Assembly (NCBI RefSeq): GCF_014701195.1
Contig: NZ_AP018712.1
Span: 124,001-188,000, forward strand
Length of the DNA stretch: 64,000 bases
Origin: Tepiditoga spiralis
GTDB taxonomy: Bacteria > Thermotogota > Thermotogae > Petrotogales > Petrotogaceae
Direction of reading: 5' to 3'
Below are positions 1-64,000 of the stretch, in pieces. The notes below the pieces were generated by a model. The model was given only the letters and a program-made list of their open reading frames with translations, made no database searches and had not been told where the DNA came from. Numbering within the stretch: position 1 is the stretch's first letter; every line of letters starts with the position of its first letter. The position numbers and the translations under genes were made by a program.

Positions 1-1
1 T

Positions 2-211
2 AAAATATGTAAAAAATATTTAAATCATGTACAAAAATCTGTTTTTGAAGGAGAAATAGACAAAGCTCAACTTGAAAAGCTTCATGCTGAATTAAATAGA
101 TATATAAGAAAAGATTTAGACTCAGTAATAATATTTAAAAGTAATAATCCTAGATGGCTAATGAAAGATTTTTGGGGAATTAAAGAAGATAAGACATCTA
201 ATTTCTTTTAA
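2..211 (+). CDS. cas2: CRISPR-associated endoribonuclease Cas2, C-terminal part
   Basis: The frame is open from the window edge and ends at TAA 209-211, giving about 69 residues of a protein that is normally near 87-95. The visible part has the Cas2 C-terminal pattern: VQKSVFEGEI (beta strand after the first helix), a helix with LEKLHAELN, then DSVIIFKSNN and a short charged tail. Cas2 is the ferredoxin-fold dimer that joins Cas1 in the spacer integration complex. In most type I systems cas2 is the last gene of the operon, and the gene after it here is a tRNA on the other strand, which fits. The N-terminus with the catalytic Asp lies outside the window, so activity cannot be judged. No repeat array follows within the window. 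The subtype is not determined; similarity to I-B type Cas2 is an impression only. Confidence 0.85.
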   Translation, partial: KICKKYLNHVQKSVFEGEIDKAQLEKLHAELNRYIRKDLDSVIIFKSNNPRWLMKDFWGIKEDKTSNFF

Positions 212-252
212 TCTTTTAACTTTTGTTTATATATAAACTACATAAATATATC

Positions 253-282
253 AAAAAACTGCTCTCAATTATGAGAGCAGTT
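253..282 (-). terminator. Intrinsic terminator of tRNA-Glu
   Basis: An 11-bp perfect inverted repeat (257-267 with 272-282, loop ATTA) is followed on the minus strand by a run of six T (253-258). It lies 27 bases downstream of the tRNA 3' end. Read on the plus strand it has no T run, so it serves the tRNA rather than cas2. Confidence 0.85.
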
Positions 283-308
283 CGTTATATGAATACATGT
301 ATGCTGAC

Positions 309-383
309 TGGTAGCCCCACGGGGAATCGAACCCCGATTCTCGGACTGAGAATCCGATGGATTAACCGTTATCCTATGGGGCC
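309..383 (-). tRNA. tRNA-Glu (anticodon CTC)
   Basis: The minus strand folds as a full cloverleaf of 75 nt including an encoded CCA end. The 7-bp acceptor stem has a G1-U72 wobble, the D stem is GGAT/ATCC, and the anticodon stem TCGGA/TCCGA encloses the loop TTCTCAG. The T stem CGGGG/CCCCG carries the loop TTCGATT. Anticodon CTC reads GAG. It is flanked by its own promoter and terminator, so it is a single-gene unit. Confidence 0.95.
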
Positions 384-398
384 ATATTTACAACTATT

Positions 399-427
399 AT
401 TATAACATATAAAATATTCTTTGTAAA
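399..427 (-). promoter_or_regulatory. Sigma-A type promoter of tRNA-Glu
   Basis: On the minus strand TTTACA (422-427) and TATAAT (399-404) are separated by 17 bp, and the -10 lies 15 bases upstream of the mature tRNA 5' end. Confidence 0.75.
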
Positions 428-457
428 GATATTTTTTTACTACTAAAAAAATATTAC

Positions 458-486
458 TTGACAAAATATTTTTTTTATGCTAAAAT
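458..486 (+). promoter_or_regulatory. Promoter of the asparagine synthetase leader
   Basis: TTGACA (458-463) and TAAAAT (481-486) are spaced by 17 bp. Transcription would start near 493, about 30 bases before the leader peptide ATG and about 257 bases before the synthetase ATG. The structural gene therefore has a long 5' leader. Confidence 0.8.
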
Positions 487-522
487 TTAGAAAATTAATT
501 AACGATAACAAGGGTGGTTAAT

Positions 523-603
523 ATGAAATATTTTTCATTAATTGCAAAAATTAAATCAAATGTACAATTTAATAATAATAATAATTTACAGCGTCGGCAA
601 TGA
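523..603 (+). CDS. Asparagine-rich leader peptide (26 residues) of the attenuator
   Basis: ATG 523-525 is preceded by the ribosome-binding site GGGTGG (512-517) and reads to TGA 601-603. The peptide has 26 residues. Residues 17-21 are five consecutive Asn codons (AAT, 571-585), with another Asn at residue 13. It sits directly before a set of mutually exclusive RNA hairpins and an intrinsic terminator, upstream of a gene for asparagine synthesis. Its last four sense codons and stop lie inside RNA segment 2 of the attenuator (591-601). This matches ribosome-mediated attenuation: stalling at Asn codons when Asn-tRNA is scarce would leave segment 2 free. I see this arrangement directly; the regulatory outcome is inferred from the trp/his/leu-type paradigm. 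A chance AT-rich ORF is possible but unlikely given the RBS, codon run and placement. Confidence 0.82.
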   Translation: MKYFSLIAKIKSNVQFNNNNNLQRRQ

Positions 604-657
604 CACGCTGTCTGTTTTGACATATAATTGCCGATGCTTAATAAGCATCGGTTTTTT
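588..657 (+). promoter_or_regulatory. Transcription attenuator (segments 1-4) controlled by asparagine codons
   Basis: Three competing helices are visible. Pause hairpin 1:2 pairs 588-594 with 605-611 (7 bp). Antiterminator 2:3 pairs 591-601 with 627-637 (11 bp with one G-U). Terminator 3:4 pairs 631-639 with 643-651 (9 bp, loop AAT) and is followed by six T (652-657). Segment 2 overlaps the end of the leader ORF. A ribosome that reaches the stop codon would cover segment 2 and let 3:4 terminate. One stalled at the Asn run would leave 2:3 free and allow read-through into the synthetase. With no translation, 1:2 would favour termination. Confidence 0.82.
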
Positions 658-670
658 ATTTATACCCGGG

Positions 671-728
671 TATTTGAAGTAATCCCCAAAATTACTTCAA
701 ATAAATATCAAAGTTGGGGCTTTGATAT
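671..728 (+). promoter_or_regulatory. Tandem hairpins with complementary loops before the asnA ribosome-binding site
   Basis: Hairpin A is a 13-bp perfect stem (671-683 with 691-703) with loop CCCCAAA. Hairpin B is a 9-bp perfect stem (705-728) with loop TTGGGG. Loop bases 684-689 are the exact reverse complement of loop bases 714-719, so a 6-bp loop-loop (kissing) contact is possible. The stems are one base apart, and hairpin B ends 7 bases before the Shine-Dalgarno AGGGAGG (736-742). The role is not known to me; mRNA stabilisation or control of ribosome access are both possible. Confidence 0.65.
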
Positions 729-749
729 AAAATTAAGGGAGGAATCAAT

Positions 750-1688
750 ATGAAAAAAGTAGATAGTTTAGAATTAGTAAAAAAATATACTGATGGAAAT
801 TTTTTTAAAGATGTAACTTTTATACAAAGTCAAATTTTGAAAAGTGTAAGGCATGTTTTAGATGAAAAAGGTTTTATTGAAATTTTACCTGTAATTATTT
901 CACCAATGACTGATCCACTAAACCATCCAGTTTTTAATGCTGATATTAATTATTATGGAAAAACATATTCTATAACTAAATCTATGATTCTTCATAAGCA
1001 AATAAGTACACTTGTTCATGAAAAAATTTATTCTGTTTCTCCAAATTTAAGACTCGAAACTGAAGAAAATTATGACAGTGGAAGACATCTTGTTGAATTT
1101 GTTCAAATCGATATGGAAAAACTTGGAGCAACTCGTGATGAAATAATGGATATTATGGAAGAAGCTATAAAGTATACTGTTAATACATTAAAAGATAGTT
1201 ACCCAGAAATAATTGAAAAATATCATCCATCACTTGATTTTTTGAATAAACCTTTTAAGAAAATAACTGTAAAAGAAGCTAAAAGTACTTATGGAGAAGA
1301 TTATGAAAAAATACTTTCAAAAAAATCAAAAGAACCATTTTGGCTCATTGACATGCCTTTACTTGAAAGAGAATTTTATGATAAACAAGATATGAAAAAT
1401 CCAGATGTTCTTCTTGATTTTGATTTAATCTTTCCTGAAGGTTTTGGAGAAGGTATTTCCGGTGGTGAAAGAGAACATGAATATGATCAAATAATAAAAA
1501 GAATGGATTTAAAGAGAACTTCATCAAAAATGTTTGAAGAATATTTAAGTTTAGCAAAAGAAGGTATATTAAAACCAACCGCTGGTTGTGGTATAGGTGT
1601 TGAAAGATTTACAAGATATATACTTGGTTTAGATCATGTTGAAAACGCAAGACTTTTTGCAAAAGCTCCAGGAAGATATTCTATTTAA
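750..1688 (+). CDS. Asparagine synthetase A-like enzyme, AspRS-paralogue type
   Basis: The 312-residue protein is a class II aminoacyl-tRNA synthetase catalytic core without the N-terminal anticodon-binding domain of AspRS/AsnRS. Motif 2 is visible around residues 101-123 (RLETEE, then RHLVEF and IDME), and motif 3 at 279-312 (GCGIGVERF, ILGLDHVENARLF). This architecture matches the archaeal AspRS-derived asparagine synthetase (AS-AR type), which makes Asn from Asp with ATP and ammonia via aspartyl-AMP. It is distinct from E. coli AsnA and from glutamine-dependent AsnB. The start is fixed by AGGGAGG seven bases upstream of ATG. The Asn-codon attenuator upstream and glnA downstream both support a role in asparagine and nitrogen metabolism. 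A tRNA-independent AsnRS-like paralogue of unknown function is the alternative. Confidence 0.82.
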   Translation: MKKVDSLELVKKYTDGNFFKDVTFIQSQILKSVRHVLDEKGFIEILPVIISPMTDPLNHPVFNADINYYGKTYSITKSMILHKQISTLVHEKIYSVSPNLRLETEENYDSGRHLVEFVQIDMEKLGATRDEIMDIMEEAIKYTVNTLKDSYPEIIEKYHPSLDFLNKPFKKITVKEAKSTYGEDYEKILSKKSKEPFWLIDMPLLEREFYDKQDMKNPDVLLDFDLIFPEGFGEGISGGEREHEYDQIIKRMDLKRTSSKMFEEYLSLAKEGILKPTAGCGIGVERFTRYILGLDHVENARLFAKAPGRYSI

Positions 1689-1775
1689 TTTAAAAAAACA
1701 GAAACTTCATTTTAACTTATGATACCCAATAATAGATTATAGTTTATTTATTACGGGGAATAAGGAGGGTGTTTT

Positions 1776-3098
1776 ATGACCAGAGAGGAAATTTTAAAAA
1801 AAATAGTCGAAGAAAAAATAAAATTTATAAGGCTTCAAATTACCGATATAAACGGTATGTTAAAAAATGTGGAGATTCCAGCAGATGAAATAGAAAGAGC
1901 CTTAGATGGGAAGGTTATGTTTGATGGTTCTTCCATTGAGGGAATGGCAAGAATAGATGAATCAGATATGTATCTCATTCCTGACCTTTCTACATTCACA
2001 ATTCTTCCATGGACATTGGAAAATGGAAAGGTTGGAAGATTTGTTTGTGATGTTTATAAACCAGATGGCAAACCTTATGAAGGTGATCCTAGGTCTGTTT
2101 TAAAAAGAATAGTAAAAAAATTAAGAGATGAAGAGTATATTGGATATGCTGGACCAGAACCAGAATTTTTTATTCTTCCAAGAGATGAAAAAGGAAATCC
2201 AAAACTCGAGTTGATGGATAAAGGTGGTTACTTTGATTTACTTCCAATAGGTCATGGAGAAGAAACTAGAAAAATGATTGTTGAAGCACTTGAAGAAATG
2301 GGATTAAATGTTGAAGCATCTCATCATGAAGTAGCTCCATCACAACATGAAATTGATTTTACATATGATAAAATTTTGGAAACAGCAGACAATATACAAA
2401 CATTTAAACTTGTTGTTAAAACAATTTCTTTACTTAGAGGTATGCATGCAACTTTTATGCCTAAACCTTTTTTTGGAATAAATGGTTCTGGAATGCATTG
2501 TAACATGAGTTTATTTAAAAATGACGAAAATATTTTTTATGATAAAAACAAGAAATACGAATTGAGTCAAGAGTTGCAGTACTTTATTGGAGGTATATTT
2601 GAACATATAAACTCTATAACCGCAATAGCAAATCCTACTATAAATTCTTATAAAAGATTAGTTCCAGGATATGAAGCTCCAATTAATGTTGCATGGGCTG
2701 CTTCTAACAGAACAGCTTTGATTAGAGTTCCTGCTTCACGAGGAAAGGGTACAAGGATTGAATTAAGGAGTCCTGATCCAACAGCCAATCCTTATCTTCT
2801 TTTTTCTGTTATTTTTGCTTCTGGTTTAAAAGGAGTTAAAGAAAAAATTCTTCCACCAGAACCTGTTGTTGAAAATATATATAAAATGAAAGAAGATAAA
2901 AAGATGGAACTTGGCATAAAAAAACTTCCAAGTTCATTAAAAGAATCTCTTGAATGCTTAAAAAATGATGAATTTATAAAAGATGTTTTAGGAGAACATA
3001 TTTTTAAAAAATTTATTGAAATAAAAGAAAAAGAATGTAGACTTTTTGATGCAGCAGTTACTGATTGGGAAACAAATAAATATCTTGGAATATTATAA
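1776..3098 (+). CDS. glnA: Glutamine synthetase type I
   Basis: This 440-residue enzyme makes glutamine from glutamate, ammonia and ATP in the cytoplasm. Visible family signatures are DGSSIEG near residue 50, GPEPEFF near 127, NGSGMHCN near 236, RVPASRG near 314 and [15 protein letters not shown] after it. The C-terminus [10 protein letters not shown]...YLGIL is of the GSI-alpha type. The length is shorter than adenylylated GSI-beta (about 469), and I see no adenylylation-site Tyr motif, so feedback control is more likely than covalent control. The RBS AAGGAGGG precedes ATG 1776. It follows the asparagine synthetase by 87 bp and may be read from the same transcript or from its own promoter in that gap. 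A strong hairpin terminator closes the unit. Confidence 0.95.
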
Positions 3099-3129
3099 AT
3101 AGAAATAGCTTAGCTATTTCTATTTTTTA
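3098..3129 (+). terminator. Intrinsic terminator after glnA
   Basis: A 12-bp stem (3098-3109 with 3113-3124, loop TTA) begins at the last base of the glnA stop codon and runs into a T-rich tail. Confidence 0.85.
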
Positions 3130-3209
3130 TTTATTAATTAAAAATATGTTGAAAACAAAAATTAAAATAAAAATGGTATAATAAAATAAAAAAATTAGGA
3201 GGTTTTTAT

Positions 3210-4676
3210 ATGAATATAAAAAGAGCAATAATTTCTGTTTATAACAAAAACGGCTTAGAAAAATTTGCAAGATTTTTATATGAAAATAATGTTGAAATAA
3301 TAAGTACAGGTGGAACAGCAAATTATTTAGAAGAAAAAGGTATAAAAGTTACTAAAATGTCTGATTATACAAAATTTCCAGAAATTTTAAATGGAAGAGT
3401 TAAATCTTTGCATCCAAAATTATTTGGTGGTGTTCTTGCTGTTGATGGTAATAAAAATCAAGAAAAAGAAATCATCGAATATGATATACCAAAAGTTGAT
3501 ATGGTTGTTGTTAATTTTTATCCTTTTGATGAAGTAGCAAGAAATACAACAAATGAAAAAGAACTTTTAGAAAATATAGATATTGGCGGATTTGCACTTT
3601 TAAGAGCTGCTGCAAAAAATTATAGAGATGTAATTCCAGTTGTTGATCCTGAAGATTACAACACTATAATAGACAGCATTGAAGAATGTGGAGATTTTCC
3701 ACTTCATAATAGAAGAAAGTTATCTCTTAAAGCTTTTTATTCTTGTTCAAAATATGATTCTAATATACACAAAGTTTTTTCAGAATTATTTGCCTCAGAA
3801 AAGTATGAACATGAATTTTTTGAAATTTTAGGAATGCTTAGATATGGTTCTAATCCATTGCAAGAAGGTACTTTATTAAAATTTGTTAATGGCGAAAGCT
3901 TGTTTGATAATGTTATTAATTTAACCACACATAAATCTCCAACCTTAAGAATTTTAAAAGATGTAAAATTATTATATAGTGTTGCTGTAAAGACTAAAGG
4001 TAATTTATTGGCTTTTTCTAAAAAAGGAGTTTTTGTTTTTGCTTATTTAAATCCATCAAATGAGGATATTAAAAAGTTTTATGGTATGTTAGATCAATTA
4101 AGAGGTGGAATTGTTTATACAGAAGATGTTGAAATGGTTAAAAAATTAAAAAATAGTAAATTAGATGGTATAATCACTTCTTCTGAACCAAATATTGATC
4201 ATTTTCTTGGTTATAAACCAATGATTTTTAAAATAAATAAAAAAGAAATAAATATGAATTATGAATACTTTGTAGATGGAGATTTAGTTGTAAAACAAGA
4301 GTATAAAAAAATTGAAGCTGATTTACCTGATGTTGAAACTATTGGATTTGAAGTGGCAAAGTTACACCGTTCTGATACAATAGTATATGTAAAAAATAAT
4401 AAAATTTATTCAGGAGTACAAAATGCTTTAAACAGGAAAGTAGCCTTAAAAGTTCTTGAAGAAATAGTTGAAGAAGCTGGCGATACTTTTGAAAAAGGAA
4501 CTTTGATATTTGACTCTCCAGTTAACAGTGATTTTGTAATAAAAAAAATTATTGAATGGAAGATAGAAAAAATTGTTGTTCCTCCAGCACTACCAAAGGA
4601 TGAAAAATATATTGAAACAATAAATAATCATGAAGTTAATGTAGTTGTAACTAGCAGAAGATACCATAGGTATTGA
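3210..4676 (+). CDS. purH: PurH homologue: intact IMP cyclohydrolase domain, degenerate AICAR transformylase domain
   Basis: PurH normally makes the last two steps of IMP synthesis. Residues 1-190 keep the MGS-like IMP cyclohydrolase signatures: STGGTA (32-37), LNGRVKSLHPK (60-70), VVVNFYPF (99-106) and ENIDIGG with LLRAAAKNYRDV (121-141). The C-terminal part (about 200-488) is recognisable from LRYGSNPLQ (210-218) and the final RRYHRY, but the hallmarks of transformylase are gone. The catalytic Lys-His of the KHxxPCG motif reads FSKKGVFVFA near 269-278. The KSNA segment reads HRSDT, and SDAFFPF reads FDSPVNS. I infer that the cyclohydrolase works and that formyl transfer may be lost or altered. 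Total length 488 is near the family norm, so this is divergence rather than truncation. Extended -10 TGGTATAAT lies at 3174-3182. The gene stands alone, not in a pur operon. Confidence 0.8.
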   Translation: MNIKRAIISVYNKNGLEKFARFLYENNVEIISTGGTANYLEEKGIKVTKMSDYTKFPEILNGRVKSLHPKLFGGVLAVDGNKNQEKEIIEYDIPKVDMVVVNFYPFDEVARNTTNEKELLENIDIGGFALLRAAAKNYRDVIPVVDPEDYNTIIDSIEECGDFPLHNRRKLSLKAFYSCSKYDSNIHKVFSELFASEKYEHEFFEILGMLRYGSNPLQEGTLLKFVNGESLFDNVINLTTHKSPTLRILKDVKLLYSVAVKTKGNLLAFSKKGVFVFAYLNPSNEDIKKFYGMLDQLRGGIVYTEDVEMVKKLKNSKLDGIITSSEPNIDHFLGYKPMIFKINKKEINMNYEYFVDGDLVVKQEYKKIEADLPDVETIGFEVAKLHRSDTIVYVKNNKIYSGVQNALNRKVALKVLEEIVEEAGDTFEKGTLIFDSPVNSDFVIKKIIEWKIEKIVVPPALPKDEKYIETINNHEVNVVVTSRRYHRY

Positions 4677-4700
4677 TTTTTTTGATAAATGTGATATAAT
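4673..4700 (+). promoter_or_regulatory. Promoter of the SRP RNA gene
   Basis: TTGATT (4673-4678) and TATAAT (4695-4700) with 16-bp spacing and a TGn extension of the -10. The -35 overlaps the stop codon of the purH homologue. The predicted start near 4707 is about 10 bases before the conserved stem. Confidence 0.75.
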
Positions 4701-4716
4701 GTTTTAGGATCAATTA

Positions 4717-4823
4717 CAAGTGGTTGGGTCCCGCGCAACGAATACCTACGAACCTGGTCAGGACCGGAAGGTAGCAGCCATAAGTGGTGTTTTTCGTGTG
4801 CCGCGGGTAGCTCAGCCACCTTG
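4717..4823 (+). ncRNA. ffs: Signal recognition particle RNA, bacterial small (4.5S) type
   Basis: The sequence contains the conserved SRP domain IV: ACCTGGTCAGGACCGGAAGG followed by TAGCAGCC, including the symmetric and asymmetric internal loops and the GGAA tetraloop region. The 5' end (CAAGTGGTTGGGTCCCGCGCA) and 3' end (TGTGCCGCGGGTAGC...CCACCTTG) pair as the long closing helix. It is about 107 nt, the usual bacterial small SRP RNA size. It binds Ffh and directs nascent membrane proteins to FtsY. Ends are approximate. Confidence 0.93.
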
Positions 4824-4838
4824 TTTATTTTAAAGACA

Positions 4839-6473
4839 CTATATAAATTTATTTTGTGATGCTAAAAAATACTTTAATCCTTTCTTTTTAGCATTATACA
4901 TTGCTATATCTCCTTCTAAAATCAAACTATCTACCGTGTTTGCATCTTTTGGAAAAATAGCAATACCAAAGTTTCCTGAAACATTTATTTTATTATCTTC
5001 AAAAAATATATCTTTTTCTACTTCTTTTATAGCCCTTTCAACAAAATCTATATAATTCTTACAATTATACAAAGAAATAATAAATTCATCCCCACCAATT
5101 CTTGAAATTAAATCACTTTTTCTAAGTATTTTTTTTAATCTTTTACTTACAGTTTTTAAAACCAAATCTCCTGCTTTATGTCCATACTTGTCATTTGCAT
5201 TTTTAAACTTTTTTAAATCCATATAAAGTAAACAAATTTTCTTTTGTTCTCTTTTAGCTAATGAAATCATTTTTTCAAATTCTAATTCAAACATTCTCCT
5301 GTTTGGAAGCTTGGTAAGAGTATCATGATTTGCTGCATATTTTAAGTATTCTTCGATTTTCTTTCTTCTAAGCAAAGCAGATAATTGATTAGAAAAAATT
5401 TTAGCAATTTCTATTGAATTTTGATTAAAAGCATCTTCAGATTCAAAATTATCTAAGTTTATAAAAATTAATATTTCATTTTCAATAATTATTGGTATAA
5501 AAAGTGTAGATTTTATTTTTTTTGTTTTTCCATTTTTATCTAAAATATCAAAATTTTTTTTATTAAGAGTTTGTTTATTGGCTGAATGAATTTTTTTTAT
5601 TATTTTTATTTTTATATCTTCTCCTTGTATTAATTCATTTGCTTTAAAAGTTATCTTAGAAAGTTCCTTAAAATTATATCCAAAACATGAAACATACTTA
5701 TATTCTTCACCTGCTTTCATTAAAATACTTCCAGCTTGAGCACCAGGTATTATCTCTACTCCTTTTTTTATTAAATAATCATATGATGGTTCATTTTCTA
5801 TTTTTAAAAGATAATTTGTCAAATCACTTATTTCTTTTAAAGATCTCTTTTGCAAATTAATAGATTCCATTATCTTTTTTTGATTATTTCCTTGAAAAAT
5901 CAAAATAATAATAATAGTAAAAATAACAGCCATAACATAAATTATTATATCAAAAGATGAAAAAACTCTCTTATATTTTAGATTATAAACAAAATTTTTA
6001 TTAGAAAAAGCTATTCTTATTCTCTTTAAATCAATTTTATTGAGTATATATTCAGAATTTACTTTTATTAAAACTACTCTATTTTTTATAAATTTATCCT
6101 TAAAATCATCTGATATCTTAAAAATAAAAATTAAGTCTTTATTATCACTTGTAATTTCATAATTTTTTTTAGGTGGAATTTTATCAATTATTTTAAAAAA
6201 TAAAACACTTTTATATGTTTTTTTTAAATCCTTTATAATTTTATTTATATCTTCAACATCATTATTTAATACTGCATTATACATTTCATCCCATTGAAAA
6301 TATCCTGAAACTAATGATTCCGCAAAAAAATTCGCTTGACTAATATAGGATTTTTTTATTTCATTTAATTCATTTTCAAAGTAAATATTGTCAATAACAT
6401 AACTAAAAAAAATCAAAATTATTACAGTCAATATATATGGTTTAGCCTTTTTTAAATAGTTTGTTTTTTTCAT
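4839..6473 (-). CDS. Membrane-anchored diguanylate cyclase (GAF-GGDEF)
   Basis: The 544-residue protein has a transmembrane helix near residues 12-28, an extracytoplasmic sensing segment to about 170, a second helix near 174-194, a GAF-like domain (about 220-365) and a C-terminal GGDEF domain (about 380-544). The active-site motif GGDEF is intact at 460-464, and an inhibitory I-site RxxD (RKSD, 451-454) sits exactly five residues before it. I infer an active, product-inhibited cyclase making c-di-GMP from two GTP in response to an external signal. There is no EAL domain. The gene is 21 bp downstream of the dipeptidase gene and is probably co-transcribed with it. The signal sensed is not known. 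Confidence 0.88.
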   Translation of the reverse strand: MKKTNYLKKAKPYILTVIILIFFSYVIDNIYFENELNEIKKSYISQANFFAESLVSGYFQWDEMYNAVLNNDVEDINKIIKDLKKTYKSVLFFKIIDKIPPKKNYEITSDNKDLIFIFKISDDFKDKFIKNRVVLIKVNSEYILNKIDLKRIRIAFSNKNFVYNLKYKRVFSSFDIIIYVMAVIFTIIIILIFQGNNQKKIMESINLQKRSLKEISDLTNYLLKIENEPSYDYLIKKGVEIIPGAQAGSILMKAGEEYKYVSCFGYNFKELSKITFKANELIQGEDIKIKIIKKIHSANKQTLNKKNFDILDKNGKTKKIKSTLFIPIIIENEILIFINLDNFESEDAFNQNSIEIAKIFSNQLSALLRRKKIEEYLKYAANHDTLTKLPNRRMFELEFEKMISLAKREQKKICLLYMDLKKFKNANDKYGHKAGDLVLKTVSKRLKKILRKSDLISRIGGDEFIISLYNCKNYIDFVERAIKEVEKDIFFEDNKINVSGNFGIAIFPKDANTVDSLILEGDIAMYNAKKKGLKYFLASQNKFI

Positions 6474-6494
6474 ACTATCAACTCCAATATTATT

Positions 6495-7499
6495 TTAATT
6501 TAAAATATTTTTATATACTCTCAAAAAATTATTTCCAAGTATTAATTTTATTTCTTTATCATTATATCCGTGTTCTAATAGTTTTTCTATAAACTTTCCT
6601 ATATCTTCATGACCTTTTATAACATCAAAAGTTTTTGAATTTTCATTTCTAAACATATCACAAAAATCAAAACCAATTCCAACATGTTCAATACCAACCA
6701 AATTAACAATATAATCAACATGATCTATAAAAGTATCAATAGACGGATTTGAATTTGATATAAAAATACTGTTTCCATTCATTCCTATTACACCATCTCT
6801 TTCTGCAATAGCCTTTATTTGTTCATCTGTTAAATTTCTCATAGAAGAAGATAAAGTCCTAACATTTGAATGTGATGCAATTATGGGAGTTTTTGAAAAA
6901 TTTATAATATCCCAAAACCCTTGATCATTTATATGACTAACATCAATAATCATATTCATTTTTTCCATTTTTTTTATTAATTCAACTCCAAAATCTGTTA
7001 ATCCACCTTTTTTACCTTCTACTTTTTTATCAAAATGACATCCATCTGCAGCATAATTTCTTCTACTCCAAGTAATTCCTGCCATTCTCACACCAAGTTC
7101 ATAAAAAATATCTAATAAATTCAAATCATTTCCTATTGGTTCTACACCTTCAAAAGAAAGTAGTATTCCTATTTTATCTTTTTTTATTGTATTCATTATA
7201 TCATCATAATTTTTACACAATATAACCTTATTATTTGATTCTTTTATTTCTTGATAAAGAGCGCTTATTTGTAATAAAGCTCTCTTTAATCCCTGTTCTG
7301 GTAAGAATTTATTATCTATAAATATTGAAGATACAATTATATTTATTCCACCTTTTTTAAACTTTTTCAAATAATCGCTTTCTATTATATTTATTCTTCC
7401 ATTTTCTCTTTTTCTAAGAACATCCATTAATAAATCAAAATGCGCATCTATTATTATGGAATTTTTTTGAATCTCTTTTACTTTATTTTTTATATTCAT
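6495..7499 (-). CDS. Membrane-dipeptidase-like hydrolase, peptidase family M19
   Basis: The 334-residue protein has the renal dipeptidase metal-ligand order: HFD (His20 and Asp22), the bridging Glu in LLSFEGVEPIG, His in IDVSHINDQGF and in ASHSNVR, and the late Asp in GIGFDFCD. Family members use two zinc ions to cut dipeptides with little specificity, including D-residue-containing ones. No signal peptide is present, so it should be cytoplasmic. Ribosome-binding site GGAGGTG precedes the ATG. An extended -10 (TGTTATAAT on the minus strand, around 7520-7528) gives a start just upstream, divergent from the tetR-type gene. It is the first gene of a two-gene unit with the diguanylate cyclase. 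Confidence 0.88.
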   Translation of the reverse strand: MNIKNKVKEIQKNSIIIDAHFDLLMDVLRKRENGRINIIESDYLKKFKKGGINIIVSSIFIDNKFLPEQGLKRALLQISALYQEIKESNNKVILCKNYDDIMNTIKKDKIGILLSFEGVEPIGNDLNLLDIFYELGVRMAGITWSRRNYAADGCHFDKKVEGKKGGLTDFGVELIKKMEKMNMIIDVSHINDQGFWDIINFSKTPIIASHSNVRTLSSSMRNLTDEQIKAIAERDGVIGMNGNSIFISNSNPSIDTFIDHVDYIVNLVGIEHVGIGFDFCDMFRNENSKTFDVIKGHEDIGKFIEKLLEHGYNDKEIKLILGNNFLRVYKNILN

Positions 7500-7572
7500 A
7501 AAAATACACCTCCATATAAATTATAACATTTTTATCAAATAGAAACTTATTTTTAACAAAATAATGTTATTC

Positions 7573-7597
7573 TTTTTTTGAACGTTGTTCAAAAAAA
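7573..7597. promoter_or_regulatory. Operator-like inverted repeat in the tetR/dipeptidase divergent region
   Basis: An 11-bp perfect inverted repeat (7573-7583 and 7587-7597) with the core TTGAAC-GTT-GTTCAA lies 19 bases before the TetR start codon. Its symmetry and place are typical of an autoregulatory TetR operator. It could also affect the divergent dipeptidase gene, whose -10 is about 50 bases away. Confidence 0.65.
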
Positions 7598-7615
7598 TAT
7601 CCATGGAGGAATTTT

Positions 7616-8107
7616 ATGCCTAAAATTATTAAAAAACCACTTGATATTATATTTAAAACATCTCAAATTATTATAAATAATGAAGGAATAAATAGTTTGA
7701 GTATTAGAAAAATTGCAAAAGAATCTGGAATTTCAATTGGAACGATTTATAATTATTTTGAAAACAAAGATGCTTTAATAATAAAATTAATGGAACAGTA
7801 TTGGAAAGAAAGTATATATTTGTTAAATGAAAAAAAATATTTAAACCAAGAAAAATTTTTAGATGATTTATATGAAGTTTTATGTACTTATCAAAAAACT
7901 TATAAAGATTTTTGGAAAAATAATTCATTAAATAATATTCCTCAAATCAGATCTTCTATGATAAAAAAAGTAATTACATTAATTTCTAATAAAACAAAGC
8001 TAAAAAATCCTGAATTCATACTTCAAAATTTAATGGCAACTGCAACTTGGAATTTTATAGAATATTCAAAATTAAAAAAAATACTTTTAAATAAGGAAGG
8101 TGTATAA
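7616..8107 (+). CDS. TetR/AcrR family transcriptional regulator
   Basis: This 163-residue protein has the TetR N-terminal DNA-binding domain. The helix-turn-helix lies at about residues 29-48 (SIRKIAKESGISIGTIYNYF) and is followed by KDALI. The ligand-binding part is short (about 110 residues) and not recognisable, so the effector is unknown. It is two bases upstream of an HsmA-like membrane protein gene, so the two form an operon. The palindrome at 7573-7597 is the natural candidate for autorepression. RBS GGAGG precedes ATG 7616. Confidence 0.88.
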   Translation: MPKIIKKPLDIIFKTSQIIINNEGINSLSIRKIAKESGISIGTIYNYFENKDALIIKLMEQYWKESIYLLNEKKYLNQEKFLDDLYEVLCTYQKTYKDFWKNNSLNNIPQIRSSMIKKVITLISNKTKLKNPEFILQNLMATATWNFIEYSKLKKILLNKEGV

Positions 8108-8109
8108 AA

Positions 8110-8475
8110 ATGTTATTATCAGCAATCATAACTATAGTATTAGCTCTCATTTTTTATTCTTGGGGAGTTTGGGGAGAGAAATTAAAAGGTAGATTAACAA
8201 AAAAATTCTTAATTTTATTTTGGATTGGTCTATTTTTTGATACTACAGGAACAACTTTAATGTCTATGATTTCAGAACATCCACAACCATTTCATAAAAT
8301 AACTGGATTACTTGCAATATTTTTAATGTTAATTCATGCATTGTGGGGAAGTGTTGTTTTTATAAAAAATAATGAAACTTGGATAAAAAATTTCCATAAA
8401 TTTAGTTTATTTGTTTGGCTTATGTGGTTAATTCCATTTTTAAGTGGTATGATTTTTGGTGCAAGTGCTAATTAA
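8110..8475 (+). CDS. HsmA-like small membrane protein (TIGR03987 type)
   Basis: A 121-residue protein with four predicted membrane helices (about 1-19, 30-50, 61-86 and 97-117). Conserved-looking features are FYSWGVWGE, FDTTGTTLMSMISEHPQPFHKITGLLAIFLMLIHALWG and the final WLMWLIPFLSGM. I recognise this as the small HsmA/TIGR03987 family, often placed beside a TetR regulator; its biochemical function is not established. Position two bases after the regulator suggests TetR-controlled expression, perhaps in response to a toxic compound. That last point is inference. Confidence 0.7.
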   Translation: MLLSAIITIVLALIFYSWGVWGEKLKGRLTKKFLILFWIGLFFDTTGTTLMSMISEHPQPFHKITGLLAIFLMLIHALWGSVVFIKNNETWIKNFHKFSLFVWLMWLIPFLSGMIFGASAN

Positions 8476-8498
8476 TAATATTTAATTCTACAACATTT

Positions 8499-8527
8499 TT
8501 GAAAAAATTTTTTTATTGGAGTATAAT
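8499..8527 (+). promoter_or_regulatory. Promoter of the phosphohexomutase gene
   Basis: TTGAAA (8499-8504), a 17-bp spacer and TATAAT (8522-8527), 36 bases before the ATG. Confidence 0.75.
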
Positions 8528-8562
8528 ATATTTATAAGAGTGTATTATACGAGGTGATAAAA

Positions 8563-10242
8563 ATGGATGATGTAAAAATAAAATCTTATAAAACTTTTGA
8601 TCTTTGGCTAAATAATGTTGATGATTCTTTAAAAAATGAATTACTCACTATAAAATCTAATGAAAATGAATTAATAGATAGATTTTATAAAGATTTGGAA
8701 TTTGGAACAGGTGGAATGCGAGGAAAAATAGGTATAGGTAGTAACAGAATGAACTTTTATACTGTAGCAAGAGCTTCACAAGGTTTTGCAAATTACTTAA
8801 AAAAAATAAAAGATTTTCCTTCAATAGTAATAGCTTATGATACAAGGAATAAGTCTGATTATTTTGCAAAAAATGCAGCACAAGTATTTGCAGCAAATGG
8901 AATAAATGTATATTTATTTTCTGAACCAACAGCAACACCTATTTTATCTTACGCTGTAAGATATCTTAAAGCTGATGGTGGAATAGTTATTACTGCTAGC
9001 CACAATCCAGCAGAATATAATGGGTATAAAGTATATACTTCAAATGGTGTCCAAGCAGTACCAAATATCGCTGAAAAAATAATTGAAGAAGTGAATAAAC
9101 TAGACTATTTTAAAGATATAAACATTATAAAATATGAAGAAGGTATAAACAATGAAAAAATAATTGAATTAGATAATGAAGTATACAATAATTATATAGA
9201 TGAAGTTGAAGGTTATGTTCGTACATTAGTTCCAGAAATAAACAATAATTTAAAAATAGTGTATACCCCTTTGCATGGTACTGGATTCAAACCAGTTTCT
9301 GAAATTTTAAAAAAATTAGATTTTAATATTGAAATAGTTGAAGAACAAGCAAAAAGAGATATAAATTTTTCTACAGTAAAATCACCAAATCCTGAAGAAA
9401 AAGAAGCCTTTAAACTTGGACTAAGTCTCGCAAAAAAAAGTAATGCTGATATTGTTTTAGCAACAGATCCAGATTCAGATAGAATTGGAGTTTTCGAAAA
9501 ATATAATAATGATTATATTTCTTTTAATGGAAACGAAATGGGAATTATGCTTTCACATTTTATTCTTTCAAAATTAAAGTTACACAACTTATTACCTCAA
9601 AATGGAATAATAGTAAAAACTATTGTTTCTACAGATATGATTAAGCCAATTGCTCAACATTTTAATGTATCAGTTGATGAAACACTAACGGGATTCAAAT
9701 TTATAGGAGAAAAAATAGAAGAATATAAATTCAATAGAAAAAATAAATTTATTTTTGGATTCGAAGAAAGTTATGGATACTTAGCAAATGAACATGCAAG
9801 AGATAAAGATGCTGTAATTGCTTCAGCTTTAATTTCTGTTATGGCTTCAGAATTAAAAAAAGAAGAAAAAACTTTGAAGATGTACTTAAATGAATTGTAT
9901 GAAAAATATGGATATTATAAAGAAAAATTAATGACTTTTACCTTTGAAGGATATTCTGGAGCTCAAAAAATAAGAAATATTATGGAAAAAATAAAAAATG
10001 AACCTCCAATAAAAATAAGTTCTTTTAGACTTTTAGAAACTATTGATTATAACAAAGGACACAATAATCTTCCAAAATCCAATGTAATAGAATTAAGATA
10101 TGGAAGTATAAAGTTAATAGCAAGGCCTTCAGGAACAGAGCCAAAGATAAAGTTTTATATACTAGTTAATTCTGATTCTGAAGAAAAAGCTCTTAATTTA
10201 ATTTCCGATGTAGAATTAATTATTTTTAACTTAATAAATTAA
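8563..10242 (+). CDS. Phosphoglucomutase/phosphomannomutase (alpha-D-phosphohexomutase)
   Basis: The protein moves phosphate between C1 and C6 of glucose or mannose and links glycolysis to glycogen and cell-envelope sugar synthesis. All four family signatures are present: the phosphoserine loop TASHNPAEYNGYK near residues 139-151, the metal loop DPDSDRIG near 303-310, the sugar loop GFEESYGY near 400 and the phosphate site RPSGTEPK near 523. I choose ATG 8563 (559 residues) because GAGGTGA (8551-8557) is the Shine-Dalgarno site; an in-frame GTG at 8554 lies inside that site. Length and the FEESYG loop fit the PgcA/PGM-2-like group. The gene has its own promoter and a terminator shared with oppF. 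Confidence 0.9.
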   Translation: MDDVKIKSYKTFDLWLNNVDDSLKNELLTIKSNENELIDRFYKDLEFGTGGMRGKIGIGSNRMNFYTVARASQGFANYLKKIKDFPSIVIAYDTRNKSDYFAKNAAQVFAANGINVYLFSEPTATPILSYAVRYLKADGGIVITASHNPAEYNGYKVYTSNGVQAVPNIAEKIIEEVNKLDYFKDINIIKYEEGINNEKIIELDNEVYNNYIDEVEGYVRTLVPEINNNLKIVYTPLHGTGFKPVSEILKKLDFNIEIVEEQAKRDINFSTVKSPNPEEKEAFKLGLSLAKKSNADIVLATDPDSDRIGVFEKYNNDYISFNGNEMGIMLSHFILSKLKLHNLLPQNGIIVKTIVSTDMIKPIAQHFNVSVDETLTGFKFIGEKIEEYKFNRKNKFIFGFEESYGYLANEHARDKDAVIASALISVMASELKKEEKTLKMYLNELYEKYGYYKEKLMTFTFEGYSGAQKIRNIMEKIKNEPPIKISSFRLLETIDYNKGHNNLPKSNVIELRYGSIKLIARPSGTEPKIKFYILVNSDSEEKALNLISDVELIIFNLIN

Positions 10243-10271
10243 AAAGAAGTGTTCTTAGAACACTTCTTTTT
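10241..10271. terminator. Bidirectional terminator between the phosphohexomutase gene and oppF
   Basis: A 14-bp stem (10241-10254 with 10258-10271, loop TTA) has A and T runs on both flanks and sits between the convergent genes. Confidence 0.88.
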
Positions 10272-10275
10272 TCAA

Positions 10276-11460
10276 TTATTTTAGTTTTACTTTAAATTCT
10301 CCTGGAAAATGACAAGAAACAAAATGATCTGGACTAATTTCTTTTAATGGTGGTTCTTTTTTAGAACAAATATCTTTTGCTATTGGACATCTTGTATGAA
10401 ATCTACATCCTGAAGGAGGATTTAATGGACTTGGAACATCTCCTTGTAAAATAACTCTTTCTTTCTTGTATTCTGGATCTGGCATAGGAATAGCTGACAT
10501 CAAAGATACTGTGTATGGATGTAATGGATTATCAAACAGTTCTTCTTTTGAAGTCAATTCAGCTATTTTACCAAGATACATTACAGCAATTCTATCACTT
10601 ATATGCTTAACAACAGCAAGATCATGTGCAATAAAAACATATGTAAGATTAAATTCTTTTTGTAAATCATACATTAAATTTAAAATTTGTGATTGTACAG
10701 AAACGTCTAAAGCAGATACCGCTTCATCAGCAACTATTAACTTTGGTTTTAAAGCAAGTGCTCTTGCAATTCCTACTCTTTGCCTTTGACCACCTGAAAA
10801 TTGATGAGGATATCTATATAAATATTCTCTTGATAAACCAACTTTTTCCAATAAATCTCCAACTATTTCAGTTGCTTCTTTTGAATCAGCAATTCCATGA
10901 GTAATCATACCTTCGGCAATTATATTTTTAATTCTCATACGAGGATTCAATGATGAATAAGGATCTTGAAAAATTATTTGAGCATTTTTTCTAAAGAAAA
11001 GTCTTTTTTCATGTATATTAGATAACATTTCTTCATGTAAACCATGATATCCATCTTTAAAATATATTTTTGCATATTTTTTATCAACATCTTTTTCAAG
11101 TGTTTCTATTACTTTTTTTTCATTTCCTAATTTGTTTTTTAATTCATCAAATCTTTCAACATAAGTTTTCTTTATATATTTTTTTGATTCAAAAGAATTC
11201 ATAAACCATGGTGTTGTATCATGCCCTTCTATCAAAATTCTTCCTGAAGTTGGATTTAAAAGTCTTAAAATTGACATACCACTCGTACTTTTTCCACATC
11301 CAGATTCTCCAACTAATCCTAATGTTTCACCTTCATATACCTTAAAAGATATATCATCAACCGCTTTTACTTGTGCAACTACTCTTTTAAAAACTCCTGC
11401 TTTTACGGGGAAGTATTTTTTTAAATTTTCAACTTCAAGTAAAATCTTTTTTTCAGCCAT
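10276..11460 (-). CDS. oppF: Oligopeptide ABC transporter ATP-binding subunit, OppF type
   Basis: The 394-residue ATPase has Walker A GESGCGKST near residue 51, signature SGGQRQRVG near 222, Walker B LIVADEAVSALD near 239 and the C-terminal peptide-transporter domain with GCRFHTRCPIA. It powers peptide or oligosaccharide uptake together with OppD. It carries an insertion of about 60 charged residues (roughly 85-150) between the first beta sheet and the Q-loop segment AQIIFQDPYSSLNPR; ordinary OppF has only a short linker there. The insert looks helical and could be a coiled-coil arm. Last gene of the minus-strand opp operon; its start abuts the OppD stop (one-base overlap). Confidence 0.92.
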   Translation of the reverse strand: MAEKKILLEVENLKKYFPVKAGVFKRVVAQVKAVDDISFKVYEGETLGLVGESGCGKSTSGMSILRLLNPTSGRILIEGHDTTPWFMNSFESKKYIKKTYVERFDELKNKLGNEKKVIETLEKDVDKKYAKIYFKDGYHGLHEEMLSNIHEKRLFFRKNAQIIFQDPYSSLNPRMRIKNIIAEGMITHGIADSKEATEIVGDLLEKVGLSREYLYRYPHQFSGGQRQRVGIARALALKPKLIVADEAVSALDVSVQSQILNLMYDLQKEFNLTYVFIAHDLAVVKHISDRIAVMYLGKIAELTSKEELFDNPLHPYTVSLMSAIPMPDPEYKKERVILQGDVPSPLNPPSGCRFHTRCPIAKDICSKKEPPLKEISPDHFVSCHFPGEFKVKLK

Positions 11461-12479
11461 TATTTATTCTCCCCCTTTACCTTTTGAATTTCTTTAACCA
11501 ATTTATCAACATGCCAACATCTAACTATATGACCATTTTCAATTTCTTCTAATTCAGGTTGTTGTTTTTTACATTTTTCATCTGCTAAAAAACATCTATT
11601 TGAAAATTTACATCCCTTTGGAAAGTTTAAAGGAGTTGGAACATTTCCTGGAATTGCCCAAAGTCTTTCAACATCTTCTTCTATCTTTGGGATTGAATTC
11701 ATTAATCCCCATGTATATGGATGCTTTGTTTTTTTAAAAACAGTTATTATATCACTACTTTCAACAACTTCACCACCATACATAACAACTGCTCTATCAG
11801 ATATTTCAGCAACAACACCAAGATCATGTGTTATAAAAATAATAGCCATACCATATTCTTTTTGCAAATCTTTCATTAATTCAAGAATTTGTGCTTGTAT
11901 AGTAACATCAAGTGCTGTTGTAGGTTCATCTGCTATTAAAACTTCAGGATTACAAGAAAGTGCCATAGCAATCATAGCTCTTTGTCTCATACCTCCAGAA
12001 AGTTCATGTGGATATTGATCAACTCTCTCTTCTGGTTCAGGTATTCCAACTTTTCTTAAAAGTTCAATAGCTCTATTTTTAGCTTCATTCCCTTTTAAAT
12101 TCATATGAAGTTCCATCATTTCCATCATTTGTTCTCCTATTGTAAAAACAGGATTTAATGCTGTCATTGGTTCTTGGAAAATCATAGAAATTTCATTACC
12201 TCTAACGTGTCTCATTTCTTTATCAGAAAATTTTGTTATATCTTTTCCTTTATATATAATTTCTCCTTCTGGAATAAATCCATTTTCATCCAAAAGTCTC
12301 ATTATACTCAATGATGTAACTGATTTACCTGATCCAGATTCACCAACAATAGATAATGTTTCACCTGGATATAAATCAAAAGATAATCCATTTACAGCTT
12401 TTACAATTCCGTCTTCAGTTTTAAAATATGTTTTTAAATTTCTAACCTTTAAGATTGGTTCATCTTTTTTTGTCGACAT
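11460..12479 (-). CDS. oppD: Oligopeptide ABC transporter ATP-binding subunit, OppD type
   Basis: This 339-residue ATPase has Walker A GESGSGKSVTS, Q-loop MIFQEPMTALNP, signature LSGGMRQRAMIA and Walker B VLIADEPTTALD, plus the C-terminal domain GCKFSNRCFLADEKC. The last carries the Cys pattern seen in many OppD/DppD proteins. It pairs with OppF as a nucleotide-binding heterodimer on the cytoplasmic face. Length is normal for the family. RBS GGAGGTT precedes the ATG, 11 bases after the OppC stop. Confidence 0.93.
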   Translation of the reverse strand: MSTKKDEPILKVRNLKTYFKTEDGIVKAVNGLSFDLYPGETLSIVGESGSGKSVTSLSIMRLLDENGFIPEGEIIYKGKDITKFSDKEMRHVRGNEISMIFQEPMTALNPVFTIGEQMMEMMELHMNLKGNEAKNRAIELLRKVGIPEPEERVDQYPHELSGGMRQRAMIAMALSCNPEVLIADEPTTALDVTIQAQILELMKDLQKEYGMAIIFITHDLGVVAEISDRAVVMYGGEVVESSDIITVFKKTKHPYTWGLMNSIPKIEEDVERLWAIPGNVPTPLNFPKGCKFSNRCFLADEKCKKQQPELEEIENGHIVRCWHVDKLVKEIQKVKGENK

Positions 12480-12490
12480 AACAAACCTCC

Positions 12491-13819
12491 TTACATTCTG
12501 AGTTTTGGATCAAAGATGTCTCTCAATGCATCACCAACAAGATTCCATGCAAGAACAAAAAGAACCATTGCTATACCTGGATAGGTTATTGTATACCAAT
12601 ATTGTAATGCATTACTTCCACCACCAAGCATCCAATCTCTTGCATAAGTTAAAACAGAACCCCAGTCAGCATAACCTTGAGGAGCACCAACACCAAGAAA
12701 ACTCAAACCAGCAGCTGTTATAACCATTGAACCAATTCTCATAGAAGCCTGTACAACTACAGGGAAAATTGTATTTGGTAATATATGTTTAACTATTATT
12801 TTTGCATCAGATACTCCAAGTGCTTTTGCAGCAAGTACATATTGTTCATTTTTTGTTTGTAAAATATTACCTCTTATAAGCCTTGCAGTTCCCATCCAAC
12901 CAAACACAACGAGTGCAATCATAACTTTATCCAATCCTGTTCCAAGAATTGTAGTTAATACCATTGCAGCAAGTAAAAATGGAATAGACATAAAAATATC
13001 TGTAATTCTCATTAATACTTCATCTATCCAGCCACCAAAATAAGCAGAAATAGATCCTATAAATAAACCTATTATTGTTCCAGAAATAACAACAATTAAT
13101 CCAATTTTAAATCCTGTTCTAACTCCCCAAATAACTCCATAATATATATCTTTACCATTACTAACTCCAAAAGGGTGATCTTTTGAAGGTGGTTCAGGTT
13201 TTGATGAAAGTGTTACATTAGGCATTAAATATGGATCAAAATTTATGGATTTTACATAACTTTTATAAAGCTCATTGTATATCTTATGAGCATCACTTTC
13301 AAAATTTTTTGAATTACTTAATTGTTCTATTCTTGATTTTTCCTTTGAAGCTTCTTTTTTCTTTGTTTCATAAGTCTTTACCAATGAATTTAATTCATTA
13401 ATAACTTTTTTATCTCCACTGTTTAATTGATCAACATAACTTTGATCAATTATATATTCATCTGCAAGACTTAATAAAAATTCAGAAAAATCTTTCTTTG
13501 ATAATTTATTGCTTTTATATTTAATTAATTTATCTTTTAAATCCATTATAGTATCATAATCAGTTAAATAAAAATCATATGATAATTCATAATAAGATTG
13601 AAAAGAATCCAATATATCTTGTTTTTTATCTTCTGTATAATTTGCTAAATAATTTGAAATATCTTCTAAATCTGAATCATTAGGTATTGAAACAGGTGCA
13701 AGAACAGGTGCCAATATTCCTATTATTATAAAACCAATTAATAAAAATAAACCAAACATGGCAGATGGATTTTTATAAAATTTTCTCAGCATTCTTTTTA
13801 TTTCTTCATTATTCATCAA
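12491..13819 (-). CDS. oppC: Oligopeptide ABC transporter permease, OppC type, with large extracytoplasmic insertion
   Basis: OppC-type permeases are usually near 290-310 residues; this one has 442. After a first membrane helix (about 18-42) comes an added segment of about 140 mostly charged, helix-prone residues before the conserved HPFGVSNGKDIYYGVIWGVRTGFKIG. The remaining five membrane helices follow, with the EAA-loop AKALGVSDAKIIVKHILPN near residue 330. The insertion would lie outside the membrane, on the side of the binding protein. The reading frame is continuous, so it is not an assembly of two genes. Its role is unknown; contact with the large binding protein is one possibility. Confidence 0.9.
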   Translation of the reverse strand: MMNNEEIKRMLRKFYKNPSAMFGLFLLIGFIIIGILAPVLAPVSIPNDSDLEDISNYLANYTEDKKQDILDSFQSYYELSYDFYLTDYDTIMDLKDKLIKYKSNKLSKKDFSEFLLSLADEYIIDQSYVDQLNSGDKKVINELNSLVKTYETKKKEASKEKSRIEQLSNSKNFESDAHKIYNELYKSYVKSINFDPYLMPNVTLSSKPEPPSKDHPFGVSNGKDIYYGVIWGVRTGFKIGLIVVISGTIIGLFIGSISAYFGGWIDEVLMRITDIFMSIPFLLAAMVLTTILGTGLDKVMIALVVFGWMGTARLIRGNILQTKNEQYVLAAKALGVSDAKIIVKHILPNTIFPVVVQASMRIGSMVITAAGLSFLGVGAPQGYADWGSVLTYARDWMLGGGSNALQYWYTITYPGIAMVLFVLAWNLVGDALRDIFDPKLRM

Positions 13820-13826
13820 TTCTCAC

Positions 13827-14864
13827 CTACCCTAATCTAATTCTTGGATCTACAATTGCATAGACTATATCAATAACAAGATTACCAAAAACGAGTATTC
13901 CAGAAGAGAACAATAGACTACCCATTATTGAACCATAATCTAATTGTTGTGCAGCTTGTGCTGCAAATCTACCTATTCCTGGTCTGTTAAAAACAGTTTC
14001 AACTATAACAGCACCACCAAGAAGACCTATAACCATTTGACCAGCAACTGTAGTAACAGGAATTAAAGCATTTTTCTTTGCATGTTTGTTAATAACAACA
14101 TTTTCAGAAAGTCCTTTTGCTCTTGCTGTTCTTATATAATCTTTCCTTAAAACTTCAAGCATAGAAGCTCTTGTAATTCTAAGAAGATAAGCCCACCATA
14201 AATAAGCCATTGTTAATATAGGTCCTATGAGATGTCTCAATGCATCCCAAAAAATGTCAAGTCTCCCATTCAATAATCCATCTATAGTTAATAATTTCGT
14301 ATATCTATGAAATTCAGGAGAAGCTACTACTGCTTCTGCATTAACTCCAAGTTTTCCAGGTGGGAACCATCCCAATCCTACATAAAAAATCATTAATATT
14401 AATAAACCAAAGACAAAATCAGGCAGCGACCAACCAATCAATGCAAAAATTCTTATTGAATGATCAGCAAATTTATTATGATGAACTGCCGCTTTTATTC
14501 CGAGCCAAATACCACCTGCAATTATAGGAAGTATTGCATAAAGTGCTAGTTCTACTGTATATGGAAATCTTTCTAAAATGGCTTTTGAAACTTTATCTTT
14601 ACCAACAATTGACCATCCTAAATCTCCATGTAAAATTCCATTTAACCATACTCCATATCTAATATACCATGGATCATTTAATCCATACTTCTCTTTTACA
14701 GCTTCCATTTCAGCTGGAGACATTTTATCAATTGCATTTGCATCCACATAAGCTGAAAGAAGTTGATCTGAACCAAGAAGTTGCATAATAGAAAAAACAA
14801 TTAAAGTTACCCCAAGCATTATTAGTGGTAACAAAAGCAACCTCCTAATGATATATGACGTCAA
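13827..14864 (-). CDS. oppB: Oligopeptide ABC transporter permease, OppB type
   Basis: The 345-residue membrane protein starts with the typical IIRRLLLLPLIMLGVTLIVF helix. It carries the EAA-type coupling loop ARAKGLSENVVINKHAKKNALIPV, followed by VETVFNRPGIG and a C-terminal VDPRIRLG. It forms the translocation channel with OppC. The start is supported by GGAGGTG upstream of the ATG. It is separated from the binding-protein gene by 88 bp that contain a hairpin, which may lower permease expression relative to the binding protein. Confidence 0.93.
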   Translation of the reverse strand: MTSYIIRRLLLLPLIMLGVTLIVFSIMQLLGSDQLLSAYVDANAIDKMSPAEMEAVKEKYGLNDPWYIRYGVWLNGILHGDLGWSIVGKDKVSKAILERFPYTVELALYAILPIIAGGIWLGIKAAVHHNKFADHSIRIFALIGWSLPDFVFGLLILMIFYVGLGWFPPGKLGVNAEAVVASPEFHRYTKLLTIDGLLNGRLDIFWDALRHLIGPILTMAYLWWAYLLRITRASMLEVLRKDYIRTARAKGLSENVVINKHAKKNALIPVTTVAGQMVIGLLGGAVIVETVFNRPGIGRFAAQAAQQLDYGSIMGSLLFSSGILVFGNLVIDIVYAIVDPRIRLG

Positions 14865-14910
14865 AACTTTTCACCTCCGGTTAATGTTTTATTAACTTGA
14901 AAAAGAAAAT

Positions 14911-14936
14911 AAGGAAGGGGCTACCGCCCCTCCCTT
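14911..14936 (-). terminator. Intercistronic hairpin (partial terminator) between the binding-protein gene and oppB
   Basis: A GC-rich stem (14911-14921 with 14926-14936, one mismatch, loop of four) is followed on the minus strand by TTATTTTCTTTTT. Such a leaky terminator or stabilising hairpin is common after binding-protein genes, which need more product than the permeases. Confidence 0.7.
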
Positions 14937-14952
14937 AAGTATTTAATTTTTA

Positions 14953-16812
14953 TTATTTATCTGATTTATAAAGTGGATAATAATTAGTACCTGGCCATAT
15001 TGGATTTCTTACCCAACCTTTAACCCATTTTCTTTGTACTCTTGAACCATATGGTTGATAAAGTGGCATACTTACAGCATATTTATTTACAAATTTTTGA
15101 ATTTGTTCATAAAGTTTTTGTCTTACAGATGGATCAGGATGTTTTGCTGCATCTTCAATCATTTTATTTAATGATTTTGCACCAAAATCTGGTTGTGGTT
15201 TATTTGCAAATTCTGCAAAGTTAGCACCATAGTATGATCCATAATCTCCATTGCTATCATAATATGTAAAGATGAAGTTATGTGGATCAGGATAATCAGC
15301 TAACCAACCAATTATATAAACTGGCATTTTTCCATTTTTTCTTGCATCAAGGAATGTTGGCCATTGAACACCTTTAACTTCACAATCAAATTTAGGATTG
15401 ATTTTCTTTAAATTATCTCTTAAAATTTCTGCTGATTTTTGTCTTGCTTTGTTACCTGTGTTGTAAAGAATGGTCATCTTGAATCCTCTTTGCCATAATT
15501 TACCTCTATATGCTCTCTTGAAATATTTTGTTGCTAATTTAAGATCAAATTTAAATTTAGGTAGATTATCATTGTATCCCAAGAATCCTTGTGGAAGAAC
15601 TGTTGGTGTTTGATAACCTTCACCATCTAATACTTCTTTTATAAATGCTTGATAATCAAATGAGTAAGCAAAACCAAGTCTTACATTTTGATCTTCAAAG
15701 AAGTTAGTTGGTATACCTTGTCCATCAAATTTACCAGAACCTATATATTTAGAATCTGCTTTTACACTCCAATTAAATGAAAGAGCTGTAATTGATACTG
15801 ATGAAAGACCTCTTTTAACAAATACATCTGGATTTTGTTCTACTTGTGAAAGGAATTCTGCAGGAGTTGAAATTTGATCTGCTTCACCTTTTTCAAGCAT
15901 AGCCTTTCTTGTACTCCATTCATCGATACCAGCAATTATAACTTTTTTAAGTTTTGCAGGTGTTCTCCAATAATTATCATTTCTTACAAGAGTAACTCTT
16001 TGTTGTGTTCTATCCCATGATTCTAACATGAAAGGACCTGTTCCATTTGTTTTTGCATAAAGTGGAGAATCTTCTTTTTTCCAATCGTGATACTTCCACC
16101 ATCCGTCAGGATTTCCATCCCATAAACCTATACTTGCACTCCATTCTTTATCAAGAATAGCTCCCCAAGAAGAACCTTGTGCAATTATATTTAAAAATGC
16201 TGCAAATGGAGCTGCTAAATGAATATAAACATCGTCGCCTTTAACTTCTACAACAGGATCTATAACATCTTTATAAAAGTTAATTAATGTATCTTTATAT
16301 TTTGGTAAAATATTACCTTTAGCATCAAACATATCTTTATATGCAACACCTGCATATTTTTTTACCATTGATTCAACATCATATGTTCCTGAACCAAATA
16401 AAGCTTCAAAAACCATCCATAAAGGACCTGCACTTGGATCTGCTAATAAAGCTCTTTCAAAAGTATATTCTACGTCTGAAGGAGTTAAATCATTTCCATT
16501 GTGGAATTTAACGCCTTTTCTTATATGGAAAACATAAGTTTTACCATCATCTTTTAAATATCCATTGTCAACTGATGGAACTTCTGTTGAAAGTCTTGGT
16601 AAAAACTTAGACATACTTTCTCCATCGTATTCAACAAGGTTTTCATAAACATTAAAAATAACTTCACTACTAGCCGTATCATAAGCTTGATGTACGTCTA
16701 ATGTATCCGGTTCACCTATTGTTGCATTAAAATAAGTGTCTGGATTAACAACATTAGAAAAAACAGCAGTAACCATGAGTAATGCCGTTAAAAGAACAAA
16801 AAGTTTCTTCAT
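14953..16812 (-). CDS. oppA: Periplasmic/extracellular peptide (or oligosaccharide) binding protein, SBP family 5
   Basis: The 619-residue protein begins with a cleavable signal peptide (KKLFVLLTALLMVTAVFS, residues 2-19) without a lipobox Cys. It has the SBP_bac_5 signatures: EPDTLDVHQAYDTAS, LSTEVPS, VFHIRKGVKFHNGNDLTPSDVEYTFERAL and GTGPFMLESWDR. It captures the substrate for the OppBCDF transporter downstream. In this phylum SBP family 5 proteins often bind sugars as well as peptides, so the substrate cannot be named from sequence. It is the first gene of the operon and has its own strong promoter, with palindromic repeats close by. Confidence 0.92.
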   Translation of the reverse strand: MKKLFVLLTALLMVTAVFSNVVNPDTYFNATIGEPDTLDVHQAYDTASSEVIFNVYENLVEYDGESMSKFLPRLSTEVPSVDNGYLKDDGKTYVFHIRKGVKFHNGNDLTPSDVEYTFERALLADPSAGPLWMVFEALFGSGTYDVESMVKKYAGVAYKDMFDAKGNILPKYKDTLINFYKDVIDPVVEVKGDDVYIHLAAPFAAFLNIIAQGSSWGAILDKEWSASIGLWDGNPDGWWKYHDWKKEDSPLYAKTNGTGPFMLESWDRTQQRVTLVRNDNYWRTPAKLKKVIIAGIDEWSTRKAMLEKGEADQISTPAEFLSQVEQNPDVFVKRGLSSVSITALSFNWSVKADSKYIGSGKFDGQGIPTNFFEDQNVRLGFAYSFDYQAFIKEVLDGEGYQTPTVLPQGFLGYNDNLPKFKFDLKLATKYFKRAYRGKLWQRGFKMTILYNTGNKARQKSAEILRDNLKKINPKFDCEVKGVQWPTFLDARKNGKMPVYIIGWLADYPDPHNFIFTYYDSNGDYGSYYGANFAEFANKPQPDFGAKSLNKMIEDAAKHPDPSVRQKLYEQIQKFVNKYAVSMPLYQPYGSRVQRKWVKGWVRNPIWPGTNYYPLYKSDK

Positions 16813-16868
16813 CCGTTTTCCCCCCTTAGAGAATTTTTTGAAAAAACATGAATTTGATTGAATAAAAT

Positions 16869-16889
16869 GTTAAGTGTAATTAACTTAAC
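16869..16889 (-). promoter_or_regulatory. Operator-like palindrome in the opp leader
   Basis: A 7-bp perfect inverted repeat (16869-16875 and 16883-16889, 7-base spacer) with the core TAATTA lies 24-44 bases downstream of the opp -10, inside the untranslated leader. The same TAATTAACT word recurs at 17073-17081 and 17094-17102, each within its own partial dyad. A regulator binding site is likely; its protein is unknown. Confidence 0.5.
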
Positions 16890-16912
16890 TAACTTTCAAA
16901 CCATACAGAGAT

Positions 16913-16941
16913 ATTCTACCATAATATTTCTAAAAATGCAA
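16913..16941 (-). promoter_or_regulatory. Promoter of the opp operon
   Basis: On the minus strand TTGCAT (16936-16941), a 17-bp spacer and TAGAAT (16913-16918). The leader to the ATG is about 95 nt. The whole gene-free stretch 16813-17135 holds this promoter, the palindromes and the terminator at 17113-17150, and nothing else I recognise. Confidence 0.72.
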
Positions 16942-17112
16942 GTAAGTTAATTTAATTTTACGATTATTAATTATTAAAGAGAAAATGTTTCTTTTTAATC
17001 AATAAACGTCTTTAAAAGCCTTTGAAAAATTTAATATTTTAACATATATCAAAAAAGAACTGTAATTAACTTATGATTACACTATAATTAACTCATAGTA
17101 CCGAAGTAATAC

Positions 17113-17150
17113 AAAAAAAGAGTTCAGCAATTTTACTAAACTCTTTTTTT
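17113..17150 (-). terminator. Intrinsic terminator overlapping the end of the 17136-17825 gene
   Basis: A stem made of AAAAAAAGAGTT and its complement, interrupted by one mismatch, lies over the last codons and stop of the upstream gene and has A/T runs on both sides. Confidence 0.7.
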
Positions 17151-17825
17151 TAATTCATTCATTATTATATTTTTATATTTCATATTAATTTTAATTGAAT
17201 TGTTATTTTTAAAAACAAGTTTTTCTTTTCCTTTTGGTGCATTTCTCGAAAGAGCACTAACAAGTGCTGATACAGATTTTTTATTTTTTAAATTCAATTT
17301 TTTTAATAATTCTTCTGTTGTTGTTAATTCTACTTCACATAAAAATATTAAAAACTTAAGGGTTAATGGTTTTAGTTTTTTTAAATAAGAATTAATTTCG
17401 TCTTCTTCCCATAAATTTTTTGAATTTGAAAAAATTGAAGCTATTGCTTCTGCTCTTAATTCTATATCATTAGATAAAATATTAAATATCAATTCTGTAT
17501 TTGGTTCTGAAAGCTCTGCTATTTCTATCAAAAATTCTAATGCTTTCGAAGTTAATTCAATAGATATTTTTTTTTCACCGTACATTAATTCTTTGTCTTT
17601 ATAAACCATATTTAATTTATTAAAAAAACTACTCATTAACATTTCTAATAAATAATTTTGAACTTCAAAATTTTCTAATTCTTTTATAGAAGAATATATT
17701 TCTTTAAAATCCAATACTGTTTTTAAATTATTGAATATTGATTCTTCTAATTTCTTTCTATTTTCATTTTTTAATAATTCTTTACCCAAAAATTTATAAA
17801 GAGTTTCTAGTGTTTTCTTATACAT
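17136..17825 (-). CDS. Unrecognised helical protein with winged-helix-like C-terminus
   Basis: I do not recognise this 229-residue protein. The first 130 residues are strongly helical and acidic/basic mixed, with no membrane segment or signal peptide. From about residue 160 the pattern LTLKFLIFLCEVELTTTEELLKKLNLKNKKSVSALVSALSRNA looks like a winged helix-turn-helix: a helix, TTEELLKKL as positioning helix, and SVSALVSALSRNA as recognition helix. It is followed by a basic KLVFKNNNSIKI hairpin. A DNA-binding regulator is therefore possible. The gene is monocistronic, divergent from the pseudouridine synthase, and preceded by GGAGG. It is the closest regulator-like gene to the opp promoter, but a link is only a guess. 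Confidence 0.6.
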   Translation of the reverse strand: MYKKTLETLYKFLGKELLKNENRKKLEESIFNNLKTVLDFKEIYSSIKELENFEVQNYLLEMLMSSFFNKLNMVYKDKELMYGEKKISIELTSKALEFLIEIAELSEPNTELIFNILSNDIELRAEAIASIFSNSKNLWEEDEINSYLKKLKPLTLKFLIFLCEVELTTTEELLKKLNLKNKKSVSALVSALSRNAPKGKEKLVFKNNNSIKINMKYKNIIMNELKKRV

Positions 17826-17945
17826 AATAAAAAACCTCCATGTTTTGTTGTATAATTAAAGTAGTATTTTTTAGTTGTAAAATACAAACAACTTGTATAT
17901 GATATTATACACTATGTATTTTTAAAAATTGATTTGGAGGAAAAA

Positions 17946-18851
17946 ATGTTAAAACAATTAATAGTTGATGAAAAAAATTATTATAAAAGGTTAGATAAAT
18001 TTATAAGAAATAATCTTTCAGAAATAAAATTAGGGGCTATATATAAATCTTTTAGAAAAGGAAATATAAAAGTTAATGGAAAAAGAATTAAAAAAAATGA
18101 TTATGAAATAAAAATAGGAGATATCATTTCAATATATTATAATGAAAAAAATGAAGATATTATAAGACCAGAAAAACCAGAAATGAAAGCAAGACCACTT
18201 AAATTCGATATCATATATGAAAATAACGATTTCATTGTAATAAATAAACCTCCAAAAGTTTCTATGCATCCTGGAACAGGCGAACAAATGGTAACTATAA
18301 TAGAAGGATTGCAATATTATGCTAAAAATTCAAATAATCCTTTCGAACCCCATCTTGTTCATAGATTAGATAAATTAACTTCTGGAACTTTGGTTATTGC
18401 AAAGAATAAAATGGTTTCTCGTGATTTAAGTTCTTTAATCTCAGGAAGAAAAGCAGATAAGTATTATAAAACTTTAGTTTTTGGAAAATTAAAACCAAAA
18501 GGAACTTTAAACTCTTTAATTAATGAAAAAAATGCAAAATTAACTTATTCTTTAATTGATGAATTAAATCTTCCCGAAGGTACTTTTTCTTATATAGACG
18601 TTCATCTTTTAACAGGTAGAAAACATCAAATAAGAGTTCAGTTTTCAAATATTGGACACCCAATTATTGGCGATGATCTTTATGGAAATAAAGAAATCAA
18701 TAAAATATTTAGAAAAAAATATGGTTTAAAGAGATTTTTTTTACATGCATACAATTTAAAATTTGATTATAAAAATAAAAAATATGATTTTTATGCTCCT
18801 CTTTATTCTGATTTAGAAAAAGTTTTTGAAAATATAAAAAGGATTAAATAA
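17946..18851 (+). CDS. RluD-family ribosomal RNA pseudouridine synthase
   Basis: The protein (301 residues from ATG 17946) has an N-terminal S4 RNA-binding domain (about 10-75) and an RluA-type catalytic domain. The catalytic Asp is in HRLDKLTSGTLVIAKN near residue 140, and GRKHQIRVQFSNIGHPIIGDDLYG follows near 225. The family isomerises uridines in 23S rRNA or tRNA; RluC and RluD specificities cannot be separated here. The start is ATG 17946 because TTGGAGG immediately before it is the Shine-Dalgarno site; an in-frame TTG at 17934 is part of that site. It overlaps the next gene by one base (TAATG), so a three-gene operon is likely. Confidence 0.9.
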   Translation: MLKQLIVDEKNYYKRLDKFIRNNLSEIKLGAIYKSFRKGNIKVNGKRIKKNDYEIKIGDIISIYYNEKNEDIIRPEKPEMKARPLKFDIIYENNDFIVINKPPKVSMHPGTGEQMVTIIEGLQYYAKNSNNPFEPHLVHRLDKLTSGTLVIAKNKMVSRDLSSLISGRKADKYYKTLVFGKLKPKGTLNSLINEKNAKLTYSLIDELNLPEGTFSYIDVHLLTGRKHQIRVQFSNIGHPIIGDDLYGNKEINKIFRKKYGLKRFFLHAYNLKFDYKNKKYDFYAPLYSDLEKVFENIKRIK

Positions 18852-20086
18852 TGAAAAAAAAATATATAATAATTATTTCTATAGTATTTGTGTCTTTTTT
18901 TTCGTTTTACTCTTTATTTATAGATATAAGTGATACAAAATACTTTTCATTTGTTGAACCTAAAAAAGTTCAATTAAATAATTACGTTTATTATAAGTAC
19001 AATAATTATGTTTTTTTAAAAGATTTTAATAGTATTTCAAAAAAAAATGACTTACAATTTTTAAATAAATTAATAAAAAATAATGATATAATATTTATAG
19101 TAGAATTTTCTGACTTTGATAAATATTTCAGTAAAATAAAGAATGAAACCGCTTTAGATCTAAATAAATTTAAATATTGTCATTATATAAAAGTAAAAGA
19201 AATAGAAAAATACGATGATGAAATAATAGTACAAAGATTCCATAGAGCTTTAAAAGAGCGAAGAATAAAGGTTTTTTGGATACCAAACACATTAAGAAAA
19301 GATGAATTAACACTTAAAATTAAAAATAATTTAAAATATGAAAAACCAATAAATGATTTATCTTATTTTTCACCAAATCATTTAATAAAATATATTTTTT
19401 TTCTTTTAATATTCTTTAATATATATATTTATTTACCTTTTTTTTCAATAATTTATTTAATTTCTTTATTATTATTTAAATCATGGTCTTATGTTACAGC
19501 TGCAACTATTTTTTCATTCATTGTATATTATAAAATTTCTAAAAAAAATGTTTTAAAGGTAGTTTTTTCTTCTATTTTTTTTGGAATTATGGTATACTTC
19601 AGTGGATATGATTATTTATTAATAAACAAATTAAACTCTTTAAGAGGTATAAAAGTACTATTAATAGCTTTACTTTCATTTGAAATAATAAACCAATTAA
19701 AAAATTTTAAGTTAAAGAATTTAAAAAAATTTGATCTTATTACTATATTACTTATAATGTTTTTTTCTATTATATACATATTAAGAAGTGGAAACTGGAG
19801 TTATGTTAGTAACTTTGAAAGAAAAATGCGAGATATTATAGAAAAGATATTTATAGCAAGACCAAGAACAAAAGAACTTTTATCATACCCTTTTTATTAT
19901 CTAAATAATACGGGAATAATAGTTTCTTTTTTTAGAACATTGTTAATAGTGTCAATTTTAGATACTTTCCTGCATTTTCATACACCACTTTACTTAGGGA
20001 TTTTAAGAACTTTAAATGGTTTATTCATTTATTTGTTCACATTTTTTGTTTTTGAACTTATAAAATATTTTAGAGGTGGAAAATGA
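18851..20086 (+). CDS. Unrecognised multi-spanning membrane protein
   Basis: I do not recognise this 411-residue protein. It has a membrane helix near residues 5-21, then about 150 residues rich in Lys, Asp and Tyr that should lie outside the cytoplasm. At least six further membrane helices follow (from about 180 to 405). A short conserved-looking stretch near 315-350 (RSGNWSYVSNFERKMRDIIEKIFIARPRTKELLSYPF) stands out between helices; the motif FxARPRTKE is seen in DUF5693-type membrane proteins, which also have this layout. That family has no known function. The gene is translationally coupled on both sides: one base overlap with the rlu gene and a four-base ATGA overlap with the RsbW-like kinase. 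Confidence 0.6.
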   Translation: MKKKYIIIISIVFVSFFSFYSLFIDISDTKYFSFVEPKKVQLNNYVYYKYNNYVFLKDFNSISKKNDLQFLNKLIKNNDIIFIVEFSDFDKYFSKIKNETALDLNKFKYCHYIKVKEIEKYDDEIIVQRFHRALKERRIKVFWIPNTLRKDELTLKIKNNLKYEKPINDLSYFSPNHLIKYIFFLLIFFNIYIYLPFFSIIYLISLLLFKSWSYVTAATIFSFIVYYKISKKNVLKVVFSSIFFGIMVYFSGYDYLLINKLNSLRGIKVLLIALLSFEIINQLKNFKLKNLKKFDLITILLIMFFSIIYILRSGNWSYVSNFERKMRDIIEKIFIARPRTKELLSYPFYYLNNTGIIVSFFRTLLIVSILDTFLHFHTPLYLGILRTLNGLFIYLFTFFVFELIKYFRGGK

Positions 20087-20463
20087 AGTACTCTGTTGAA
20101 GATTTAAATATTGAAAAACTCAAAAATGCTATGGAATTTGTAAAGTCAATAGTAAATGATAATAATTTAATATTTAAACTACAAATGGCTGTCGACGAAA
20201 TAGGTAGTAATTCTTTTAAATATGGAAAAAAAAGCAAATTACACATTTATTTTAATAATGAAGAAATACATTTACAAGTAGAAAATTCTGGTAATCCTAT
20301 ACCAAAAGAATATCTCGAATTAAATGATGACAATTTTTTCTTGTCTCAATCTTTATCAAGAGGCGGAGGTTTGGGACTTCATATAATAAAAAATTTATGT
20401 GATGATTTTAATTATATAAGAAAAGAAGAAAAAAATATTATCTCTATAAAATTTAAAAAATAG
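20083..20463 (+). CDS. RsbW/SpoIIAB-like histidine-kinase-fold ATPase
   Basis: The 126-residue protein is a stand-alone HATPase_c domain. The N box DEIGSNSFKYG (about residues 38-48), G1 box VENSGNPIP (about 70-78) and G2 box RGGGLGLHIIKNLCDDF (about 93-109) are all present. Small proteins of this type act as anti-sigma factor or anti-anti-sigma kinases (RsbW, SpoIIAB, RsbT). No sigma factor or STAS-domain partner is in the neighbourhood, so the target is unknown. Coupling to an uncharacterised membrane protein suggests that a membrane signal might control it. RBS GAGGTGG overlaps the previous gene's end. Confidence 0.85.
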   Translation: MKYSVEDLNIEKLKNAMEFVKSIVNDNNLIFKLQMAVDEIGSNSFKYGKKSKLHIYFNNEEIHLQVENSGNPIPKEYLELNDDNFFLSQSLSRGGGLGLHIIKNLCDDFNYIRKEEKNIISIKFKK

Positions 20464-20487
20464 CAACGAAATCGTTGCTATTTTTTA
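20455..20487. terminator. Bidirectional terminator
   Basis: A 9-bp stem TAGCAACGA/TCGTTGCTA (20461-20469 with 20472-20480) is flanked by six A and six T. It serves the convergent RsbW-like and aminotransferase genes. Confidence 0.88.
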
Positions 20488-21675
20488 TTTATTATTATAA
20501 GCTTTAATTCCTTCAGCAAGAATATAACATGCTCTTCTTAATTTTGATGGTTCTAAAACATATGCTATTCTTAATTCTTGAAGTCCTGCTCCTTCAGTAG
20601 CATAAAATCCATTTAAAGGTGCTACCATAACAGTTTCTCCATCTATATCAAAATCATTCAACATAAATTTTATAAATTCTTCTGTATTATCTACTGGTAC
20701 TTTAACTGAAACATAAAATGATCCTTTTGGTTTCTCAAAAGATAATCCTTCAATTTTAGAAAGTTCCTCATAAACAATATCTCTTCTCTTCATATATTCT
20801 TTTTTTACATTTTCCATATATTCTTCAGAAATATTATTCAATATTCCTACAGTTCCATACTGTTCAACAACAGGCGAACAAAGTCTTGATTGTGCAAATT
20901 TCATTACTTGTGAATACAATTCTTTATTCTTAGTTGCAAAAACCCCAATTCTCATTCCACATCCACTGTATCTTTTTGAAATACTATCAACAACTATAAA
21001 TCTTTCTTTATCCTCAAATTCCATTATAGAAACATGTTTTGTTCCATCAAAAGTAAATTCCTTATACACTTCATCTGATATAATGTATAAGTCATGTTTT
21101 TTTGCAAAATCAACTATTCTTTGCAATTCTTCTCGAGTATAAACCGCACCTGTTGGATTTGATGGATTTGAAAATATAATTGCTTTAGTTTTTGAAGTTA
21201 CAACCTTTTCAAATTCCTCAGTTGGTGGAACTGCATATCCATTTTCAGGAACAGCCCTAACTGGTAAAAGTTTTACATTTAACATTTCAGCAAAACCTTT
21301 ATAATTAGCATAAAATGGTTCTATTACTATAACTTCATCATTTGGATCTGAAATAGCAGCAAGAGAAAAAACAATTGCTTCACTTCCACCTGTTGTTATA
21401 ATTATATCTTCAGGATCAAAATCTATGTTCATTTTTTTATAATAATTAGAAAAAGCTTCTCTCAATTCTATTATACCTGCAGAATGAGAGTATGCAATTA
21501 CTTTTGATGGAAGATTACTTATAGTACTAAAAAATTCTTTTGGAGTTTCTAAATCAGGTTGTCCTATATTCAAATGATAAACTTTTTTCCCAGCTTTTTT
21601 GGCTTTTTCTGCAAAAGGAATCAACTTTCTTATTGGTGATTCTTGCATATTTAAAACTCTTTCTGAAAACTTCAT
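20485..21675 (-). CDS. Aminotransferase class I/II (aspartate-aminotransferase-like)
   Basis: The protein (396 residues) is a fold-type I PLP transaminase. The PLP lysine is in DSISKRYSGCGMRIG, and the conserved SNPSNPTGAVYTREEL (Asn that contacts PLP), ISDEVYKEF (Asp that contacts the PLP nitrogen) and the C-terminal substrate-binding Arg in ELRIAYV are visible. I choose ATG 21675 because GAGGTGA lies just upstream; an in-frame ATG at 21705 would place that site inside the gene. Substrate is most likely aspartate or another amino acid; the sequence alone does not settle it. Monocistronic. Confidence 0.9.
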   Translation of the reverse strand: MKFSERVLNMQESPIRKLIPFAEKAKKAGKKVYHLNIGQPDLETPKEFFSTISNLPSKVIAYSHSAGIIELREAFSNYYKKMNIDFDPEDIIITTGGSEAIVFSLAAISDPNDEVIVIEPFYANYKGFAEMLNVKLLPVRAVPENGYAVPPTEEFEKVVTSKTKAIIFSNPSNPTGAVYTREELQRIVDFAKKHDLYIISDEVYKEFTFDGTKHVSIMEFEDKERFIVVDSISKRYSGCGMRIGVFATKNKELYSQVMKFAQSRLCSPVVEQYGTVGILNNISEEYMENVKKEYMKRRDIVYEELSKIEGLSFEKPKGSFYVSVKVPVDNTEEFIKFMLNDFDIDGETVMVAPLNGFYATEGAGLQELRIAYVLEPSKLRRACYILAEGIKAYNNK

Positions 21676-22039
21676 AAACTCACCTCTCAAATTATATTTT
21701 TTCATTATGAATGATACAACTATTTTATAAAAAAAACAATTATTAAAACATTCGATTTAAGTAAAATAAACCTAATTTATAGTAAGTAATGCTTAATAAC
21801 TCAAATATAATAAAAATTTTTTTATTAATAAGTTTCACATTAATTTTTATATAAATAAAAGTAATTATTTACACACAAAAATTTTATAATTATTACAAAA
21901 ACAAATTTTTTATAAATATTATCTTGTTTTTTGTTAAAAAATAATTTAAAATATTGCAAAAATATTTAAAAATGTGTTATTATATTATTACCCCAGTTAA
22001 TTTTAGGGAAAAGTTATGTAAATTTTCGGAGGGATAAGT
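21676..22039. other. Gene-free AT-rich intergenic region before the purine island
   Basis: This 364-base stretch separates divergent units. I see the island promoter at 21954-21983 and the ribosome-binding site CGGAGGGA before 22040. I find no riboswitch-like fold; in particular I could not build a purine or molybdenum-cofactor aptamer here. Confidence 0.6.
21954..21983 (+). promoter_or_regulatory. Candidate promoter of the purine-degradation island
   Basis: TTGCAA (21954-21959), an 18-bp spacer and TATTAT (21978-21983). It is the only reasonable sigma-A match between the divergent aminotransferase gene and the first island gene, and no internal terminator appears in the next 13 kb. Confidence 0.55.
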
Positions 22040-22612
22040 ATGGTAGATGGAGTTATACTCGCTGGTGGTTATTCTAAAAGAACAGGTGTTATGAAAATGT
22101 CTTTAAAATTAAACAGTAAAACTGTTATTCAACACACTGTTGAATCAATGATAAATGTTTGTGAAAATATAATCGTTGTTTGCGGATACAAAGCAGAAGA
22201 AGTTTATGACTTAGTAAAATCATATAAAAAAGTTCAAGTTTATTATAATAAAAATTATCCTAAAGGCATGTTTACTTCAGTAAAAGAAGGTATAAAACAT
22301 GTAAAAAATGACAGATTTTTTTTAACTCCAGGAGATTATCCAAAATTAAATAAAAATATATATGAAACTTTATTAAAATATAAAGAAAATATAGTAATAC
22401 CTGCATTTGGAAATAAAAAAGGACACCCTGTATTAATGAATAGTTCTTTGATTTCAGATATTCTATTAGAACCAGATACATTATCATTAAATTATTTTAT
22501 AAACAAAAGAGAATATAGAATTGTAGAAATAAATGATGACTCAATTATAAATGATATAGATACATTAGAAGATTATGAAAATATAAAAAAATACTTTAAA
22601 GGGGGTGAGTAA
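22040..22612 (+). CDS. MocA-like nucleotidyltransferase (molybdopterin cytidylyltransferase type)
   Basis: The 190-residue protein has the NTP-transferase start VDGVILAGGYSKRTGVMKMSLKLNSKTVIQHT. This is the LAGGxSxRxGxxK pattern of MobA/MocA, with a second acidic motif TPGDYPKLN near residue 96. MocA adds CMP to molybdopterin to give the MCD cofactor used by xanthine dehydrogenase-type enzymes. Its place directly before the molybdenum subunit (stop and start adjacent, RBS GGGGGTGAG) supports this role. It is slightly divergent at the first motif (Thr instead of Met after Arg). A sugar-phosphate nucleotidyltransferase is a less likely reading. Confidence 0.8.
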   Translation: MVDGVILAGGYSKRTGVMKMSLKLNSKTVIQHTVESMINVCENIIVVCGYKAEEVYDLVKSYKKVQVYYNKNYPKGMFTSVKEGIKHVKNDRFFLTPGDYPKLNKNIYETLLKYKENIVIPAFGNKKGHPVLMNSSLISDILLEPDTLSLNYFINKREYRIVEINDDSIINDIDTLEDYENIKKYFKGGE

Positions 22613-24682
22613 ATGAAAATAAGTGACTCTGTAAATAGAATAGACAATAAGGAAAAAATTTCAGGTAAAGCAAAATACATTGATGATATTAATTTCCCAT
22701 CACTTTATTATGCTTCAACTCTACGATCAAGTATATCTCATGGAAAAATTTTAAATATAAAAATCCCAATTCTACCTGAAAATTACTTCATAATAGATAA
22801 AAATGATATTCCAGGAAAAAATATTGTAAAGATAATAAAAGAAGATATGCCTTTTTTAGCTGAAGATGAAGTTAATTATATAGGTGAACCGATTTTACTC
22901 ATTGCTGGTCCTGACAAAGAAGAAGTTAATAAAATAAAAAATGCCATAGAAGTATCTTATAAATCATTAAAAGCTGATTTTGAAGGTAAAGAAATAATTG
23001 AAAAGTATAGTTTTGAAAGTGGAGATATAAAAAAAACATTTGATGAAAGTGATGAAATTTTTGAAAGAACCTATAAAACTGGATATCAAGAACAAATCTA
23101 TCTAGAAACACAAGGAATGATAGGAAACATTGAAAATAATCAAATCACTGTTTATGGATCTATGCAATGTCCATATTATGTAAAAAATGCTCTTGATCAA
23201 TTAATGAATTCTGATACAAGAGTAATCCAAACAACAACCGGAGGAGCTTTTGGAGGAAAAGAAGAGTTTCCATCTTTAATAGCTGGGCATGCAGCACTTG
23301 CTGCTTTAAAAACAAAACATCCTGTAAAAATTGTTTATGATAGAGCAGAAGATATTATATGTACAACAAAAAGACATCCATCTAAAATTATTATAAAAAC
23401 ATCTTTAAAAAATAAAAAAATTACAGGTATAGATGTTGATATATCTTTAAATGCTGGTGCGTACGCTGGATTATCCGAAGTAGTACTTCAAAGAGCTATG
23501 TTTGCCGCAATTGGTGTATACAATATAAAAAACTTAAGGGTAAAAGGAAAAGCTTTAAAAACTAATACAGTTCCAAATGGAGCATTTAGAGGATTTGGAG
23601 CACCTCAGGCTTTTTTTGCAATAGAAACACATATGAATAATATTGCAATGTATTTAAATAAAAACCCACTTGATTTAAAAACGGAATACTTATTGAAAAC
23701 AAGTGATTCAACATCAACTGGTGGAATTTTTAGAGATGAAATAAAACTACCAGAAATGATTAAAAAAATAACGCAAGAATCAAAATATTATAAAAAATAT
23801 GAAGAATTTAAAAATAAAAAAAATAAAGGAATTGGAATTTCACTATTTTTTCATGGTGGCGGATTTACGGGAAGTGGAGAACGGGACATAATAAAAGCAA
23901 CTGTAAAATTGGAAAAAAACAAAGATAAAATAGAAATTTTAGTATCAAATGTTGAAATGGGGCAAGGGCTTCAAACAACTTTTAGAAAGATAGTTGCTCA
24001 TGCTTTAAATAAATCTTATCATGAAATAACATTTAAAAATCCAGATACATTAAAAGTTCCTGATTCTGGTCCAACAGTTGCTTCAAGAAGTATTATGGTA
24101 GTTGGAAAATTATTAAAAGATGCTGCTGATGAGTTAAAAAATAATTTAGATAAAGAAGTTATAACTATTGAAAAACATTATAAACAGCCAAATTATATAA
24201 AATGGGATCAAGAAAAAATGAAAGGTGATGCTTATCCAACTTATTCGTGGGGAATTGACATAGTTGAAGTTGAAATAGATGATATAACTGCAGAAGTTGA
24301 AATAAATAATATTTGGACTATTAACGATGTTGGAATAGCAATAGATAACAAAATAATAAAAGGACAAATAGAAGGCGGAATAGTTCAAGGTTTAGGTTAT
24401 TCTTACTTAGAAGTAATGAACATAAAAAATGGAAAAATACTGCAAAATAACCTAACCAATTATATAGTTCCAACTTCAAAAGATTTCCCAAAAATACACA
24501 GTAGTTTAATAGAAAATCCTTATATTGAAGGTCCTTATGGTGCAAAAGCAGCTGGTGAACTCCCATTAGTTGGAGCAGCACCTGCATTTGTTGGAGCTGT
24601 GCAGAATGCTTTAAATAAAGAATTTTATGAAATTCCTTTAACACCAGAAAAAATAATGGAAGTGATGCATAATGAAAATTAA
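22613..24682 (+). CDS. xdhA: Xanthine dehydrogenase-type molybdenum-binding subunit
   Basis: The 689-residue protein is the molybdopterin-binding large subunit of a molybdenum hydroxylase. The N-terminal a/b hammerhead domain begins KISGKAKYIDDI (about 15-26). Cofactor motifs follow: TTGGAFGGKEEFPS near 204, NGAFRGFGAPQAFFA near 322, VEMGQGLQTTF near 446 and the C-terminal EGPYGAKAAGELPLVGAAP near 642, whose Glu is the general base. It would hydroxylate hypoxanthine, xanthine or a related heterocycle using water. The protein is somewhat shorter than most homologues (about 750). The 10-base overlap with the [2Fe-2S] gene and the presence of separate FeS and FAD genes define an XdhABC-type trimer. 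Exact substrate is inferred from the downstream genes. No in-frame UGA is present, so it is not a selenoprotein. Confidence 0.9.
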   Translation: MKISDSVNRIDNKEKISGKAKYIDDINFPSLYYASTLRSSISHGKILNIKIPILPENYFIIDKNDIPGKNIVKIIKEDMPFLAEDEVNYIGEPILLIAGPDKEEVNKIKNAIEVSYKSLKADFEGKEIIEKYSFESGDIKKTFDESDEIFERTYKTGYQEQIYLETQGMIGNIENNQITVYGSMQCPYYVKNALDQLMNSDTRVIQTTTGGAFGGKEEFPSLIAGHAALAALKTKHPVKIVYDRAEDIICTTKRHPSKIIIKTSLKNKKITGIDVDISLNAGAYAGLSEVVLQRAMFAAIGVYNIKNLRVKGKALKTNTVPNGAFRGFGAPQAFFAIETHMNNIAMYLNKNPLDLKTEYLLKTSDSTSTGGIFRDEIKLPEMIKKITQESKYYKKYEEFKNKKNKGIGISLFFHGGGFTGSGERDIIKATVKLEKNKDKIEILVSNVEMGQGLQTTFRKIVAHALNKSYHEITFKNPDTLKVPDSGPTVASRSIMVVGKLLKDAADELKNNLDKEVITIEKHYKQPNYIKWDQEKMKGDAYPTYSWGIDIVEVEIDDITAEVEINNIWTINDVGIAIDNKIIKGQIEGGIVQGLGYSYLEVMNIKNGKILQNNLTNYIVPTSKDFPKIHSSLIENPYIEGPYGAKAAGELPLVGAAPAFVGAVQNALNKEFYEIPLTPEKIMEVMHNEN

Positions 24683-25142
24683 TTTTATATTAGATAAAAA
24701 AGAAATAACATTAGATGTAAATCCTTTAAAAAGATTATTAGATGTTTTACGAGATTTAAAAGTTACAGGAGTAAAAGAAGGCTGTGGCGAAGGTGAATGT
24801 GGAGCATGTGCAGTATTAATAAATGGAAAGTTAGTTAATTCTTGTATGGTAGCAGTTGGTAATATCCAAAATAAAACTATAACAACCATTGAAGGCTACA
24901 AAACAAATAAAAAATATAAAATAATAGAAGAAGCTTTTGAAGAAGCAGGAGCCGTTCAATGTGGATTTTGTACACCAGGGATGGTAATAGCAACAGAAGC
25001 GTTGCTTTCAAAAAATCCAACACCAACAGAAGAAGAAATTAGAGAAGGGATATCTGGAAACATTTGTCGTTGTACAGGATACAATATGATAGTCGATGGA
25101 ATAAAATTAGCCTCCAAAAGAGGTGAAAATTTATGGAAATAG
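24672..25142 (+). CDS. xdhC: Xanthine dehydrogenase-type [2Fe-2S] subunit
   Basis: The 156-residue protein contains the plant-type cluster motif CGEGECGACAVLINGKLVNSC (about residues 38-58) and the C-terminal four-helix cluster motif CGFCTPGM...CRCTGY (about 97-136). These pass electrons from the molybdenum centre to the FAD subunit. Length is typical. The start overlaps the molybdenum-subunit end and its own end overlaps the FAD-subunit start by 10 bases, indicating tight coupling. Naming follows the E. coli XdhABC scheme; this is not the XdhC-type maturation factor found at 26589. Confidence 0.93.
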   Translation: MKINFILDKKEITLDVNPLKRLLDVLRDLKVTGVKEGCGEGECGACAVLINGKLVNSCMVAVGNIQNKTITTIEGYKTNKKYKIIEEAFEEAGAVQCGFCTPGMVIATEALLSKNPTPTEEEIREGISGNICRCTGYNMIVDGIKLASKRGENLWK

Positions 25143-25963
25143 CTTATAAACCAAAAACTTTAGAAGAAGCTTTAAAAATTAAAAATGATTTAAATTGTAC
25201 TGTATACGCTGGTGGAACAGACTTAATGGTTAAATACAAAAATTTATCTATTCCAAATATTAAAAATACTGTTATTTTTATCTCTGATTTAAAAGAATTA
25301 AAGAATATAAAAATAAATGAAAAAATTGAAATAGGAGCATGTGTAACTCAATCAGAATTAATACATTCTAATCTTCCAAACATAATAAAAAATATCTCTT
25401 CTCAAATATCATCACCAGCAATAAGAAACTTAGGAACTATTGGCGGGAATATATGTAATGCTTCTCCAGCTGGTGATTTATTACCATTATTATATTCTTT
25501 AGATTCTAAACTTACTCTTCAATCTTATGATTCAATACAAGAAGTTTTAATTTATGATTTTATTATTTCACCAGGAAAGATAAAATTAAAAGAAAATGAG
25601 ATTTTAACAAAAATATCCTTTAAAAACATTAATTTTAATAATATTTATTACAAAAAAGTAGGTACAAGAAAATCAAATGCTCTATCAAAAATTTCTTTTC
25701 TAGGATTAGCCAATATAAATAATGAAAATAAAATTGAAGATATTAGAATTTCTTTTGGAGCAGTTGGTCCAACCGTTATTAGAAATAAAGAATTAGAAAA
25801 TTCTTTAATAAATAAAAAAGTAAATGACTTAAGAATAAATAGAATTTTAAATTCTTATTCAGAAGTAATAAAACCAATAGATGATTTAAGATCAACATCA
25901 AAATATAGAAAAACCGTATCTTTGAACTTATTAGAAAATTTTTTAAGGGGGTTGGTAAGATGA
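25133..25963 (+). CDS. xdhB: Xanthine dehydrogenase-type FAD-binding subunit
   Basis: The 276-residue protein belongs to the CoxM/XdhB group. The FAD pyrophosphate loop is YAGGTDLMVKYK near residue 24, and the second motif is RNLGTIGGNICNASPAGDLLP near 100, with KVGTRKSNALSKIS near 175. It accepts electrons from the FeS subunit and would hand them to NAD or a ferredoxin. It overlaps the preceding gene by 10 bases and the following membrane-protein gene by four bases. Confidence 0.92.
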   Translation: MEIAYKPKTLEEALKIKNDLNCTVYAGGTDLMVKYKNLSIPNIKNTVIFISDLKELKNIKINEKIEIGACVTQSELIHSNLPNIIKNISSQISSPAIRNLGTIGGNICNASPAGDLLPLLYSLDSKLTLQSYDSIQEVLIYDFIISPGKIKLKENEILTKISFKNINFNNIYYKKVGTRKSNALSKISFLGLANINNENKIEDIRISFGAVGPTVIRNKELENSLINKKVNDLRINRILNSYSEVIKPIDDLRSTSKYRKTVSLNLLENFLRGLVR

Positions 25964-26577
25964 AAAAATTTTTTTATGTACTTTTTTTTGGAGCTCTTTG
26001 GGGATTAACTGAAGCAACTCTTGGTTATGGATTACATTTTATTTCTGTTTTTATTCCTGGTATAGCGGGTTTTGTAATGTTTGCTTTTGCTTTTTTATTT
26101 ATGAATATGGCATACAAAAAAACAAAAAATCTTTTTACAGTGATTGAAGTTTCAATGGTAGCTGCTTCTATAAAATTATTGGATTTAGCACTTCCAATTC
26201 ATCCAATAAAGGCTATAAATCCAGCAATCTCAATTTTATTTGAAGGATTAGCCGTATTTACATTTCTTTATTTATTCAAAAACAAAAAAAGTTTTACTAG
26301 CATATTTACAATGAGCATGTCTTGGAGAGTAGCTTTTGTACTATTATCTTTTATTGAAATCCCTCTTAATGCTCCTAATTTCGTAATAAGTAAAAACTTA
26401 ATTGAAATAATGAACTTTTTAATAATTGACTCTTTAATAAATTCAATAATAATATATGCATTTATGAAAAAAATAAAATTACCTGAATTTAAAAGAATTA
26501 AAAATATGAAAATTACTCCAGCTCTTTCTTTAGTCATTCTTTCAGTTGCGATGTTAGCAGAATTGAATTTGAGATAA
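25960..26577 (+). CDS. Unrecognised six-helix membrane protein inside the purine island
   Basis: I do not recognise this 205-residue protein. About six hydrophobic segments are visible (near residues 1-20, 28-50, 58-78, 88-108, 118-138 and 148-170, plus a weaker C-terminal one). The first helix has the Gly/Ala-rich pattern FGALWGLTEATLGYGLHF, and PGIAGFVMFAFAF follows. Size, helix count and the small-residue pattern of helix 1 resemble substrate-binding S components of ECF transporters, but no diagnostic motif proves it. It starts with ATGA overlapping the FAD-subunit stop and is followed 11 bases later by the XdhC-type maturation factor. Roles in importing purine, molybdate or another compound needed by the pathway are all possible. 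Confidence 0.6.
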   Translation: MKKFFYVLFFGALWGLTEATLGYGLHFISVFIPGIAGFVMFAFAFLFMNMAYKKTKNLFTVIEVSMVAASIKLLDLALPIHPIKAINPAISILFEGLAVFTFLYLFKNKKSFTSIFTMSMSWRVAFVLLSFIEIPLNAPNFVISKNLIEIMNFLIIDSLINSIIIYAFMKKIKLPEFKRIKNMKITPALSLVILSVAMLAELNLR

Positions 26578-26588
26578 GGGGTGAATAA

Positions 26589-27386
26589 ATGCAAATATAC
26601 GAAGAACTTTTAAATCTTAAAAAAAAAGGTGAAAATGGAATTTTGATAACAGTAGTAGAAAAAGATGGATTTGGTCCAGCAACACCTGGAATAAAAATGT
26701 TGGTAACAAAAAACAAAAGAATTGGTACTGTTGGTGGTGGTTCACTTGAAGAATTTGCTTATAAAAAAGCACTGGACCTTTTAAAAAATAAAAAAAATGA
26801 ACTACACAAATATGCATTAAATGAAGAAAATAAAGTAATTGAAAACACTGGAATGGTATGTGGTGGAAATGTAACTTTATTTTATGAATATATTGGTAGC
26901 GGAGAAAAGCTTTATATCTTTGGTGCTGGCCATGTTGGAAAAGCATTGACATACCATATAAATCCATTAAATTATTTTGTAACCGTAATAGATGAAAGAG
27001 ATGGAATATTTAATGATTTCCCAAATATAAACAAAACTATAAATTCTACAGTATCTGATTTTTTTAAAAACAATATTATTGAAGATAATAGTTATATAGT
27101 TATTTCCACACCATCTCACGCTCATGATTATGAGGTTTTAAAAAATGTTTATTTAAACTCTAAACCAAAGTATATTGGTATGCTTGCATCAGATACAAAA
27201 GCAAATTTAATGGTGAAAAAACTAAAAGATGAAGTATCAAATGCAGATTTATCAATACTTCATACACCAGTTGGTTTAGATATCGGTGGCCCAACACCCC
27301 ACGAAATAGCAATTTCAATAATATCAGAAATACAATCAATAAAATATCAAAAAAAACAAATAAAGAAGATGAGAAAAATTTGGTAA
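26589..27386 (+). CDS. XdhC/CoxI family molybdenum hydroxylase maturation factor
   Basis: The 265-residue protein has an N-terminal XdhC_CoxI part with GSLEEFAYKKALDLLKN and the CGG motif MVCGGNVTLFYEYIG (near residues 91-105). A C-terminal Rossmann domain begins LYIFGAGHVGKALTYHINPLN and ends HTPVGLDIGGPTPHEIAISIISEI. This is the domain order of XdhC proteins, which bind the molybdenum cofactor, aid its sulfuration and insert it into xanthine dehydrogenase. The position between structural genes and accessory genes supports this. RBS AAGGGGTGA lies before ATG 26589. Confidence 0.92.
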   Translation: MQIYEELLNLKKKGENGILITVVEKDGFGPATPGIKMLVTKNKRIGTVGGGSLEEFAYKKALDLLKNKKNELHKYALNEENKVIENTGMVCGGNVTLFYEYIGSGEKLYIFGAGHVGKALTYHINPLNYFVTVIDERDGIFNDFPNINKTINSTVSDFFKNNIIEDNSYIVISTPSHAHDYEVLKNVYLNSKPKYIGMLASDTKANLMVKKLKDEVSNADLSILHTPVGLDIGGPTPHEIAISIISEIQSIKYQKKQIKKMRKIW

Positions 27387-27844
27387 ATATAATAAGTGGC
27401 GAAATAAACTCTGGAAAAACAACAAAATTAATAAATATCTTTAAAACAACTGGGGGTGATGGGTTTGCAGCTATAAAAGTTTACAAAAACAATGAATTTT
27501 ATGGCTACAATCTCACTAGACTTTCAAACAATGAAATTATACCCTTCATATCAATTGATAAGTTTGATGATGAACTTTTTAAATTAAGTCGATTTAGTTT
27601 TTCAAAAAAAGGTTTTATTTTCGCAAATAAAATTATAGATGAAACATTAATTAACAAAAAAACTCTCTACATAGACGAAATAGGTCCTCTTGAATTATCA
27701 AAAAAAGGATTTTATACGAGTTTCAAAAAAGCTTTAAAGAAAAATATAGAAATTTATGTATGTATTAGAAGTTCTTGTATACAAAATGTTATAAAAGAAT
27801 TTAAAATAAAAAATTATAAAATAATTACGGAGGTAATAAAATGA
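27380..27844 (+). CDS. Small P-loop NTPase (THEP1/MobB-like) with TTG start
   Basis: The 154-residue protein begins almost at its nucleotide site: Walker A GEINSGKTT at residues 7-15, and a Walker B-like LYIDEIGPLELSKKGF near 95-111. This DEIGPLE pattern is typical of the nucleoside-triphosphatase THEP1 group; MobB-type GTPases of cofactor assembly are related. TTG 27380 is the only in-frame start that keeps the P-loop, and it overlaps the end of the XdhC-type gene by seven bases. Weak RBS and TTG suggest low or coupled translation. Similar NTPases occur in molybdenum-hydroxylase gene clusters, so a role in cofactor handling is the best guess; it is not proven. Confidence 0.75.
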   Translation: MVNIISGEINSGKTTKLINIFKTTGGDGFAAIKVYKNNEFYGYNLTRLSNNEIIPFISIDKFDDELFKLSRFSFSKKGFIFANKIIDETLINKKTLYIDEIGPLELSKKGFYTSFKKALKKNIEIYVCIRSSCIQNVIKEFKIKNYKIITEVIK

Positions 27845-29259
27845 AAACACCAATAATAGGTCCTACTTTTGAAGAAATGCTTCATCCTTGGAAAATTGAT
27901 CCTGAATTAAGAAAAAGAGCAATAGAAATGAAAGATAAAGATCCTCTTCATCCCATTAATTTATACAATATAACTTGGAGAGATAAAGATGATGAAATTT
28001 ATTATTTTGAAATGCCAAAAGAACTAACTGGTGTAAAAGCAAATATAATCGTTTTATATGCAAAAGATTTTCCATCTGGAAGTCATAAAGTTGGTGCAAC
28101 TTACTCTGTCCTTGCAGAAAAAACCGTAACTCATGAAGTAGATCCTTCTACTCATAAATTAATATGGCCATCAACTGGAAATTATGGAATCGGCGGAGCA
28201 TGGGTTAGTAGTAGAATGAATTATAATTCATTAGTATTATTACCTGAACTCATGAGTAAAGAAAGATTTGACATAATAAGAAGTTATGGTTCTGATGTAA
28301 TAGCAACCCCTGGTTGTGAGTCAAATGTAAAAGAAATTTACGATAAGAGCAAAGAATTAAAAACAAAAGACCCAGAACATGTTAGAATATTAAATCAATT
28401 TGAAGAATTTGGAAATTATAGATTTCACTATCACGTAACAGGAAATACAATGGCAGAACTTGTAAAAGAAAAGAAAATAGGAAACGAAAGAGTTGCTGCT
28501 GTAGTTCTTGGAGTTGGTTCTGCTGGAACAATTGCATGTGGAGATAGACTAAAACAGTTATTTCCTGAAACAAAGATAGTTGCAATGGAACCTATTCAAT
28601 GCCCTACAATCTCTTTAAATGGATATGGTGGACATGACATACAAGGAATAGGAGATAAACATGTAACTTGGATACACAATGTAATGAATATGGATGCTAC
28701 CGTACTCGTTGATGATATGGATAGTAAAAAAATGCTTCAAGTAATGACAGATCCTGTTGGAATAGAGTATTTAAAACAATCATTAAAGGAAAAAGATATT
28801 AAAAATATATCTACTAAACTTGGTATTTCAGGTGTAGCAAATATAATAGCAGCTATAAAAATGGCAAAATTTTACAATATGAAAGAAGATGAAAATATCT
28901 TTGTAGTTGCAACTGACAGTATAGAAAGATATCACTCAGTTATGAAACAATTAGACGATGAATTTGGAAAGTTAACTACGAGTGAAGCAAAATCAAGAAC
29001 TGAAAGAATTTGTTTGTTTGCAGAACCATCACATGTATTTGAAGGAACAAAATATAACAGAGAAAGATGGCATAATTTAAAATACTTTACATGGATAGAA
29101 CAACAAAATAAAACCATAGAAGAAATAAATGCACAAAAAGATCAAAAATATTGGGAAGAACAACAAAATAAAGTTTTTGAAATGGATGAAAAGATAAAAG
29201 AATACAGAGAAAAAAATGCTGAACGTTTGCATAAAGTAATGTATGAGGTGGAAAAATGA
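27841..29259 (+). CDS. Fold-type II PLP-dependent lyase, purine-island type (YgeX role)
   Basis: The 472-residue enzyme belongs to the tryptophan synthase beta/threonine synthase fold. The PLP lysine is Lys83 in FPSGSHKVGATYS. The Asn loop is PSTGNYGIGGAW near residue 110, and the phosphate-binding loop is VVLGVGSAGTIACG near 222. It is longer than YgeX (diaminopropionate ammonia-lyase, about 400) and more like the lyase/thiolase-type PLP proteins that accompany ygeW and ygeY in other anaerobes. I infer that it removes ammonia from an amino-acid intermediate such as 2,3-diaminopropionate. The C-terminal 60 residues are helical and highly charged. GGAGGT precedes the start, which overlaps the NTPase stop. 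Confidence 0.8.
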   Translation: MKTPIIGPTFEEMLHPWKIDPELRKRAIEMKDKDPLHPINLYNITWRDKDDEIYYFEMPKELTGVKANIIVLYAKDFPSGSHKVGATYSVLAEKTVTHEVDPSTHKLIWPSTGNYGIGGAWVSSRMNYNSLVLLPELMSKERFDIIRSYGSDVIATPGCESNVKEIYDKSKELKTKDPEHVRILNQFEEFGNYRFHYHVTGNTMAELVKEKKIGNERVAAVVLGVGSAGTIACGDRLKQLFPETKIVAMEPIQCPTISLNGYGGHDIQGIGDKHVTWIHNVMNMDATVLVDDMDSKKMLQVMTDPVGIEYLKQSLKEKDIKNISTKLGISGVANIIAAIKMAKFYNMKEDENIFVVATDSIERYHSVMKQLDDEFGKLTTSEAKSRTERICLFAEPSHVFEGTKYNRERWHNLKYFTWIEQQNKTIEEINAQKDQKYWEEQQNKVFEMDEKIKEYREKNAERLHKVMYEVEK

Positions 29260-30452
29260 GCAAAGCACTCGATTTAGCAAAAAAATATGAATCTGAAATT
29301 GTTCAATTCATGAGTAATTTAATAAGAGCAAAGAGTTATTCTGCAGATGAAAGTGCTGTAATAGAAGTTATAAAAAAAGAAATGGAAAAAGTAGGTTTTG
29401 ATGAAATAAAAACTGATGGACTTGGAAATATAATTGGAAAAATAGGAAATGGAAAAAAGATAATAGCCATAGATGGACACATAGATACTGTAGAAGTAGG
29501 AAATGAAAACTTATGGGATAGAGAACCTTTTAGTGGAGAAAATGATGCTGAATATGTTTATGGAAGAGGAGCATCAGATCAAAAAGCTGGCATTTGTTCT
29601 GCAGTATATGGTATGAAGATATTAAAAGAATTAAACTTAATGGATGACTTCACTGTATATGTAACTGGAACAGTTATGGAAGAAGATTGTGATGGAATGT
29701 GTTGGAGATATTTAATTGAAAAAGAAAAGTTAAAACCAGATTTTGTTGTTATAACAGAACCTACTTCTCTAAATATTTACAGAGGTCACCGTGGTCGTAT
29801 TGAACTCCGAATTAAAACTACTGGTATATCTGCTCATGCTAGTGCACCTGAACGTGGAGAAAATGCAATATACAAAATGGCTAAAGTAATAAATGAAATT
29901 GAAAAATTAAATGAAGAGTTAAAACCTCATCCATTTCTTGGAAAAGGAACAGTAGTTGTTAGTCAAATATTTTTCAAATCACCATCTCAAAATGCAGTAC
30001 CAGATGAATGTCAAATACAACTTGATAGAAGAATAACCCCATATGATACAAAAGAAAGTATATTTAAAGAATTAAATACTGCTATAAAACGTTCTGGTGT
30101 AAAAGCTGAAATAATTGAATTAGAATACAGTAGACCTTCTTATAAAGGCATAAAATATCCCGTAGAAAAATTTTTCCCTGCATGGGAAATTGATGAAAGT
30201 TCTCCTATAATACAAGCTGGAATTAAAACATATATAAAAACTTTTGAAGAAGATCCAGTTGTTGATAAATGGACTTTTAGCACAAACGGAACAGTAACAG
30301 CAGGTGTTTATAATATTCCAACAATAGGATTTGGTCCAGGAGAAGAAAAGTATGCTCATGCACCAAATGAAAAGGTTGAAATAGAACATTTAGTTAAAGC
30401 AGCAGCATTTTATGCTAATTTTCCAAAAACACTCATTAATATGATACCTTAA
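29256..30452 (+). CDS. ygeY: YgeY-family M20 metallohydrolase
   Basis: The 398-residue protein is an M20 peptidase/deacylase. Metal and catalytic residues are in DGHIDTVEVG (near 71), GRGASDQKAGICSAVYG (near 105, bridging Asp), VMEEDCDG (near 143, general base Glu-Glu), ITEPTS (near 170) and the late YAHAPNE (near 368). The dimerisation-domain His is in ISAHASAPERG. This is the YgeY group tied to the ygeW-ssnA-hyuA gene set; reported members act on purine-ring breakdown intermediates rather than peptides. ATG overlaps the previous stop (ATGA), with GAGGTGG upstream. There is a 51-bp gap to ygeW. Confidence 0.88.
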   Translation: MSKALDLAKKYESEIVQFMSNLIRAKSYSADESAVIEVIKKEMEKVGFDEIKTDGLGNIIGKIGNGKKIIAIDGHIDTVEVGNENLWDREPFSGENDAEYVYGRGASDQKAGICSAVYGMKILKELNLMDDFTVYVTGTVMEEDCDGMCWRYLIEKEKLKPDFVVITEPTSLNIYRGHRGRIELRIKTTGISAHASAPERGENAIYKMAKVINEIEKLNEELKPHPFLGKGTVVVSQIFFKSPSQNAVPDECQIQLDRRITPYDTKESIFKELNTAIKRSGVKAEIIELEYSRPSYKGIKYPVEKFFPAWEIDESSPIIQAGIKTYIKTFEEDPVVDKWTFSTNGTVTAGVYNIPTIGFGPGEEKYAHAPNEKVEIEHLVKAAAFYANFPKTLINMIP

Positions 30453-30503
30453 CTGTAAAACTAAAATATTGTTTTAATCATATTTAATATAAGGAGGAAT
30501 AAC

Positions 30504-31493
30504 ATGTCAACATTCTTTAGAGGAAGACATTTTATAACAACGCAAGACTTTACAAATGAAGAATTAAATATAATGTTAGATTTAGCAAAAGATTTAAAAA
30601 TTAAATTTTCATATGGAGAACAAACACCATATCTTTTATATAAAACTCTATTTTTAATGTTTTTTGATCAATCAACAAGGACAAGAAACAGTATGCAAGC
30701 TGGAATAGCTCAACTTGGCGGTGATGGTATCTTCTTATCTCCTGATAAAATGCAAGTTTCTCATGGTGAAGTAGCTAAAGATACAGGAGTTATACTATCC
30801 CGTTTTGGTGATGGTATAGGAATTAGGCACTGTACTTATGGTGAAGGAAACAAATACTTAAATGCAATAGCTAAAAACTCAAAAGCCCCTTTAATGAACT
30901 TACAGGATGATATATACCATCCATTTCAAGTAATGGCTGATTTAATGACTATGAGAGAAAGATTTGGTAATAATCTAAAGGGATTAAAAGTAGGAATAAG
31001 TTGGGGCTACGCAGAAAGTCATTTAAAACCATTGTCTGTACCTCAATCACAAATATTATTATTTACAAGGTTTGGAATGGATGTAACTCTTGCATATCCA
31101 AAAGGTTTTGATTTAATGCCAGATATAGTAAAAACTGCAAAACAAAACGCTGAAAATCATGGTGGAAAATTAAATATAACTAACAACATGGATGATGCTT
31201 TTGTAGATGCACACGTTGTATTCCCTAAAAATTGGGGCGGATTCTTTATTTCCGATAAAGAAGAAGAAATAAGAGCTGAACAAGCAAAACACAAAGATTG
31301 GAAGTGCACAGAAGAAAAAATGAAACTTTTAGACAAGAGTGGTGTATTCATGCACGCACTACCTGCTGATAGAGGAAATGAAGTTGAAGATTCTGTAATA
31401 GATGGTCCACGCTCAATAGTTTATGATGAAGCCGAAAATAGACTTCATACAGCAAAAGCAATTATGACCCTATTAATGGGTGGTAGATACTAA
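30504..31493 (+). CDS. ygeW: YgeW-family knotted carbamoyltransferase
   Basis: The 329-residue protein belongs to the aspartate/ornithine transcarbamoylase superfamily. The carbamoyl-phosphate site STRTRNS (near 56), the HPFQVMADLMTM motif (near 139) and the HALPADRGNEV loop (near 287) are all visible, and the last matches YgeW rather than ornithine carbamoyltransferase (HCLP). YgeW is thought to release carbamoyl phosphate from a ureido-type intermediate in anaerobic purine breakdown, which a carbamate kinase could turn into ATP. E. coli YgeW is longer (about 396). RBS AAGGAGG precedes the ATG. Confidence 0.9.
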   Translation: MSTFFRGRHFITTQDFTNEELNIMLDLAKDLKIKFSYGEQTPYLLYKTLFLMFFDQSTRTRNSMQAGIAQLGGDGIFLSPDKMQVSHGEVAKDTGVILSRFGDGIGIRHCTYGEGNKYLNAIAKNSKAPLMNLQDDIYHPFQVMADLMTMRERFGNNLKGLKVGISWGYAESHLKPLSVPQSQILLFTRFGMDVTLAYPKGFDLMPDIVKTAKQNAENHGGKLNITNNMDDAFVDAHVVFPKNWGGFFISDKEEEIRAEQAKHKDWKCTEEKMKLLDKSGVFMHALPADRGNEVEDSVIDGPRSIVYDEAENRLHTAKAIMTLLMGGRY

Positions 31494-31494
31494 A

Positions 31495-32793
31495 ATGTTT
31501 GATCTTGCCATCTTACATGGAAAAGTTTATATAAACAATGAATTTAAAGAATTAAACATTTATATAAAAGATGGAAAAATTTCAGCACTTTCAAATGAAC
31601 TTCTCTTTTCAAAAGAAAAATACAATGCTAAAAATATGTATGTTTTGCCTGGATTTATTGATCCTCATGTTCACTTTGAACTCACTGTTGGAAATCATAC
31701 ATCAATTGATACTTTTGAAAGTGGTTCAATCTCCGCTGTTTATGGCGGAGTAACCACTTTCATTGATTTTTTAGATCCAATAAATAAAGTTGAAAATTTA
31801 GAAAAAGCCTTTAAAATCAGAAATACTCTTGCAAAAAAAAGTATCATTGATTATTCCTTTCATACAACTATTTTCAACCCTAAAAGTTCTCCAATGGACT
31901 TAGTAAAAAAATCAAAAACTTTAGGTATTCCAAGCATAAAGTTATTTACTACATACGGCGAAAGACAAACTTATGACGATTATATATATGAATTATTAAA
32001 AATATCTTCCAAAGAAAAAATAAACGTGATGATACATTCTGAAAATGATACCTTAATAAAAAAAGGAAGAAATATAATAGCTGAGCATGCAAAATCACGT
32101 CCAGAAATTTCTGAAATAACAGAAATAATAAAACTATCACAAATGGCAGAATATACAAATGGTAGACTATATATAGTTCACACAACTTGTGGAACGAGTG
32201 TTGAAAAGTTAAAAAAATGTTATTCAAAAATATTAAATAAAACTTTATTTATTGAAAGCTGCCCTCATTACTTTTATTTCAATTCTGAAGTATATAACTC
32301 AAATAAAGGAAATCTTTATACCATGACACCTCCTCTTCGAAATGAACTTGAAGTTGAAAAATTAAAACAAAATATAGATAATATATACACAATAGGGACA
32401 GACCATTGTCCATTTACTTTAAAAGAAAAAATGACTTCCTTTACAGACTTAATACCTATGGGTATTGGTGGAATCGAACATTCATTTGTTTTAATGTATT
32501 CAATGTTTGGAGAAAAAATAATAAATAAATTCACCATAAACCCTGCAAAAGTTCATGGATTATATCCCAAAAAAGGAATACTTTTACCAGGAAGTGATGC
32601 CGATATTGTTATTTTCAATCCAAATGAAGAAAGTATAATTAAAAGCACTCATTCACTTTGTGACTATGAAATATATCAAAATATAAAAGTAAAAGGTAAA
32701 ATAATGAGTGTACTTTCAAATGGTAAGTTTATACTTAAAGAAAATAAATTTATTAAAACAAAAGGAAGTTTTATAGAAAGGAAGATATTATGA
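31495..32793 (+). CDS. hyuA: Dihydropyrimidinase/hydantoinase-type amidohydrolase
   Basis: The protein (432 residues) has a complete binuclear metal site: PGFIDPHVHFEL (HxH near 59), the Lys to be carbamylated in IPSIKLFTTYG (near 147), His in NVMIHSEN and YIVHTTC, and Asp in IGTDHCPFT (near 305). It opens cyclic diamide rings such as hydantoins or dihydropyrimidines; in the ygeW gene set the homologue acts on a purine-ring breakdown product. ATG 31495 is two bases after the ygeW stop, with GGGTGG inside the end of ygeW as RBS. An upstream in-frame GTG at 31480 lies within that RBS and is less likely. Confidence 0.87.
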   Translation: MFDLAILHGKVYINNEFKELNIYIKDGKISALSNELLFSKEKYNAKNMYVLPGFIDPHVHFELTVGNHTSIDTFESGSISAVYGGVTTFIDFLDPINKVENLEKAFKIRNTLAKKSIIDYSFHTTIFNPKSSPMDLVKKSKTLGIPSIKLFTTYGERQTYDDYIYELLKISSKEKINVMIHSENDTLIKKGRNIIAEHAKSRPEISEITEIIKLSQMAEYTNGRLYIVHTTCGTSVEKLKKCYSKILNKTLFIESCPHYFYFNSEVYNSNKGNLYTMTPPLRNELEVEKLKQNIDNIYTIGTDHCPFTLKEKMTSFTDLIPMGIGGIEHSFVLMYSMFGEKIINKFTINPAKVHGLYPKKGILLPGSDADIVIFNPNEESIIKSTHSLCDYEIYQNIKVKGKIMSVLSNGKFILKENKFIKTKGSFIERKIL

Positions 32794-34049
32794 AGGCAAT
32801 AATAAATGCAAACATATATGATTATGAAAACTACTTTGAAAATATGTACATTCTTTATGATAAAAAAATAATAGAAATTGATAAAATGAAAAATTTTAAT
32901 AAAAATTGTGATATTATCGATGCCAAAAACTCTATTGTAATGCCTGGTTTTGTAAACTCACATACACACATTTATTCTACTTTTGCAAGAGGCTTAAATA
33001 TTCCTTTTAACCCAGAAACATTCAAAGAATTATTAGAACAATTATGGTGGAAATTAGACTCAAAATTAACTCTTGAAAGCATATATTACAGTGGATTAAT
33101 TAGCTCAAATGAATTTATAAAAAATGGAGTAACAACAATAATAGATCACCATGCAAGTGGTGAAATAACAAACTCTTTAAACACTTTAAAAAAAGCTATT
33201 TGTGATAAATCTGGATTGAGAGGTATTTTTTGCTTTGAAACAAGTGATAGATTCGATGTTGATAAATGTATTGAAGAAAATATAGAATTTTCTAAAAACA
33301 ATTCTGAAAAATGTTCAGGAATATTTGGAATGCATGCATCAATAACTTTATCAGACAACACCTTAAAAAAAATATCTAATCTTACAAATTTACCCATACA
33401 CATTCATGTTGCAGAAAGTTTAGAAGACGAAGATGATTGTATAAAAAATCATCAAATGAGAATAATTGAAAGATTAAAAAAATATGATTTAATAAAAAAT
33501 AACTCAATACTTGCTCACTGCATACATATAGATGAAAACGAAGCTAATTTAATAAAAAAATCAAACTCTTATATAGTTTTAAATCCAACTTCAAATATGA
33601 ATAATGGTGTTGGACTTCCTGATATTCAAATGCTGCAAAAAAGAGGTATTCCTTTAATGCTTGGGAATGATGGACTTGGATATAATTTCGCAAAGGATAT
33701 ACAAACACTTTTATTTTCAATGAAACATAAATATTTAAATCCACTTGCCTTTTCTATAGATGATTTAAAAAAAATAATAAATACAAACTTTGAATATGCT
33801 TCAAAAATACTAAAAATAAAACTTGGAAAAATAAAAAAAGATTATGTTTCAGATTTTTTAATTGTTCCTTATAATTCACCAACTCCTATGACAAAAGAAA
33901 ATGCAGATGGTCACATCTTTTATGGTGTATTTGATAATTTTAGACCTAAAACAGTAATTTGTAATGGAAAAATTTTAAAAACAAACAATGAAATATATAA
34001 TGAATCAAAAAAAGTATCACAAAAATTATGGAATAAAATACAGGGGTGA
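32790..34049 (+). CDS. ssnA: SsnA-family amidohydrolase (guanine deaminase/chlorohydrolase-like)
   Basis: The 419-residue protein is an ATZ/TRZ-type amidohydrolase. PGFVNSHTHIYSTFARG (HxH near residue 56), HIHVAESLEDED (near 205), LAHCIHIDENE (near 236) and LGNDGLGYNF (Asp near 293) supply the metal and catalytic residues. SsnA members accompany ygeW, ygeY and hyuA and have been implicated in urate degradation by gut anaerobes. The start overlaps the hyuA stop by four bases (ATGA). The absence of a purine-specific motif means that deamination of a free purine cannot be assumed. Confidence 0.87.
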   Translation: MKAIINANIYDYENYFENMYILYDKKIIEIDKMKNFNKNCDIIDAKNSIVMPGFVNSHTHIYSTFARGLNIPFNPETFKELLEQLWWKLDSKLTLESIYYSGLISSNEFIKNGVTTIIDHHASGEITNSLNTLKKAICDKSGLRGIFCFETSDRFDVDKCIEENIEFSKNNSEKCSGIFGMHASITLSDNTLKKISNLTNLPIHIHVAESLEDEDDCIKNHQMRIIERLKKYDLIKNNSILAHCIHIDENEANLIKKSNSYIVLNPTSNMNNGVGLPDIQMLQKRGIPLMLGNDGLGYNFAKDIQTLLFSMKHKYLNPLAFSIDDLKKIINTNFEYASKILKIKLGKIKKDYVSDFLIVPYNSPTPMTKENADGHIFYGVFDNFRPKTVICNGKILKTNNEIYNESKKVSQKLWNKIQG

Positions 34050-34053
34050 TTTT

Positions 34054-35136
34054 ATGAATTTAAAAACATCTATTTGTGGAATAGACTTAAAAAATCCTCT
34101 AATGCCTGCCTCAGGTCCATTGACTGGAGACTTTGAAAAGATGAATTTTCTTTATAAAAGTGGTGTTGGAGCAATGGTTACAAAAACTATATCAATAAAA
34201 GGTGCTGAAGTTATAAGACCTTGTATATATGGCGAAAAAAATTTTATAATGAACAATGAACTTTGGTCAGAGTATTCTTATAAAAAATGGATACATGAAA
34301 TACTCCCAAAAGCAAAAAAAGAGTTTGATATTCCTTTAATTGTAAGCGCCGGATATACAAAAGAAGATATGGAATTTTTAATACCAAAATTAGATGAATT
34401 TGCAGATATATTTGAAATATCAACTCATTATGTTGGAAAAGACTTAAATAAAATATCAGAAATAGTTAAAACTATAAGAAAATACACAAAAAAACCACTT
34501 TTCATAAAAATGAGTCCACACATACCAGAACCAATAGAATTTGTTAAAAAAATAATGGAAAGTGGTGCTAATGGTGTTGTTGCAATAAATTCACTTGGAC
34601 CAACAATGAAAATAGATTTAGAAACAAGAAGCACATTATTAGGAAATAAAGACGGTTTTGCCTGGACTTCTGGTCCTGTAATAAAACCACTATCTCTTGC
34701 TCTTATACACGAAATTCATAAAAATGTTCCAAATGCTGTAATTATAGGAACAGGTGGTGTAGAAAAAGCTGAAGATATTATTGAATTTTTACTAGCTGGT
34801 GCATCTGGTGTTCAAATGCTTTCATCAGCACTAATAAAAGGTAAGGACTTATATAAAAAAATAATAAATTCTTTACCAAAAAAACTTGAAAAATATGGTT
34901 TTTCATCAATAGAACACGTAATTGAAAGTAAAATATTAACCAGAACACCTACCTTTACTCCAAATCACCCAAAAATAGATAATGAAAAATGCACATTATG
35001 TAAATTATGTGAAAATGTTTGTCCATACTTTGCAATTACAGTAAATGAAAAAGTAATAGTTGATAACAAAAAATGTTTTGGCTGTGGTTTATGTGAATCA
35101 AGATGTCCAACAAAAGCAATAAGTAATGTTCTATAG
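34054..35136 (+). CDS. PreA-like dihydropyrimidine/dihydroorotate dehydrogenase fused to a 2[4Fe-4S] ferredoxin
   Basis: Residues 1-300 form an FMN-binding TIM barrel of the dihydroorotate dehydrogenase class (NPLMPASGPLTGDFEK near 14, IKMSPH near 172, IIGTGGVEKAEDIIEFLLAGASGVQMLSS near 230). Residues 308-360 form a bacterial ferredoxin with two CxxCxxCxxxCP motifs (CTLCKLCENVCP and CFGCGLCESRCP). This order matches PreA and the electron-transfer end of dihydropyrimidine dehydrogenase. In the known urate gene set the flavoprotein is the larger YgfK, which is absent here; this protein may take its redox role. I choose ATG 34054 with RBS GGGGTGA; an in-frame ATG at 33988 lies inside ssnA. Confidence 0.85.
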   Translation: MNLKTSICGIDLKNPLMPASGPLTGDFEKMNFLYKSGVGAMVTKTISIKGAEVIRPCIYGEKNFIMNNELWSEYSYKKWIHEILPKAKKEFDIPLIVSAGYTKEDMEFLIPKLDEFADIFEISTHYVGKDLNKISEIVKTIRKYTKKPLFIKMSPHIPEPIEFVKKIMESGANGVVAINSLGPTMKIDLETRSTLLGNKDGFAWTSGPVIKPLSLALIHEIHKNVPNAVIIGTGGVEKAEDIIEFLLAGASGVQMLSSALIKGKDLYKKIINSLPKKLEKYGFSSIEHVIESKILTRTPTFTPNHPKIDNEKCTLCKLCENVCPYFAITVNEKVIVDNKKCFGCGLCESRCPTKAISNVL

Positions 35137-35155
35137 GGCATTACTTATTGCTTTT
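35112..35155 (+). terminator. Intrinsic terminator of the purine island, with the stop codon in its loop
   Basis: A 17-bp perfect inverted repeat (35112-35128 with 35139-35155) encloses the TAG stop (35134-35136) of the PreA-like gene in its 10-base loop. The 3' arm ends in CTTTT. The left arm is coding sequence for the last residues. Confidence 0.75.
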
Positions 35156-35247
35156 GAATTAAAAAATAAAATTTCTCTTTTTCACTAACCTTTTTTTATA
35201 AATTGGAATTATTCTAACTTTTCATTAAAAATCTTTACTTTTTTTAG

Positions 35248-35276
35248 TAGACATTTTTTTACATTAATGATAAAAT
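35248..35276 (+). promoter_or_regulatory. Promoter of the PFK-like gene
   Basis: TAGACA (35248-35253), a 17-bp spacer and TAAAAT (35271-35276), 40 bases before the ATG. Confidence 0.65.
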
Positions 35277-35315
35277 TAAAATGAAAGCAAAAAAATATTC
35301 TGGGAGGTAAGCTCT

Positions 35316-36329
35316 ATGAAAAGAATTGCCATTTTAAATGTTGGTGGAGATTGTCCAGGTTTAAACGCAGTTATTCGTGCACTAATTGTTAAAGGTGCAG
35401 AAGAAGATATAGAAGTAATAGGTGTATACGATGGATTTAAAGGTCTTGTAAATGATAAGATGTTTATCATGACAAAGGAACACGTTTCTGGAAAACTTCC
35501 TGAAGGTGGAATTATACTAGGTTCTTCTAAATATGATCCAACTAAAAACGCTGAAGATCTTGAGAAATTAAAGGAAAATGTAAAAAAGTATCAAATAACC
35601 TCTTTAATTTTATTAACAGGTCACACTGGAGCTGGTATAGCCTTAAAATTAAAAGATGAAGGTGTACCTTCTGTTATAATTCCAGCTACAATAGACAATG
35701 ATTTAAAATGGACAGATTTAAGTATTGGTTTTCTAACAGCACTTCAAACTGTAGTTACTTCACTTGATTTTTTACATTCAACAGCAAATGCTGGTCATAG
35801 AGTAATAGTTGTTGAAGTTGGTGGAGATGAAGCTGGTTGGCTTGCTACTATTGGTGGAATGTCTGGAGGAGCTGACTATATAATAACTCCAGAAGTACTT
35901 CCTGATCCTAAAGATATGCTTGCAAATATAAAAAAGAGATATGATGTTGGTAAAAAATTCTCTATAATTGTTGTAGAAGAAAAAGCTGAACTTCCTGAAG
36001 AAATTAAAAATGTTTCTGGTTCAGATAATAAACTTGTTTCACCTTCTGAATTAGTAATGGAATACATAAAAGAGAATGTTTCAGATGAAATAGATTGTAG
36101 AATAGTAAATCTAGGTTATATGCAAAGAGGAGGATCTCCTGCAGCTTTTGATAGATTCCTTGCTTTTAAATTTGGTTGTGGAGCTGTTAAAGCTGTTAAA
36201 GAAGGAAAAACTAATGTTGCTCTTGGTCTTCATGGATATGAAGTAACTGAAATTCCTTACACAGAAGAAATCCTAGAAAATAAAACTGTTAAACCAGAAA
36301 TTTATGAAATGGCAAAACTTTTCTTTTAA
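35316..36329 (+). CDS. Divergent phosphofructokinase-family protein
   Basis: The 337-residue protein has the PFK fold signatures GGDCPGLNAVIR (near residue 10), ATIDNDLKWTDLSIGFLTAL (near 127, includes the catalytic Asp) and NLGYMQRGGSPAAFDR (near 266, includes the fructose-6-phosphate Arg). Two hallmarks are changed. The GGDGS loop, whose Asp or Glu binds Mg-nucleotide, reads LLTGHTGAG near 99. The MGR motif that contacts substrate reads VGGDEAG near 165. Ordinary ATP- or PPi-dependent PFK would keep both. The protein may use another phosphoryl donor or substrate, or be regulatory. It has its own promoter and terminator and is not in a glycolytic operon. RBS GGGAGG supports the start. Confidence 0.8.
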   Translation: MKRIAILNVGGDCPGLNAVIRALIVKGAEEDIEVIGVYDGFKGLVNDKMFIMTKEHVSGKLPEGGIILGSSKYDPTKNAEDLEKLKENVKKYQITSLILLTGHTGAGIALKLKDEGVPSVIIPATIDNDLKWTDLSIGFLTALQTVVTSLDFLHSTANAGHRVIVVEVGGDEAGWLATIGGMSGGADYIITPEVLPDPKDMLANIKKRYDVGKKFSIIVVEEKAELPEEIKNVSGSDNKLVSPSELVMEYIKENVSDEIDCRIVNLGYMQRGGSPAAFDRFLAFKFGCGAVKAVKEGKTNVALGLHGYEVTEIPYTEEILENKTVKPEIYEMAKLFF

Positions 36330-36371
36330 AAAATAAAATAAAACAGGCTAAAGCCTGTTTTATTTTATTTT
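36330..36371. terminator. Bidirectional terminator
   Basis: The stem AAACAGGCT/AGCCTGTTT (36341-36349 with 36352-36360) is extended by long A-rich and T-rich arms that also pair. It lies between the convergent PFK-like and DUF4416 genes. Confidence 0.88.
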
Positions 36372-36911
36372 TTTTCTCTTTTTTAAATATAAACCTCTTA
36401 TAACTTCAAGTTCTTTTTTATACATTTCATCTTTAAAATTTTCATAAGAATTATTACTATGAGCCCATTTTCCATAAACGTACATTAAAGTTATCTCAGC
36501 ATATATATTTCTACCTATATAAATTCTATTACCTTGTTGTTTTGTTGTAGCTAAAACAAACTGTGTATGATGAACATATCCAACATCTAAATTTACCTTT
36601 CTTTTACCATCAATTGCAAACTTTTCTTCAATTTTATTTGTAATTAATTTTGCATCTGCTAAAAAGGCTGGCGATGCCATTAATTCTAAACTGATCATTC
36701 TTCCTTCAACTACAATATTTTTACCCATCTCTTCATTATAGTAGTCTGTAAATCTTTGAAAATCTAATGGTTTTGAAATATAATCAATTTTTCCAAAATG
36801 TTTTTTTATTTCTTCAATAACTCCTGTTTCGTTAAGCCAATAATCAGAATTACCAGCTGTAAATGCGTGAATTACATAATTCACCATTTCACTTTTTTTT
36901 AACTTTCCCAC
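36360..36911 (-). CDS. DUF4416 family protein
   Basis: The 183-residue protein matches DUF4416, a small family of unknown function found in Thermotogota and some other thermophiles. The pattern LDVGYVHHTQFVLATTKQQGNRIYIGRNIYAEITLMY near residues 110-147 is characteristic. No membrane segments or signal are present. The start is a GTG at 36909-36911 with GAGGTGG six bases upstream, and it overlaps the HTH-gene end by 23 bases; a downstream ATG at 36887 lacks as good an RBS. It is the second gene of a two-gene unit. Confidence 0.8.
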   Translation of the reverse strand: MGKLKKSEMVNYVIHAFTAGNSDYWLNETGVIEEIKKHFGKIDYISKPLDFQRFTDYYNEEMGKNIVVEGRMISLELMASPAFLADAKLITNKIEEKFAIDGKRKVNLDVGYVHHTQFVLATTKQQGNRIYIGRNIYAEITLMYVYGKWAHSNNSYENFKDEMYKKELEVIRGLYLKKRKKIK

Positions 36912-37467
36912 TTAAAACCACCTCAAAATTTTCTAATTTTATTCTGTATACTTCAAATGGTGTTTTTAATTCAACTATACCATTATTATTTTCTACTTTA
37001 ATTTTATCATCTACACTTAGTTTAACTAATAGAGATTTTTCCGAAGATAAAAGTTTATTATTTAATTTTATATCTTTTTTACTTAAATTTTTTATATAAA
37101 CATCAAAGGTTTTTCCATTTCTTATTTTACTATATAATAGAGCATCTTTAGATACTAGAAACAAAAAAATCCCATTCAAAAATATTAGAAACCAAAGAAA
37201 TATTAAATAAATAACAGCTTTTTTGTTTACAGTTTTATCTTCAACAATACTTTCTTTTTTTTCAATAAACGTTATTTTTTCGTCTAAAATTTCCTCAAGC
37301 CTTTTTGATATATCTTTTAATGAAGTTCGAGAATATCCTGTATAATCTTCATTTAAAATTTTTTGAAAAGAATACATTGAAATTTTTAACTCTTTTGCAA
37401 TTTCTTTAATATCAAGATTTTTTGATTTTATTAAGTAAGATATATTTTTATTAAAGGTTCCTTTCAT
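36889..37467 (-). CDS. RodZ-like membrane protein with N-terminal HTH domain
   Basis: The protein (192 residues from ATG 37467) has an N-terminal helix-turn-helix of the Xre/HTH_25 type (LDIKEIAKELKISMYSFQKIL, about 18-38), a membrane helix near 85-106 and a beta-rich extracytoplasmic part. This order is that of RodZ, which ties MreB to the cell-wall machinery; the sequence is short and divergent, so other HTH-transmembrane regulators remain possible. An in-frame GTG at 37482 is less likely because GGGAG lies between it and the ATG. It overlaps the DUF4416 gene. Confidence 0.7.
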   Translation of the reverse strand: MKGTFNKNISYLIKSKNLDIKEIAKELKISMYSFQKILNEDYTGYSRTSLKDISKRLEEILDEKITFIEKKESIVEDKTVNKKAVIYLIFLWFLIFLNGIFLFLVSKDALLYSKIRNGKTFDVYIKNLSKKDIKLNNKLLSSEKSLLVKLSVDDKIKVENNNGIVELKTPFEVYRIKLENFEVVLSGKVKKK

Positions 37468-37620
37468 CTTATCAACTCCCACTATATTTTACCATATAAT
37501 TAAAAATATTTTTATTAAAAATTTTTATACAAAAGAATATTATTAATAGAAACAGTTTATTAAAAATAAAAAGCATAAAATATGTTTATATTAATTTTAA
37601 TTAATACTTTTTTAACAAAC

Positions 37621-37649
37621 TTGACTTAAAAGAAATATTATAATATAAT
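37621..37649 (+). promoter_or_regulatory. Promoter of the NSS transporter operon
   Basis: TTGACT (37621-37626), a 17-bp spacer and TATAAT (37644-37649), 39 bases before the ATG. Confidence 0.8.
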
Positions 37650-37688
37650 TTAAATAATTTTATTCATTTCAAAAAAGGGGGAATATTT

Positions 37689-39200
37689 ATGGCAAGACAA
37701 AGATGGAATTCGAGATGGGCCTTCGTGCTTGCTGCTGTTGGTTCTGCAGCTGGCTTAGGAAATGCTTGGAGATTTCCTTACATGGCTTATTCAAATGGGG
37801 GAGGAGCTTTTTACATTCCTTACTTTATTGCTTTATTCGTAGCAGGTATACCTTTATTAATGGCAGAGTTTGGAATGGGACAAGGATTACAGGCTAGTGC
37901 ACCAAAAGTAATGCGAAGTGCAGGAAAAGGATTTGAAATGATTGGTTGGTGGGCTGTTTTTTCTGGAGCAATAATTACTTTTTATTATAATGTTATTATG
38001 GGATGGATATTTAATTATCTTATAAAATCAACAACTGTTGCTTGGAAAAATAATCCTTCAGATTATTTTTTTAATAGCTTTTTAAAAATTAGTAGTGGTC
38101 CTGGAGAAATAGGTGCTTTAAGATGGGCAATAGTTATTGGACTTGCAGTTACATGGTTATGGATTTATTTAATTTTAAGAAAAGGAACAGATAGTGTTGG
38201 AAAAACTGTTGCTTGGACTGTACCTTTACCTATAATTTTATTACTTGTTTTAGGTTTACGTGGTATAACCTTAAATGGTGCTGGAGAAGGACTAAACTAT
38301 TTATTTTCACCTGATTTTTCGAAGTTAGCTGATGTAAAAGTTTGGGCAGCAGCTTTTGGACAAATATTTTTTTCTTTAAGTTTAGCTTTTGGTGTTATGA
38401 TAACCTATGGAAGTTACAATTCTAAAAAAAGTGATGTTGCAAATAACACTGTAATAACAGCACTTGGAAATTCTGCAACTTCTTTTTTAGCTGGAATAGC
38501 TGTTTTCTCTGTTTTAGGTTACATGGCTACAATTCAAGGTGTAGGTGTAGATAAAGTTGTTTCTCAAGGAATTGGTTTAGCATTCGTTGTTTATCCAAAA
38601 GCTATATCTCTTTTACCTGGAGGAGTTTTTGTTCAAGCTATATTTGGATTTTTATTCTTTGTAATGCTATTGACTTTAGGAATAGATTCTGCCTTTTCAT
38701 TAGTAGAAGCAATAGAAGCATCTATTTCTGATAAATTTAAAGTTGGAAAGAAAAAATTTCTAATTACAATGTCTATAATTGGTTTTATATTTGGTCTTTT
38801 ATTTGCAACTCAAGGAGGACTCTATTGGTTAGATATAATAGATCATTTTATAGGAAATTATGCGCTCTTAATTGTTGGAATTTTTGAATCCTTAATATTT
38901 GGATGGATAATAGGAGCAGAAAAATTAAGAACTTATATAAATAATGTATCTGAAATAAAAATTGGTAAATGGTTTACTTTCTTTATAAAATACTTAATTC
39001 CAATAATATTAATTTGGATTTTAACAACGTCAGCTATAGATGAATTCAAAAAACCATATGGTGGATATCCTATTTGGTCTATATTAACAGGTTTTTCAGT
39101 TTTTGTATTCGTTCCTATATTAGGATTTATTTTTAGTTTAATAAAAGAAAAGAACAAAGACTTTGTTATAAAAGAAATAAATTTTGACGTAGAAGACTAA
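37689..39200 (+). CDS. Sodium-dependent amino-acid transporter, NSS (SNF) family
   Basis: The 503-residue protein has about 12 membrane helices and the family start RWNSRWAFVLAAVGSAAGLGNAWRFPYMAYSNGGGAF, which contains the unwound helix 1 and Na+ and substrate sites. FGQIFFSLSLAFGVMITYGSY in helix 6 follows near 221-241. NSS proteins import amino acids with sodium. The 34-residue protein encoded 11 bases downstream is of the MetS type, which pairs with methionine/alanine importers, so these substrates are the best guess. RBS AAAAGGGGG precedes ATG 37689. Confidence 0.92.
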   Translation: MARQRWNSRWAFVLAAVGSAAGLGNAWRFPYMAYSNGGGAFYIPYFIALFVAGIPLLMAEFGMGQGLQASAPKVMRSAGKGFEMIGWWAVFSGAIITFYYNVIMGWIFNYLIKSTTVAWKNNPSDYFFNSFLKISSGPGEIGALRWAIVIGLAVTWLWIYLILRKGTDSVGKTVAWTVPLPIILLLVLGLRGITLNGAGEGLNYLFSPDFSKLADVKVWAAAFGQIFFSLSLAFGVMITYGSYNSKKSDVANNTVITALGNSATSFLAGIAVFSVLGYMATIQGVGVDKVVSQGIGLAFVVYPKAISLLPGGVFVQAIFGFLFFVMLLTLGIDSAFSLVEAIEASISDKFKVGKKKFLITMSIIGFIFGLLFATQGGLYWLDIIDHFIGNYALLIVGIFESLIFGWIIGAEKLRTYINNVSEIKIGKWFTFFIKYLIPIILIWILTTSAIDEFKKPYGGYPIWSILTGFSVFVFVPILGFIFSLIKEKNKDFVIKEINFDVED

Positions 39201-39211
39201 GGAGGGATATA

Positions 39212-39316
39212 ATGAGTGCATCTGCTATAGTTTTTATGATAATTGTTGGGACTGTCCTTTTTGGTGGTCTTGGATGGTCACTAAGTGTAGCTTATAAAAA
39301 ACAAAATAAAAAATAA
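39212..39316 (+). CDS. MetS-like small subunit of the NSS transporter (34 residues)
   Basis: This short gene encodes a single membrane helix protein that begins MSASAIVFMIIVGTVLFG and continues GLGWSLSVAYKKQNKK. A strong RBS GGAGGG (39201-39206) lies just before ATG 39212, 11 bases after the transporter stop. Small subunits of this layout (MetS family) follow MetP-type NSS transporters in Gram-positive and other bacteria and are needed for transport. The Gly-rich middle GGLGWS fits that family. Short length makes similarity alone weak; the context is the main support. Confidence 0.8.
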   Translation: MSASAIVFMIIVGTVLFGGLGWSLSVAYKKQNKK

Positions 39317-39332
39317 TTACACTAAATAAAAA

Positions 39333-39366
39333 AAAAACGATTTCTGAATTAGAAATCGTTTTTTTT
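39333..39366. terminator. Bidirectional terminator between metS-like gene and secF
   Basis: The 13-bp stem AAAAACGATTTCT/AGAAATCGTTTTT (39333-39345 with 39351-39363, loop GAATT) has A and T runs on both flanks. Confidence 0.88.
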
Positions 39367-39375
39367 ATTTAAAAT

Positions 39376-40269
39376 TTAATATACTTTAGATTTTTTTAAC
39401 CATCCAATTACAAGAGGACTTGCAATATAAAGTGATGAATAAGTACCTACAATAACACCAAAAGTTAATCCAAAAGCAAATGGTGCAATTGATCTTCCAC
39501 CAATTAACAACATCAAAAACACAACTGCAAATGTTGTTATAGATGTATTTAATGATCTTACAATAACTTCGTTTATACTATTATTTACAATTTCAGAGAT
39601 ATCTTTACCTCTCATTTTTTTCATATTTTCTCTTATTCTATCATAAACAACTATTGTATCATTTAGCGAATATCCTGCAAGCGTTAAAAACGCAGCTATT
39701 GCTGAAACATTTATTTCTATATTAAATAATGAATATAAACCTACAACAATTATTATATCATGAGCAAGTGCAACAAGTGCTCCTACACCAAAAGAAAATT
39801 TAAATCTAAGAGATATATAACCCAATAATAATACGAGAGATATTAATACAGCATACCAAGCAAAAGTTTTAATTTCTTCAGCTGCTGCACCTGATACATC
39901 ATTAAATTGTAATTTTTCAAAGTTATTATCTCCAAATCCTTTTTTCAAAGAAGCTAAAAAGTTTTCCTTTTGATCTGTATTAAATGAATCCTTAATTGTT
40001 ATAGTAAACAAAAATTTATTTTCTTGACCTTTTAAAGGTTTTAATTCAACAATTTTTGCTGTTGCATAATCACTTTTTATACTTTTTAAAACATTTCTTA
40101 TTTCTGATATTTCAACCTTTTTATCTAATGATGCAGTTAATTCTGTTCCTCCTGCAAAGTCTATACCAAAGTTAAACCCTTTTGTAAATGATAATATTAG
40201 AGCTATTACAATTAGTATAGAAGAAAGGGTTATGAAAAATTTTCTCTTTCCTACGAAATCTATATTCAT
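39376..40269 (-). CDS. secF: Protein translocase subunit SecF
   Basis: The 297-residue protein has six membrane helices and the SecF landmarks FGIDFAGGTEL (residues 31-41, after helix 1), a periplasmic domain to about 130, and the RND-type core with GYSLNDTIVVYDRIREN near 193-209. With SecD it uses the proton or sodium gradient to pull secreted proteins outward after SecA-driven translocation. It follows secD by one base. Confidence 0.95.
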   Translation of the reverse strand: MNIDFVGKRKFFITLSSILIVIALILSFTKGFNFGIDFAGGTELTASLDKKVEISEIRNVLKSIKSDYATAKIVELKPLKGQENKFLFTITIKDSFNTDQKENFLASLKKGFGDNNFEKLQFNDVSGAAAEEIKTFAWYAVLISLVLLLGYISLRFKFSFGVGALVALAHDIIIVVGLYSLFNIEINVSAIAAFLTLAGYSLNDTIVVYDRIRENMKKMRGKDISEIVNNSINEVIVRSLNTSITTFAVVFLMLLIGGRSIAPFAFGLTFGVIVGTYSSLYIASPLVIGWLKKSKVY

Positions 40270-40270
40270 A

Positions 40271-41677
40271 TTAGTTTTCCCCCTTTACTTCTTTTACAAG
40301 TTTTTCAGATTTTACATTGTGAGAAGTTGATTCTAATATAATTCTTGAAACAACAAGATTAGTAAATAAACTTCCTATAACTCCAATTATAAGAGTAATA
40401 GCAAATCCTCTAACTGCACCTGTTGTAAAGTAATAAAGAACCACACCAGCAATTATAGTTGTTAAATTAGCATCAAATAATGTCCAAAAGGCTTTTTCAA
40501 ATCCAAATTTAACAGCCGTCAATGGTGGTCTACCAAGTCTTAATTCTTCTTTTATTCTTTCATATATAATAACATTTCCATCAACTGTTGTACCAAAAGT
40601 TAAAATTATACCTGCAATACCTGGTAAGGTTAATATTGCACCTGTCCAACTTAAAAATCCCATCAATAACAATGAGTTATATATCAAAGCAATATCGGCA
40701 ACAACACCCATCCATTTATAGAATATTACCATATAAATCATAACGAGTATTAAACCAAATAAACCTGCTTTAATTATAGTTTCAACTATATCTCTTCCAA
40801 GTGTTGGTCCAAGTGATCTTTCTTGAAATTTTATTAAATCAACAGGAAGATTTCCACCTTTTATTAAAGCAGAATCATTTTTTGCTTCTTCAAGTGTTGA
40901 TATTCCCTCAATAATAGCTGCACCTGAAGTAATTTGTGTATTAACAACAGGAGCAATTACTACTCTATCATCAAGAATTATAGCTAACTGTTTATTTACT
41001 AAATTTCCAGTTGCTAATGAAAATTTCTTAGCTCCTTCTGAACCAAAGTTTAAATTTATTAAAAACCCTGCATTTCTTGTATTAACAGATGGTTTTGCAT
41101 CAACTAAATCTGCACCTGTAATTTCAAAAGGATTTTCTCCAAATTCAAAAACTTTTTTTACTTTGTACCACTTTGTTGCATTATCTTTATCTTGAACATA
41201 ATCATATAAGTCTATCTTATTACCATCAATTTCCATAGTTCTATTTCTTAAAAGTGTTGGTTTTACATCTGAAACTTTAGTATCGAGTACTTCTGCAAAA
41301 TAAAGTTTACCTTTACTACCAATTAATTTTTCTGCTTTTGCTGTATCTGAAATTCCTGGAATTTCTACTCTTACTCTTATTTTACCATTGCTAACTACTT
41401 TTGCTACTGATGCTTCAGTATATCCAGCAATATCCAATCTCTTTCTTAAAACGAGTATAACATTGTCAATAATATCTTGTGCTTTTGCTGTACTATCAAC
41501 TTTTAAATCATACTCTAAAGAGCTTCCCCCTTGAATATCGAGACCAAGTTTTATCTTGGAAAGAACCTTACTCATTCCACTATACTTGGCAGAATCTTTT
41601 CCCGGAATAATCATTCCAAGAAGGGCTACAAGTATAATGACTATTGAAAAAATCAAACGAACTTTTCTTGCTTTCAC
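40271..41677 (-). CDS. secD: Protein translocase subunit SecD
   Basis: The 468-residue protein has one N-terminal helix, LGLDIQGGSSLEYDL near residues 43-57, a periplasmic region to about 280 and five C-terminal helices with the core motif TFGTTVDGNVIIYERIKEEL near 364-383. It is shorter than E. coli SecD (615), mainly in the periplasmic head, which is normal for many Gram-positive and deep-branching bacteria. It forms a complex with SecF and YajC; gene order yajC-secD-secF supports this. Confidence 0.95.
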   Translation of the reverse strand: MKARKVRLIFSIVIILVALLGMIIPGKDSAKYSGMSKVLSKIKLGLDIQGGSSLEYDLKVDSTAKAQDIIDNVILVLRKRLDIAGYTEASVAKVVSNGKIRVRVEIPGISDTAKAEKLIGSKGKLYFAEVLDTKVSDVKPTLLRNRTMEIDGNKIDLYDYVQDKDNATKWYKVKKVFEFGENPFEITGADLVDAKPSVNTRNAGFLINLNFGSEGAKKFSLATGNLVNKQLAIILDDRVVIAPVVNTQITSGAAIIEGISTLEEAKNDSALIKGGNLPVDLIKFQERSLGPTLGRDIVETIIKAGLFGLILVMIYMVIFYKWMGVVADIALIYNSLLLMGFLSWTGAILTLPGIAGIILTFGTTVDGNVIIYERIKEELRLGRPPLTAVKFGFEKAFWTLFDANLTTIIAGVVLYYFTTGAVRGFAITLIIGVIGSLFTNLVVSRIILESTSHNVKSEKLVKEVKGEN

Positions 41678-41712
41678 CTAATGAAACCCCCTTATAATAA
41701 ATTTTGAAATTA

Positions 41713-42108
41713 TTATTTCTCTTCTTTTATATCATCTTTTTTTGTATCTTCAGAAGCTTTACTAATAACAGTTCCTACAGCATTTTTAGTAATGTCTAGT
41801 TCTGTTTTTTCAGCTGTTCTTATTCTTATTTTATCAGAATTTACAGATACAACTTTTCCAATTATTCCAGATGAAGTTAAAACTTTATCTCCTTTTTTTA
41901 TTTGAGATAACATTTGTTTATGTTTCTTTTCTTGCCTTTTTTGAGGTAATATCAACATAACATACATTAAAACAAATAGTATTATTATAAACCATATACT
42001 ACCAAATCCACTACTTGCTGCTGCACCGGTTGTTGTTGGAGCACTTGCAGTAGGAGCAGTTCCTCCAGCAGCACCAAAATTAACAAAATTTAATATGTTT
42101 TCAAACAT
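41713..42108 (-). CDS. yajC: Preprotein translocase accessory subunit YajC
   Basis: The 131-residue protein has the YajC core: a membrane helix (WFIIILFVLMYVMLILPQKRQEKKHKQML, about 39-67) followed by ISQIKKGDKVLTSSGIIGKVVSV. Ahead of the helix is a 35-residue segment rich in Ala, Gly, Thr and Pro, longer than the usual YajC N-terminus and of low complexity. The charged C-terminus is typical. It is the first gene of the secDF unit; an extended -10 (TGTTATAAT on the minus strand, near 42159-42167) lies about 50 bases upstream. Confidence 0.92.
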   Translation of the reverse strand: MFENILNFVNFGAAGGTAPTASAPTTTGAAASSGFGSIWFIIILFVLMYVMLILPQKRQEKKHKQMLSQIKKGDKVLTSSGIIGKVVSVNSDKIRIRTAEKTELDITKNAVGTVISKASEDTKKDDIKEEK

Positions 42109-42214
42109 AACTTACACCTCCAAAAAAATTTTTCTTAATTTTAAATATACACTTAAGAATTATAACACAATTTAATGTAAATTTCATCTTTTTTATTAAT
42201 TTATAAGTAAAAAA

Positions 42215-42240
42215 AAACCTCCTAATAAATTAGGAGGTTT
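42215..42240 (-). terminator. Intrinsic terminator of tRNA-Asp
   Basis: A 12-bp stem AAACCTCCTAAT/ATTAGGAGGTTT (42215-42226 with 42229-42240) is followed on the minus strand by a T run (42210-42217). It starts two bases beyond the tRNA 3' end. Confidence 0.85.
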
Positions 42241-42242
42241 CA

Positions 42243-42319
42243 TGGCGGGGACGACGAGACTCGAACTCGCGGCCACAGGTGTGACAGACCCGCATGCTAA
42301 CCAACTGCACCACGTCCCC
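42243..42319 (-). tRNA. tRNA-Asp (anticodon GTC)
   Basis: The minus strand gives a 77-nt cloverleaf with encoded CCA. The acceptor stem GGGGACG/CGTCCCC has 7 bp, the anticodon stem CGGGT/ACCTG has loop CTGTCAC, and the T arm GCGAG/CTCGT carries loop TTCGAGT. The anticodon GTC reads GAC and GAT. Confidence 0.95.
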
Positions 42320-42334
42320 GCGTTTACGTGAATT

Positions 42335-42363
42335 ATTTTAACAGATTTCTGGTAATTTGTAAA
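42335..42363 (-). promoter_or_regulatory. Promoter of tRNA-Asp
   Basis: On the minus strand TTTACA (42358-42363), a 17-bp spacer and TAAAAT (42335-42340), 15 bases from the mature tRNA 5' end. The -35 and spacing are the same as at tRNA-Glu. Confidence 0.72.
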
Positions 42364-42457
42364 TATATTTAAAGTTAAAAAAATGTTACATTTTTATTTT
42401 TCTTAATTATTGATAAATTTTTTTAATTTATTAGCTTCACTGTTTATTTTTTAATAT

Positions 42458-42486
42458 TTGATTTTTATTTTTCCTTAGAGTATAAT
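42458..42486 (+). promoter_or_regulatory. Promoter of the metallophosphoesterase gene
   Basis: TTGATT (42458-42463), a 17-bp spacer and TATAAT (42481-42486), 32 bases before the ATG. Confidence 0.72.
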
Positions 42487-42518
42487 AAAAGTGAATTTTA
42501 TATTTTGGGAAGTGATTT

Positions 42519-43685
42519 ATGAAACTTTATATAAGCGATTTACACATTGGAAATGGAAGTTCTAAAGATGATTTTGTTTATGATGAAAATTTAATTTATA
42601 TATTAAAAAATATGAAGTTTAATGAACTATTTTTTGTTGGTGATATTTTTGAATTAATAGCTGGAAACAATACTTCTTTACTCAATACGGCAAAAGAGTA
42701 TATAGATAATTTTAATGTATCAGAATTAAAAAATGTGTACAATAAGCATCAACAACTTTTTGATACAATTAATAAAATATCTAAAAAGTCTAAAATTAGA
42801 TATATTATTGGAAATCATGATTATTATATATTTCACAATGAAAAATTACAACAAACAATAAAAGATTTTATGGGAAATATAGAATTCTTTCCTTATTATT
42901 ATGATAAAAAATGTAAAATATTTATCATTCATGGTAATCAATTCGATCCAATGAATAGATTTGCAATTGACAAAGAAAATAATATTTTACCTTCTTTTGG
43001 TGAATATATGATGAAGTATATGGAAGAAAATTTTGATTCTACAGTCAATGATATTCTTCCAGATGAATTAATTTCTGATTATGATAATATTTCACCTATA
43101 CTGGATGTTTTTCAATGGTTAGATTATATAAACGAAAGGTACAACTTAAAATGTAACTTAAAATCTTTGTGGTCTGAAAATTTTATAAACTTTGTAAGAA
43201 CACCTCAAATAAAAAAATGGTTAAAGGTAAGTTTCCCAAAATACTCAATATTAACTAATGTTTTTGTAAATAAAATTGGTGGAATGAAATTTGGAGAATT
43301 TTTAGTTAGAACAATAATGTTATTTAGAGGTTTTAAAAAAACAAATTCACTTTTATTACAATCAAAAAAACTATTATTAGATGATTTTTATATTCCTAAA
43401 AAAAATTTAATTGGATATACAGATAAATCTATTAGATTAGACTCAAAAGATATAAATGGTATTATCATGGGTCACAATCATCAACCCACACACAAAATAT
43501 TAAAAAATGCTTACACAAAAAAATTTTATGCTAATACAGGTGCATGGAAACATATAGTTTCTAAAAATTTTGGGATAAATGAAAATGAATTTATAAGAAA
43601 AAATGTAATATCTTATCTTTGTATAGAAGAAAATTTAAAAGTAAAACTCTATACTGAAGAAAGTTATTTTGGAGGTGGAAAATGA
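42519..43685 (+). CDS. Metallophosphoesterase of unknown substrate
   Basis: The 388-residue protein has the calcineurin-like metal motifs in order: YISDLHIGNG (D-x-H near residue 5), FFVGDIFELIAG (GD near 42), YIIGNHDYY (GNHD near 100), FIIHGNQFD (H near 139) and MGHNHQP (GHxH near 324). A long helical middle part (about 150-300) is not recognisable. The UDP-diacylglucosamine hydrolase LpxH and other phosphodiesterases share the first motifs, but a lipid A role is doubtful here. ATG 42519 follows GGGAAGTGA. It overlaps the binding-protein gene by four bases. Confidence 0.85.
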   Translation: MKLYISDLHIGNGSSKDDFVYDENLIYILKNMKFNELFFVGDIFELIAGNNTSLLNTAKEYIDNFNVSELKNVYNKHQQLFDTINKISKKSKIRYIIGNHDYYIFHNEKLQQTIKDFMGNIEFFPYYYDKKCKIFIIHGNQFDPMNRFAIDKENNILPSFGEYMMKYMEENFDSTVNDILPDELISDYDNISPILDVFQWLDYINERYNLKCNLKSLWSENFINFVRTPQIKKWLKVSFPKYSILTNVFVNKIGGMKFGEFLVRTIMLFRGFKKTNSLLLQSKKLLLDDFYIPKKNLIGYTDKSIRLDSKDINGIIMGHNHQPTHKILKNAYTKKFYANTGAWKHIVSKNFGINENEFIRKNVISYLCIEENLKVKLYTEESYFGGGK

Positions 43686-44575
43686 AAAAATTTTTAATTG
43701 TTAGCATTATTTTAATTGTTTCAGTATCTATTTTCTCAATGAGTTTTTACAATCCTATAGGTCCAACTTTATTACCTGCTGCTGGACTATATATAGCTCC
43801 ACCAAAAGATTTAAAAACCAACTTATGGAGAACGCTTGATGAAGCTCAAACAATTGTTTTAAAAGAACAAGCTGATTTTATAGTTTTACCAGTAGCTTAT
43901 GGAATACAATTAATAAATAAGGGTGCAAATTATAAGCTTGCTGGAGTATCTTTGTGGAAAACTTTTTATCTTGTTTCTTCACAAAACATAAAAGATGTAA
44001 AACAACTTGAAGGTAAAAGAGTTTTAACTATACATGGACCAGGTCAAACTGCAGATTTAATTTTAAAAATGGTAAAAAAAGAAATGAACTTGAATTTTGA
44101 TATAGTATACGTAAAAAGTGGTGCAGATATAATTCAACTTCTTGCAAGTAACAAAGAAAGTATAGCTGTACTTCCAGAACCATTTGTATCTTTAGCAGAA
44201 GTAAAAACTAAAGGAAAAATAAGTCCAAAATTAGATATACAAAGTATTTATTATAAGGTTTCAAAAAGTATCAACAAGATTCCTATTGCAGGACTTTTTA
44301 TAAAAAACTCAATAAATGTATCTACTGCAAATGAAATTATAAACGCTTACAGAAAATCAACAAATGATTTTTTCATAAATAACACCAATGAAGCCATAGA
44401 TTTTGTTGTTAAATCAATGGGAGGAAAGATGCCCAAACCTGTAATTGAAAAAGCTGCAAAACGTTCTGAAATAATATACAAAACAGATATTGGAAATGTT
44501 TTAAATTATTTAAAAATATTAAAAAAGTTTAATTTTATAGATAATTATTCTAAAGATATGTTGTACTTAAAATAA
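43682..44575 (+). CDS. Orphan substrate-binding protein, NMT1/ThiY-like
   Basis: The 297-residue protein has a signal peptide (about 1-20, no lipobox) and a two-lobed binding-protein pattern of the NMT1/SsuA/ThiY kind: GPTLLPAAGLYIAPP, then ADFIVLPVAYGIQLINKGANYKLAGV and LEGKRVLTIHGPGQTADLILK. The later segment SIAVLPEPFVSLAEVK is typical of this class. Ligands of such proteins include sulfonates, taurine and thiamine precursors; none can be chosen. No permease or ATPase gene is adjacent, which is unusual, since the next gene is ppdK. Coupling to a phosphoesterase (ATGA overlap) is the only contextual clue. Confidence 0.78.
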   Translation: MKKFLIVSIILIVSVSIFSMSFYNPIGPTLLPAAGLYIAPPKDLKTNLWRTLDEAQTIVLKEQADFIVLPVAYGIQLINKGANYKLAGVSLWKTFYLVSSQNIKDVKQLEGKRVLTIHGPGQTADLILKMVKKEMNLNFDIVYVKSGADIIQLLASNKESIAVLPEPFVSLAEVKTKGKISPKLDIQSIYYKVSKSINKIPIAGLFIKNSINVSTANEIINAYRKSTNDFFINNTNEAIDFVVKSMGGKMPKPVIEKAAKRSEIIYKTDIGNVLNYLKILKKFNFIDNYSKDMLYLK

Positions 44576-44732
44576 CCTTTTCAACACTATACAAACATTG
44601 TTTTTTACACAGAATCTATATTTTTGTAATAATTTTGATGGTTATTGATTTTTTCTATTTATAAAAATATGGTATCATTTCTTGATTATAAAAAATATTT
44701 ACGTATTTACTTTAGAAATGGGAGGGAAAAGA

Positions 44733-47393
44733 ATGACTAAAAAATATGTTTACTCTTGGGGTAACGGAGAAGCTGAAGGTAGTTCAAAAATGAAACATCT
44801 TTTAGGAGGTAAAGGAGCTAATCTTGCTGAAATGGCATCATTAGGATTCCCTACTCCAGGTGGATTTACAATCACAACTGAAATGTGTGATTACTATTGG
44901 AAAAATGGTAAAGTTTTTCCTCAAGAATTAAAAGCTGAAGTTGATGCAGCTATTGAAAAATTAGAAAAAATATCTGGTAAAAGATTTGGAGACAATGAAA
45001 ATCCATTATTAGTATCTGTTAGATCAGGTGCTGCAGTTTCAATGCCAGGTATGATGGATACTATATTAAACCTTGGTTTAAATGATGTTTCTGTTAAAGC
45101 TTTAGCAAAATTATCAAACAATGAAAGATTTGCTTATGATTCATATAGAAGATTTATGCAAATGTTTGGTGACGTTGCTCTTGGAATTGAACATGCTAAA
45201 TTTGAAGAAAAATTAAATATAGTAAAAAGAGAAAAAGGCGTTACAGGAGATCTCGAACTTGATGCAGAAGATTTAAAGAAAGTTGTTGAACTTTATAAAG
45301 AAGCTTATAAAGAAGCAGGATTAGACTTTCCACAAGATCCAAAGAAACAAATGTGGGCTGCTATTGAAGCTGTTTTTGGAAGTTGGAATAACGAAAGAGC
45401 TATAAAATATAGAGCTATAAATGGTATTAAAGAAGGAGAATTACTTGGAACAGCTGTAAATGTTCAAATGATGGCATTTGGTAATATGGGAGAAGATTCT
45501 GGAACTGGAGTTGCTTTCACAAGAAACCCTAATACTGGAGAAAAGAAATTTTATGGTGAATATTTATTAAACGCACAAGGTGAAGACGTTGTTGCTGGTA
45601 TAAGAACTCCAGAACCAATGGAAAAATTAAATGAAGTTAATCCTGAAGTTTACAAACAATTATGTGATATAATGACAAAACTTGAAAATCATTTTAGAGA
45701 TATGCAAGATATTGAATTTACAATGGAAAAAGGTAAATTATATTTATTACAAACAAGAACAGGAAAAAGAACTTCTGCTGCTGCAGTTAAAATAGCTGTA
45801 GACATGTTAAAAGAAGGATTAATAACAGAAGAAGAAGCAGTTATGAGAGTTAAACCTGCCGATATTGAAAAACTTCTTCACCCTATGTTTGATGCAGAAG
45901 AACTTAAAAAAGCTCAATATATGGGTAAAGGATTACCTGCTTCTCCAGGTGCTGCAACAGGTATGGCTATATTTAGTGCAGATAAAGCTGAAGAAAAAGC
46001 TGAAGAAGGTATTCCAGTTATTCTTGTAAGACCAGAAACATCTCCAGAAGATGTTGGTGGAATGAATGCTGCAGAAGGTATCTTAACAGCAACAGGAGGT
46101 ATGACTTCACATGCTGCAGTTGTTGCAAGAGGTATGGGTAAAACTGCAATAGTTGGAGCTGCAAACTTAGAAATAGATGAAAATGCTAAAACTGCTACAA
46201 TAAATGGCGTTACTATAAAAGAAAATGATTGGGTATCATTAGATGGAAACGAAGGTAAATATTATGCTGGTAAAGTAAAAACAATAAAACCTCAAGGTTT
46301 ACACGGAGATATAGCTGAATTATTAGAAGTTGCAGATAAATTAGCAGATCTTGGAGTTAGAGCAAATGCCGATATACCAAGAGATGCAAAAGTAGCAAGA
46401 GAATTTGGTGCAAAAGGAATTGGACTTTGTAGAACAGAACATATGTTCTTTGATGAAGCAAGAATAATGAAGATGAGAACTATGATTGTTTCTAAAACTG
46501 TAGAACAAAGAGAAGCTGCTCTTTCCGAATTACTTCCATTCCAAAAAGCAGACTTTAAAGGTTTATTTGAAGCAATGGAAGGATATGGAGTTACTATAAG
46601 ATACTTGGATCCACCTCTTCATGAATTTTTACCAAATGATGAAGAACAAATGAAAGAAATTGCTCCTCAACTCGGTATATCTGTTGAAGAATTAAAAGAA
46701 ATAGTTGAAAATTTACATGAATTCAATCCAATGATGGGTCATAGAGGTTGTAGACTTTCTATAACTTATCCTGAAATTGCAGTTATGCAAACAAAAGCTG
46801 TTATAGGTGCTGCTATTGAAGTAGCAAAAGAAGGTAAAAAAGTTAGACCAGAAATCATGATTCCACTTGTTGGAAAAGTTGATGAATTAAAATTCTTAAG
46901 AGAATTAGTTGAAAAAACAGCAAATGAATTAATAAAAGAATCAGGAATTGACCTTGAATACAAAGTTGGTACTATGATAGAAGTTCCAAGAGCTGCTGCT
47001 ACTGCAGATCAAATTGCACAACAAGCAGATTTCTTTAGCTTTGGTACAAATGATTTAACTCAATTAACACTTGGTTTCTCAAGAGATGATTATGGTAAGT
47101 TCATAAAAGAATACATAAAAGAAGGAATTTATGAATCAGATCCATTCCAACACATTGATAGAAGAGGTGTTGGTAGAATGATTAAGATGGCTCTTAATGA
47201 TGGTAGAGAAGTTAATCCATTATTAAAAACAGGAGTTTGTGGTGAACATGGTGGAGATCCTGAATCAATTGAATTCTGTCACTTAGTTGGTTTAGACTAT
47301 GTTTCATGTTCTCCATATAGAGTTCCAGTTGCAAGACTCGCTGCTGCTCAAGCTGCAGTTACATACAAAAGAAGAAAAAGAGTTAATGATTAA
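44733..47393 (+). CDS. ppdK: Pyruvate, phosphate dikinase
   Basis: The 886-residue enzyme interconverts pyruvate + ATP + Pi and phosphoenolpyruvate + AMP + PPi. It has the N-terminal ATP-grasp part (GGKGANLAEMASLGFPTPGG near 24; SVRSGAAVSMPGMMDT), the swivelling His domain (GGMTSHAAVVARGMGK near 453, catalytic His) and the PEP-binding barrel (FGAKGIGLCRTEHMF; FSFGTNDLTQ; GVCGEHGGDP with catalytic Cys near 830). The length is normal. I use ATG 44733 because GGGAGGG directly precedes it; an in-frame ATG at 44682 has no RBS. The gene has a clear terminator and lies before oadB. Confidence 0.95.
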   Translation: MTKKYVYSWGNGEAEGSSKMKHLLGGKGANLAEMASLGFPTPGGFTITTEMCDYYWKNGKVFPQELKAEVDAAIEKLEKISGKRFGDNENPLLVSVRSGAAVSMPGMMDTILNLGLNDVSVKALAKLSNNERFAYDSYRRFMQMFGDVALGIEHAKFEEKLNIVKREKGVTGDLELDAEDLKKVVELYKEAYKEAGLDFPQDPKKQMWAAIEAVFGSWNNERAIKYRAINGIKEGELLGTAVNVQMMAFGNMGEDSGTGVAFTRNPNTGEKKFYGEYLLNAQGEDVVAGIRTPEPMEKLNEVNPEVYKQLCDIMTKLENHFRDMQDIEFTMEKGKLYLLQTRTGKRTSAAAVKIAVDMLKEGLITEEEAVMRVKPADIEKLLHPMFDAEELKKAQYMGKGLPASPGAATGMAIFSADKAEEKAEEGIPVILVRPETSPEDVGGMNAAEGILTATGGMTSHAAVVARGMGKTAIVGAANLEIDENAKTATINGVTIKENDWVSLDGNEGKYYAGKVKTIKPQGLHGDIAELLEVADKLADLGVRANADIPRDAKVAREFGAKGIGLCRTEHMFFDEARIMKMRTMIVSKTVEQREAALSELLPFQKADFKGLFEAMEGYGVTIRYLDPPLHEFLPNDEEQMKEIAPQLGISVEELKEIVENLHEFNPMMGHRGCRLSITYPEIAVMQTKAVIGAAIEVAKEGKKVRPEIMIPLVGKVDELKFLRELVEKTANELIKESGIDLEYKVGTMIEVPRAAATADQIAQQADFFSFGTNDLTQLTLGFSRDDYGKFIKEYIKEGIYESDPFQHIDRRGVGRMIKMALNDGREVNPLLKTGVCGEHGGDPESIEFCHLVGLDYVSCSPYRVPVARLAAAQAAVTYKRRKRVND

Positions 47394-47404
47394 TAAATAA
47401 TCTT

Positions 47405-47433
47405 AAAGCGGGGAGTTTATCCCCGCTTTTTAT
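47405..47433 (+). terminator. Intrinsic terminator after ppdK
   Basis: A 10-bp stem AAAGCGGGGA/TCCCCGCTTT (47405-47414 with 47420-47429) is followed by T residues. Confidence 0.9.
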
Positions 47434-47475
47434 AAATTATTTACAATATACCCCGATATGCTTATATAATTAAAC

Positions 47476-47504
47476 TTGAAAAATTTTTCATGGTGAATTA
47501 TAAT
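47476..47504 (+). promoter_or_regulatory. Promoter of the oadB-korDA unit
   Basis: TTGAAA (47476-47481), a 17-bp spacer and TATAAT (47499-47504), 36 bases before the ATG. Confidence 0.78.
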
Positions 47505-47540
47505 ATTTTTAGCTTTTAAAATAACTAAGGAGGAAGAGGC

Positions 47541-48818
47541 ATGACATCCCCATCCGTAAAAAAAATTATTTTTATTCTTATGTTCATGTTGGTAACATTT
47601 TCACTTTTTGCAGATACTCCTAATGTTCCTGCAAAAAACAACGTTAATACAACATCGGTAGTTACTACTAGTAATACTACTGAAGAAAACGGTTTAATTT
47701 TATTTTTAAAAAACAACGGCTTTGCAAAACTAACTTGGAAACACATAGTTATGATCTTAATCGGTATCTTGGTAATATGGGTTGCAATATCTAAAGATGC
47801 AGAACCTTTATTACTTGTATCCTTGGGGTTTGGTATGATTTTGGCAAATATTCCACCAGAAGTTACAGGATTTTTATCTCCGCCAACATCTGTTTCACCA
47901 GGAGGATTAATTTATTATATAAAACAAGGTATGCTTTTAGGTATATATCCTCCATTAATCTTTTTAGGATTAGGAGCTATGACAGACTTTTCTTATCTTA
48001 TTGCAAATCCAATATTATTCTTACTCGGAGCTGCTGCTCAAGTTGGAATATTTGTAACCTTTATCATTGCTAATTTAATTGGATTTAATATGTTTGAAGC
48101 TGCTTCAATTTCAATTATTGGTGGTGCAGATGGTCCTACATCTATTTATCTTGCATCAAGATTTGCTCCTCAAATATTATCAATAATTGCTGTTGCAGCG
48201 TATTCATATATTGCTTTAATACCAATTATTCAACCACCTATTTCAAAATTTTGGACAACAAAAGCAGAAAGAAAAATAAGAATGAAAAAATTAAGAGTTG
48301 TTTCTCAAAGAGAAAAAATAATTTTTCCAATATTAACGACTCTTGTTGTAACCTTAATAGTTCCACAGGCAATTTCTTTAGTTGGTATGTTAATGCTTGG
48401 TAATCTTTTAAAAGAAAGTGGAAGAACTGCAAGGCTTGCCGAAGCAGCTTCAAGGTATATACTCGATGTGAGTACAATACTTTTAATGTTATCTGTTGGA
48501 GCTTCTGCAACTGCAGATAAATTCTTGACACCAGCATTTTTAAAAATATTATTCTTAGGTGCTGCTGCATTTATAGTTGCCCTTTCATCTGGTATTTTAG
48601 TTGCTAAGTTTATGAATTTATTCTTAAAAAACAAAATAAATCCTTTAATAGGAGCAGCAGGAGTTTCTGCTGTACCTGATGCAGCAAGAGTTGCTCAGCA
48701 TGTTGCACAAGAAGACGATCCTGGAAACTTTATATTAATGCATGCAATGGGTCCAAATGTTGCTGGTGTTATAGGATCAGCAGTTGCCGCTGGTATTTTT
48801 ATAAACATGATACACTAA
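47541..48818 (+). CDS. oadB: Sodium-pumping decarboxylase beta subunit (OadB/GcdB family)
   Basis: The 425-residue membrane protein couples decarboxylation of a carboxybiotinyl partner to Na+ export. The hallmark SIIGGADGPTSIYLASRFAP near residues 191-210 contains the Na+-site Asp. GAAGVSAVPDAARVAQ and HAMGPNVAGVIGSAVAAG are the C-terminal signatures. Its N-terminus carries a signal-sequence-like helix (about 5-24) and a Thr/Asn-rich linker ahead of the first core helix, an addition not present in basic OadB. No alpha, gamma or biotin-carrier gene is adjacent, so its partners are elsewhere. Which decarboxylase it serves is not clear. RBS AAGGAGG precedes the ATG. Confidence 0.9.
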   Translation: MTSPSVKKIIFILMFMLVTFSLFADTPNVPAKNNVNTTSVVTTSNTTEENGLILFLKNNGFAKLTWKHIVMILIGILVIWVAISKDAEPLLLVSLGFGMILANIPPEVTGFLSPPTSVSPGGLIYYIKQGMLLGIYPPLIFLGLGAMTDFSYLIANPILFLLGAAAQVGIFVTFIIANLIGFNMFEAASISIIGGADGPTSIYLASRFAPQILSIIAVAAYSYIALIPIIQPPISKFWTTKAERKIRMKKLRVVSQREKIIFPILTTLVVTLIVPQAISLVGMLMLGNLLKESGRTARLAEAASRYILDVSTILLMLSVGASATADKFLTPAFLKILFLGAAAFIVALSSGILVAKFMNLFLKNKINPLIGAAGVSAVPDAARVAQHVAQEDDPGNFILMHAMGPNVAGVIGSAVAAGIFINMIH

Positions 48819-48853
48819 TTATCGCATTTGCGAATTAATTTGGAGGTGCTGTT

Positions 48854-49069
48854 ATGCCATCCGTGAAAAAAAATTTCAAGGTGGAAATAAACTATGAGTA
48901 CTGTAAAAAATGTGGATTATGTTACTGGATATGTCCTACAAAAACAATAATTGCAGGAGAATATGGAAAACCTGAAGTTCCAGATCATGCTAAATGTATT
49001 GGATGTTTACAATGTGAAAAAATATGTCCTGATTTTGCAATAAATGTTATTGAGGATGGTGAAAAATAA
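48854..49069 (+). CDS. korD: 2-oxoacid:ferredoxin oxidoreductase delta (ferredoxin) subunit
   Basis: The 71-residue protein is a 2[4Fe-4S] ferredoxin with CKKCGLCYWICPTKTI and CIGCLQCEKICPDFAI. It starts with a short basic leader and ends in an acidic tail. Its placement directly before the alpha subunit (TAATG one-base overlap) is the KorD pattern. It carries electrons from the oxidoreductase to free ferredoxin. RBS GGAGGTG. Confidence 0.88.
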   Translation: MPSVKKNFKVEINYEYCKKCGLCYWICPTKTIIAGEYGKPEVPDHAKCIGCLQCEKICPDFAINVIEDGEK

Positions 49070-50229
49070 TGGGTAAAGTACACTTTATGTCTGGAAATGA
49101 AGCTTGTGCTCATGCTGCCATAAAAGCAGGATGTAGATTTTTTGGAGGTTATCCTATTACACCATCAACAGAAGTGGCAGAAACACTAGCTAGAGAACTC
49201 CCAAAAGTTGGAGGAACATTTATTCAAATGGAAGATGAAATTGCAAGTGCCGCTTCAATAATTGGAGCTTCTCTTGCTGGAGCAAAATCTATGACAGCAA
49301 CTAGTGGTCCAGGTTTTTCCTTAATGCAAGAAGCATTTGGATACGCAGTTATGACTGAAACGCCTTGTGTCTTTGTAGATGTAATGAGAGGTGGTCCTTC
49401 AACAGGACTTCCAACAAAACCATCTCAAGGAGATATTATGCAAGTTAGATGGGGAACACATGGAGATCATCAAATAATTGTCCTTTATCCTTCAACAGTT
49501 GAAGAAGTATACAAATATACAATTACTGCTTTCAATTATGCTGAAAAATATAGAACACCTGTAATATTATTAATGGATGAAACTCTTGGTCATATGCGTG
49601 AAAGTTTTTATATAGATTATGAAGATGAGTATCCTGAAGTTATAGAAAGAATTAAAGATGTAGAATTAGAAGAAGAAGATGTTTTTCATCCATTTGATGT
49701 TGATGAAAACAGTGAAATTTCACCTTTAATGGAAATGGGAAAATCAAGATTCCACGTATCTGGTTTAGTACACGATGAAACAGGATTCCCTGTTGGAACA
49801 TCTCCTGAAATTGCTGATAAAGCTATAAGACACTTAGATTCAAAAATAAGATTGTATGCTGAAGAAATAGCTATATACGATGAATATATGTTGACCGATG
49901 CTGAAATAGTTGTTGTTGCTTATGGATCCACAGCAAGAGCCGCTTTAAGAGCTGTTAAAATGGCAAGAGGAGATAAAATACCTGTTGGATTGTTTAAACC
50001 AATTACAATATGGCCATTACCTTCTTCAAGAATTAAAAATTTATTTAAAAATGCTCAAGCATTGATAGTTCCAGAACTAAATATGGGACAGTATGTTCAA
50101 GAACTTTCCAAATTAAATAAAGGAAACAAGTATATAGAGTCATTAACAAAAGTAAATGGTGAATTAATAACTCCAGAAGAAATTTTAAACTCTATAATAA
50201 AAGTTTGGATACAAATAACAGAAATGTAA
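49069..50229 (+). CDS. korA: 2-oxoacid:ferredoxin oxidoreductase alpha subunit
   Basis: The 386-residue protein has the KorA/VorB start GNEACAHAAIKAGCRFFGGYPITPSTEVAE, then MEDEIASAASIIGASLAGAKSMTATSGPGFSLMQEA, and the domain II pattern VPELNMGQYVQELSKL near 344. It forms the substrate-side subunit of 2-oxoglutarate (or branched 2-oxoacid) oxidoreductase, which makes acyl-CoA, CO2 and reduced ferredoxin. The TPP-binding beta subunit and the gamma subunit normally follow directly; here a terminator and a diguanylate cyclase follow instead. The partners must be elsewhere, or the complex is atypical. Confidence 0.9.
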   Translation: MGKVHFMSGNEACAHAAIKAGCRFFGGYPITPSTEVAETLARELPKVGGTFIQMEDEIASAASIIGASLAGAKSMTATSGPGFSLMQEAFGYAVMTETPCVFVDVMRGGPSTGLPTKPSQGDIMQVRWGTHGDHQIIVLYPSTVEEVYKYTITAFNYAEKYRTPVILLMDETLGHMRESFYIDYEDEYPEVIERIKDVELEEEDVFHPFDVDENSEISPLMEMGKSRFHVSGLVHDETGFPVGTSPEIADKAIRHLDSKIRLYAEEIAIYDEYMLTDAEIVVVAYGSTARAALRAVKMARGDKIPVGLFKPITIWPLPSSRIKNLFKNAQALIVPELNMGQYVQELSKLNKGNKYIESLTKVNGELITPEEILNSIIKVWIQITEM

Positions 50230-50248
50230 AATTATATTTTGAAAAATC

Positions 50249-50286
50249 AATCCCTTAGGGTATAATATACCCAGGGGATTTTTTTA
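50249..50286 (+). terminator. Intrinsic terminator after korA
   Basis: A two-part stem (50249-50254 with 50275-50280, and 50258-50263 with 50267-50272, separated by a small internal loop) is followed by T residues. It closes the oadB-korDA unit. Confidence 0.75.
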
Positions 50287-50303
50287 TTTTAATGAGGTGA
50301 GTT

Positions 50304-51770
50304 ATGTTTTTAGAGAAAAATTTAAAAAAATATGAAGATAAAATTAGAAAAATTTTTATTGAACCTGAGTTAAATTATATATTTTCTGAAATGGATAAAA
50401 ATATATATTATGAGTTCAATACAGATATTTATATTCATGAAAATACTGAACAAGTACCTTTAAATATATATAAAATCTTAAAACTTGCTGAACACTATAA
50501 CCTTTTTAAAATACATAATATAAATATTGTCAAAGAAAAAGAAAAACAATCTATAAGTATAATAAGAAATAATGGAAATTTAATAACTTTGAACTATACT
50601 TTAATGAATACTAACTTTAATAATATTTTATTGCATATAATTAAAAATTCAAGTAATACTTTTTCTTCTTTATTAATAAACATATTTTTAAAAAGTAGTA
50701 GAATTTCACATATATTATTGAATTCAAGAGTAATAATTGAAGAATCATTAAAACATGGTGTAGGTAAAGAAAAAATAATATACGCAATACTTACAGGTAT
50801 AACAACTGAATTTGGTGCTGGATTTGATAGAGCTATTTTATTTAAAAAATATGGAAGCGAATACAAAGTGTATAGAGCATGTGGTCAAAAATCTTTTGAA
50901 GAAAATAAAAAAATAAAAGAAAATTATTTGAATTTAAATCAAACATTAAAACAATTTTTAAATAATTTTGATAAAGCCAAGCCTTTTGGATCTTTAGAAG
51001 TTATATTAAAAAATTTTACTTTAAAAGAAGAAGATATAAAGTATAAATATTTATTTGAAGATTCACTAAAACAAAATAATGCTGTTAAATTACCAATAAG
51101 TTCTTTGAGTAAAAACTTAATAAATAATTTAGATTTAATGGGTGAAATAGCAATGATTCCATTAAACTTTGAAAATAGTCAATATGGATTTATTTTATGT
51201 GATAATAGATATAATAATACGCCTATATCAGACGAACAATTATATGCACTTGATTATTTAGGAAAACAAGGGTCTATAATTTTAGAAACTAAAATTTCTC
51301 ATGAAGCTTTAAAATTCGAAGCAGAAACAGATAGTTTAACAGGACTTGGTAATAGAAACAGTTATGAAAAGTATATTCAAAGATTATCTATTTCTGGAGA
51401 AAAACATATTGGTATTGCAATGATTGATTTAGATAATTTTAAAATAGTTAATGATACTTTTGGTCATAAAGCTGGAGATGAACTATTAATAAAATTTTCA
51501 AAAATAATAAAAGAAGAACTTAGAAAAACCGATTATGCATTCAGATATGGTGGAGATGAATTTACCCTATTTTTTAAAGATATAGACAGTGAAATGCTTA
51601 AATTAAAATTACAAAACATTGAAAAAATTTATTATGAAAAAACTAAAAAAACTTTTTCTGCTGGTGGATTAATAATGAAATATGATATTTATGATGAAAT
51701 AAAAAATGTAGACGAACTTTTATATAAATCAAAAAATTCAGGTAAAGGCAAAATATCTATGCGATTTTGA
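50304..51770 (+). CDS. Cytoplasmic diguanylate cyclase with N-terminal sensory region
   Basis: The 488-residue protein has no membrane helix. Residues 1-145 are not recognised, 150-330 look like a GAF domain (GVGKEKIIYAILTGITTEFGAGFDRAILF and later GFILCDN), and the GGDEF domain fills 335-488. The active motif is FRYGGDEFTLFF near 411-422, and an I-site RxxD (RKTD) lies five residues upstream, so the enzyme should be active and product-inhibited. DSLTGLGNRNSYEK is the domain start. Together with the membrane-bound enzyme at 4839-6473 it shows that c-di-GMP signalling is used here. RBS GAGGTGAG. Confidence 0.87.
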   Translation: MFLEKNLKKYEDKIRKIFIEPELNYIFSEMDKNIYYEFNTDIYIHENTEQVPLNIYKILKLAEHYNLFKIHNINIVKEKEKQSISIIRNNGNLITLNYTLMNTNFNNILLHIIKNSSNTFSSLLINIFLKSSRISHILLNSRVIIEESLKHGVGKEKIIYAILTGITTEFGAGFDRAILFKKYGSEYKVYRACGQKSFEENKKIKENYLNLNQTLKQFLNNFDKAKPFGSLEVILKNFTLKEEDIKYKYLFEDSLKQNNAVKLPISSLSKNLINNLDLMGEIAMIPLNFENSQYGFILCDNRYNNTPISDEQLYALDYLGKQGSIILETKISHEALKFEAETDSLTGLGNRNSYEKYIQRLSISGEKHIGIAMIDLDNFKIVNDTFGHKAGDELLIKFSKIIKEELRKTDYAFRYGGDEFTLFFKDIDSEMLKLKLQNIEKIYYEKTKKTFSAGGLIMKYDIYDEIKNVDELLYKSKNSGKGKISMRF

Positions 51771-51836
51771 TTTTTTATTAAAATATGGTAAAATATACAT
51801 TGAAGTCTTAACAAAAAAAGGAGGAATGTCCCGGAT

Positions 51837-52115
51837 ATGGAAATCTTAAAAGTCAGTCATAAATCAGCACCAAATAAAGTAGCTGGAGCAATTGCTGGAG
51901 TTTTAAGTAAAACAGGAGAAGTTGAAATACAATCCATAGGTGCTGGAGCAGTCAATCAAGCTGTTAAGGCAATAGCAATTGCAAAAAGATTTATTGAAAA
52001 TGATGGAAAAGAACTTTATGTTATTCCTGGATTTGTAGAAGTTAAAGTTGGTGAAGAAGAAAGAACCGGGATAAAGTTTAAAGTATATATAGAAAGCGAA
52101 GAAAAATCTGAATGA
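51837..52115 (+). CDS. spoVS: Stage V sporulation protein S-like (SpoVS)
   Basis: The 92-residue protein matches SpoVS: MEILKVSHKSAPNKVAGAIAG at the start, then IGAGAVNQAVKAIAIAKRFI, PGFVEVKVGEEERTGIKFKV. The fold is a small nucleic-acid-binding alpha/beta domain. SpoVS is widespread in non-sporulating bacteria including Thermotogota, where its role is not known. RBS AAGGAGG precedes it. The stop overlaps the next start (ATGA). Confidence 0.93.
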   Translation: MEILKVSHKSAPNKVAGAIAGVLSKTGEVEIQSIGAGAVNQAVKAIAIAKRFIENDGKELYVIPGFVEVKVGEEERTGIKFKVYIESEEKSE

Positions 52116-52357
52116 TTGATGAAAAAACTATACAAGAAATAATTGCCGCGTGCACAAGCGATGCGCGGCTTTTTTCTATTATTGAAGATTTAAAAACTAA
52201 AACTAAAGAAGAAAGATTTGTTATTAGAAAAAAAGCTTCTATAATTCTATCAAAGGTTAATGGAATTGAAAAAGAAGCTTTAAAATTTTATTATATCATT
52301 ACGGAAGATGGGGTTATTGAAGAAATACTTAGGAGGTTAAAACGTGGAAAAACCTAA
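52112..52357 (+). CDS. Unrecognised 81-residue protein with an internal terminator-like hairpin
   Basis: I do not recognise this protein. It is helical, charged and without membrane segment: IIAACTSDARLFSIIEDLKTK, then ERFVIRKKASIILSKVNG and EEILRRLKRGKT. It is translationally coupled to spoVS (ATGA overlap) and to the DUF1385 gene (14-base overlap, GTG start), so it is likely real. Codons 12-21 are GC-rich and form a strong hairpin followed by a T run (52145-52175), which is discussed as a separate feature. Confidence 0.65.
   Translation: MIDEKTIQEIIAACTSDARLFSIIEDLKTKTKEERFVIRKKASIILSKVNGIEKEALKFYYIITEDGVIEEILRRLKRGKT
52145..52175 (+). terminator. Terminator-like hairpin inside the coding sequence after spoVS
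   Basis: GCCGCG (52145-52150) pairs with CGCGGC (52164-52169), with a further T-G pair, and is followed by TTTTTT. It begins 33 bases after the start codon of the 81-residue protein. If it works, transcripts would end after spoVS unless translating ribosomes melt it. Confidence 0.6.
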
Positions 52358-53231
52358 AACAGTTGGAGGACAAGCTGTAATTGAAGGAGTTATGATGAAA
52401 GGAATTCATACAGTTGTCGCCGTAAAAAAAGAAAATGGAAAAGTAGCTGTAAAAAAATTAAAGGATAAATCTTGGGGGTTAATAGAAAAAATTCCTTTTA
52501 TAAGAGGATTTTTTATATTATTGCATGCAATGATAATAGGAATGAATGCATTATCTTATTCTGCATCAGTCTCTGGCGAAGAAGATGAGGAATTCACAAA
52601 AAAAGATATGATACTATCAATATTATTTGCATTTTTGGTTGCTGGACTTGGATTTGGAGCGCTTCCAGTACTCTTAACAAAACCATTTAAAATAGAATCT
52701 GAATTTTGGTTTGCATTAATTGAAGGCATAATAAGAGCATTTTTAGTAATAGGATATATATGGGCAATTTCATTAATGAAAGATGTTAAAAGAGTTTTTG
52801 AATATCACGGTGCAGAACATAAGAGTGTTTTTACTTATGAACAAAACGAACCACTTGAAGTTAAATATGCAAAAAAATATACAACATTGCATCCAAGATG
52901 TGGTACAAGCTTTATGATAATTACTGTTTTTGCTTCAATAATAGTATTTGCTGCATTTGGAGCTTTGGGATATAATTCGTTATTAATAAAAGTTTTATCA
53001 AGAATATTATTATTACCTTTAGTTGCAAGTTTAGCTTATGAGTTTCAAAGATTTACAGCAAATATAATAACAACTCCATTAGGTAAAATATTGGCTTATC
53101 CTGGATTAATGCTACAAAAAATAACAACATCCGAACCAGATGAACAACAATTAAAAATAGGTTTAATATCTTTAAAATATGCGCTTAAAGAAGATTTTGA
53201 TGGAGAAATAGAAGTTGATATAAACGACTAG
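52344..53231 (+). CDS. DUF1385 membrane protein (YqhQ-like)
   Basis: The 295-residue protein has the DUF1385 signatures VGGQAVIEGVMMKG at the start and EYHGAEHKSVFTYE near residue 152, LHPRCGTSFMIITV near 181 and RFTANIITTPLGKILAYPGLMLQKITTSEPDEQQ near 235. About four membrane helices are present. The family (YqhQ in Bacillus) has no agreed biochemical role. Start is GTG 52344 with AGGAGG nine bases upstream. A terminator follows directly. Confidence 0.9.
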   Translation: MEKPKTVGGQAVIEGVMMKGIHTVVAVKKENGKVAVKKLKDKSWGLIEKIPFIRGFFILLHAMIIGMNALSYSASVSGEEDEEFTKKDMILSILFAFLVAGLGFGALPVLLTKPFKIESEFWFALIEGIIRAFLVIGYIWAISLMKDVKRVFEYHGAEHKSVFTYEQNEPLEVKYAKKYTTLHPRCGTSFMIITVFASIIVFAAFGALGYNSLLIKVLSRILLLPLVASLAYEFQRFTANIITTPLGKILAYPGLMLQKITTSEPDEQQLKIGLISLKYALKEDFDGEIEVDIND

Positions 53232-53252
53232 CTTTTAGCTAGTCGTTTTTTT
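53222..53252. terminator. Bidirectional terminator
   Basis: An 11-bp stem (53222-53232 with 53238-53248) is followed by a T run. It overlaps the DUF1385 stop and lies just before the convergent response-regulator gene. Confidence 0.85.
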
Positions 53253-53253
53253 C

Positions 53254-53985
53254 TTAAAAATCTAATTTTTCTTTTATTCTAGACAAATAACTTCTTCCTA
53301 TTTTTAATGATGTTTTATTCTTATCACATAATTCAAGGGTATAATCTCTTAAAAACCATTTTTTTAATTTTTTTACTTTATCAACAGAAACTATATAACT
53401 CTTATGTATTCTCAAAAATTTACTAGAATCAAGTATTTTTTCTAAATTTTTTAAACTTTGATCAAAATAAAATTCTCTATCATAAGTACACAAAAAAGTA
53501 TACTTGTCTTGTGCTTTAAAATAATACACTTCTTCGTGTGGAATTATCAATATTTCATCTCCATCTTTAACTGAAAATCTTTCTTTTATATTTTCTTCTT
53601 TTATCATATTCTTTATTTTTTCTAATATATTATTTTTATCTCTTTCTTTTGCTCTATCAATTGATTTTTTTAATCTTTCATAATTTGTAGGTTTCAATAA
53701 ATAATCAATTGCATTTTCTTCAAATGCTTTAACAGCATATTCATCATAAGCTGTTAAAAATATTATCATTGGAGAATATGTTAGTTTTTTTATAACTTCA
53801 AATCCATTTAATTCTGGTAAATTTATATCTAAAAATACCAAATCAGGTTTATTTTTTTTTATACTATGAACTGCACTTTTTCCATCCATGACTTTATCAA
53901 TAATTTCTATATCATTAAATTTTTTTAAAAGCATTTCAAGCCTTGAAATTGCTGGTAACTCATCTTCAACTATTATACATCTCAC
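53254..53985 (-). CDS. LytTR-family response regulator
   Basis: The 243-residue protein has an N-terminal receiver domain (VEDE near 6-9, phosphoacceptor Asp53 in FLDINLPELNG, FLTAYDEYAVKAFEENAIDYLLKP near 77-100) and a C-terminal LytTR DNA-binding domain (about 140-243, with YFKAQDKYTFL and FLRIHKSYIV). It is the partner of the LytS-like kinase, one base apart. Targets are likely nearby genes with paired 9-12-bp direct repeats; I do not see a convincing pair in the glgB promoter. Confidence 0.92.
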   Translation of the reverse strand: MRCIIVEDELPAISRLEMLLKKFNDIEIIDKVMDGKSAVHSIKKNKPDLVFLDINLPELNGFEVIKKLTYSPMIIFLTAYDEYAVKAFEENAIDYLLKPTNYERLKKSIDRAKERDKNNILEKIKNMIKEENIKERFSVKDGDEILIIPHEEVYYFKAQDKYTFLCTYDREFYFDQSLKNLEKILDSSKFLRIHKSYIVSVDKVKKLKKWFLRDYTLELCDKNKTSLKIGRSYLSRIKEKLDF

Positions 53986-53986
53986 A

Positions 53987-55027
53987 TTAAATCACCTCTT
54001 TTGGAAAAGTAATTTTTACAGTTGTACCATTTGAAGTAGAATTAATTTTTACATTACTTTTATCTTTAAATAGTAATTTTAATCGTTCTTTTACGCTTTT
54101 TATACCAAATCCATTTAATTCTCCTTCAAATCCAACACCATTATCTTTGACAACAATATTAATTTTATTTTCTATATTCATAGCTTCTATAAATATTTTA
54201 CCACCATTTTTTTTCTTTGATATTCCATGAATAACTGAATTTTCAACAATTGGTTCAATTATTAATGGAGGAATCAAATTATTTTTTATACTTTCATCAA
54301 TTATAATTTCATATTCTAATCTATCTCCCATTCTTATTTTTTCAATATCAAGATATTTTTTTATTAATTCAAATTCTTCTTCTAAAGTTTGGAATTTTTT
54401 ATCTGATGAATATAATATTTTCCTATATATACCAGAAAGATTTATAACAACTTCTTCAACTTTTTTTGGAGAAGAATAAGCTAAATCAAGTATAGAATTT
54501 AAAGTATTGAATAAAAAATGTGGATTTATTTTAGATTGTAAAGCTGCTAATTCTGATTTCAGCATATTTTCTTTTAGTTTATTATTTTCTATAATTTTTT
54601 TAGTTATTTCTTTTTTCAATTTATAGTAAAATAAATATAAAAATATAGTTCCAAGTATTAAAACACCATTTATCAACAAAAGTATCCCTTGAAAAAAACC
54701 TACTTTTAAAAACATGCCTGGAAAAATTATACTAGTTAAAACAGAAAATGTTTGAAATCCAATATATATACTCAACATAAAAATGGAAAATAAAATCAAA
54801 TTATTTATTATTTTAGAATCTATGCTCTTTTTTAAAAATTTTTTATATAAGTAATAGAGCATAAAAAATGAAAAACTCAAAGAATTACTTAAAATCAACG
54901 AAATTCCCAAAGTTATAATAAAATGTTCATATGAAGAAACTAATATCGCTATAAAAACAGAAAATAAAACTCCAATTATTTGAGTAATAATAAATATTTT
55001 TAAAAATTGATTTTTTATTAACTTCAT
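53987..55027 (-). CDS. LytS-type sensor histidine kinase
   Basis: The 346-residue protein has about five to six N-terminal membrane helices (to about 140), a His_kinase domain with LQSKINPHFLFNTLNSILDLAY (catalytic His near 171) and a C-terminal HATPase_c domain with EPIVENSVIHGISK (N box), KDNGVGFEG (G1) and GFGIKSVKERL (G2). Such kinases sense membrane or envelope signals. It overlaps the upstream TPR-gene stop by four bases, so it belongs to the glgB operon. Confidence 0.9.
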   Translation of the reverse strand: MKLIKNQFLKIFIITQIIGVLFSVFIAILVSSYEHFIITLGISLILSNSLSFSFFMLYYLYKKFLKKSIDSKIINNLILFSIFMLSIYIGFQTFSVLTSIIFPGMFLKVGFFQGILLLINGVLILGTIFLYLFYYKLKKEITKKIIENNKLKENMLKSELAALQSKINPHFLFNTLNSILDLAYSSPKKVEEVVINLSGIYRKILYSSDKKFQTLEEEFELIKKYLDIEKIRMGDRLEYEIIIDESIKNNLIPPLIIEPIVENSVIHGISKKKNGGKIFIEAMNIENKINIVVKDNGVGFEGELNGFGIKSVKERLKLLFKDKSNVKINSTSNGTTVKITFPKEVI

Positions 55028-55695
55028 TTTTTATTCACCAAACTTTTCATACGTTCCTTTGAAAGTTGTGAATAAAACGATTCTTTATATTTTTTAACTA
55101 TTTTTTCATATAGTTCATATGCTCTTTTATAATCTTTTTTTAATTCTTTTAAATCTGCTAATTTAAATAAAATTTCTGCGTTATTATCAATTAAAAGCTG
55201 AGAATCATAATTAGAATTATTTAAAATATATTCATAGTCTGATATTGAAGTATCAACACAAAATGGAAAATCTTTCAACTCATAAAGAGCATTTGCTCTT
55301 ATATAATGAAAACTAATGCTGTAAGGATCATTTTTTACAGCATCAGACATTTCAGAATATCCAGAATAAACATACCATAACTTTATTGGAATAAACCATT
55401 GTTCTTTTCCAATTTTTAATAAAACACGTCCATATAAAAGTTGTGCCTTTGGAATATACGAAATATTAAGAATATTCTTATATATATTTTTTGCTCTTGA
55501 AAAAGATTCAAAACTCCCATTTTCTCCAAGATATTCATACAATCTTGCTAAATCAAACATTTTTTGAGTATCATTTGGATATTTTTCTAAGTAATCTTCA
55601 TACTTTTTTATTTGTTCTTTTATAACAATAATATCCGTATATGAATACAAAAAAACTGGAATGATTAACAAAAAAATAAAAATAATTTTTTTCAT
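55024..55695 (-). CDS. Exported TPR-like repeat protein
   Basis: The protein (223 residues from ATG 55695) has a signal peptide (KKIIFIFLLIIPVFLYSY) and then helical repeats that look like tetratricopeptide repeats: LEKYPNDTQKMFDLARLYEYLG (about 37-58), AKNIYKNILN, then YELKDFPFCVDTSISDYEYIL and LADLKELKKDYKRAYELYEKIVKKY (about 184-208). A role as a peptide or protein scaffold outside the membrane is likely. I use ATG 55695 with GGAG upstream; an in-frame ATG at 55719 lies in glgB. Coupling to the kinase suggests it may feed the sensor; this is inference. Confidence 0.75.
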   Translation of the reverse strand: MKKIIFIFLLIIPVFLYSYTDIIVIKEQIKKYEDYLEKYPNDTQKMFDLARLYEYLGENGSFESFSRAKNIYKNILNISYIPKAQLLYGRVLLKIGKEQWFIPIKLWYVYSGYSEMSDAVKNDPYSISFHYIRANALYELKDFPFCVDTSISDYEYILNNSNYDSQLLIDNNAEILFKLADLKELKKDYKRAYELYEKIVKKYKESFYSQLSKERMKSLVNKK

Positions 55696-55715
55696 ATTAG
55701 TTCTCCATATGAAAC

Positions 55716-57893
55716 TCATTTTTTAAATTTAATATATAATGCTGCAAGTGGCGGTAAAGTTATATTTATTGATTGATCTCTTCCATGAAATTTAACATTT
55801 TCTGTTTTTATTTCATGAATATTATCTACATTACTTCCCCAATATCCTTCCCAATCTGTATTCATTATTTCAACATATGTACCTTTTTTAGGTACACCTA
55901 TTCTATAGTTATATCTTGGAACTGGTGTAAAATTAAATATACAAACAGTAAATTCGTTTTCATCTCTTGACTTTCTAATAAAACTTAAAACACTGTTTTC
56001 ACTATCATTAAAGTCTATCCATTCAAACCCTTCATTAAAACTATCTAATTCGTATAATTCTTTATTTTCTTTATAAATTTTATTTAAATCTTTTACAAAA
56101 TTTTGCATTTTTCTATGTGATTCATATTGTAAAAGATTCCAATCTAATTGTTTTTTACAATCCCATTCATTTCTTTGAGCAAACTCTGATCCCATAAAAA
56201 TTAATTTTTTACCAGGATGAGAATACATATAAGCATATAAAAGCCTTAAATTTGCAAATTTTTGCCAATCATCTCCAGGCATTTTTTCTAATAAACTTTT
56301 CTTTCCATAAACTACTTCATCATGAGATAAAGACAAAATAAATTTTTCAGAAAAAGCATAAACCATTGAAAATGTTATTTCATTTTGAGCATACTTTCTG
56401 TATATGGGATCTTTTTTAAAATATTCTAAAGTATCGTGCATCCATCCCATATTCCATTTAAATGTATAACCAAGTCCATTATTTTCAACATCTCTTGTTA
56501 CACCATCAAAGGAAGTTGATTCTTCTGCTATCATTAATACTCCTGGATGATACTTTTTCATAATAGAGTTTAAATACTTCATAAACTCAATTGCTTCAAG
56601 ATTTTCTCTTCCACCATATTTATTTGGTATCCATTCTCCATCTTTTCTACTATAATCTAAATATAACATAGAAGCTACTGCATCAACTCGTAATCCATCA
56701 AAATGAAATTTTTCAACCCAATACAATGCATTAGAAATTAAAAAATTTTTTACTTCATTTCTTCCATAATTAAATATATAAGTTCCCCAATCTATATGTT
56801 CACCCAATCTTGGATCGATATGTTCATACAATCCTGTTCCATCAAATCTACCAAGTGCATGAGCATCCTTTGGAAAATGTCCTGGAACCCAATCTAAAAT
56901 CACCCCTATATTATTTTCATGAAACTTATCTATTAAATATTTAAGATGTTCTGGTCTTCCAAATCTACTTGTTGGAGCATAATATCCTGTTACTTGATAT
57001 CCCCAAGATTCATCTAAAGGATGTTCTTCTATTGACATAAACTCTACATGTGTAAATCCTTGCTCTTTTACATAATTAACTAATTTTTCTGATAATTCTA
57101 AATAAGATAAAAATTTATTTTCTTCATTTCTAACCCAAGATCCTAAATGAACCTCATAAGTCGAAATTGGTTTTGCTTCCCAATTATTTTCTTTTCTAAG
57201 TTTAATCCATTTTTTATCATTCCATTTATATTTAGTCGTATAAACAATAGAAGCATTTGATGGTCTTACTTCATTATAAAATGCATAAGGATCTGTTTTT
57301 AAAAGAATTTCATTATTTTGAGCTTTTATTTCAAATTTATATAAATCGCCTTCTTTTATTCCAGGTATAAATATCTCCCAAACACCAGAACTTCCTAAAA
57401 CTCTCATTTGATGAACCCTTCCATCCCAATTATTAAAATTACCAATCACACTAACCCTTTTAGCAGAAGGAGCCCATACTGAAAATAATACACCTGAAAT
57501 TCTATTTATAGTTAATTTATGAGCTCCAAGTTTTTCATAAATTTTATGATGATTTCCTTCATTAAATAAATATAAATCATATTCTGTTATTTGAGGTAAA
57601 AAAGAATATGGATCTCTTAATGTCCATTTATTTTTATTTATTCCTGTAAATTCAAATTTATACTTAAAAAATTCTTTTGCTTGAAATACCTTTTCAAATA
57701 AACCATTTTCATTTATTTTTTCAAGATAAAATCTCTTATCTTTTGAAACCAATCTTACTTTTTCTGCGTCTGGTTTAAAAACTCTTACAACCATTTCATT
57801 TTTATTTAATTTATGCATACCTAAATATTTAAATGGATCATGACAATCAGCATTTATTATTTTTTTTATTTCATCATCTGTTAACAAACTCAT
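55716..57893 (-). CDS. glgB: 1,4-alpha-glucan branching enzyme (GH13)
   Basis: The 725-residue enzyme adds alpha-1,6 branches to glycogen. It has two N-terminal CBM48-like modules (about 15-110 and 120-215), a GH13 barrel with DWVPGHFPKDAH (near 341), FDGLRVDAVASMLYLDYSR (nucleophile Asp near 405), MIAEESTSF (acid/base Glu near 459) and LSLSHDEVVYGK (near 525), and a C-terminal beta domain. Length is typical for GlgB with the extra N-terminal module. It is the first gene of a minus-strand operon with the TPR, kinase and regulator genes. RBS GGGAGGGG. Confidence 0.95.
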   Translation of the reverse strand: MSLLTDDEIKKIINADCHDPFKYLGMHKLNKNEMVVRVFKPDAEKVRLVSKDKRFYLEKINENGLFEKVFQAKEFFKYKFEFTGINKNKWTLRDPYSFLPQITEYDLYLFNEGNHHKIYEKLGAHKLTINRISGVLFSVWAPSAKRVSVIGNFNNWDGRVHQMRVLGSSGVWEIFIPGIKEGDLYKFEIKAQNNEILLKTDPYAFYNEVRPSNASIVYTTKYKWNDKKWIKLRKENNWEAKPISTYEVHLGSWVRNEENKFLSYLELSEKLVNYVKEQGFTHVEFMSIEEHPLDESWGYQVTGYYAPTSRFGRPEHLKYLIDKFHENNIGVILDWVPGHFPKDAHALGRFDGTGLYEHIDPRLGEHIDWGTYIFNYGRNEVKNFLISNALYWVEKFHFDGLRVDAVASMLYLDYSRKDGEWIPNKYGGRENLEAIEFMKYLNSIMKKYHPGVLMIAEESTSFDGVTRDVENNGLGYTFKWNMGWMHDTLEYFKKDPIYRKYAQNEITFSMVYAFSEKFILSLSHDEVVYGKKSLLEKMPGDDWQKFANLRLLYAYMYSHPGKKLIFMGSEFAQRNEWDCKKQLDWNLLQYESHRKMQNFVKDLNKIYKENKELYELDSFNEGFEWIDFNDSENSVLSFIRKSRDENEFTVCIFNFTPVPRYNYRIGVPKKGTYVEIMNTDWEGYWGSNVDNIHEIKTENVKFHGRDQSINITLPPLAALYIKFKK

Positions 57894-57957
57894 TAAAAAC
57901 CCCTCCCAAAAATTTATTCTACTAATAAATTATATAACAAATTAAAGAAAAAAACAA

Positions 57958-57979
57958 ATAGCCGATTATAATCGGCTAT
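57958..57979 (-). terminator. Intrinsic terminator after the lipoprotein gene
   Basis: A perfect palindrome of 22 bases centred between 57968 and 57969 is followed on the minus strand by TTTGTTTTTTT. It overlaps the last base of the coding sequence. Confidence 0.8.
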
Positions 57980-59112
57980 CATTGTTTTATTTCAACTGTC
58001 ATCTGCGTAAATGACTGATTTATTATATTGATTTTATTTTTGAAATAAGGTTTTAATATTCTAATATAAAAATCTTCTGGTTGTAAAAAAGTATTGGTAA
58101 CTACATCAACATATCCATCTTCAAATGATTTAGATCCAATATCTATTATTCCTGCTGATTTTTTTAAGTAAGAAATAAAATCAGCATATTGATCATAGTT
58201 CATTTTATTAATAAATAATTCCATAGGTAATCCATTTGCTAATTGATTCATCCAATCTTTTATTATTAACTTTGATATTTCATCACCTGATACCAATGAT
58301 GCATCTTCAACTGCTTTTTTTACTGCTATCATTGAAGAAATATCTGAAGCACCTCTTTCATCACTATATGAAGATATTATTTTTCCTGTTTGAGTCCAAT
58401 AAACTTTAAAATTAACCTTTGCTCTAGCGCCAAGCAATCCATAAACCTCACCTGTAGATTCTCCATAAAGCTCACCTGTTAAAAGAACATCAACTCCATA
58501 TTTTTTTAAAGATTTTGCCAATTGTGGTATATCCTTTTGTTTCGTTTTTATAATTTCATTTAATCTTTCCGTATCATAAACATCAAATCCATATTCTTTT
58601 AATTTTGATAAAAGAGCAATTTCTGCACTTCTATCCTCAAAAGATAAAGAACCTTTATATGCTTTACTTGGAAGCCATACTCCAACTTTAGGTTTGTTCA
58701 TTTTTCTAATTATATAAAAAAAGTCATCATCTGGTATATTTTTACTAACTGTAAACTCAATTTCAACCTTATAATAATCGCTTTGATAAGGTCCTTTACT
58801 TAAAATATTTTCACTTTTTATATAACCAAGAGTTTTAGTAAATATTGACTTATCAACAAGAGTAAAGTTTGAAACTTTTTTTTCACCATAAAGTTTAAAA
58901 CCAACTGATTGTTGTAAAGCTTTTAATCTTGCATCTGTTTCTGCAGAATTGTAATCATATCCTATTCCCTCAACAGTTATTTTTATTGTATCATCAACTT
59001 TTGATTGTGGTGTTGAAAAAGATTGATAATAAGGTATTTCAGATTGTTGTGGACTACATGATACAAAAAATAATAATGCTATTAAAGTTATCAACAAATA
59101 TAATTTTTTCAT
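57979..59112 (-). CDS. Lipoprotein with LPP20/FlgT-like and CsgG-like regions
   Basis: The 377-residue protein has a lipoprotein signal peptide ending in the lipobox FVSC (Cys19). Residues 45-125 resemble the LPP20/FlgT N-terminal domain (VEGIGYDYNSAETDARLKALQQSVG and KSENILSKGPYQSDYYKVEIEFTV). Residues 140-270 resemble a CsgG/FlgT middle domain (LLSKLKEYGFDVYDTERLNEII, LKKYGVDVLLTGELYG). The rest is not recognised. Such proteins sit on the outer envelope and in some bacteria help flagellar or curli assembly. There are no flagellar genes nearby, so the function is open. It overlaps dprA by four bases. Confidence 0.75.
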   Translation of the reverse strand: MKKLYLLITLIALLFFVSCSPQQSEIPYYQSFSTPQSKVDDTIKITVEGIGYDYNSAETDARLKALQQSVGFKLYGEKKVSNFTLVDKSIFTKTLGYIKSENILSKGPYQSDYYKVEIEFTVSKNIPDDDFFYIIRKMNKPKVGVWLPSKAYKGSLSFEDRSAEIALLSKLKEYGFDVYDTERLNEIIKTKQKDIPQLAKSLKKYGVDVLLTGELYGESTGEVYGLLGARAKVNFKVYWTQTGKIISSYSDERGASDISSMIAVKKAVEDASLVSGDEISKLIIKDWMNQLANGLPMELFINKMNYDQYADFISYLKKSAGIIDIGSKSFEDGYVDVVTNTFLQPEDFYIRILKPYFKNKINIINQSFTQMTVEIKQ

Positions 59113-60098
59113 ACTTTCCCTCCCATCGAATACACACCATCTACATTTTGTAAATGACCAGATATTTCAAGTTTCATTAATATTGATAAAATTTTTGATA
59201 TTTCAAAATTACTATTTTCATATAAAAGTTCTACAGTATTTTTACCATCATTTATTAAATTAATTATACTACATTCTTCAACAGAAAAATTATTTATTTT
59301 GACAAGTTGTTCAATATTAAAGGTTTTCTGTATTTCTTCAAGAGAATATATTGGCTTTGCTCCCATATATATAAGATAATTTGTTCCATATGAATTAATT
59401 CTATTGATATCTCCTGGAAGTGCATAAACTTCTCTGCCAAAATCCATTGCATAATTTGCAGTTATTAAAGAACCACTTTTTTTTGCTGCTTCAATAACTA
59501 TTGTTGATTTTGAAAGTCCTGCTATTATTCTATTTCTATAAGGAAATGTATACTTTGCAGGTTTTGTTCCTGGAAAATATTCAGAAATAATTAATCCTTG
59601 ATTAGAAATTTTATTGTATAAATGCATATTAGCTTTTGGATATATAATATCAACTCCACAACCTAAAACTGCAATAGTCTTTTTAGAATTCATATGAGCT
59701 ATAGAATCAATACCAAAAGCCATACCACTAACTATAGTATAATTATTTATTTCATTTGTTATTAAAGAACACATTTTTTTACCATATTCAGTAGGTTTTC
59801 TTGTTCCAACTACTGATACAGTATTTGTTTTTAACAAAGAAATATCTCCAATATAATAAAGGATTACAGGTGGATCTGGTATTTCTTTTAAAAGTTCTGG
59901 ATATTCATCATCAAAATAAGTTATTATACCTATATTTTTTTTTGACAAAATATCATATAAATATTTCTTTTTTTCATTAAAATCTTCTTTAAAAGGCAAT
60001 AAATTCTTTTCAAAAGCCTCTATAAGTTCTTCATTACTCAATTTATATACTTCTCTTAAAGTTATTAAATCAATTGTGTTCAAAATTTTCTCCCCCAA
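59109..60098 (-). CDS. dprA: DNA processing protein DprA (Smf)
   Basis: The 329-residue protein has the Rossmann-like DprA fold: ISLLKTNTVSVVGTRKPTEYGKKM near 87, IVSGMAFGIDSIAHMNS near 122, TIAVLGCGVDIIYPKAN near 140 and IVIEAAKKSGSLITANYAMDFGREVYALPGDI near 200-231. It lacks a clear N-terminal SAM extension, and its C-terminal winged helix is present but short (about 265-325). DprA loads RecA on incoming single-stranded DNA in natural transformation. RBS GGGGGAG. Confidence 0.93.
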   Translation of the reverse strand: MGEKILNTIDLITLREVYKLSNEELIEAFEKNLLPFKEDFNEKKKYLYDILSKKNIGIITYFDDEYPELLKEIPDPPVILYYIGDISLLKTNTVSVVGTRKPTEYGKKMCSLITNEINNYTIVSGMAFGIDSIAHMNSKKTIAVLGCGVDIIYPKANMHLYNKISNQGLIISEYFPGTKPAKYTFPYRNRIIAGLSKSTIVIEAAKKSGSLITANYAMDFGREVYALPGDINRINSYGTNYLIYMGAKPIYSLEEIQKTFNIEQLVKINNFSVEECSIINLINDGKNTVELLYENSNFEISKILSILMKLEISGHLQNVDGVYSMGGKV

Positions 60099-60122
60099 AA
60101 TAATTAAATAATTTAATTATAT

Positions 60123-61832
60123 CTATTCAATTTCATCAAGATACTTCAACTCTCTTCCAACAAAGACCATCACTACTTTTTTTAATGGCCCATTGAACTC
60201 TTTGTTTATAGTTTTTTCATACCTCTTTATTTGATTTACTGCTTCTTTTATCTTTACTTGATATATTTTTTCTGTATAGTCTTTCTTTTTTATGTATTTT
60301 AACTCTATTATTGCATTGTATGGCACTTCTTCGTATCTTTTAAACATTGCTAAGTCTATGTATCCACCTTCTACTGGATACTCGCTTTTAACGTATGCCC
60401 ATGGTGTTAAGATTAAATAACTAAACAGTAGCATCTTTATGTGCTTTTCACTAAAGCTTTGAAAGTCTCTGTCTGATAGTTTTTTTAATACATCTTCTAT
60501 TTCATTTGCCAACGAGTTTATATTTCCATCTACTAATAACTTTCTTATTGCTATCTTTATCTTTCCTGTATCTATATAGTTTTTTGCTCTTGTTTTTATC
60601 ATTTCTAAGAAGTATTCTGAGTATATCTTTTTTATTGAATAGTTTGGTATTTTTAAGTTCATCACAAATCCTTTTGATTCTATTGTTAAAAAGCCTAAAT
60701 AAAAGAGTAAGGTTTTAACATCGTCTATTTCCATCTTTCTTTCAAGGTTAAATGCTCTTGTTAACTCTTCTATTTCTGTTTTGTCTGTCATTAATATTTC
60801 ATTTAAAAGGTTTCCTATTGCTTCTTTTTCATTATCTATATTATTTATTCCAACAACTTCACCAAGTTTAAATAAATTTTGAATCTTTTTATAATCACTT
60901 GCTATGTTCATATCTATTACATCTTCTGGTTTTCTTTTTTCTCTATTGTATTCAGAAATGAAGTATAAGACCATATCGCTGTTGTAAACCTTTTCACTTG
61001 CACGTTTATTGAACATGTATCCATTGTAGCTAAACTTCATGTCTTGTAAAATATCATCATTTATTTGATACTCTTTGAGAATATCTTTGACTTCACTTTC
61101 AGTGAATCCCATCATTTCATTTAACTCTAAGGTTGTTGACATGTTTTTTGAGATGTTGAATCCACTCGTTAAACTATCTAAGGTTATTGGTGCTACTCCT
61201 GTTATGAATAGTCTGTCTATAACAGATCGTGTTCCTTCTTTTATTACTTCATAAAATTTTCTAACAAAACCTGTTTTACTGACGATATTTTTAAATTCAT
61301 CGAGTTTAAAACTCAAAAGTTCATTTGCAAAGTGGTCGTATTCGTCTATTAATAAGTATATTTTTGTTTTTAAATTTTGTTTATTATATTTGTTTATAAA
61401 TTCTTTAAAAAGTTCTGAAGGTTCATTTTTACTTTTGTCTAATGTAATATTTAAGTTGTACTTATATATAAAAGTATCTAACTTTTCATAAATTTCATCT
61501 TTAAATCCAAATTTCAACTCTTCTTTACTGTCTGTATTCAAACCAGAAAAATTAAACTCTAAAATATGATAACTATTCTTTTTAGGTGTTGGATGTTTTT
61601 GTATGTACAGGTCTTTAAAGATAGTATCAAACTTATCTGAATACTTAATATCGTAGTATTTACTCATAGTGTCAAGCCACAAACTCTTACCAAACTTTCT
61701 TGGCCTTAAAAAGAAGATGTATGATTCTGGCATATCTTCAATTATTTCTATATACTTAGTTTTATCTACATAGTAAAAATTTTCAGTTCGTATTTTTTCA
61801 AAGTTTTGAAGTCCATATGGCACTTTTTTCAT
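60123..61832 (-). CDS. AAA-ATPase-like protein with C-terminal PD-(D/E)XK nuclease domain
   Basis: The protein (569 residues from ATG 61832) belongs to the AAA-ATPase_like/PDDEXK_9 group: VPYGLQNFEKIRTENFYYVDKTKYIE at the start, Walker A-like FLRPRKFGKSLWL near 41-53 and Walker B-like IYLLIDEYDHFANEL near 157. The C-terminal nuclease part has YPVEGGYIDLAMF and NAIIELKYIKKKDY, the D...ExK pattern near 496-523. These genes occur in many variable copies in Marinitoga, Petrotoga and other anaerobes and are suspected mobile or defence-related; no function is proven. G+C in the gene looks higher than its neighbours. The GTG 61841 lies in the RBS GAGGTGA, so ATG 61832 is chosen. Confidence 0.82.
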   Translation of the reverse strand: MKKVPYGLQNFEKIRTENFYYVDKTKYIEIIEDMPESYIFFLRPRKFGKSLWLDTMSKYYDIKYSDKFDTIFKDLYIQKHPTPKKNSYHILEFNFSGLNTDSKEELKFGFKDEIYEKLDTFIYKYNLNITLDKSKNEPSELFKEFINKYNKQNLKTKIYLLIDEYDHFANELLSFKLDEFKNIVSKTGFVRKFYEVIKEGTRSVIDRLFITGVAPITLDSLTSGFNISKNMSTTLELNEMMGFTESEVKDILKEYQINDDILQDMKFSYNGYMFNKRASEKVYNSDMVLYFISEYNREKRKPEDVIDMNIASDYKKIQNLFKLGEVVGINNIDNEKEAIGNLLNEILMTDKTEIEELTRAFNLERKMEIDDVKTLLFYLGFLTIESKGFVMNLKIPNYSIKKIYSEYFLEMIKTRAKNYIDTGKIKIAIRKLLVDGNINSLANEIEDVLKKLSDRDFQSFSEKHIKMLLFSYLILTPWAYVKSEYPVEGGYIDLAMFKRYEEVPYNAIIELKYIKKKDYTEKIYQVKIKEAVNQIKRYEKTINKEFNGPLKKVVMVFVGRELKYLDEIE

Positions 61833-61841
61833 TTCAATCAC

Positions 61842-62278
61842 CTCTTCTTAATATTATAACATACAAAAGTTTTATAGATTAAAAAAATACAAAATACTAA
61901 GAAAAAACTTCAAATTTTTCTGAGAAAATATTTTTTACCATTCTTTATTTTTCTTATTTTTTTCCCTCATCCTAAAATGGTAAGTAAATGTTTTCGAAGA
62001 CTTGAAATTTTTAGGAAATTTGCATTTGAAAAAGAAGGTTGGAAAAACACGACGTTTTGGAAAGTTCTGGTTCACATGGACGTGAACTCTGAACGTGCCT
62101 TCTTTTTCTTGCTAATTTGCGTTTAGAAAATTTCTTCTGAGAAAATATTTTTTACCATTCTTTATCTCTTTTATTTTTTCACTATTTTCTATCGTTACGT
62201 TCACGCATTTTATGAGTAATTACATAATATTAAACAATAAAACAAAACGGCCTAAAGGCCGTTTTGTTTTATTGTTAG
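61842..62278. repeat. Structured intergenic repeat element beside the AAA/PD-(D/E)XK gene
   Basis: This 437-base gene-free stretch has a perfect 31-base direct repeat (61918-61948 and 62135-62165) with further similarity on both sides. Between the copies is a partly self-complementary region: an arm near 62005-62040 matches, as an imperfect inverted repeat, an arm near 62096-62134. In the centre GTTCAC (62070-62075) pairs with GTGAAC (62082-62087). The central 50 bases are clearly richer in G+C than the flanks. No open reading frame of credible size is seen. It may be a small mobile-element relic or a structured RNA. Confidence 0.6.
62233..62276. terminator. Long perfect hairpin terminator after the cupin gene
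   Basis: A 20-bp perfect inverted repeat (62233-62252 with 62257-62276, loop TAAA) with a GGCC core lies two bases beyond the cupin stop. T-rich arms on either strand make it a bidirectional terminator. Confidence 0.85.
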
Positions 62279-62638
62279 TTATTCTTCATCTGCTGAATTT
62301 GGAATTACACATATAAATTCTAAATCATCTTCTCCAATATTTATAAGTTGATGTTCAACATTTCCAGGAACAAAAATATAATTACCAGCTTCAACTACTT
62401 GATATTCTTCGCCATTAAAAACATTAGCTTTACCTTTTAAAATAAAAATTTCATGTTCCCAATGGTGAGAATGTTTTGGAGAATTACCATTAGGAGCAAC
62501 CGTAAACAATCTCATTACAAAGTTTGGTGCACCCAATTTACTTCCTATTAAAACTCTTTTTTTTACATTTTTTACTGTATCATTGTTAATAAATAAAGGT
62601 TCAATATCATACGCTTTTCCTACAGTTGCTTTTTTCAT
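62279..62638 (-). CDS. Cupin-domain protein
   Basis: The 119-residue protein is a single-domain cupin. The metal motif is PNGNSPKHSHHWEHEIFILKG (near 49-69), which holds two His and a Glu, and the second motif is NYIFVPGNVEHQLINIG with a third His (near 87-103). Small cupins bind a metal and may act as isomerase, dioxygenase or sensor; the substrate is unknown. Only two bases separate it from the jag stop, so it is the last gene of the yidC-jag unit. Confidence 0.88.
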   Translation of the reverse strand: MKKATVGKAYDIEPLFINNDTVKNVKKRVLIGSKLGAPNFVMRLFTVAPNGNSPKHSHHWEHEIFILKGKANVFNGEEYQVVEAGNYIFVPGNVEHQLINIGEDDLEFICVIPNSADEE

Positions 62639-62640
62639 AA

Positions 62641-63300
62641 TTAAGCCCCCTTTGGAGTATACTCTTCTCTACATATTACTACTTTTCTATAAGGTTCAAA
62701 TCCAACAGATTTAGTAATTAAATTAGGATAATGTCTTTTTACATATTCATGAACCATTTTTCTTTCAAAAGAAAACATTGGAGCAAGTTCTATTTCTTCT
62801 TCACCAGATAAAAGTTTTTTTATTGAATTTTCTGTTATTTCTTCTATCTTCTTTCTTCTCTTTTTTCTATAATCTCCTATATCTAATTTAATATCTACCT
62901 TAGTACTAGTCATTCTATTTACATATATCATTATTAAATGCTGTAATGCACCAAGGGTTCTTCCATGCTTACCGATTAAATTCCCAAGACCTTCGCCATT
63001 TAAAAATATAATAATAGTTTTACCATAAATTTTTATTGAAGAAGTTATACCTTCATCAAAACTTTTTGTTATTTCTTTTAAAAACTCACTTATTTGATTT
63101 AATAAATAAGTTTCATTTAAATATGCTTCTATTATTGCAGGTTTACTACCTATTCTTAAAAATCCTTTAACTTCTTTTTGTATTAAAGTATAAGAAATTT
63201 CTTCTTCTTTAACTTTAAAAATTTCTTTAGCTTCTTTTAGCGCCGTTTCAAGATTTTTAGATGTTATTTGCTTTGACTGTATCTTTATCACTCGTTTCAT
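62641..63300 (-). CDS. khpB: RNA-binding protein KhpB/EloR (Jag, SpoIIIJ-associated)
   Basis: The 219-residue protein has the Jag_N domain (about 1-55), a KH domain with the GxxG loop (GNLIGKHGRTLGALQHLIMIYVNR near 108-131) and an R3H domain (SFERKMVHEYVKRHYPNLITKSVGFEPYRKVVI near 178-210). KhpB binds RNA and influences cell elongation and division. Genes for Jag are often beside yidC, as here with a six-base gap. RBS GGGGGC. Confidence 0.92.
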   Translation of the reverse strand: MKRVIKIQSKQITSKNLETALKEAKEIFKVKEEEISYTLIQKEVKGFLRIGSKPAIIEAYLNETYLLNQISEFLKEITKSFDEGITSSIKIYGKTIIIFLNGEGLGNLIGKHGRTLGALQHLIMIYVNRMTSTKVDIKLDIGDYRKKRRKKIEEITENSIKKLLSGEEEIELAPMFSFERKMVHEYVKRHYPNLITKSVGFEPYRKVVICREEYTPKGA

Positions 63301-63306
63301 GCCCCC

Positions 63307-64000
63307 TTATGCCTTTCTTTTTATAGGTTTTGGTCCAAGTCCAAAAAGCTCTCTTAAAGTAATACCTTTAATTCCATATCTTTTATGAGTTATATAAGTA
63401 AGAACAACTTGTATTAAAGCTGTAGTTGTATAATAAATAAACAATCCTGTTGGAAATCCAATAAACATAAATTGGAATACAACACTCATTATTATTTGTT
63501 GCCAAGCCATTTTAGCATCATTAGCACTCCATAAACCAGTTACAATGTATGCAAGAGAAGTTACCAATACTAAAATTATATTTTGAGAAAATCCTCCTTG
63601 TGAAAGATCAGACCAAAATAAAAACTTAGGATTGTATGCAAAACTTTCCCCAAAATAATATATAACGCTGTACAACAAGAAAAATACTGGCATTTGTACT
63701 AATAAAGGTAAACAACCGCTTGCTGGATTATATCCTTTTTCTTTATATAAATTCATCATTGCTTCTTGTTGTTTTTGTGGATTTGAATATTTTTTCTTTA
63801 ACTTTTCTATTTCAGGTTGTAATTGTTTCATCATTATCATGGACTTCATTTGTTTATGATACAAAGGATAAAGAATAACTCTTATAATTAAAGTAAAGAT
63901 TATTATTGCCCATCCAAAGTTTCCTGTCCATTGTTTAAGCATGTATAAAAAGTCTACAAAAAAGTAATATATATTAGAAGACCAATTTAGTGCACCTACA
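63307..64000 (-). CDS. yidC: Membrane protein insertase YidC, 5' end beyond the window
   Basis: The frame stays open from the last base of the window (residues VGALNWSSNIYYFFVDFLYMLK) and runs to the stop at 63307, so ATG 63942 is internal, not the start. The visible part is the conserved YidC/Oxa1 core: GNFGWAIIIFTLIIRVILYPLYHKQMKSM (hydrophilic-groove Arg), QPEIEKLKKKY, EKGYNPASGCLPLLVQMPVFFLLYSVIYY, and FQFMFIGFPTGLFIYYTTTALIQVV. It inserts membrane proteins with or without SecYEG. The C-terminal tail is short and basic. Its neighbours khpB and a cupin gene share the transcript. Confidence 0.95.
   Translation of the reverse strand, partial: VGALNWSSNIYYFFVDFLYMLKQWTGNFGWAIIIFTLIIRVILYPLYHKQMKSMIMMKQLQPEIEKLKKKYSNPQKQQEAMMNLYKEKGYNPASGCLPLLVQMPVFFLLYSVIYYFGESFAYNPKFLFWSDLSQGGFSQNIILVLVTSLAYIVTGLWSANDAKMAWQQIIMSVVFQFMFIGFPTGLFIYYTTTALIQVVLTYITHKRYGIKGITLRELFGLGPKPIKRKA

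Follow-up and report, generated by a model that had tools for sequence, protein, structure and literature searches.

A PurH-derived protein family in Thermotogota with sequence constraint centred on the linker rather than on the catalytic halves

Introduction

The purine enzyme PurH (ATIC; NCBIfam models TIGR00355 and NF002049) combines an IMP cyclohydrolase half with an AICAR transformylase half, and the catalytic list of the cyclohydrolase comprises Lys66, Tyr104, Asp125 and Lys137 (PMC3261824). In archaea, the halves are separated or dispensable and occur as the standalone proteins PurH1 and PurH2 (PMC3261824). Two further relatives bear on the present case: ForH of formycin synthesis (PDB 6nko), a short protein derived from the PurH cyclohydrolase domain, and the PurH of Methanosarcina acetivorans, which acts with aEF2 in 50S dimers and is a published case of a 50S dimerisation factor (PMC12605026; PDB 9ou7).

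Here we describe P0001, a protein encoded in a 64,000-nucleotide stretch of the Tepiditoga spiralis genome (the window), and the PurH-derived family that includes it. We call this family B; nothing earlier named it, and we found no earlier description in the literature, with open-licence papers covered. P0001 shares with PurH its ancestry and its fold over both halves, and has all four cyclohydrolase residues, but it falls far under the curated cut-off, has lost His267 and Asn431 and belongs to a family with inverted constraint and a signature absent from canonical PurH. The comparison with the archaeal standalone proteins is similarly mixed: the Fervidobacteriaceae members of B would likewise serve as the cyclohydrolase part where PurH is split, whereas P0001 coexists with a canonical PurH and retains a transformylase half, remodelled but of full length (AICARFT aligns with residues 208-488), which a standalone PurH2 lacks. 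B resembles ForH in its derivation from the cyclohydrolase domain, but differs in carrying a signature of its own and, in the case of P0001, an additional half. The Methanosarcina protein shows that a PurH protein can take a non-metabolic role; that protein, however, is a canonical PurH, while B is linked to such a role only by the adjacency of an SRP RNA gene.

Results

The open reading frame of P0001 is intact from ATG to stop. The order along the window is asnA-like gene, glnA, terminator-like hairpin, B, promoter-like site and SRP RNA, with the following features (window coordinates):

750..1688, + strand: asparagine-synthetase-like gene with a class II tRNA-synthetase fold, asnA-like by inference
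1776..3098, + strand: glnA, glutamine synthetase, upstream neighbour of B; adjoins B in Kosmotogaceae too (divergent)
3097..3125, + strand: terminator-like hairpin after glnA, consensus match only
3210..4676, + strand: PurH-derived paralogue P0001 (B family), 488 aa
3210..3614, + strand: MGS/IMP-cyclohydrolase core, residues 1-135; Pfam MGS at 16-128; Lys65, Tyr104 and Asp124 kept
3615..3830, + strand: B signature region, residues 136-207; KNYRD..DPxDY...CGDxxLxxRRKxxLKAF...HKxFSELFASEK; gap-free and best conserved in B
3831..4673, + strand: AICAR-transformylase half in remodelled form, residues 208-488; Lys for His267 and Asp for Asn431
4673..4700, + strand: promoter-like site (extended -10) before the SRP RNA, consensus match only
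4722..4820, + strand: small SRP RNA (RF00169), immediately 3' of B and co-oriented with it; the pair is adjacent in 20 genomes from two families

Lys136 falls outside the core part and opens the signature part. The terminator-like hairpin that follows glnA suggests separate transcription of B. An asnA-like gene immediately precedes B in the genomes of genera g2, g3 and g7 of the same family. CRISPR-Cas genes (Cas1-, Cas2- and effector-like, judged by eye) lie immediately 5' of the asnA-glnA-B block (L004:131-6212). The original prediction had noted the absence of other purine genes nearby, and we found none close to B; purC (C1:1498882-1499544) and a canonical purH are about 1.37-1.39 Mb off.

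This canonical purH (C1:1520305-1521795), directly upstream of purD and about 1.39 Mb from P0001, encodes a protein of 498 aa that keeps every catalytic residue and scores 617.1 bits on TIGR00355 and 710.6 bits on NF002049. On the first model, whose cut-off is 528 bits, P0001 scores 253.6, and on the second, with a cut-off of 402, it scores 275; it is not the PurH of its genome. The organism had been predicted to need a separate AICAR formylase such as PurP. It has no such need, since the canonical PurH already supplies the step, and a search of 61 genomes (the window genome and 60 relatives) returned no PurP (PF06849), with archaeal controls positive, which rules it out as a missing formylase. 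Around the canonical purH-purD pair lie transposase-like genes and two nearly identical genes for ATPase-like proteins of 572 aa (L003:820-3937 and 10019-13940). In one genome of genus g6, the canonical purH is fragmented by internal stops, through either assembly error or recent decay (L050, G020:C7:267500-271000).

The cyclohydrolase half of P0001 is well kept, as had been proposed: Lys65, Tyr104, Asp124 and Lys136 are all present and correspond to human ATIC Lys66, Tyr104, Asp125 and Lys137. The companion claim that every transformylase motif is replaced holds for two residues of the site but fails for others in alignments. In ATIC, AICARFT His267, Asn431 and Asp546 have catalytic roles. 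Among Lys266-His267, Asn431 and Asp546, P0001 keeps the Lys and the Asp: the Lys-His motif reads FSKKG, with Lys retained and His replaced by Lys; KSNA has become RSD/KSD, with Asn replaced by Asp; SDAFFPF has become FDSPVNS, with its Asp retained; and the Arg-Tyr of LRYG stays. The loss of His267 and Asn431 indicates that this half is no longer functional as a transformylase. Pfam PF01808 (AICARFT_IMPCHas) covers P0001 by only the first 93 of its 311 model positions, and a single-sequence phmmer search of the PDB with the C half alone gave no PurH match, so that profile comparison was needed; hhalign against canonical AICARFT halves aligns 272 columns (probability 96, E 4e-9). This alignment, together with a dN/dS of about 0.05-0.26 for the half, shows it to be remodelled rather than decayed.

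Thirteen genomes of the same family encode full-length orthologues of P0001 (53-63% identity), and all of them also have a canonical PurH; genus g6 is without the orthologue. Such recurrence shows that P0001 is not a chance feature. The intact frame in these 13 genomes, together with the dN/dS values given below, rules out a pseudogene. Across the phylum, a 72-column model of the signature region found B in 88 of 103 Thermotogota genomes (manual count). Most copies score far above canonical PurH on this model; the ranges overlap in Thermotogaceae, where B scores at least 47 bits and the best canonical PurH up to 54 bits, and there the two were separated by frame length and sequence. A scan of 84,980 species with a peptide pattern from the signature, which would miss divergent members, returned 16 loci, 15 of them from named Thermotogota and one labelled only 'bacterium'. 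For the families and genomes named below, f1 is the family of the window, f2 stands for Kosmotogaceae/Mesotoga (L100-L104), f10 for Fervidobacteriaceae, g24 for Fervidobacterium (L099) and G057 for Athalassotoga saccharophila (L109).

Most of the invariant positions in an alignment of 23 members are non-catalytic and fall where the cyclohydrolase domain ends (C160, G161, D162, L165, R168, R169, L173, K174, S191, A195 and E197). Five of them, G161, D162, L165, R168 and R169, are present in 49 of 49 B members, P0001 included, and form the motif (C)GDxxLxxRR. The Cys is the exception, being Ala, Thr or Ser in Thermotogaceae, which rules it out as an invariant catalytic residue. Canonical PurHs rarely have D162 (4/19), L165 (5/19) or R169 (4/19). 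They also often carry R168 (16/19) and K174 (17/19), and part of the signature may therefore be structural.

The Thermotogaceae members include a 360-aa protein of genome G093 with no Pfam or NCBIfam match, encoded immediately 5' of a ComF-like phosphoribosyltransferase gene. A profile of this protein and its relatives aligns with the B family over 306 columns (probability 99.7, E 2e-26). G093 is presumably T. maritima MSB8, in which case the gene and its neighbour would be TM1583/TM1584. The Thermotoga frames of 351-364 aa had been considered as Apt fusions, which proved wrong: their C-terminal portion aligns with the transformylase half in its remodelled form.

In a phylogeny of 207 columns, the B members form one clade with support 93/87, present in 92% of bootstrap trees and below the starred threshold of the tool. 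Two choices behind this tree favour a single B clade: the long-branch canonical PurH of G049, which a first tree had placed within B and which we treated as an artefact, was left out, and we reassigned the G091 sequence to a split PurH, as its cyclohydrolase half, since that genome also encodes a separate AICARFT. The nearest sequences outside the clade are the canonical PurHs of G041, G042 and G046. The tree and the signature together support an origin of B from native Thermotogota PurH. The canonical PurHs of family f1 fall apart from the native Thermotogota PurH and may be a later acquisition or replacement.

Mean pairwise identity in core, linker and C half is 27, 46 and 19% for B and 51, 36 and 47% for canonical PurH. 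Constraint is thus inverted in B, from the catalytic halves to the linker; the evidence is the ordering within each row and not the absolute identity, because overall diversity is higher in the B set than among the canonical sequences. In close pairs, dN/dS of B is about 0.01-0.13 overall. It is lowest in the linker signature, at about 0.01-0.05, against about 0.03-0.11 for the core and 0.08-0.13 for the C half. Values are similar in Mesotoga-type genomes without the purine pathway.

The presence of B does not depend on purine synthesis. In 20 genomes at least 90% complete, from five families, B is present but purC was not found, nor was any AICARFT, canonical or standalone (G021-G025, G027-G029, G039, G052, G055, G057, G084-G087, G090 and G100-G102); drafts can miss genes, and several of the 20 are single-contig or near-complete. 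B and the pathway show no association (Fisher p 0.47 for the 2x2 table, which is descriptive as the genomes are related). Recycling of AICAR from histidine synthesis as the shared role is ruled out: hisF had no full match in any Kosmotogaceae examined or in the window genome. As hisF is lacking too, the purC-less Kosmotogaceae are left with no known AICAR source.

The cyclohydrolase site itself is altered in parts of the family. Tyr104 is replaced by Pro in g2, g3 and g7, all from family f1, where purC is present and B is under strong selection, and by Arg in f3 and f8 genomes with a full PurH; several B lineages have deleted the whole RVKTLHP segment. Genus g32 of the Fervidobacteriaceae, without purC and AICARFT, has Ser for Tyr104 in 4/4 cases and keeps the signature. 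In other Fervidobacteriaceae the pur operon reads purF-purN-AICARFT-purD with the cyclohydrolase half gone, B is the sole cyclohydrolase found, and it retains the Lys-Tyr-Asp-Lys set in 12/12 split genomes examined. The standalone AICARFT stands in the pur operon and the B-type cyclohydrolase is distant (L072:3763-4686, L073:4156-5049, L095:5767-6381 and relatives). G088, another Fervidobacteriaceae genome, combines a full-length B with a canonical PurH that is still complete. Since Tyr104 is kept where B is the sole cyclohydrolase and is lost with the pathway, the ancestral B was probably an active cyclohydrolase with a second role.

The original prediction had read the locus as selected for the cyclohydrolase with loss or change of formyl transfer. 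For P0001, the second part stands on sequence grounds because the transformylase site is broken and the cyclohydrolase site intact; selection for the cyclohydrolase does not extend to the whole family. The Tyr104 losses, the RVKTLHP deletions and the 20 pathway-less genomes make the alternative offered at the time, that the gene has a different role, the better reading, and IMP synthesis is very probably not the conserved role of the family.

An AF2 model of P0001 built from 13 sequences has a pLDDT of 79 and a pTM of 0.54, with uncertain domain placement. By Foldseek, the model matches PurH over both halves (E 1e-22 to 1e-30). ForH covers its N half with a TM-score of about 0.85.

Gene neighbourhoods of B vary over the phylum. 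In five f1 genomes and in 15/15 Kosmotogaceae with B, the next gene 3' of B is a co-oriented SRP RNA gene; this adjacency is absent in g2, g3 and g7 and in other families. Elsewhere, with gene names assigned partly by eye, B stands between upp and apt in f8 (one genome), between a uracil permease gene and comF in f3, between an SAH hydrolase gene and pheST in f4, and before comF in Thermotogaceae; in most f5 genomes it follows cheW and lexA. Nucleotide salvage and amide nitrogen genes recur near B, but no single partner does; as the neighbourhoods differ between families, they name no partner.

Discussion

We propose that B is not a biosynthetic enzyme but an adaptor or pseudoenzyme that responds to nucleotides, a tentative reading to which we give a probability of about 0.4. 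The shared selected function would be a second role in which the helical linker (GDxxLxxRR...K...S..FA) is central, as its conservation suggests. The old PurH fold, probably still dimeric, is predicted to bind a ligand, either a purine nucleotide or a phosphoribosyl compound, in what used to be the active-site pocket, and the linker helix would pass the bound state to a partner. In the genus of P0001, the cyclohydrolase half may still make IMP, as all four catalytic residues stay. This full residue set also speaks against a pure pseudoenzyme, which would not need it.

In one competing explanation, P0001 is simply a second IMP cyclohydrolase that adds flux in its genus, with the C half as a mere dimer scaffold. 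The four residues are intact also in G003, G004, G007 and G011, and the orthologous domain is the sole cyclohydrolase in Fervidobacteriaceae, beside the standalone AICARFT of the pur operon. The activity is, however, already supplied by the canonical PurH, g2, g3 and g7 carry Pro for Tyr104 despite purC and strong selection on B, and B is retained in pathway-less genomes; we therefore consider this explanation unlikely. Somewhat less likely still is a new enzyme that performs another reaction on a purine-like or phosphoribosyl substrate, with GDxxLxxRR within a new site. The strictness of the motif and its charged residues would suit such an enzyme, ForH is a PurH-derived precedent that matches the N half in both sequence and fold, and the gene neighbours nucleobase salvage genes in f3 and f8 (upp, apt and uracil permease). 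Against it, the operon partner is not uniform across the phylum, several lineages deleted the former active-site segment, and Thermotogaceae lost the Cys of CGD.

In 20 genomes from two families, an SRP RNA gene immediately follows B in the same orientation, which raises the idea of a non-catalytic PurH relative acting on the translation apparatus, by analogy to the PurH of 50S dimers. In the fullest version, a purine enzyme would have become, early in Thermotogota, a dedicated non-catalytic factor coupling the purine-nucleotide state to translation or secretion through the ribosome or SRP, and most of the phylum would have kept it even after losing purine synthesis. Both the idea and this version seem improbable to us: the adjacency is absent in g2, g3 and g7 and in families f3-f11, and the archaeal complex consists of an ordinary PurH with aEF2. 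Lower yet we place a prozyme, a dead paralogue that pairs with the canonical PurH and activates it. PurH is dimeric (PMC12605026) and B keeps the fold, but the 20 near-complete genomes in which B persists, with no canonical PurH or AICARFT found, rule this out as a family-wide function, and it could hold only locally. An adaptor or pseudoenzyme remains our preferred reading of B.

B is a conserved pseudoenzyme-like family that is likely annotated as PurH, and it ties an uncharacterised T. maritima protein without Pfam or NCBIfam match to PurH. A PurH-like match in Thermotogota is accordingly insufficient for calling purine prototrophy. The lineages in which Tyr104 is kept or lost while the linker motif stays are natural experiments; the old function is therefore separable from the new, and the residues to mutate are indicated.

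Two minor observations concern the genes around these proteins. An apparently independent split of PurH is seen in G091, with the AICARFT in L152 and the cyclohydrolase half in L123. The SRP RNA gene (window 4722-4820; L057, L062, L096 and L159) best matches the small form in the window's family and the large form in Kosmotogaceae and G093; the Alu domain of the SRP RNA was likely lost in one family.
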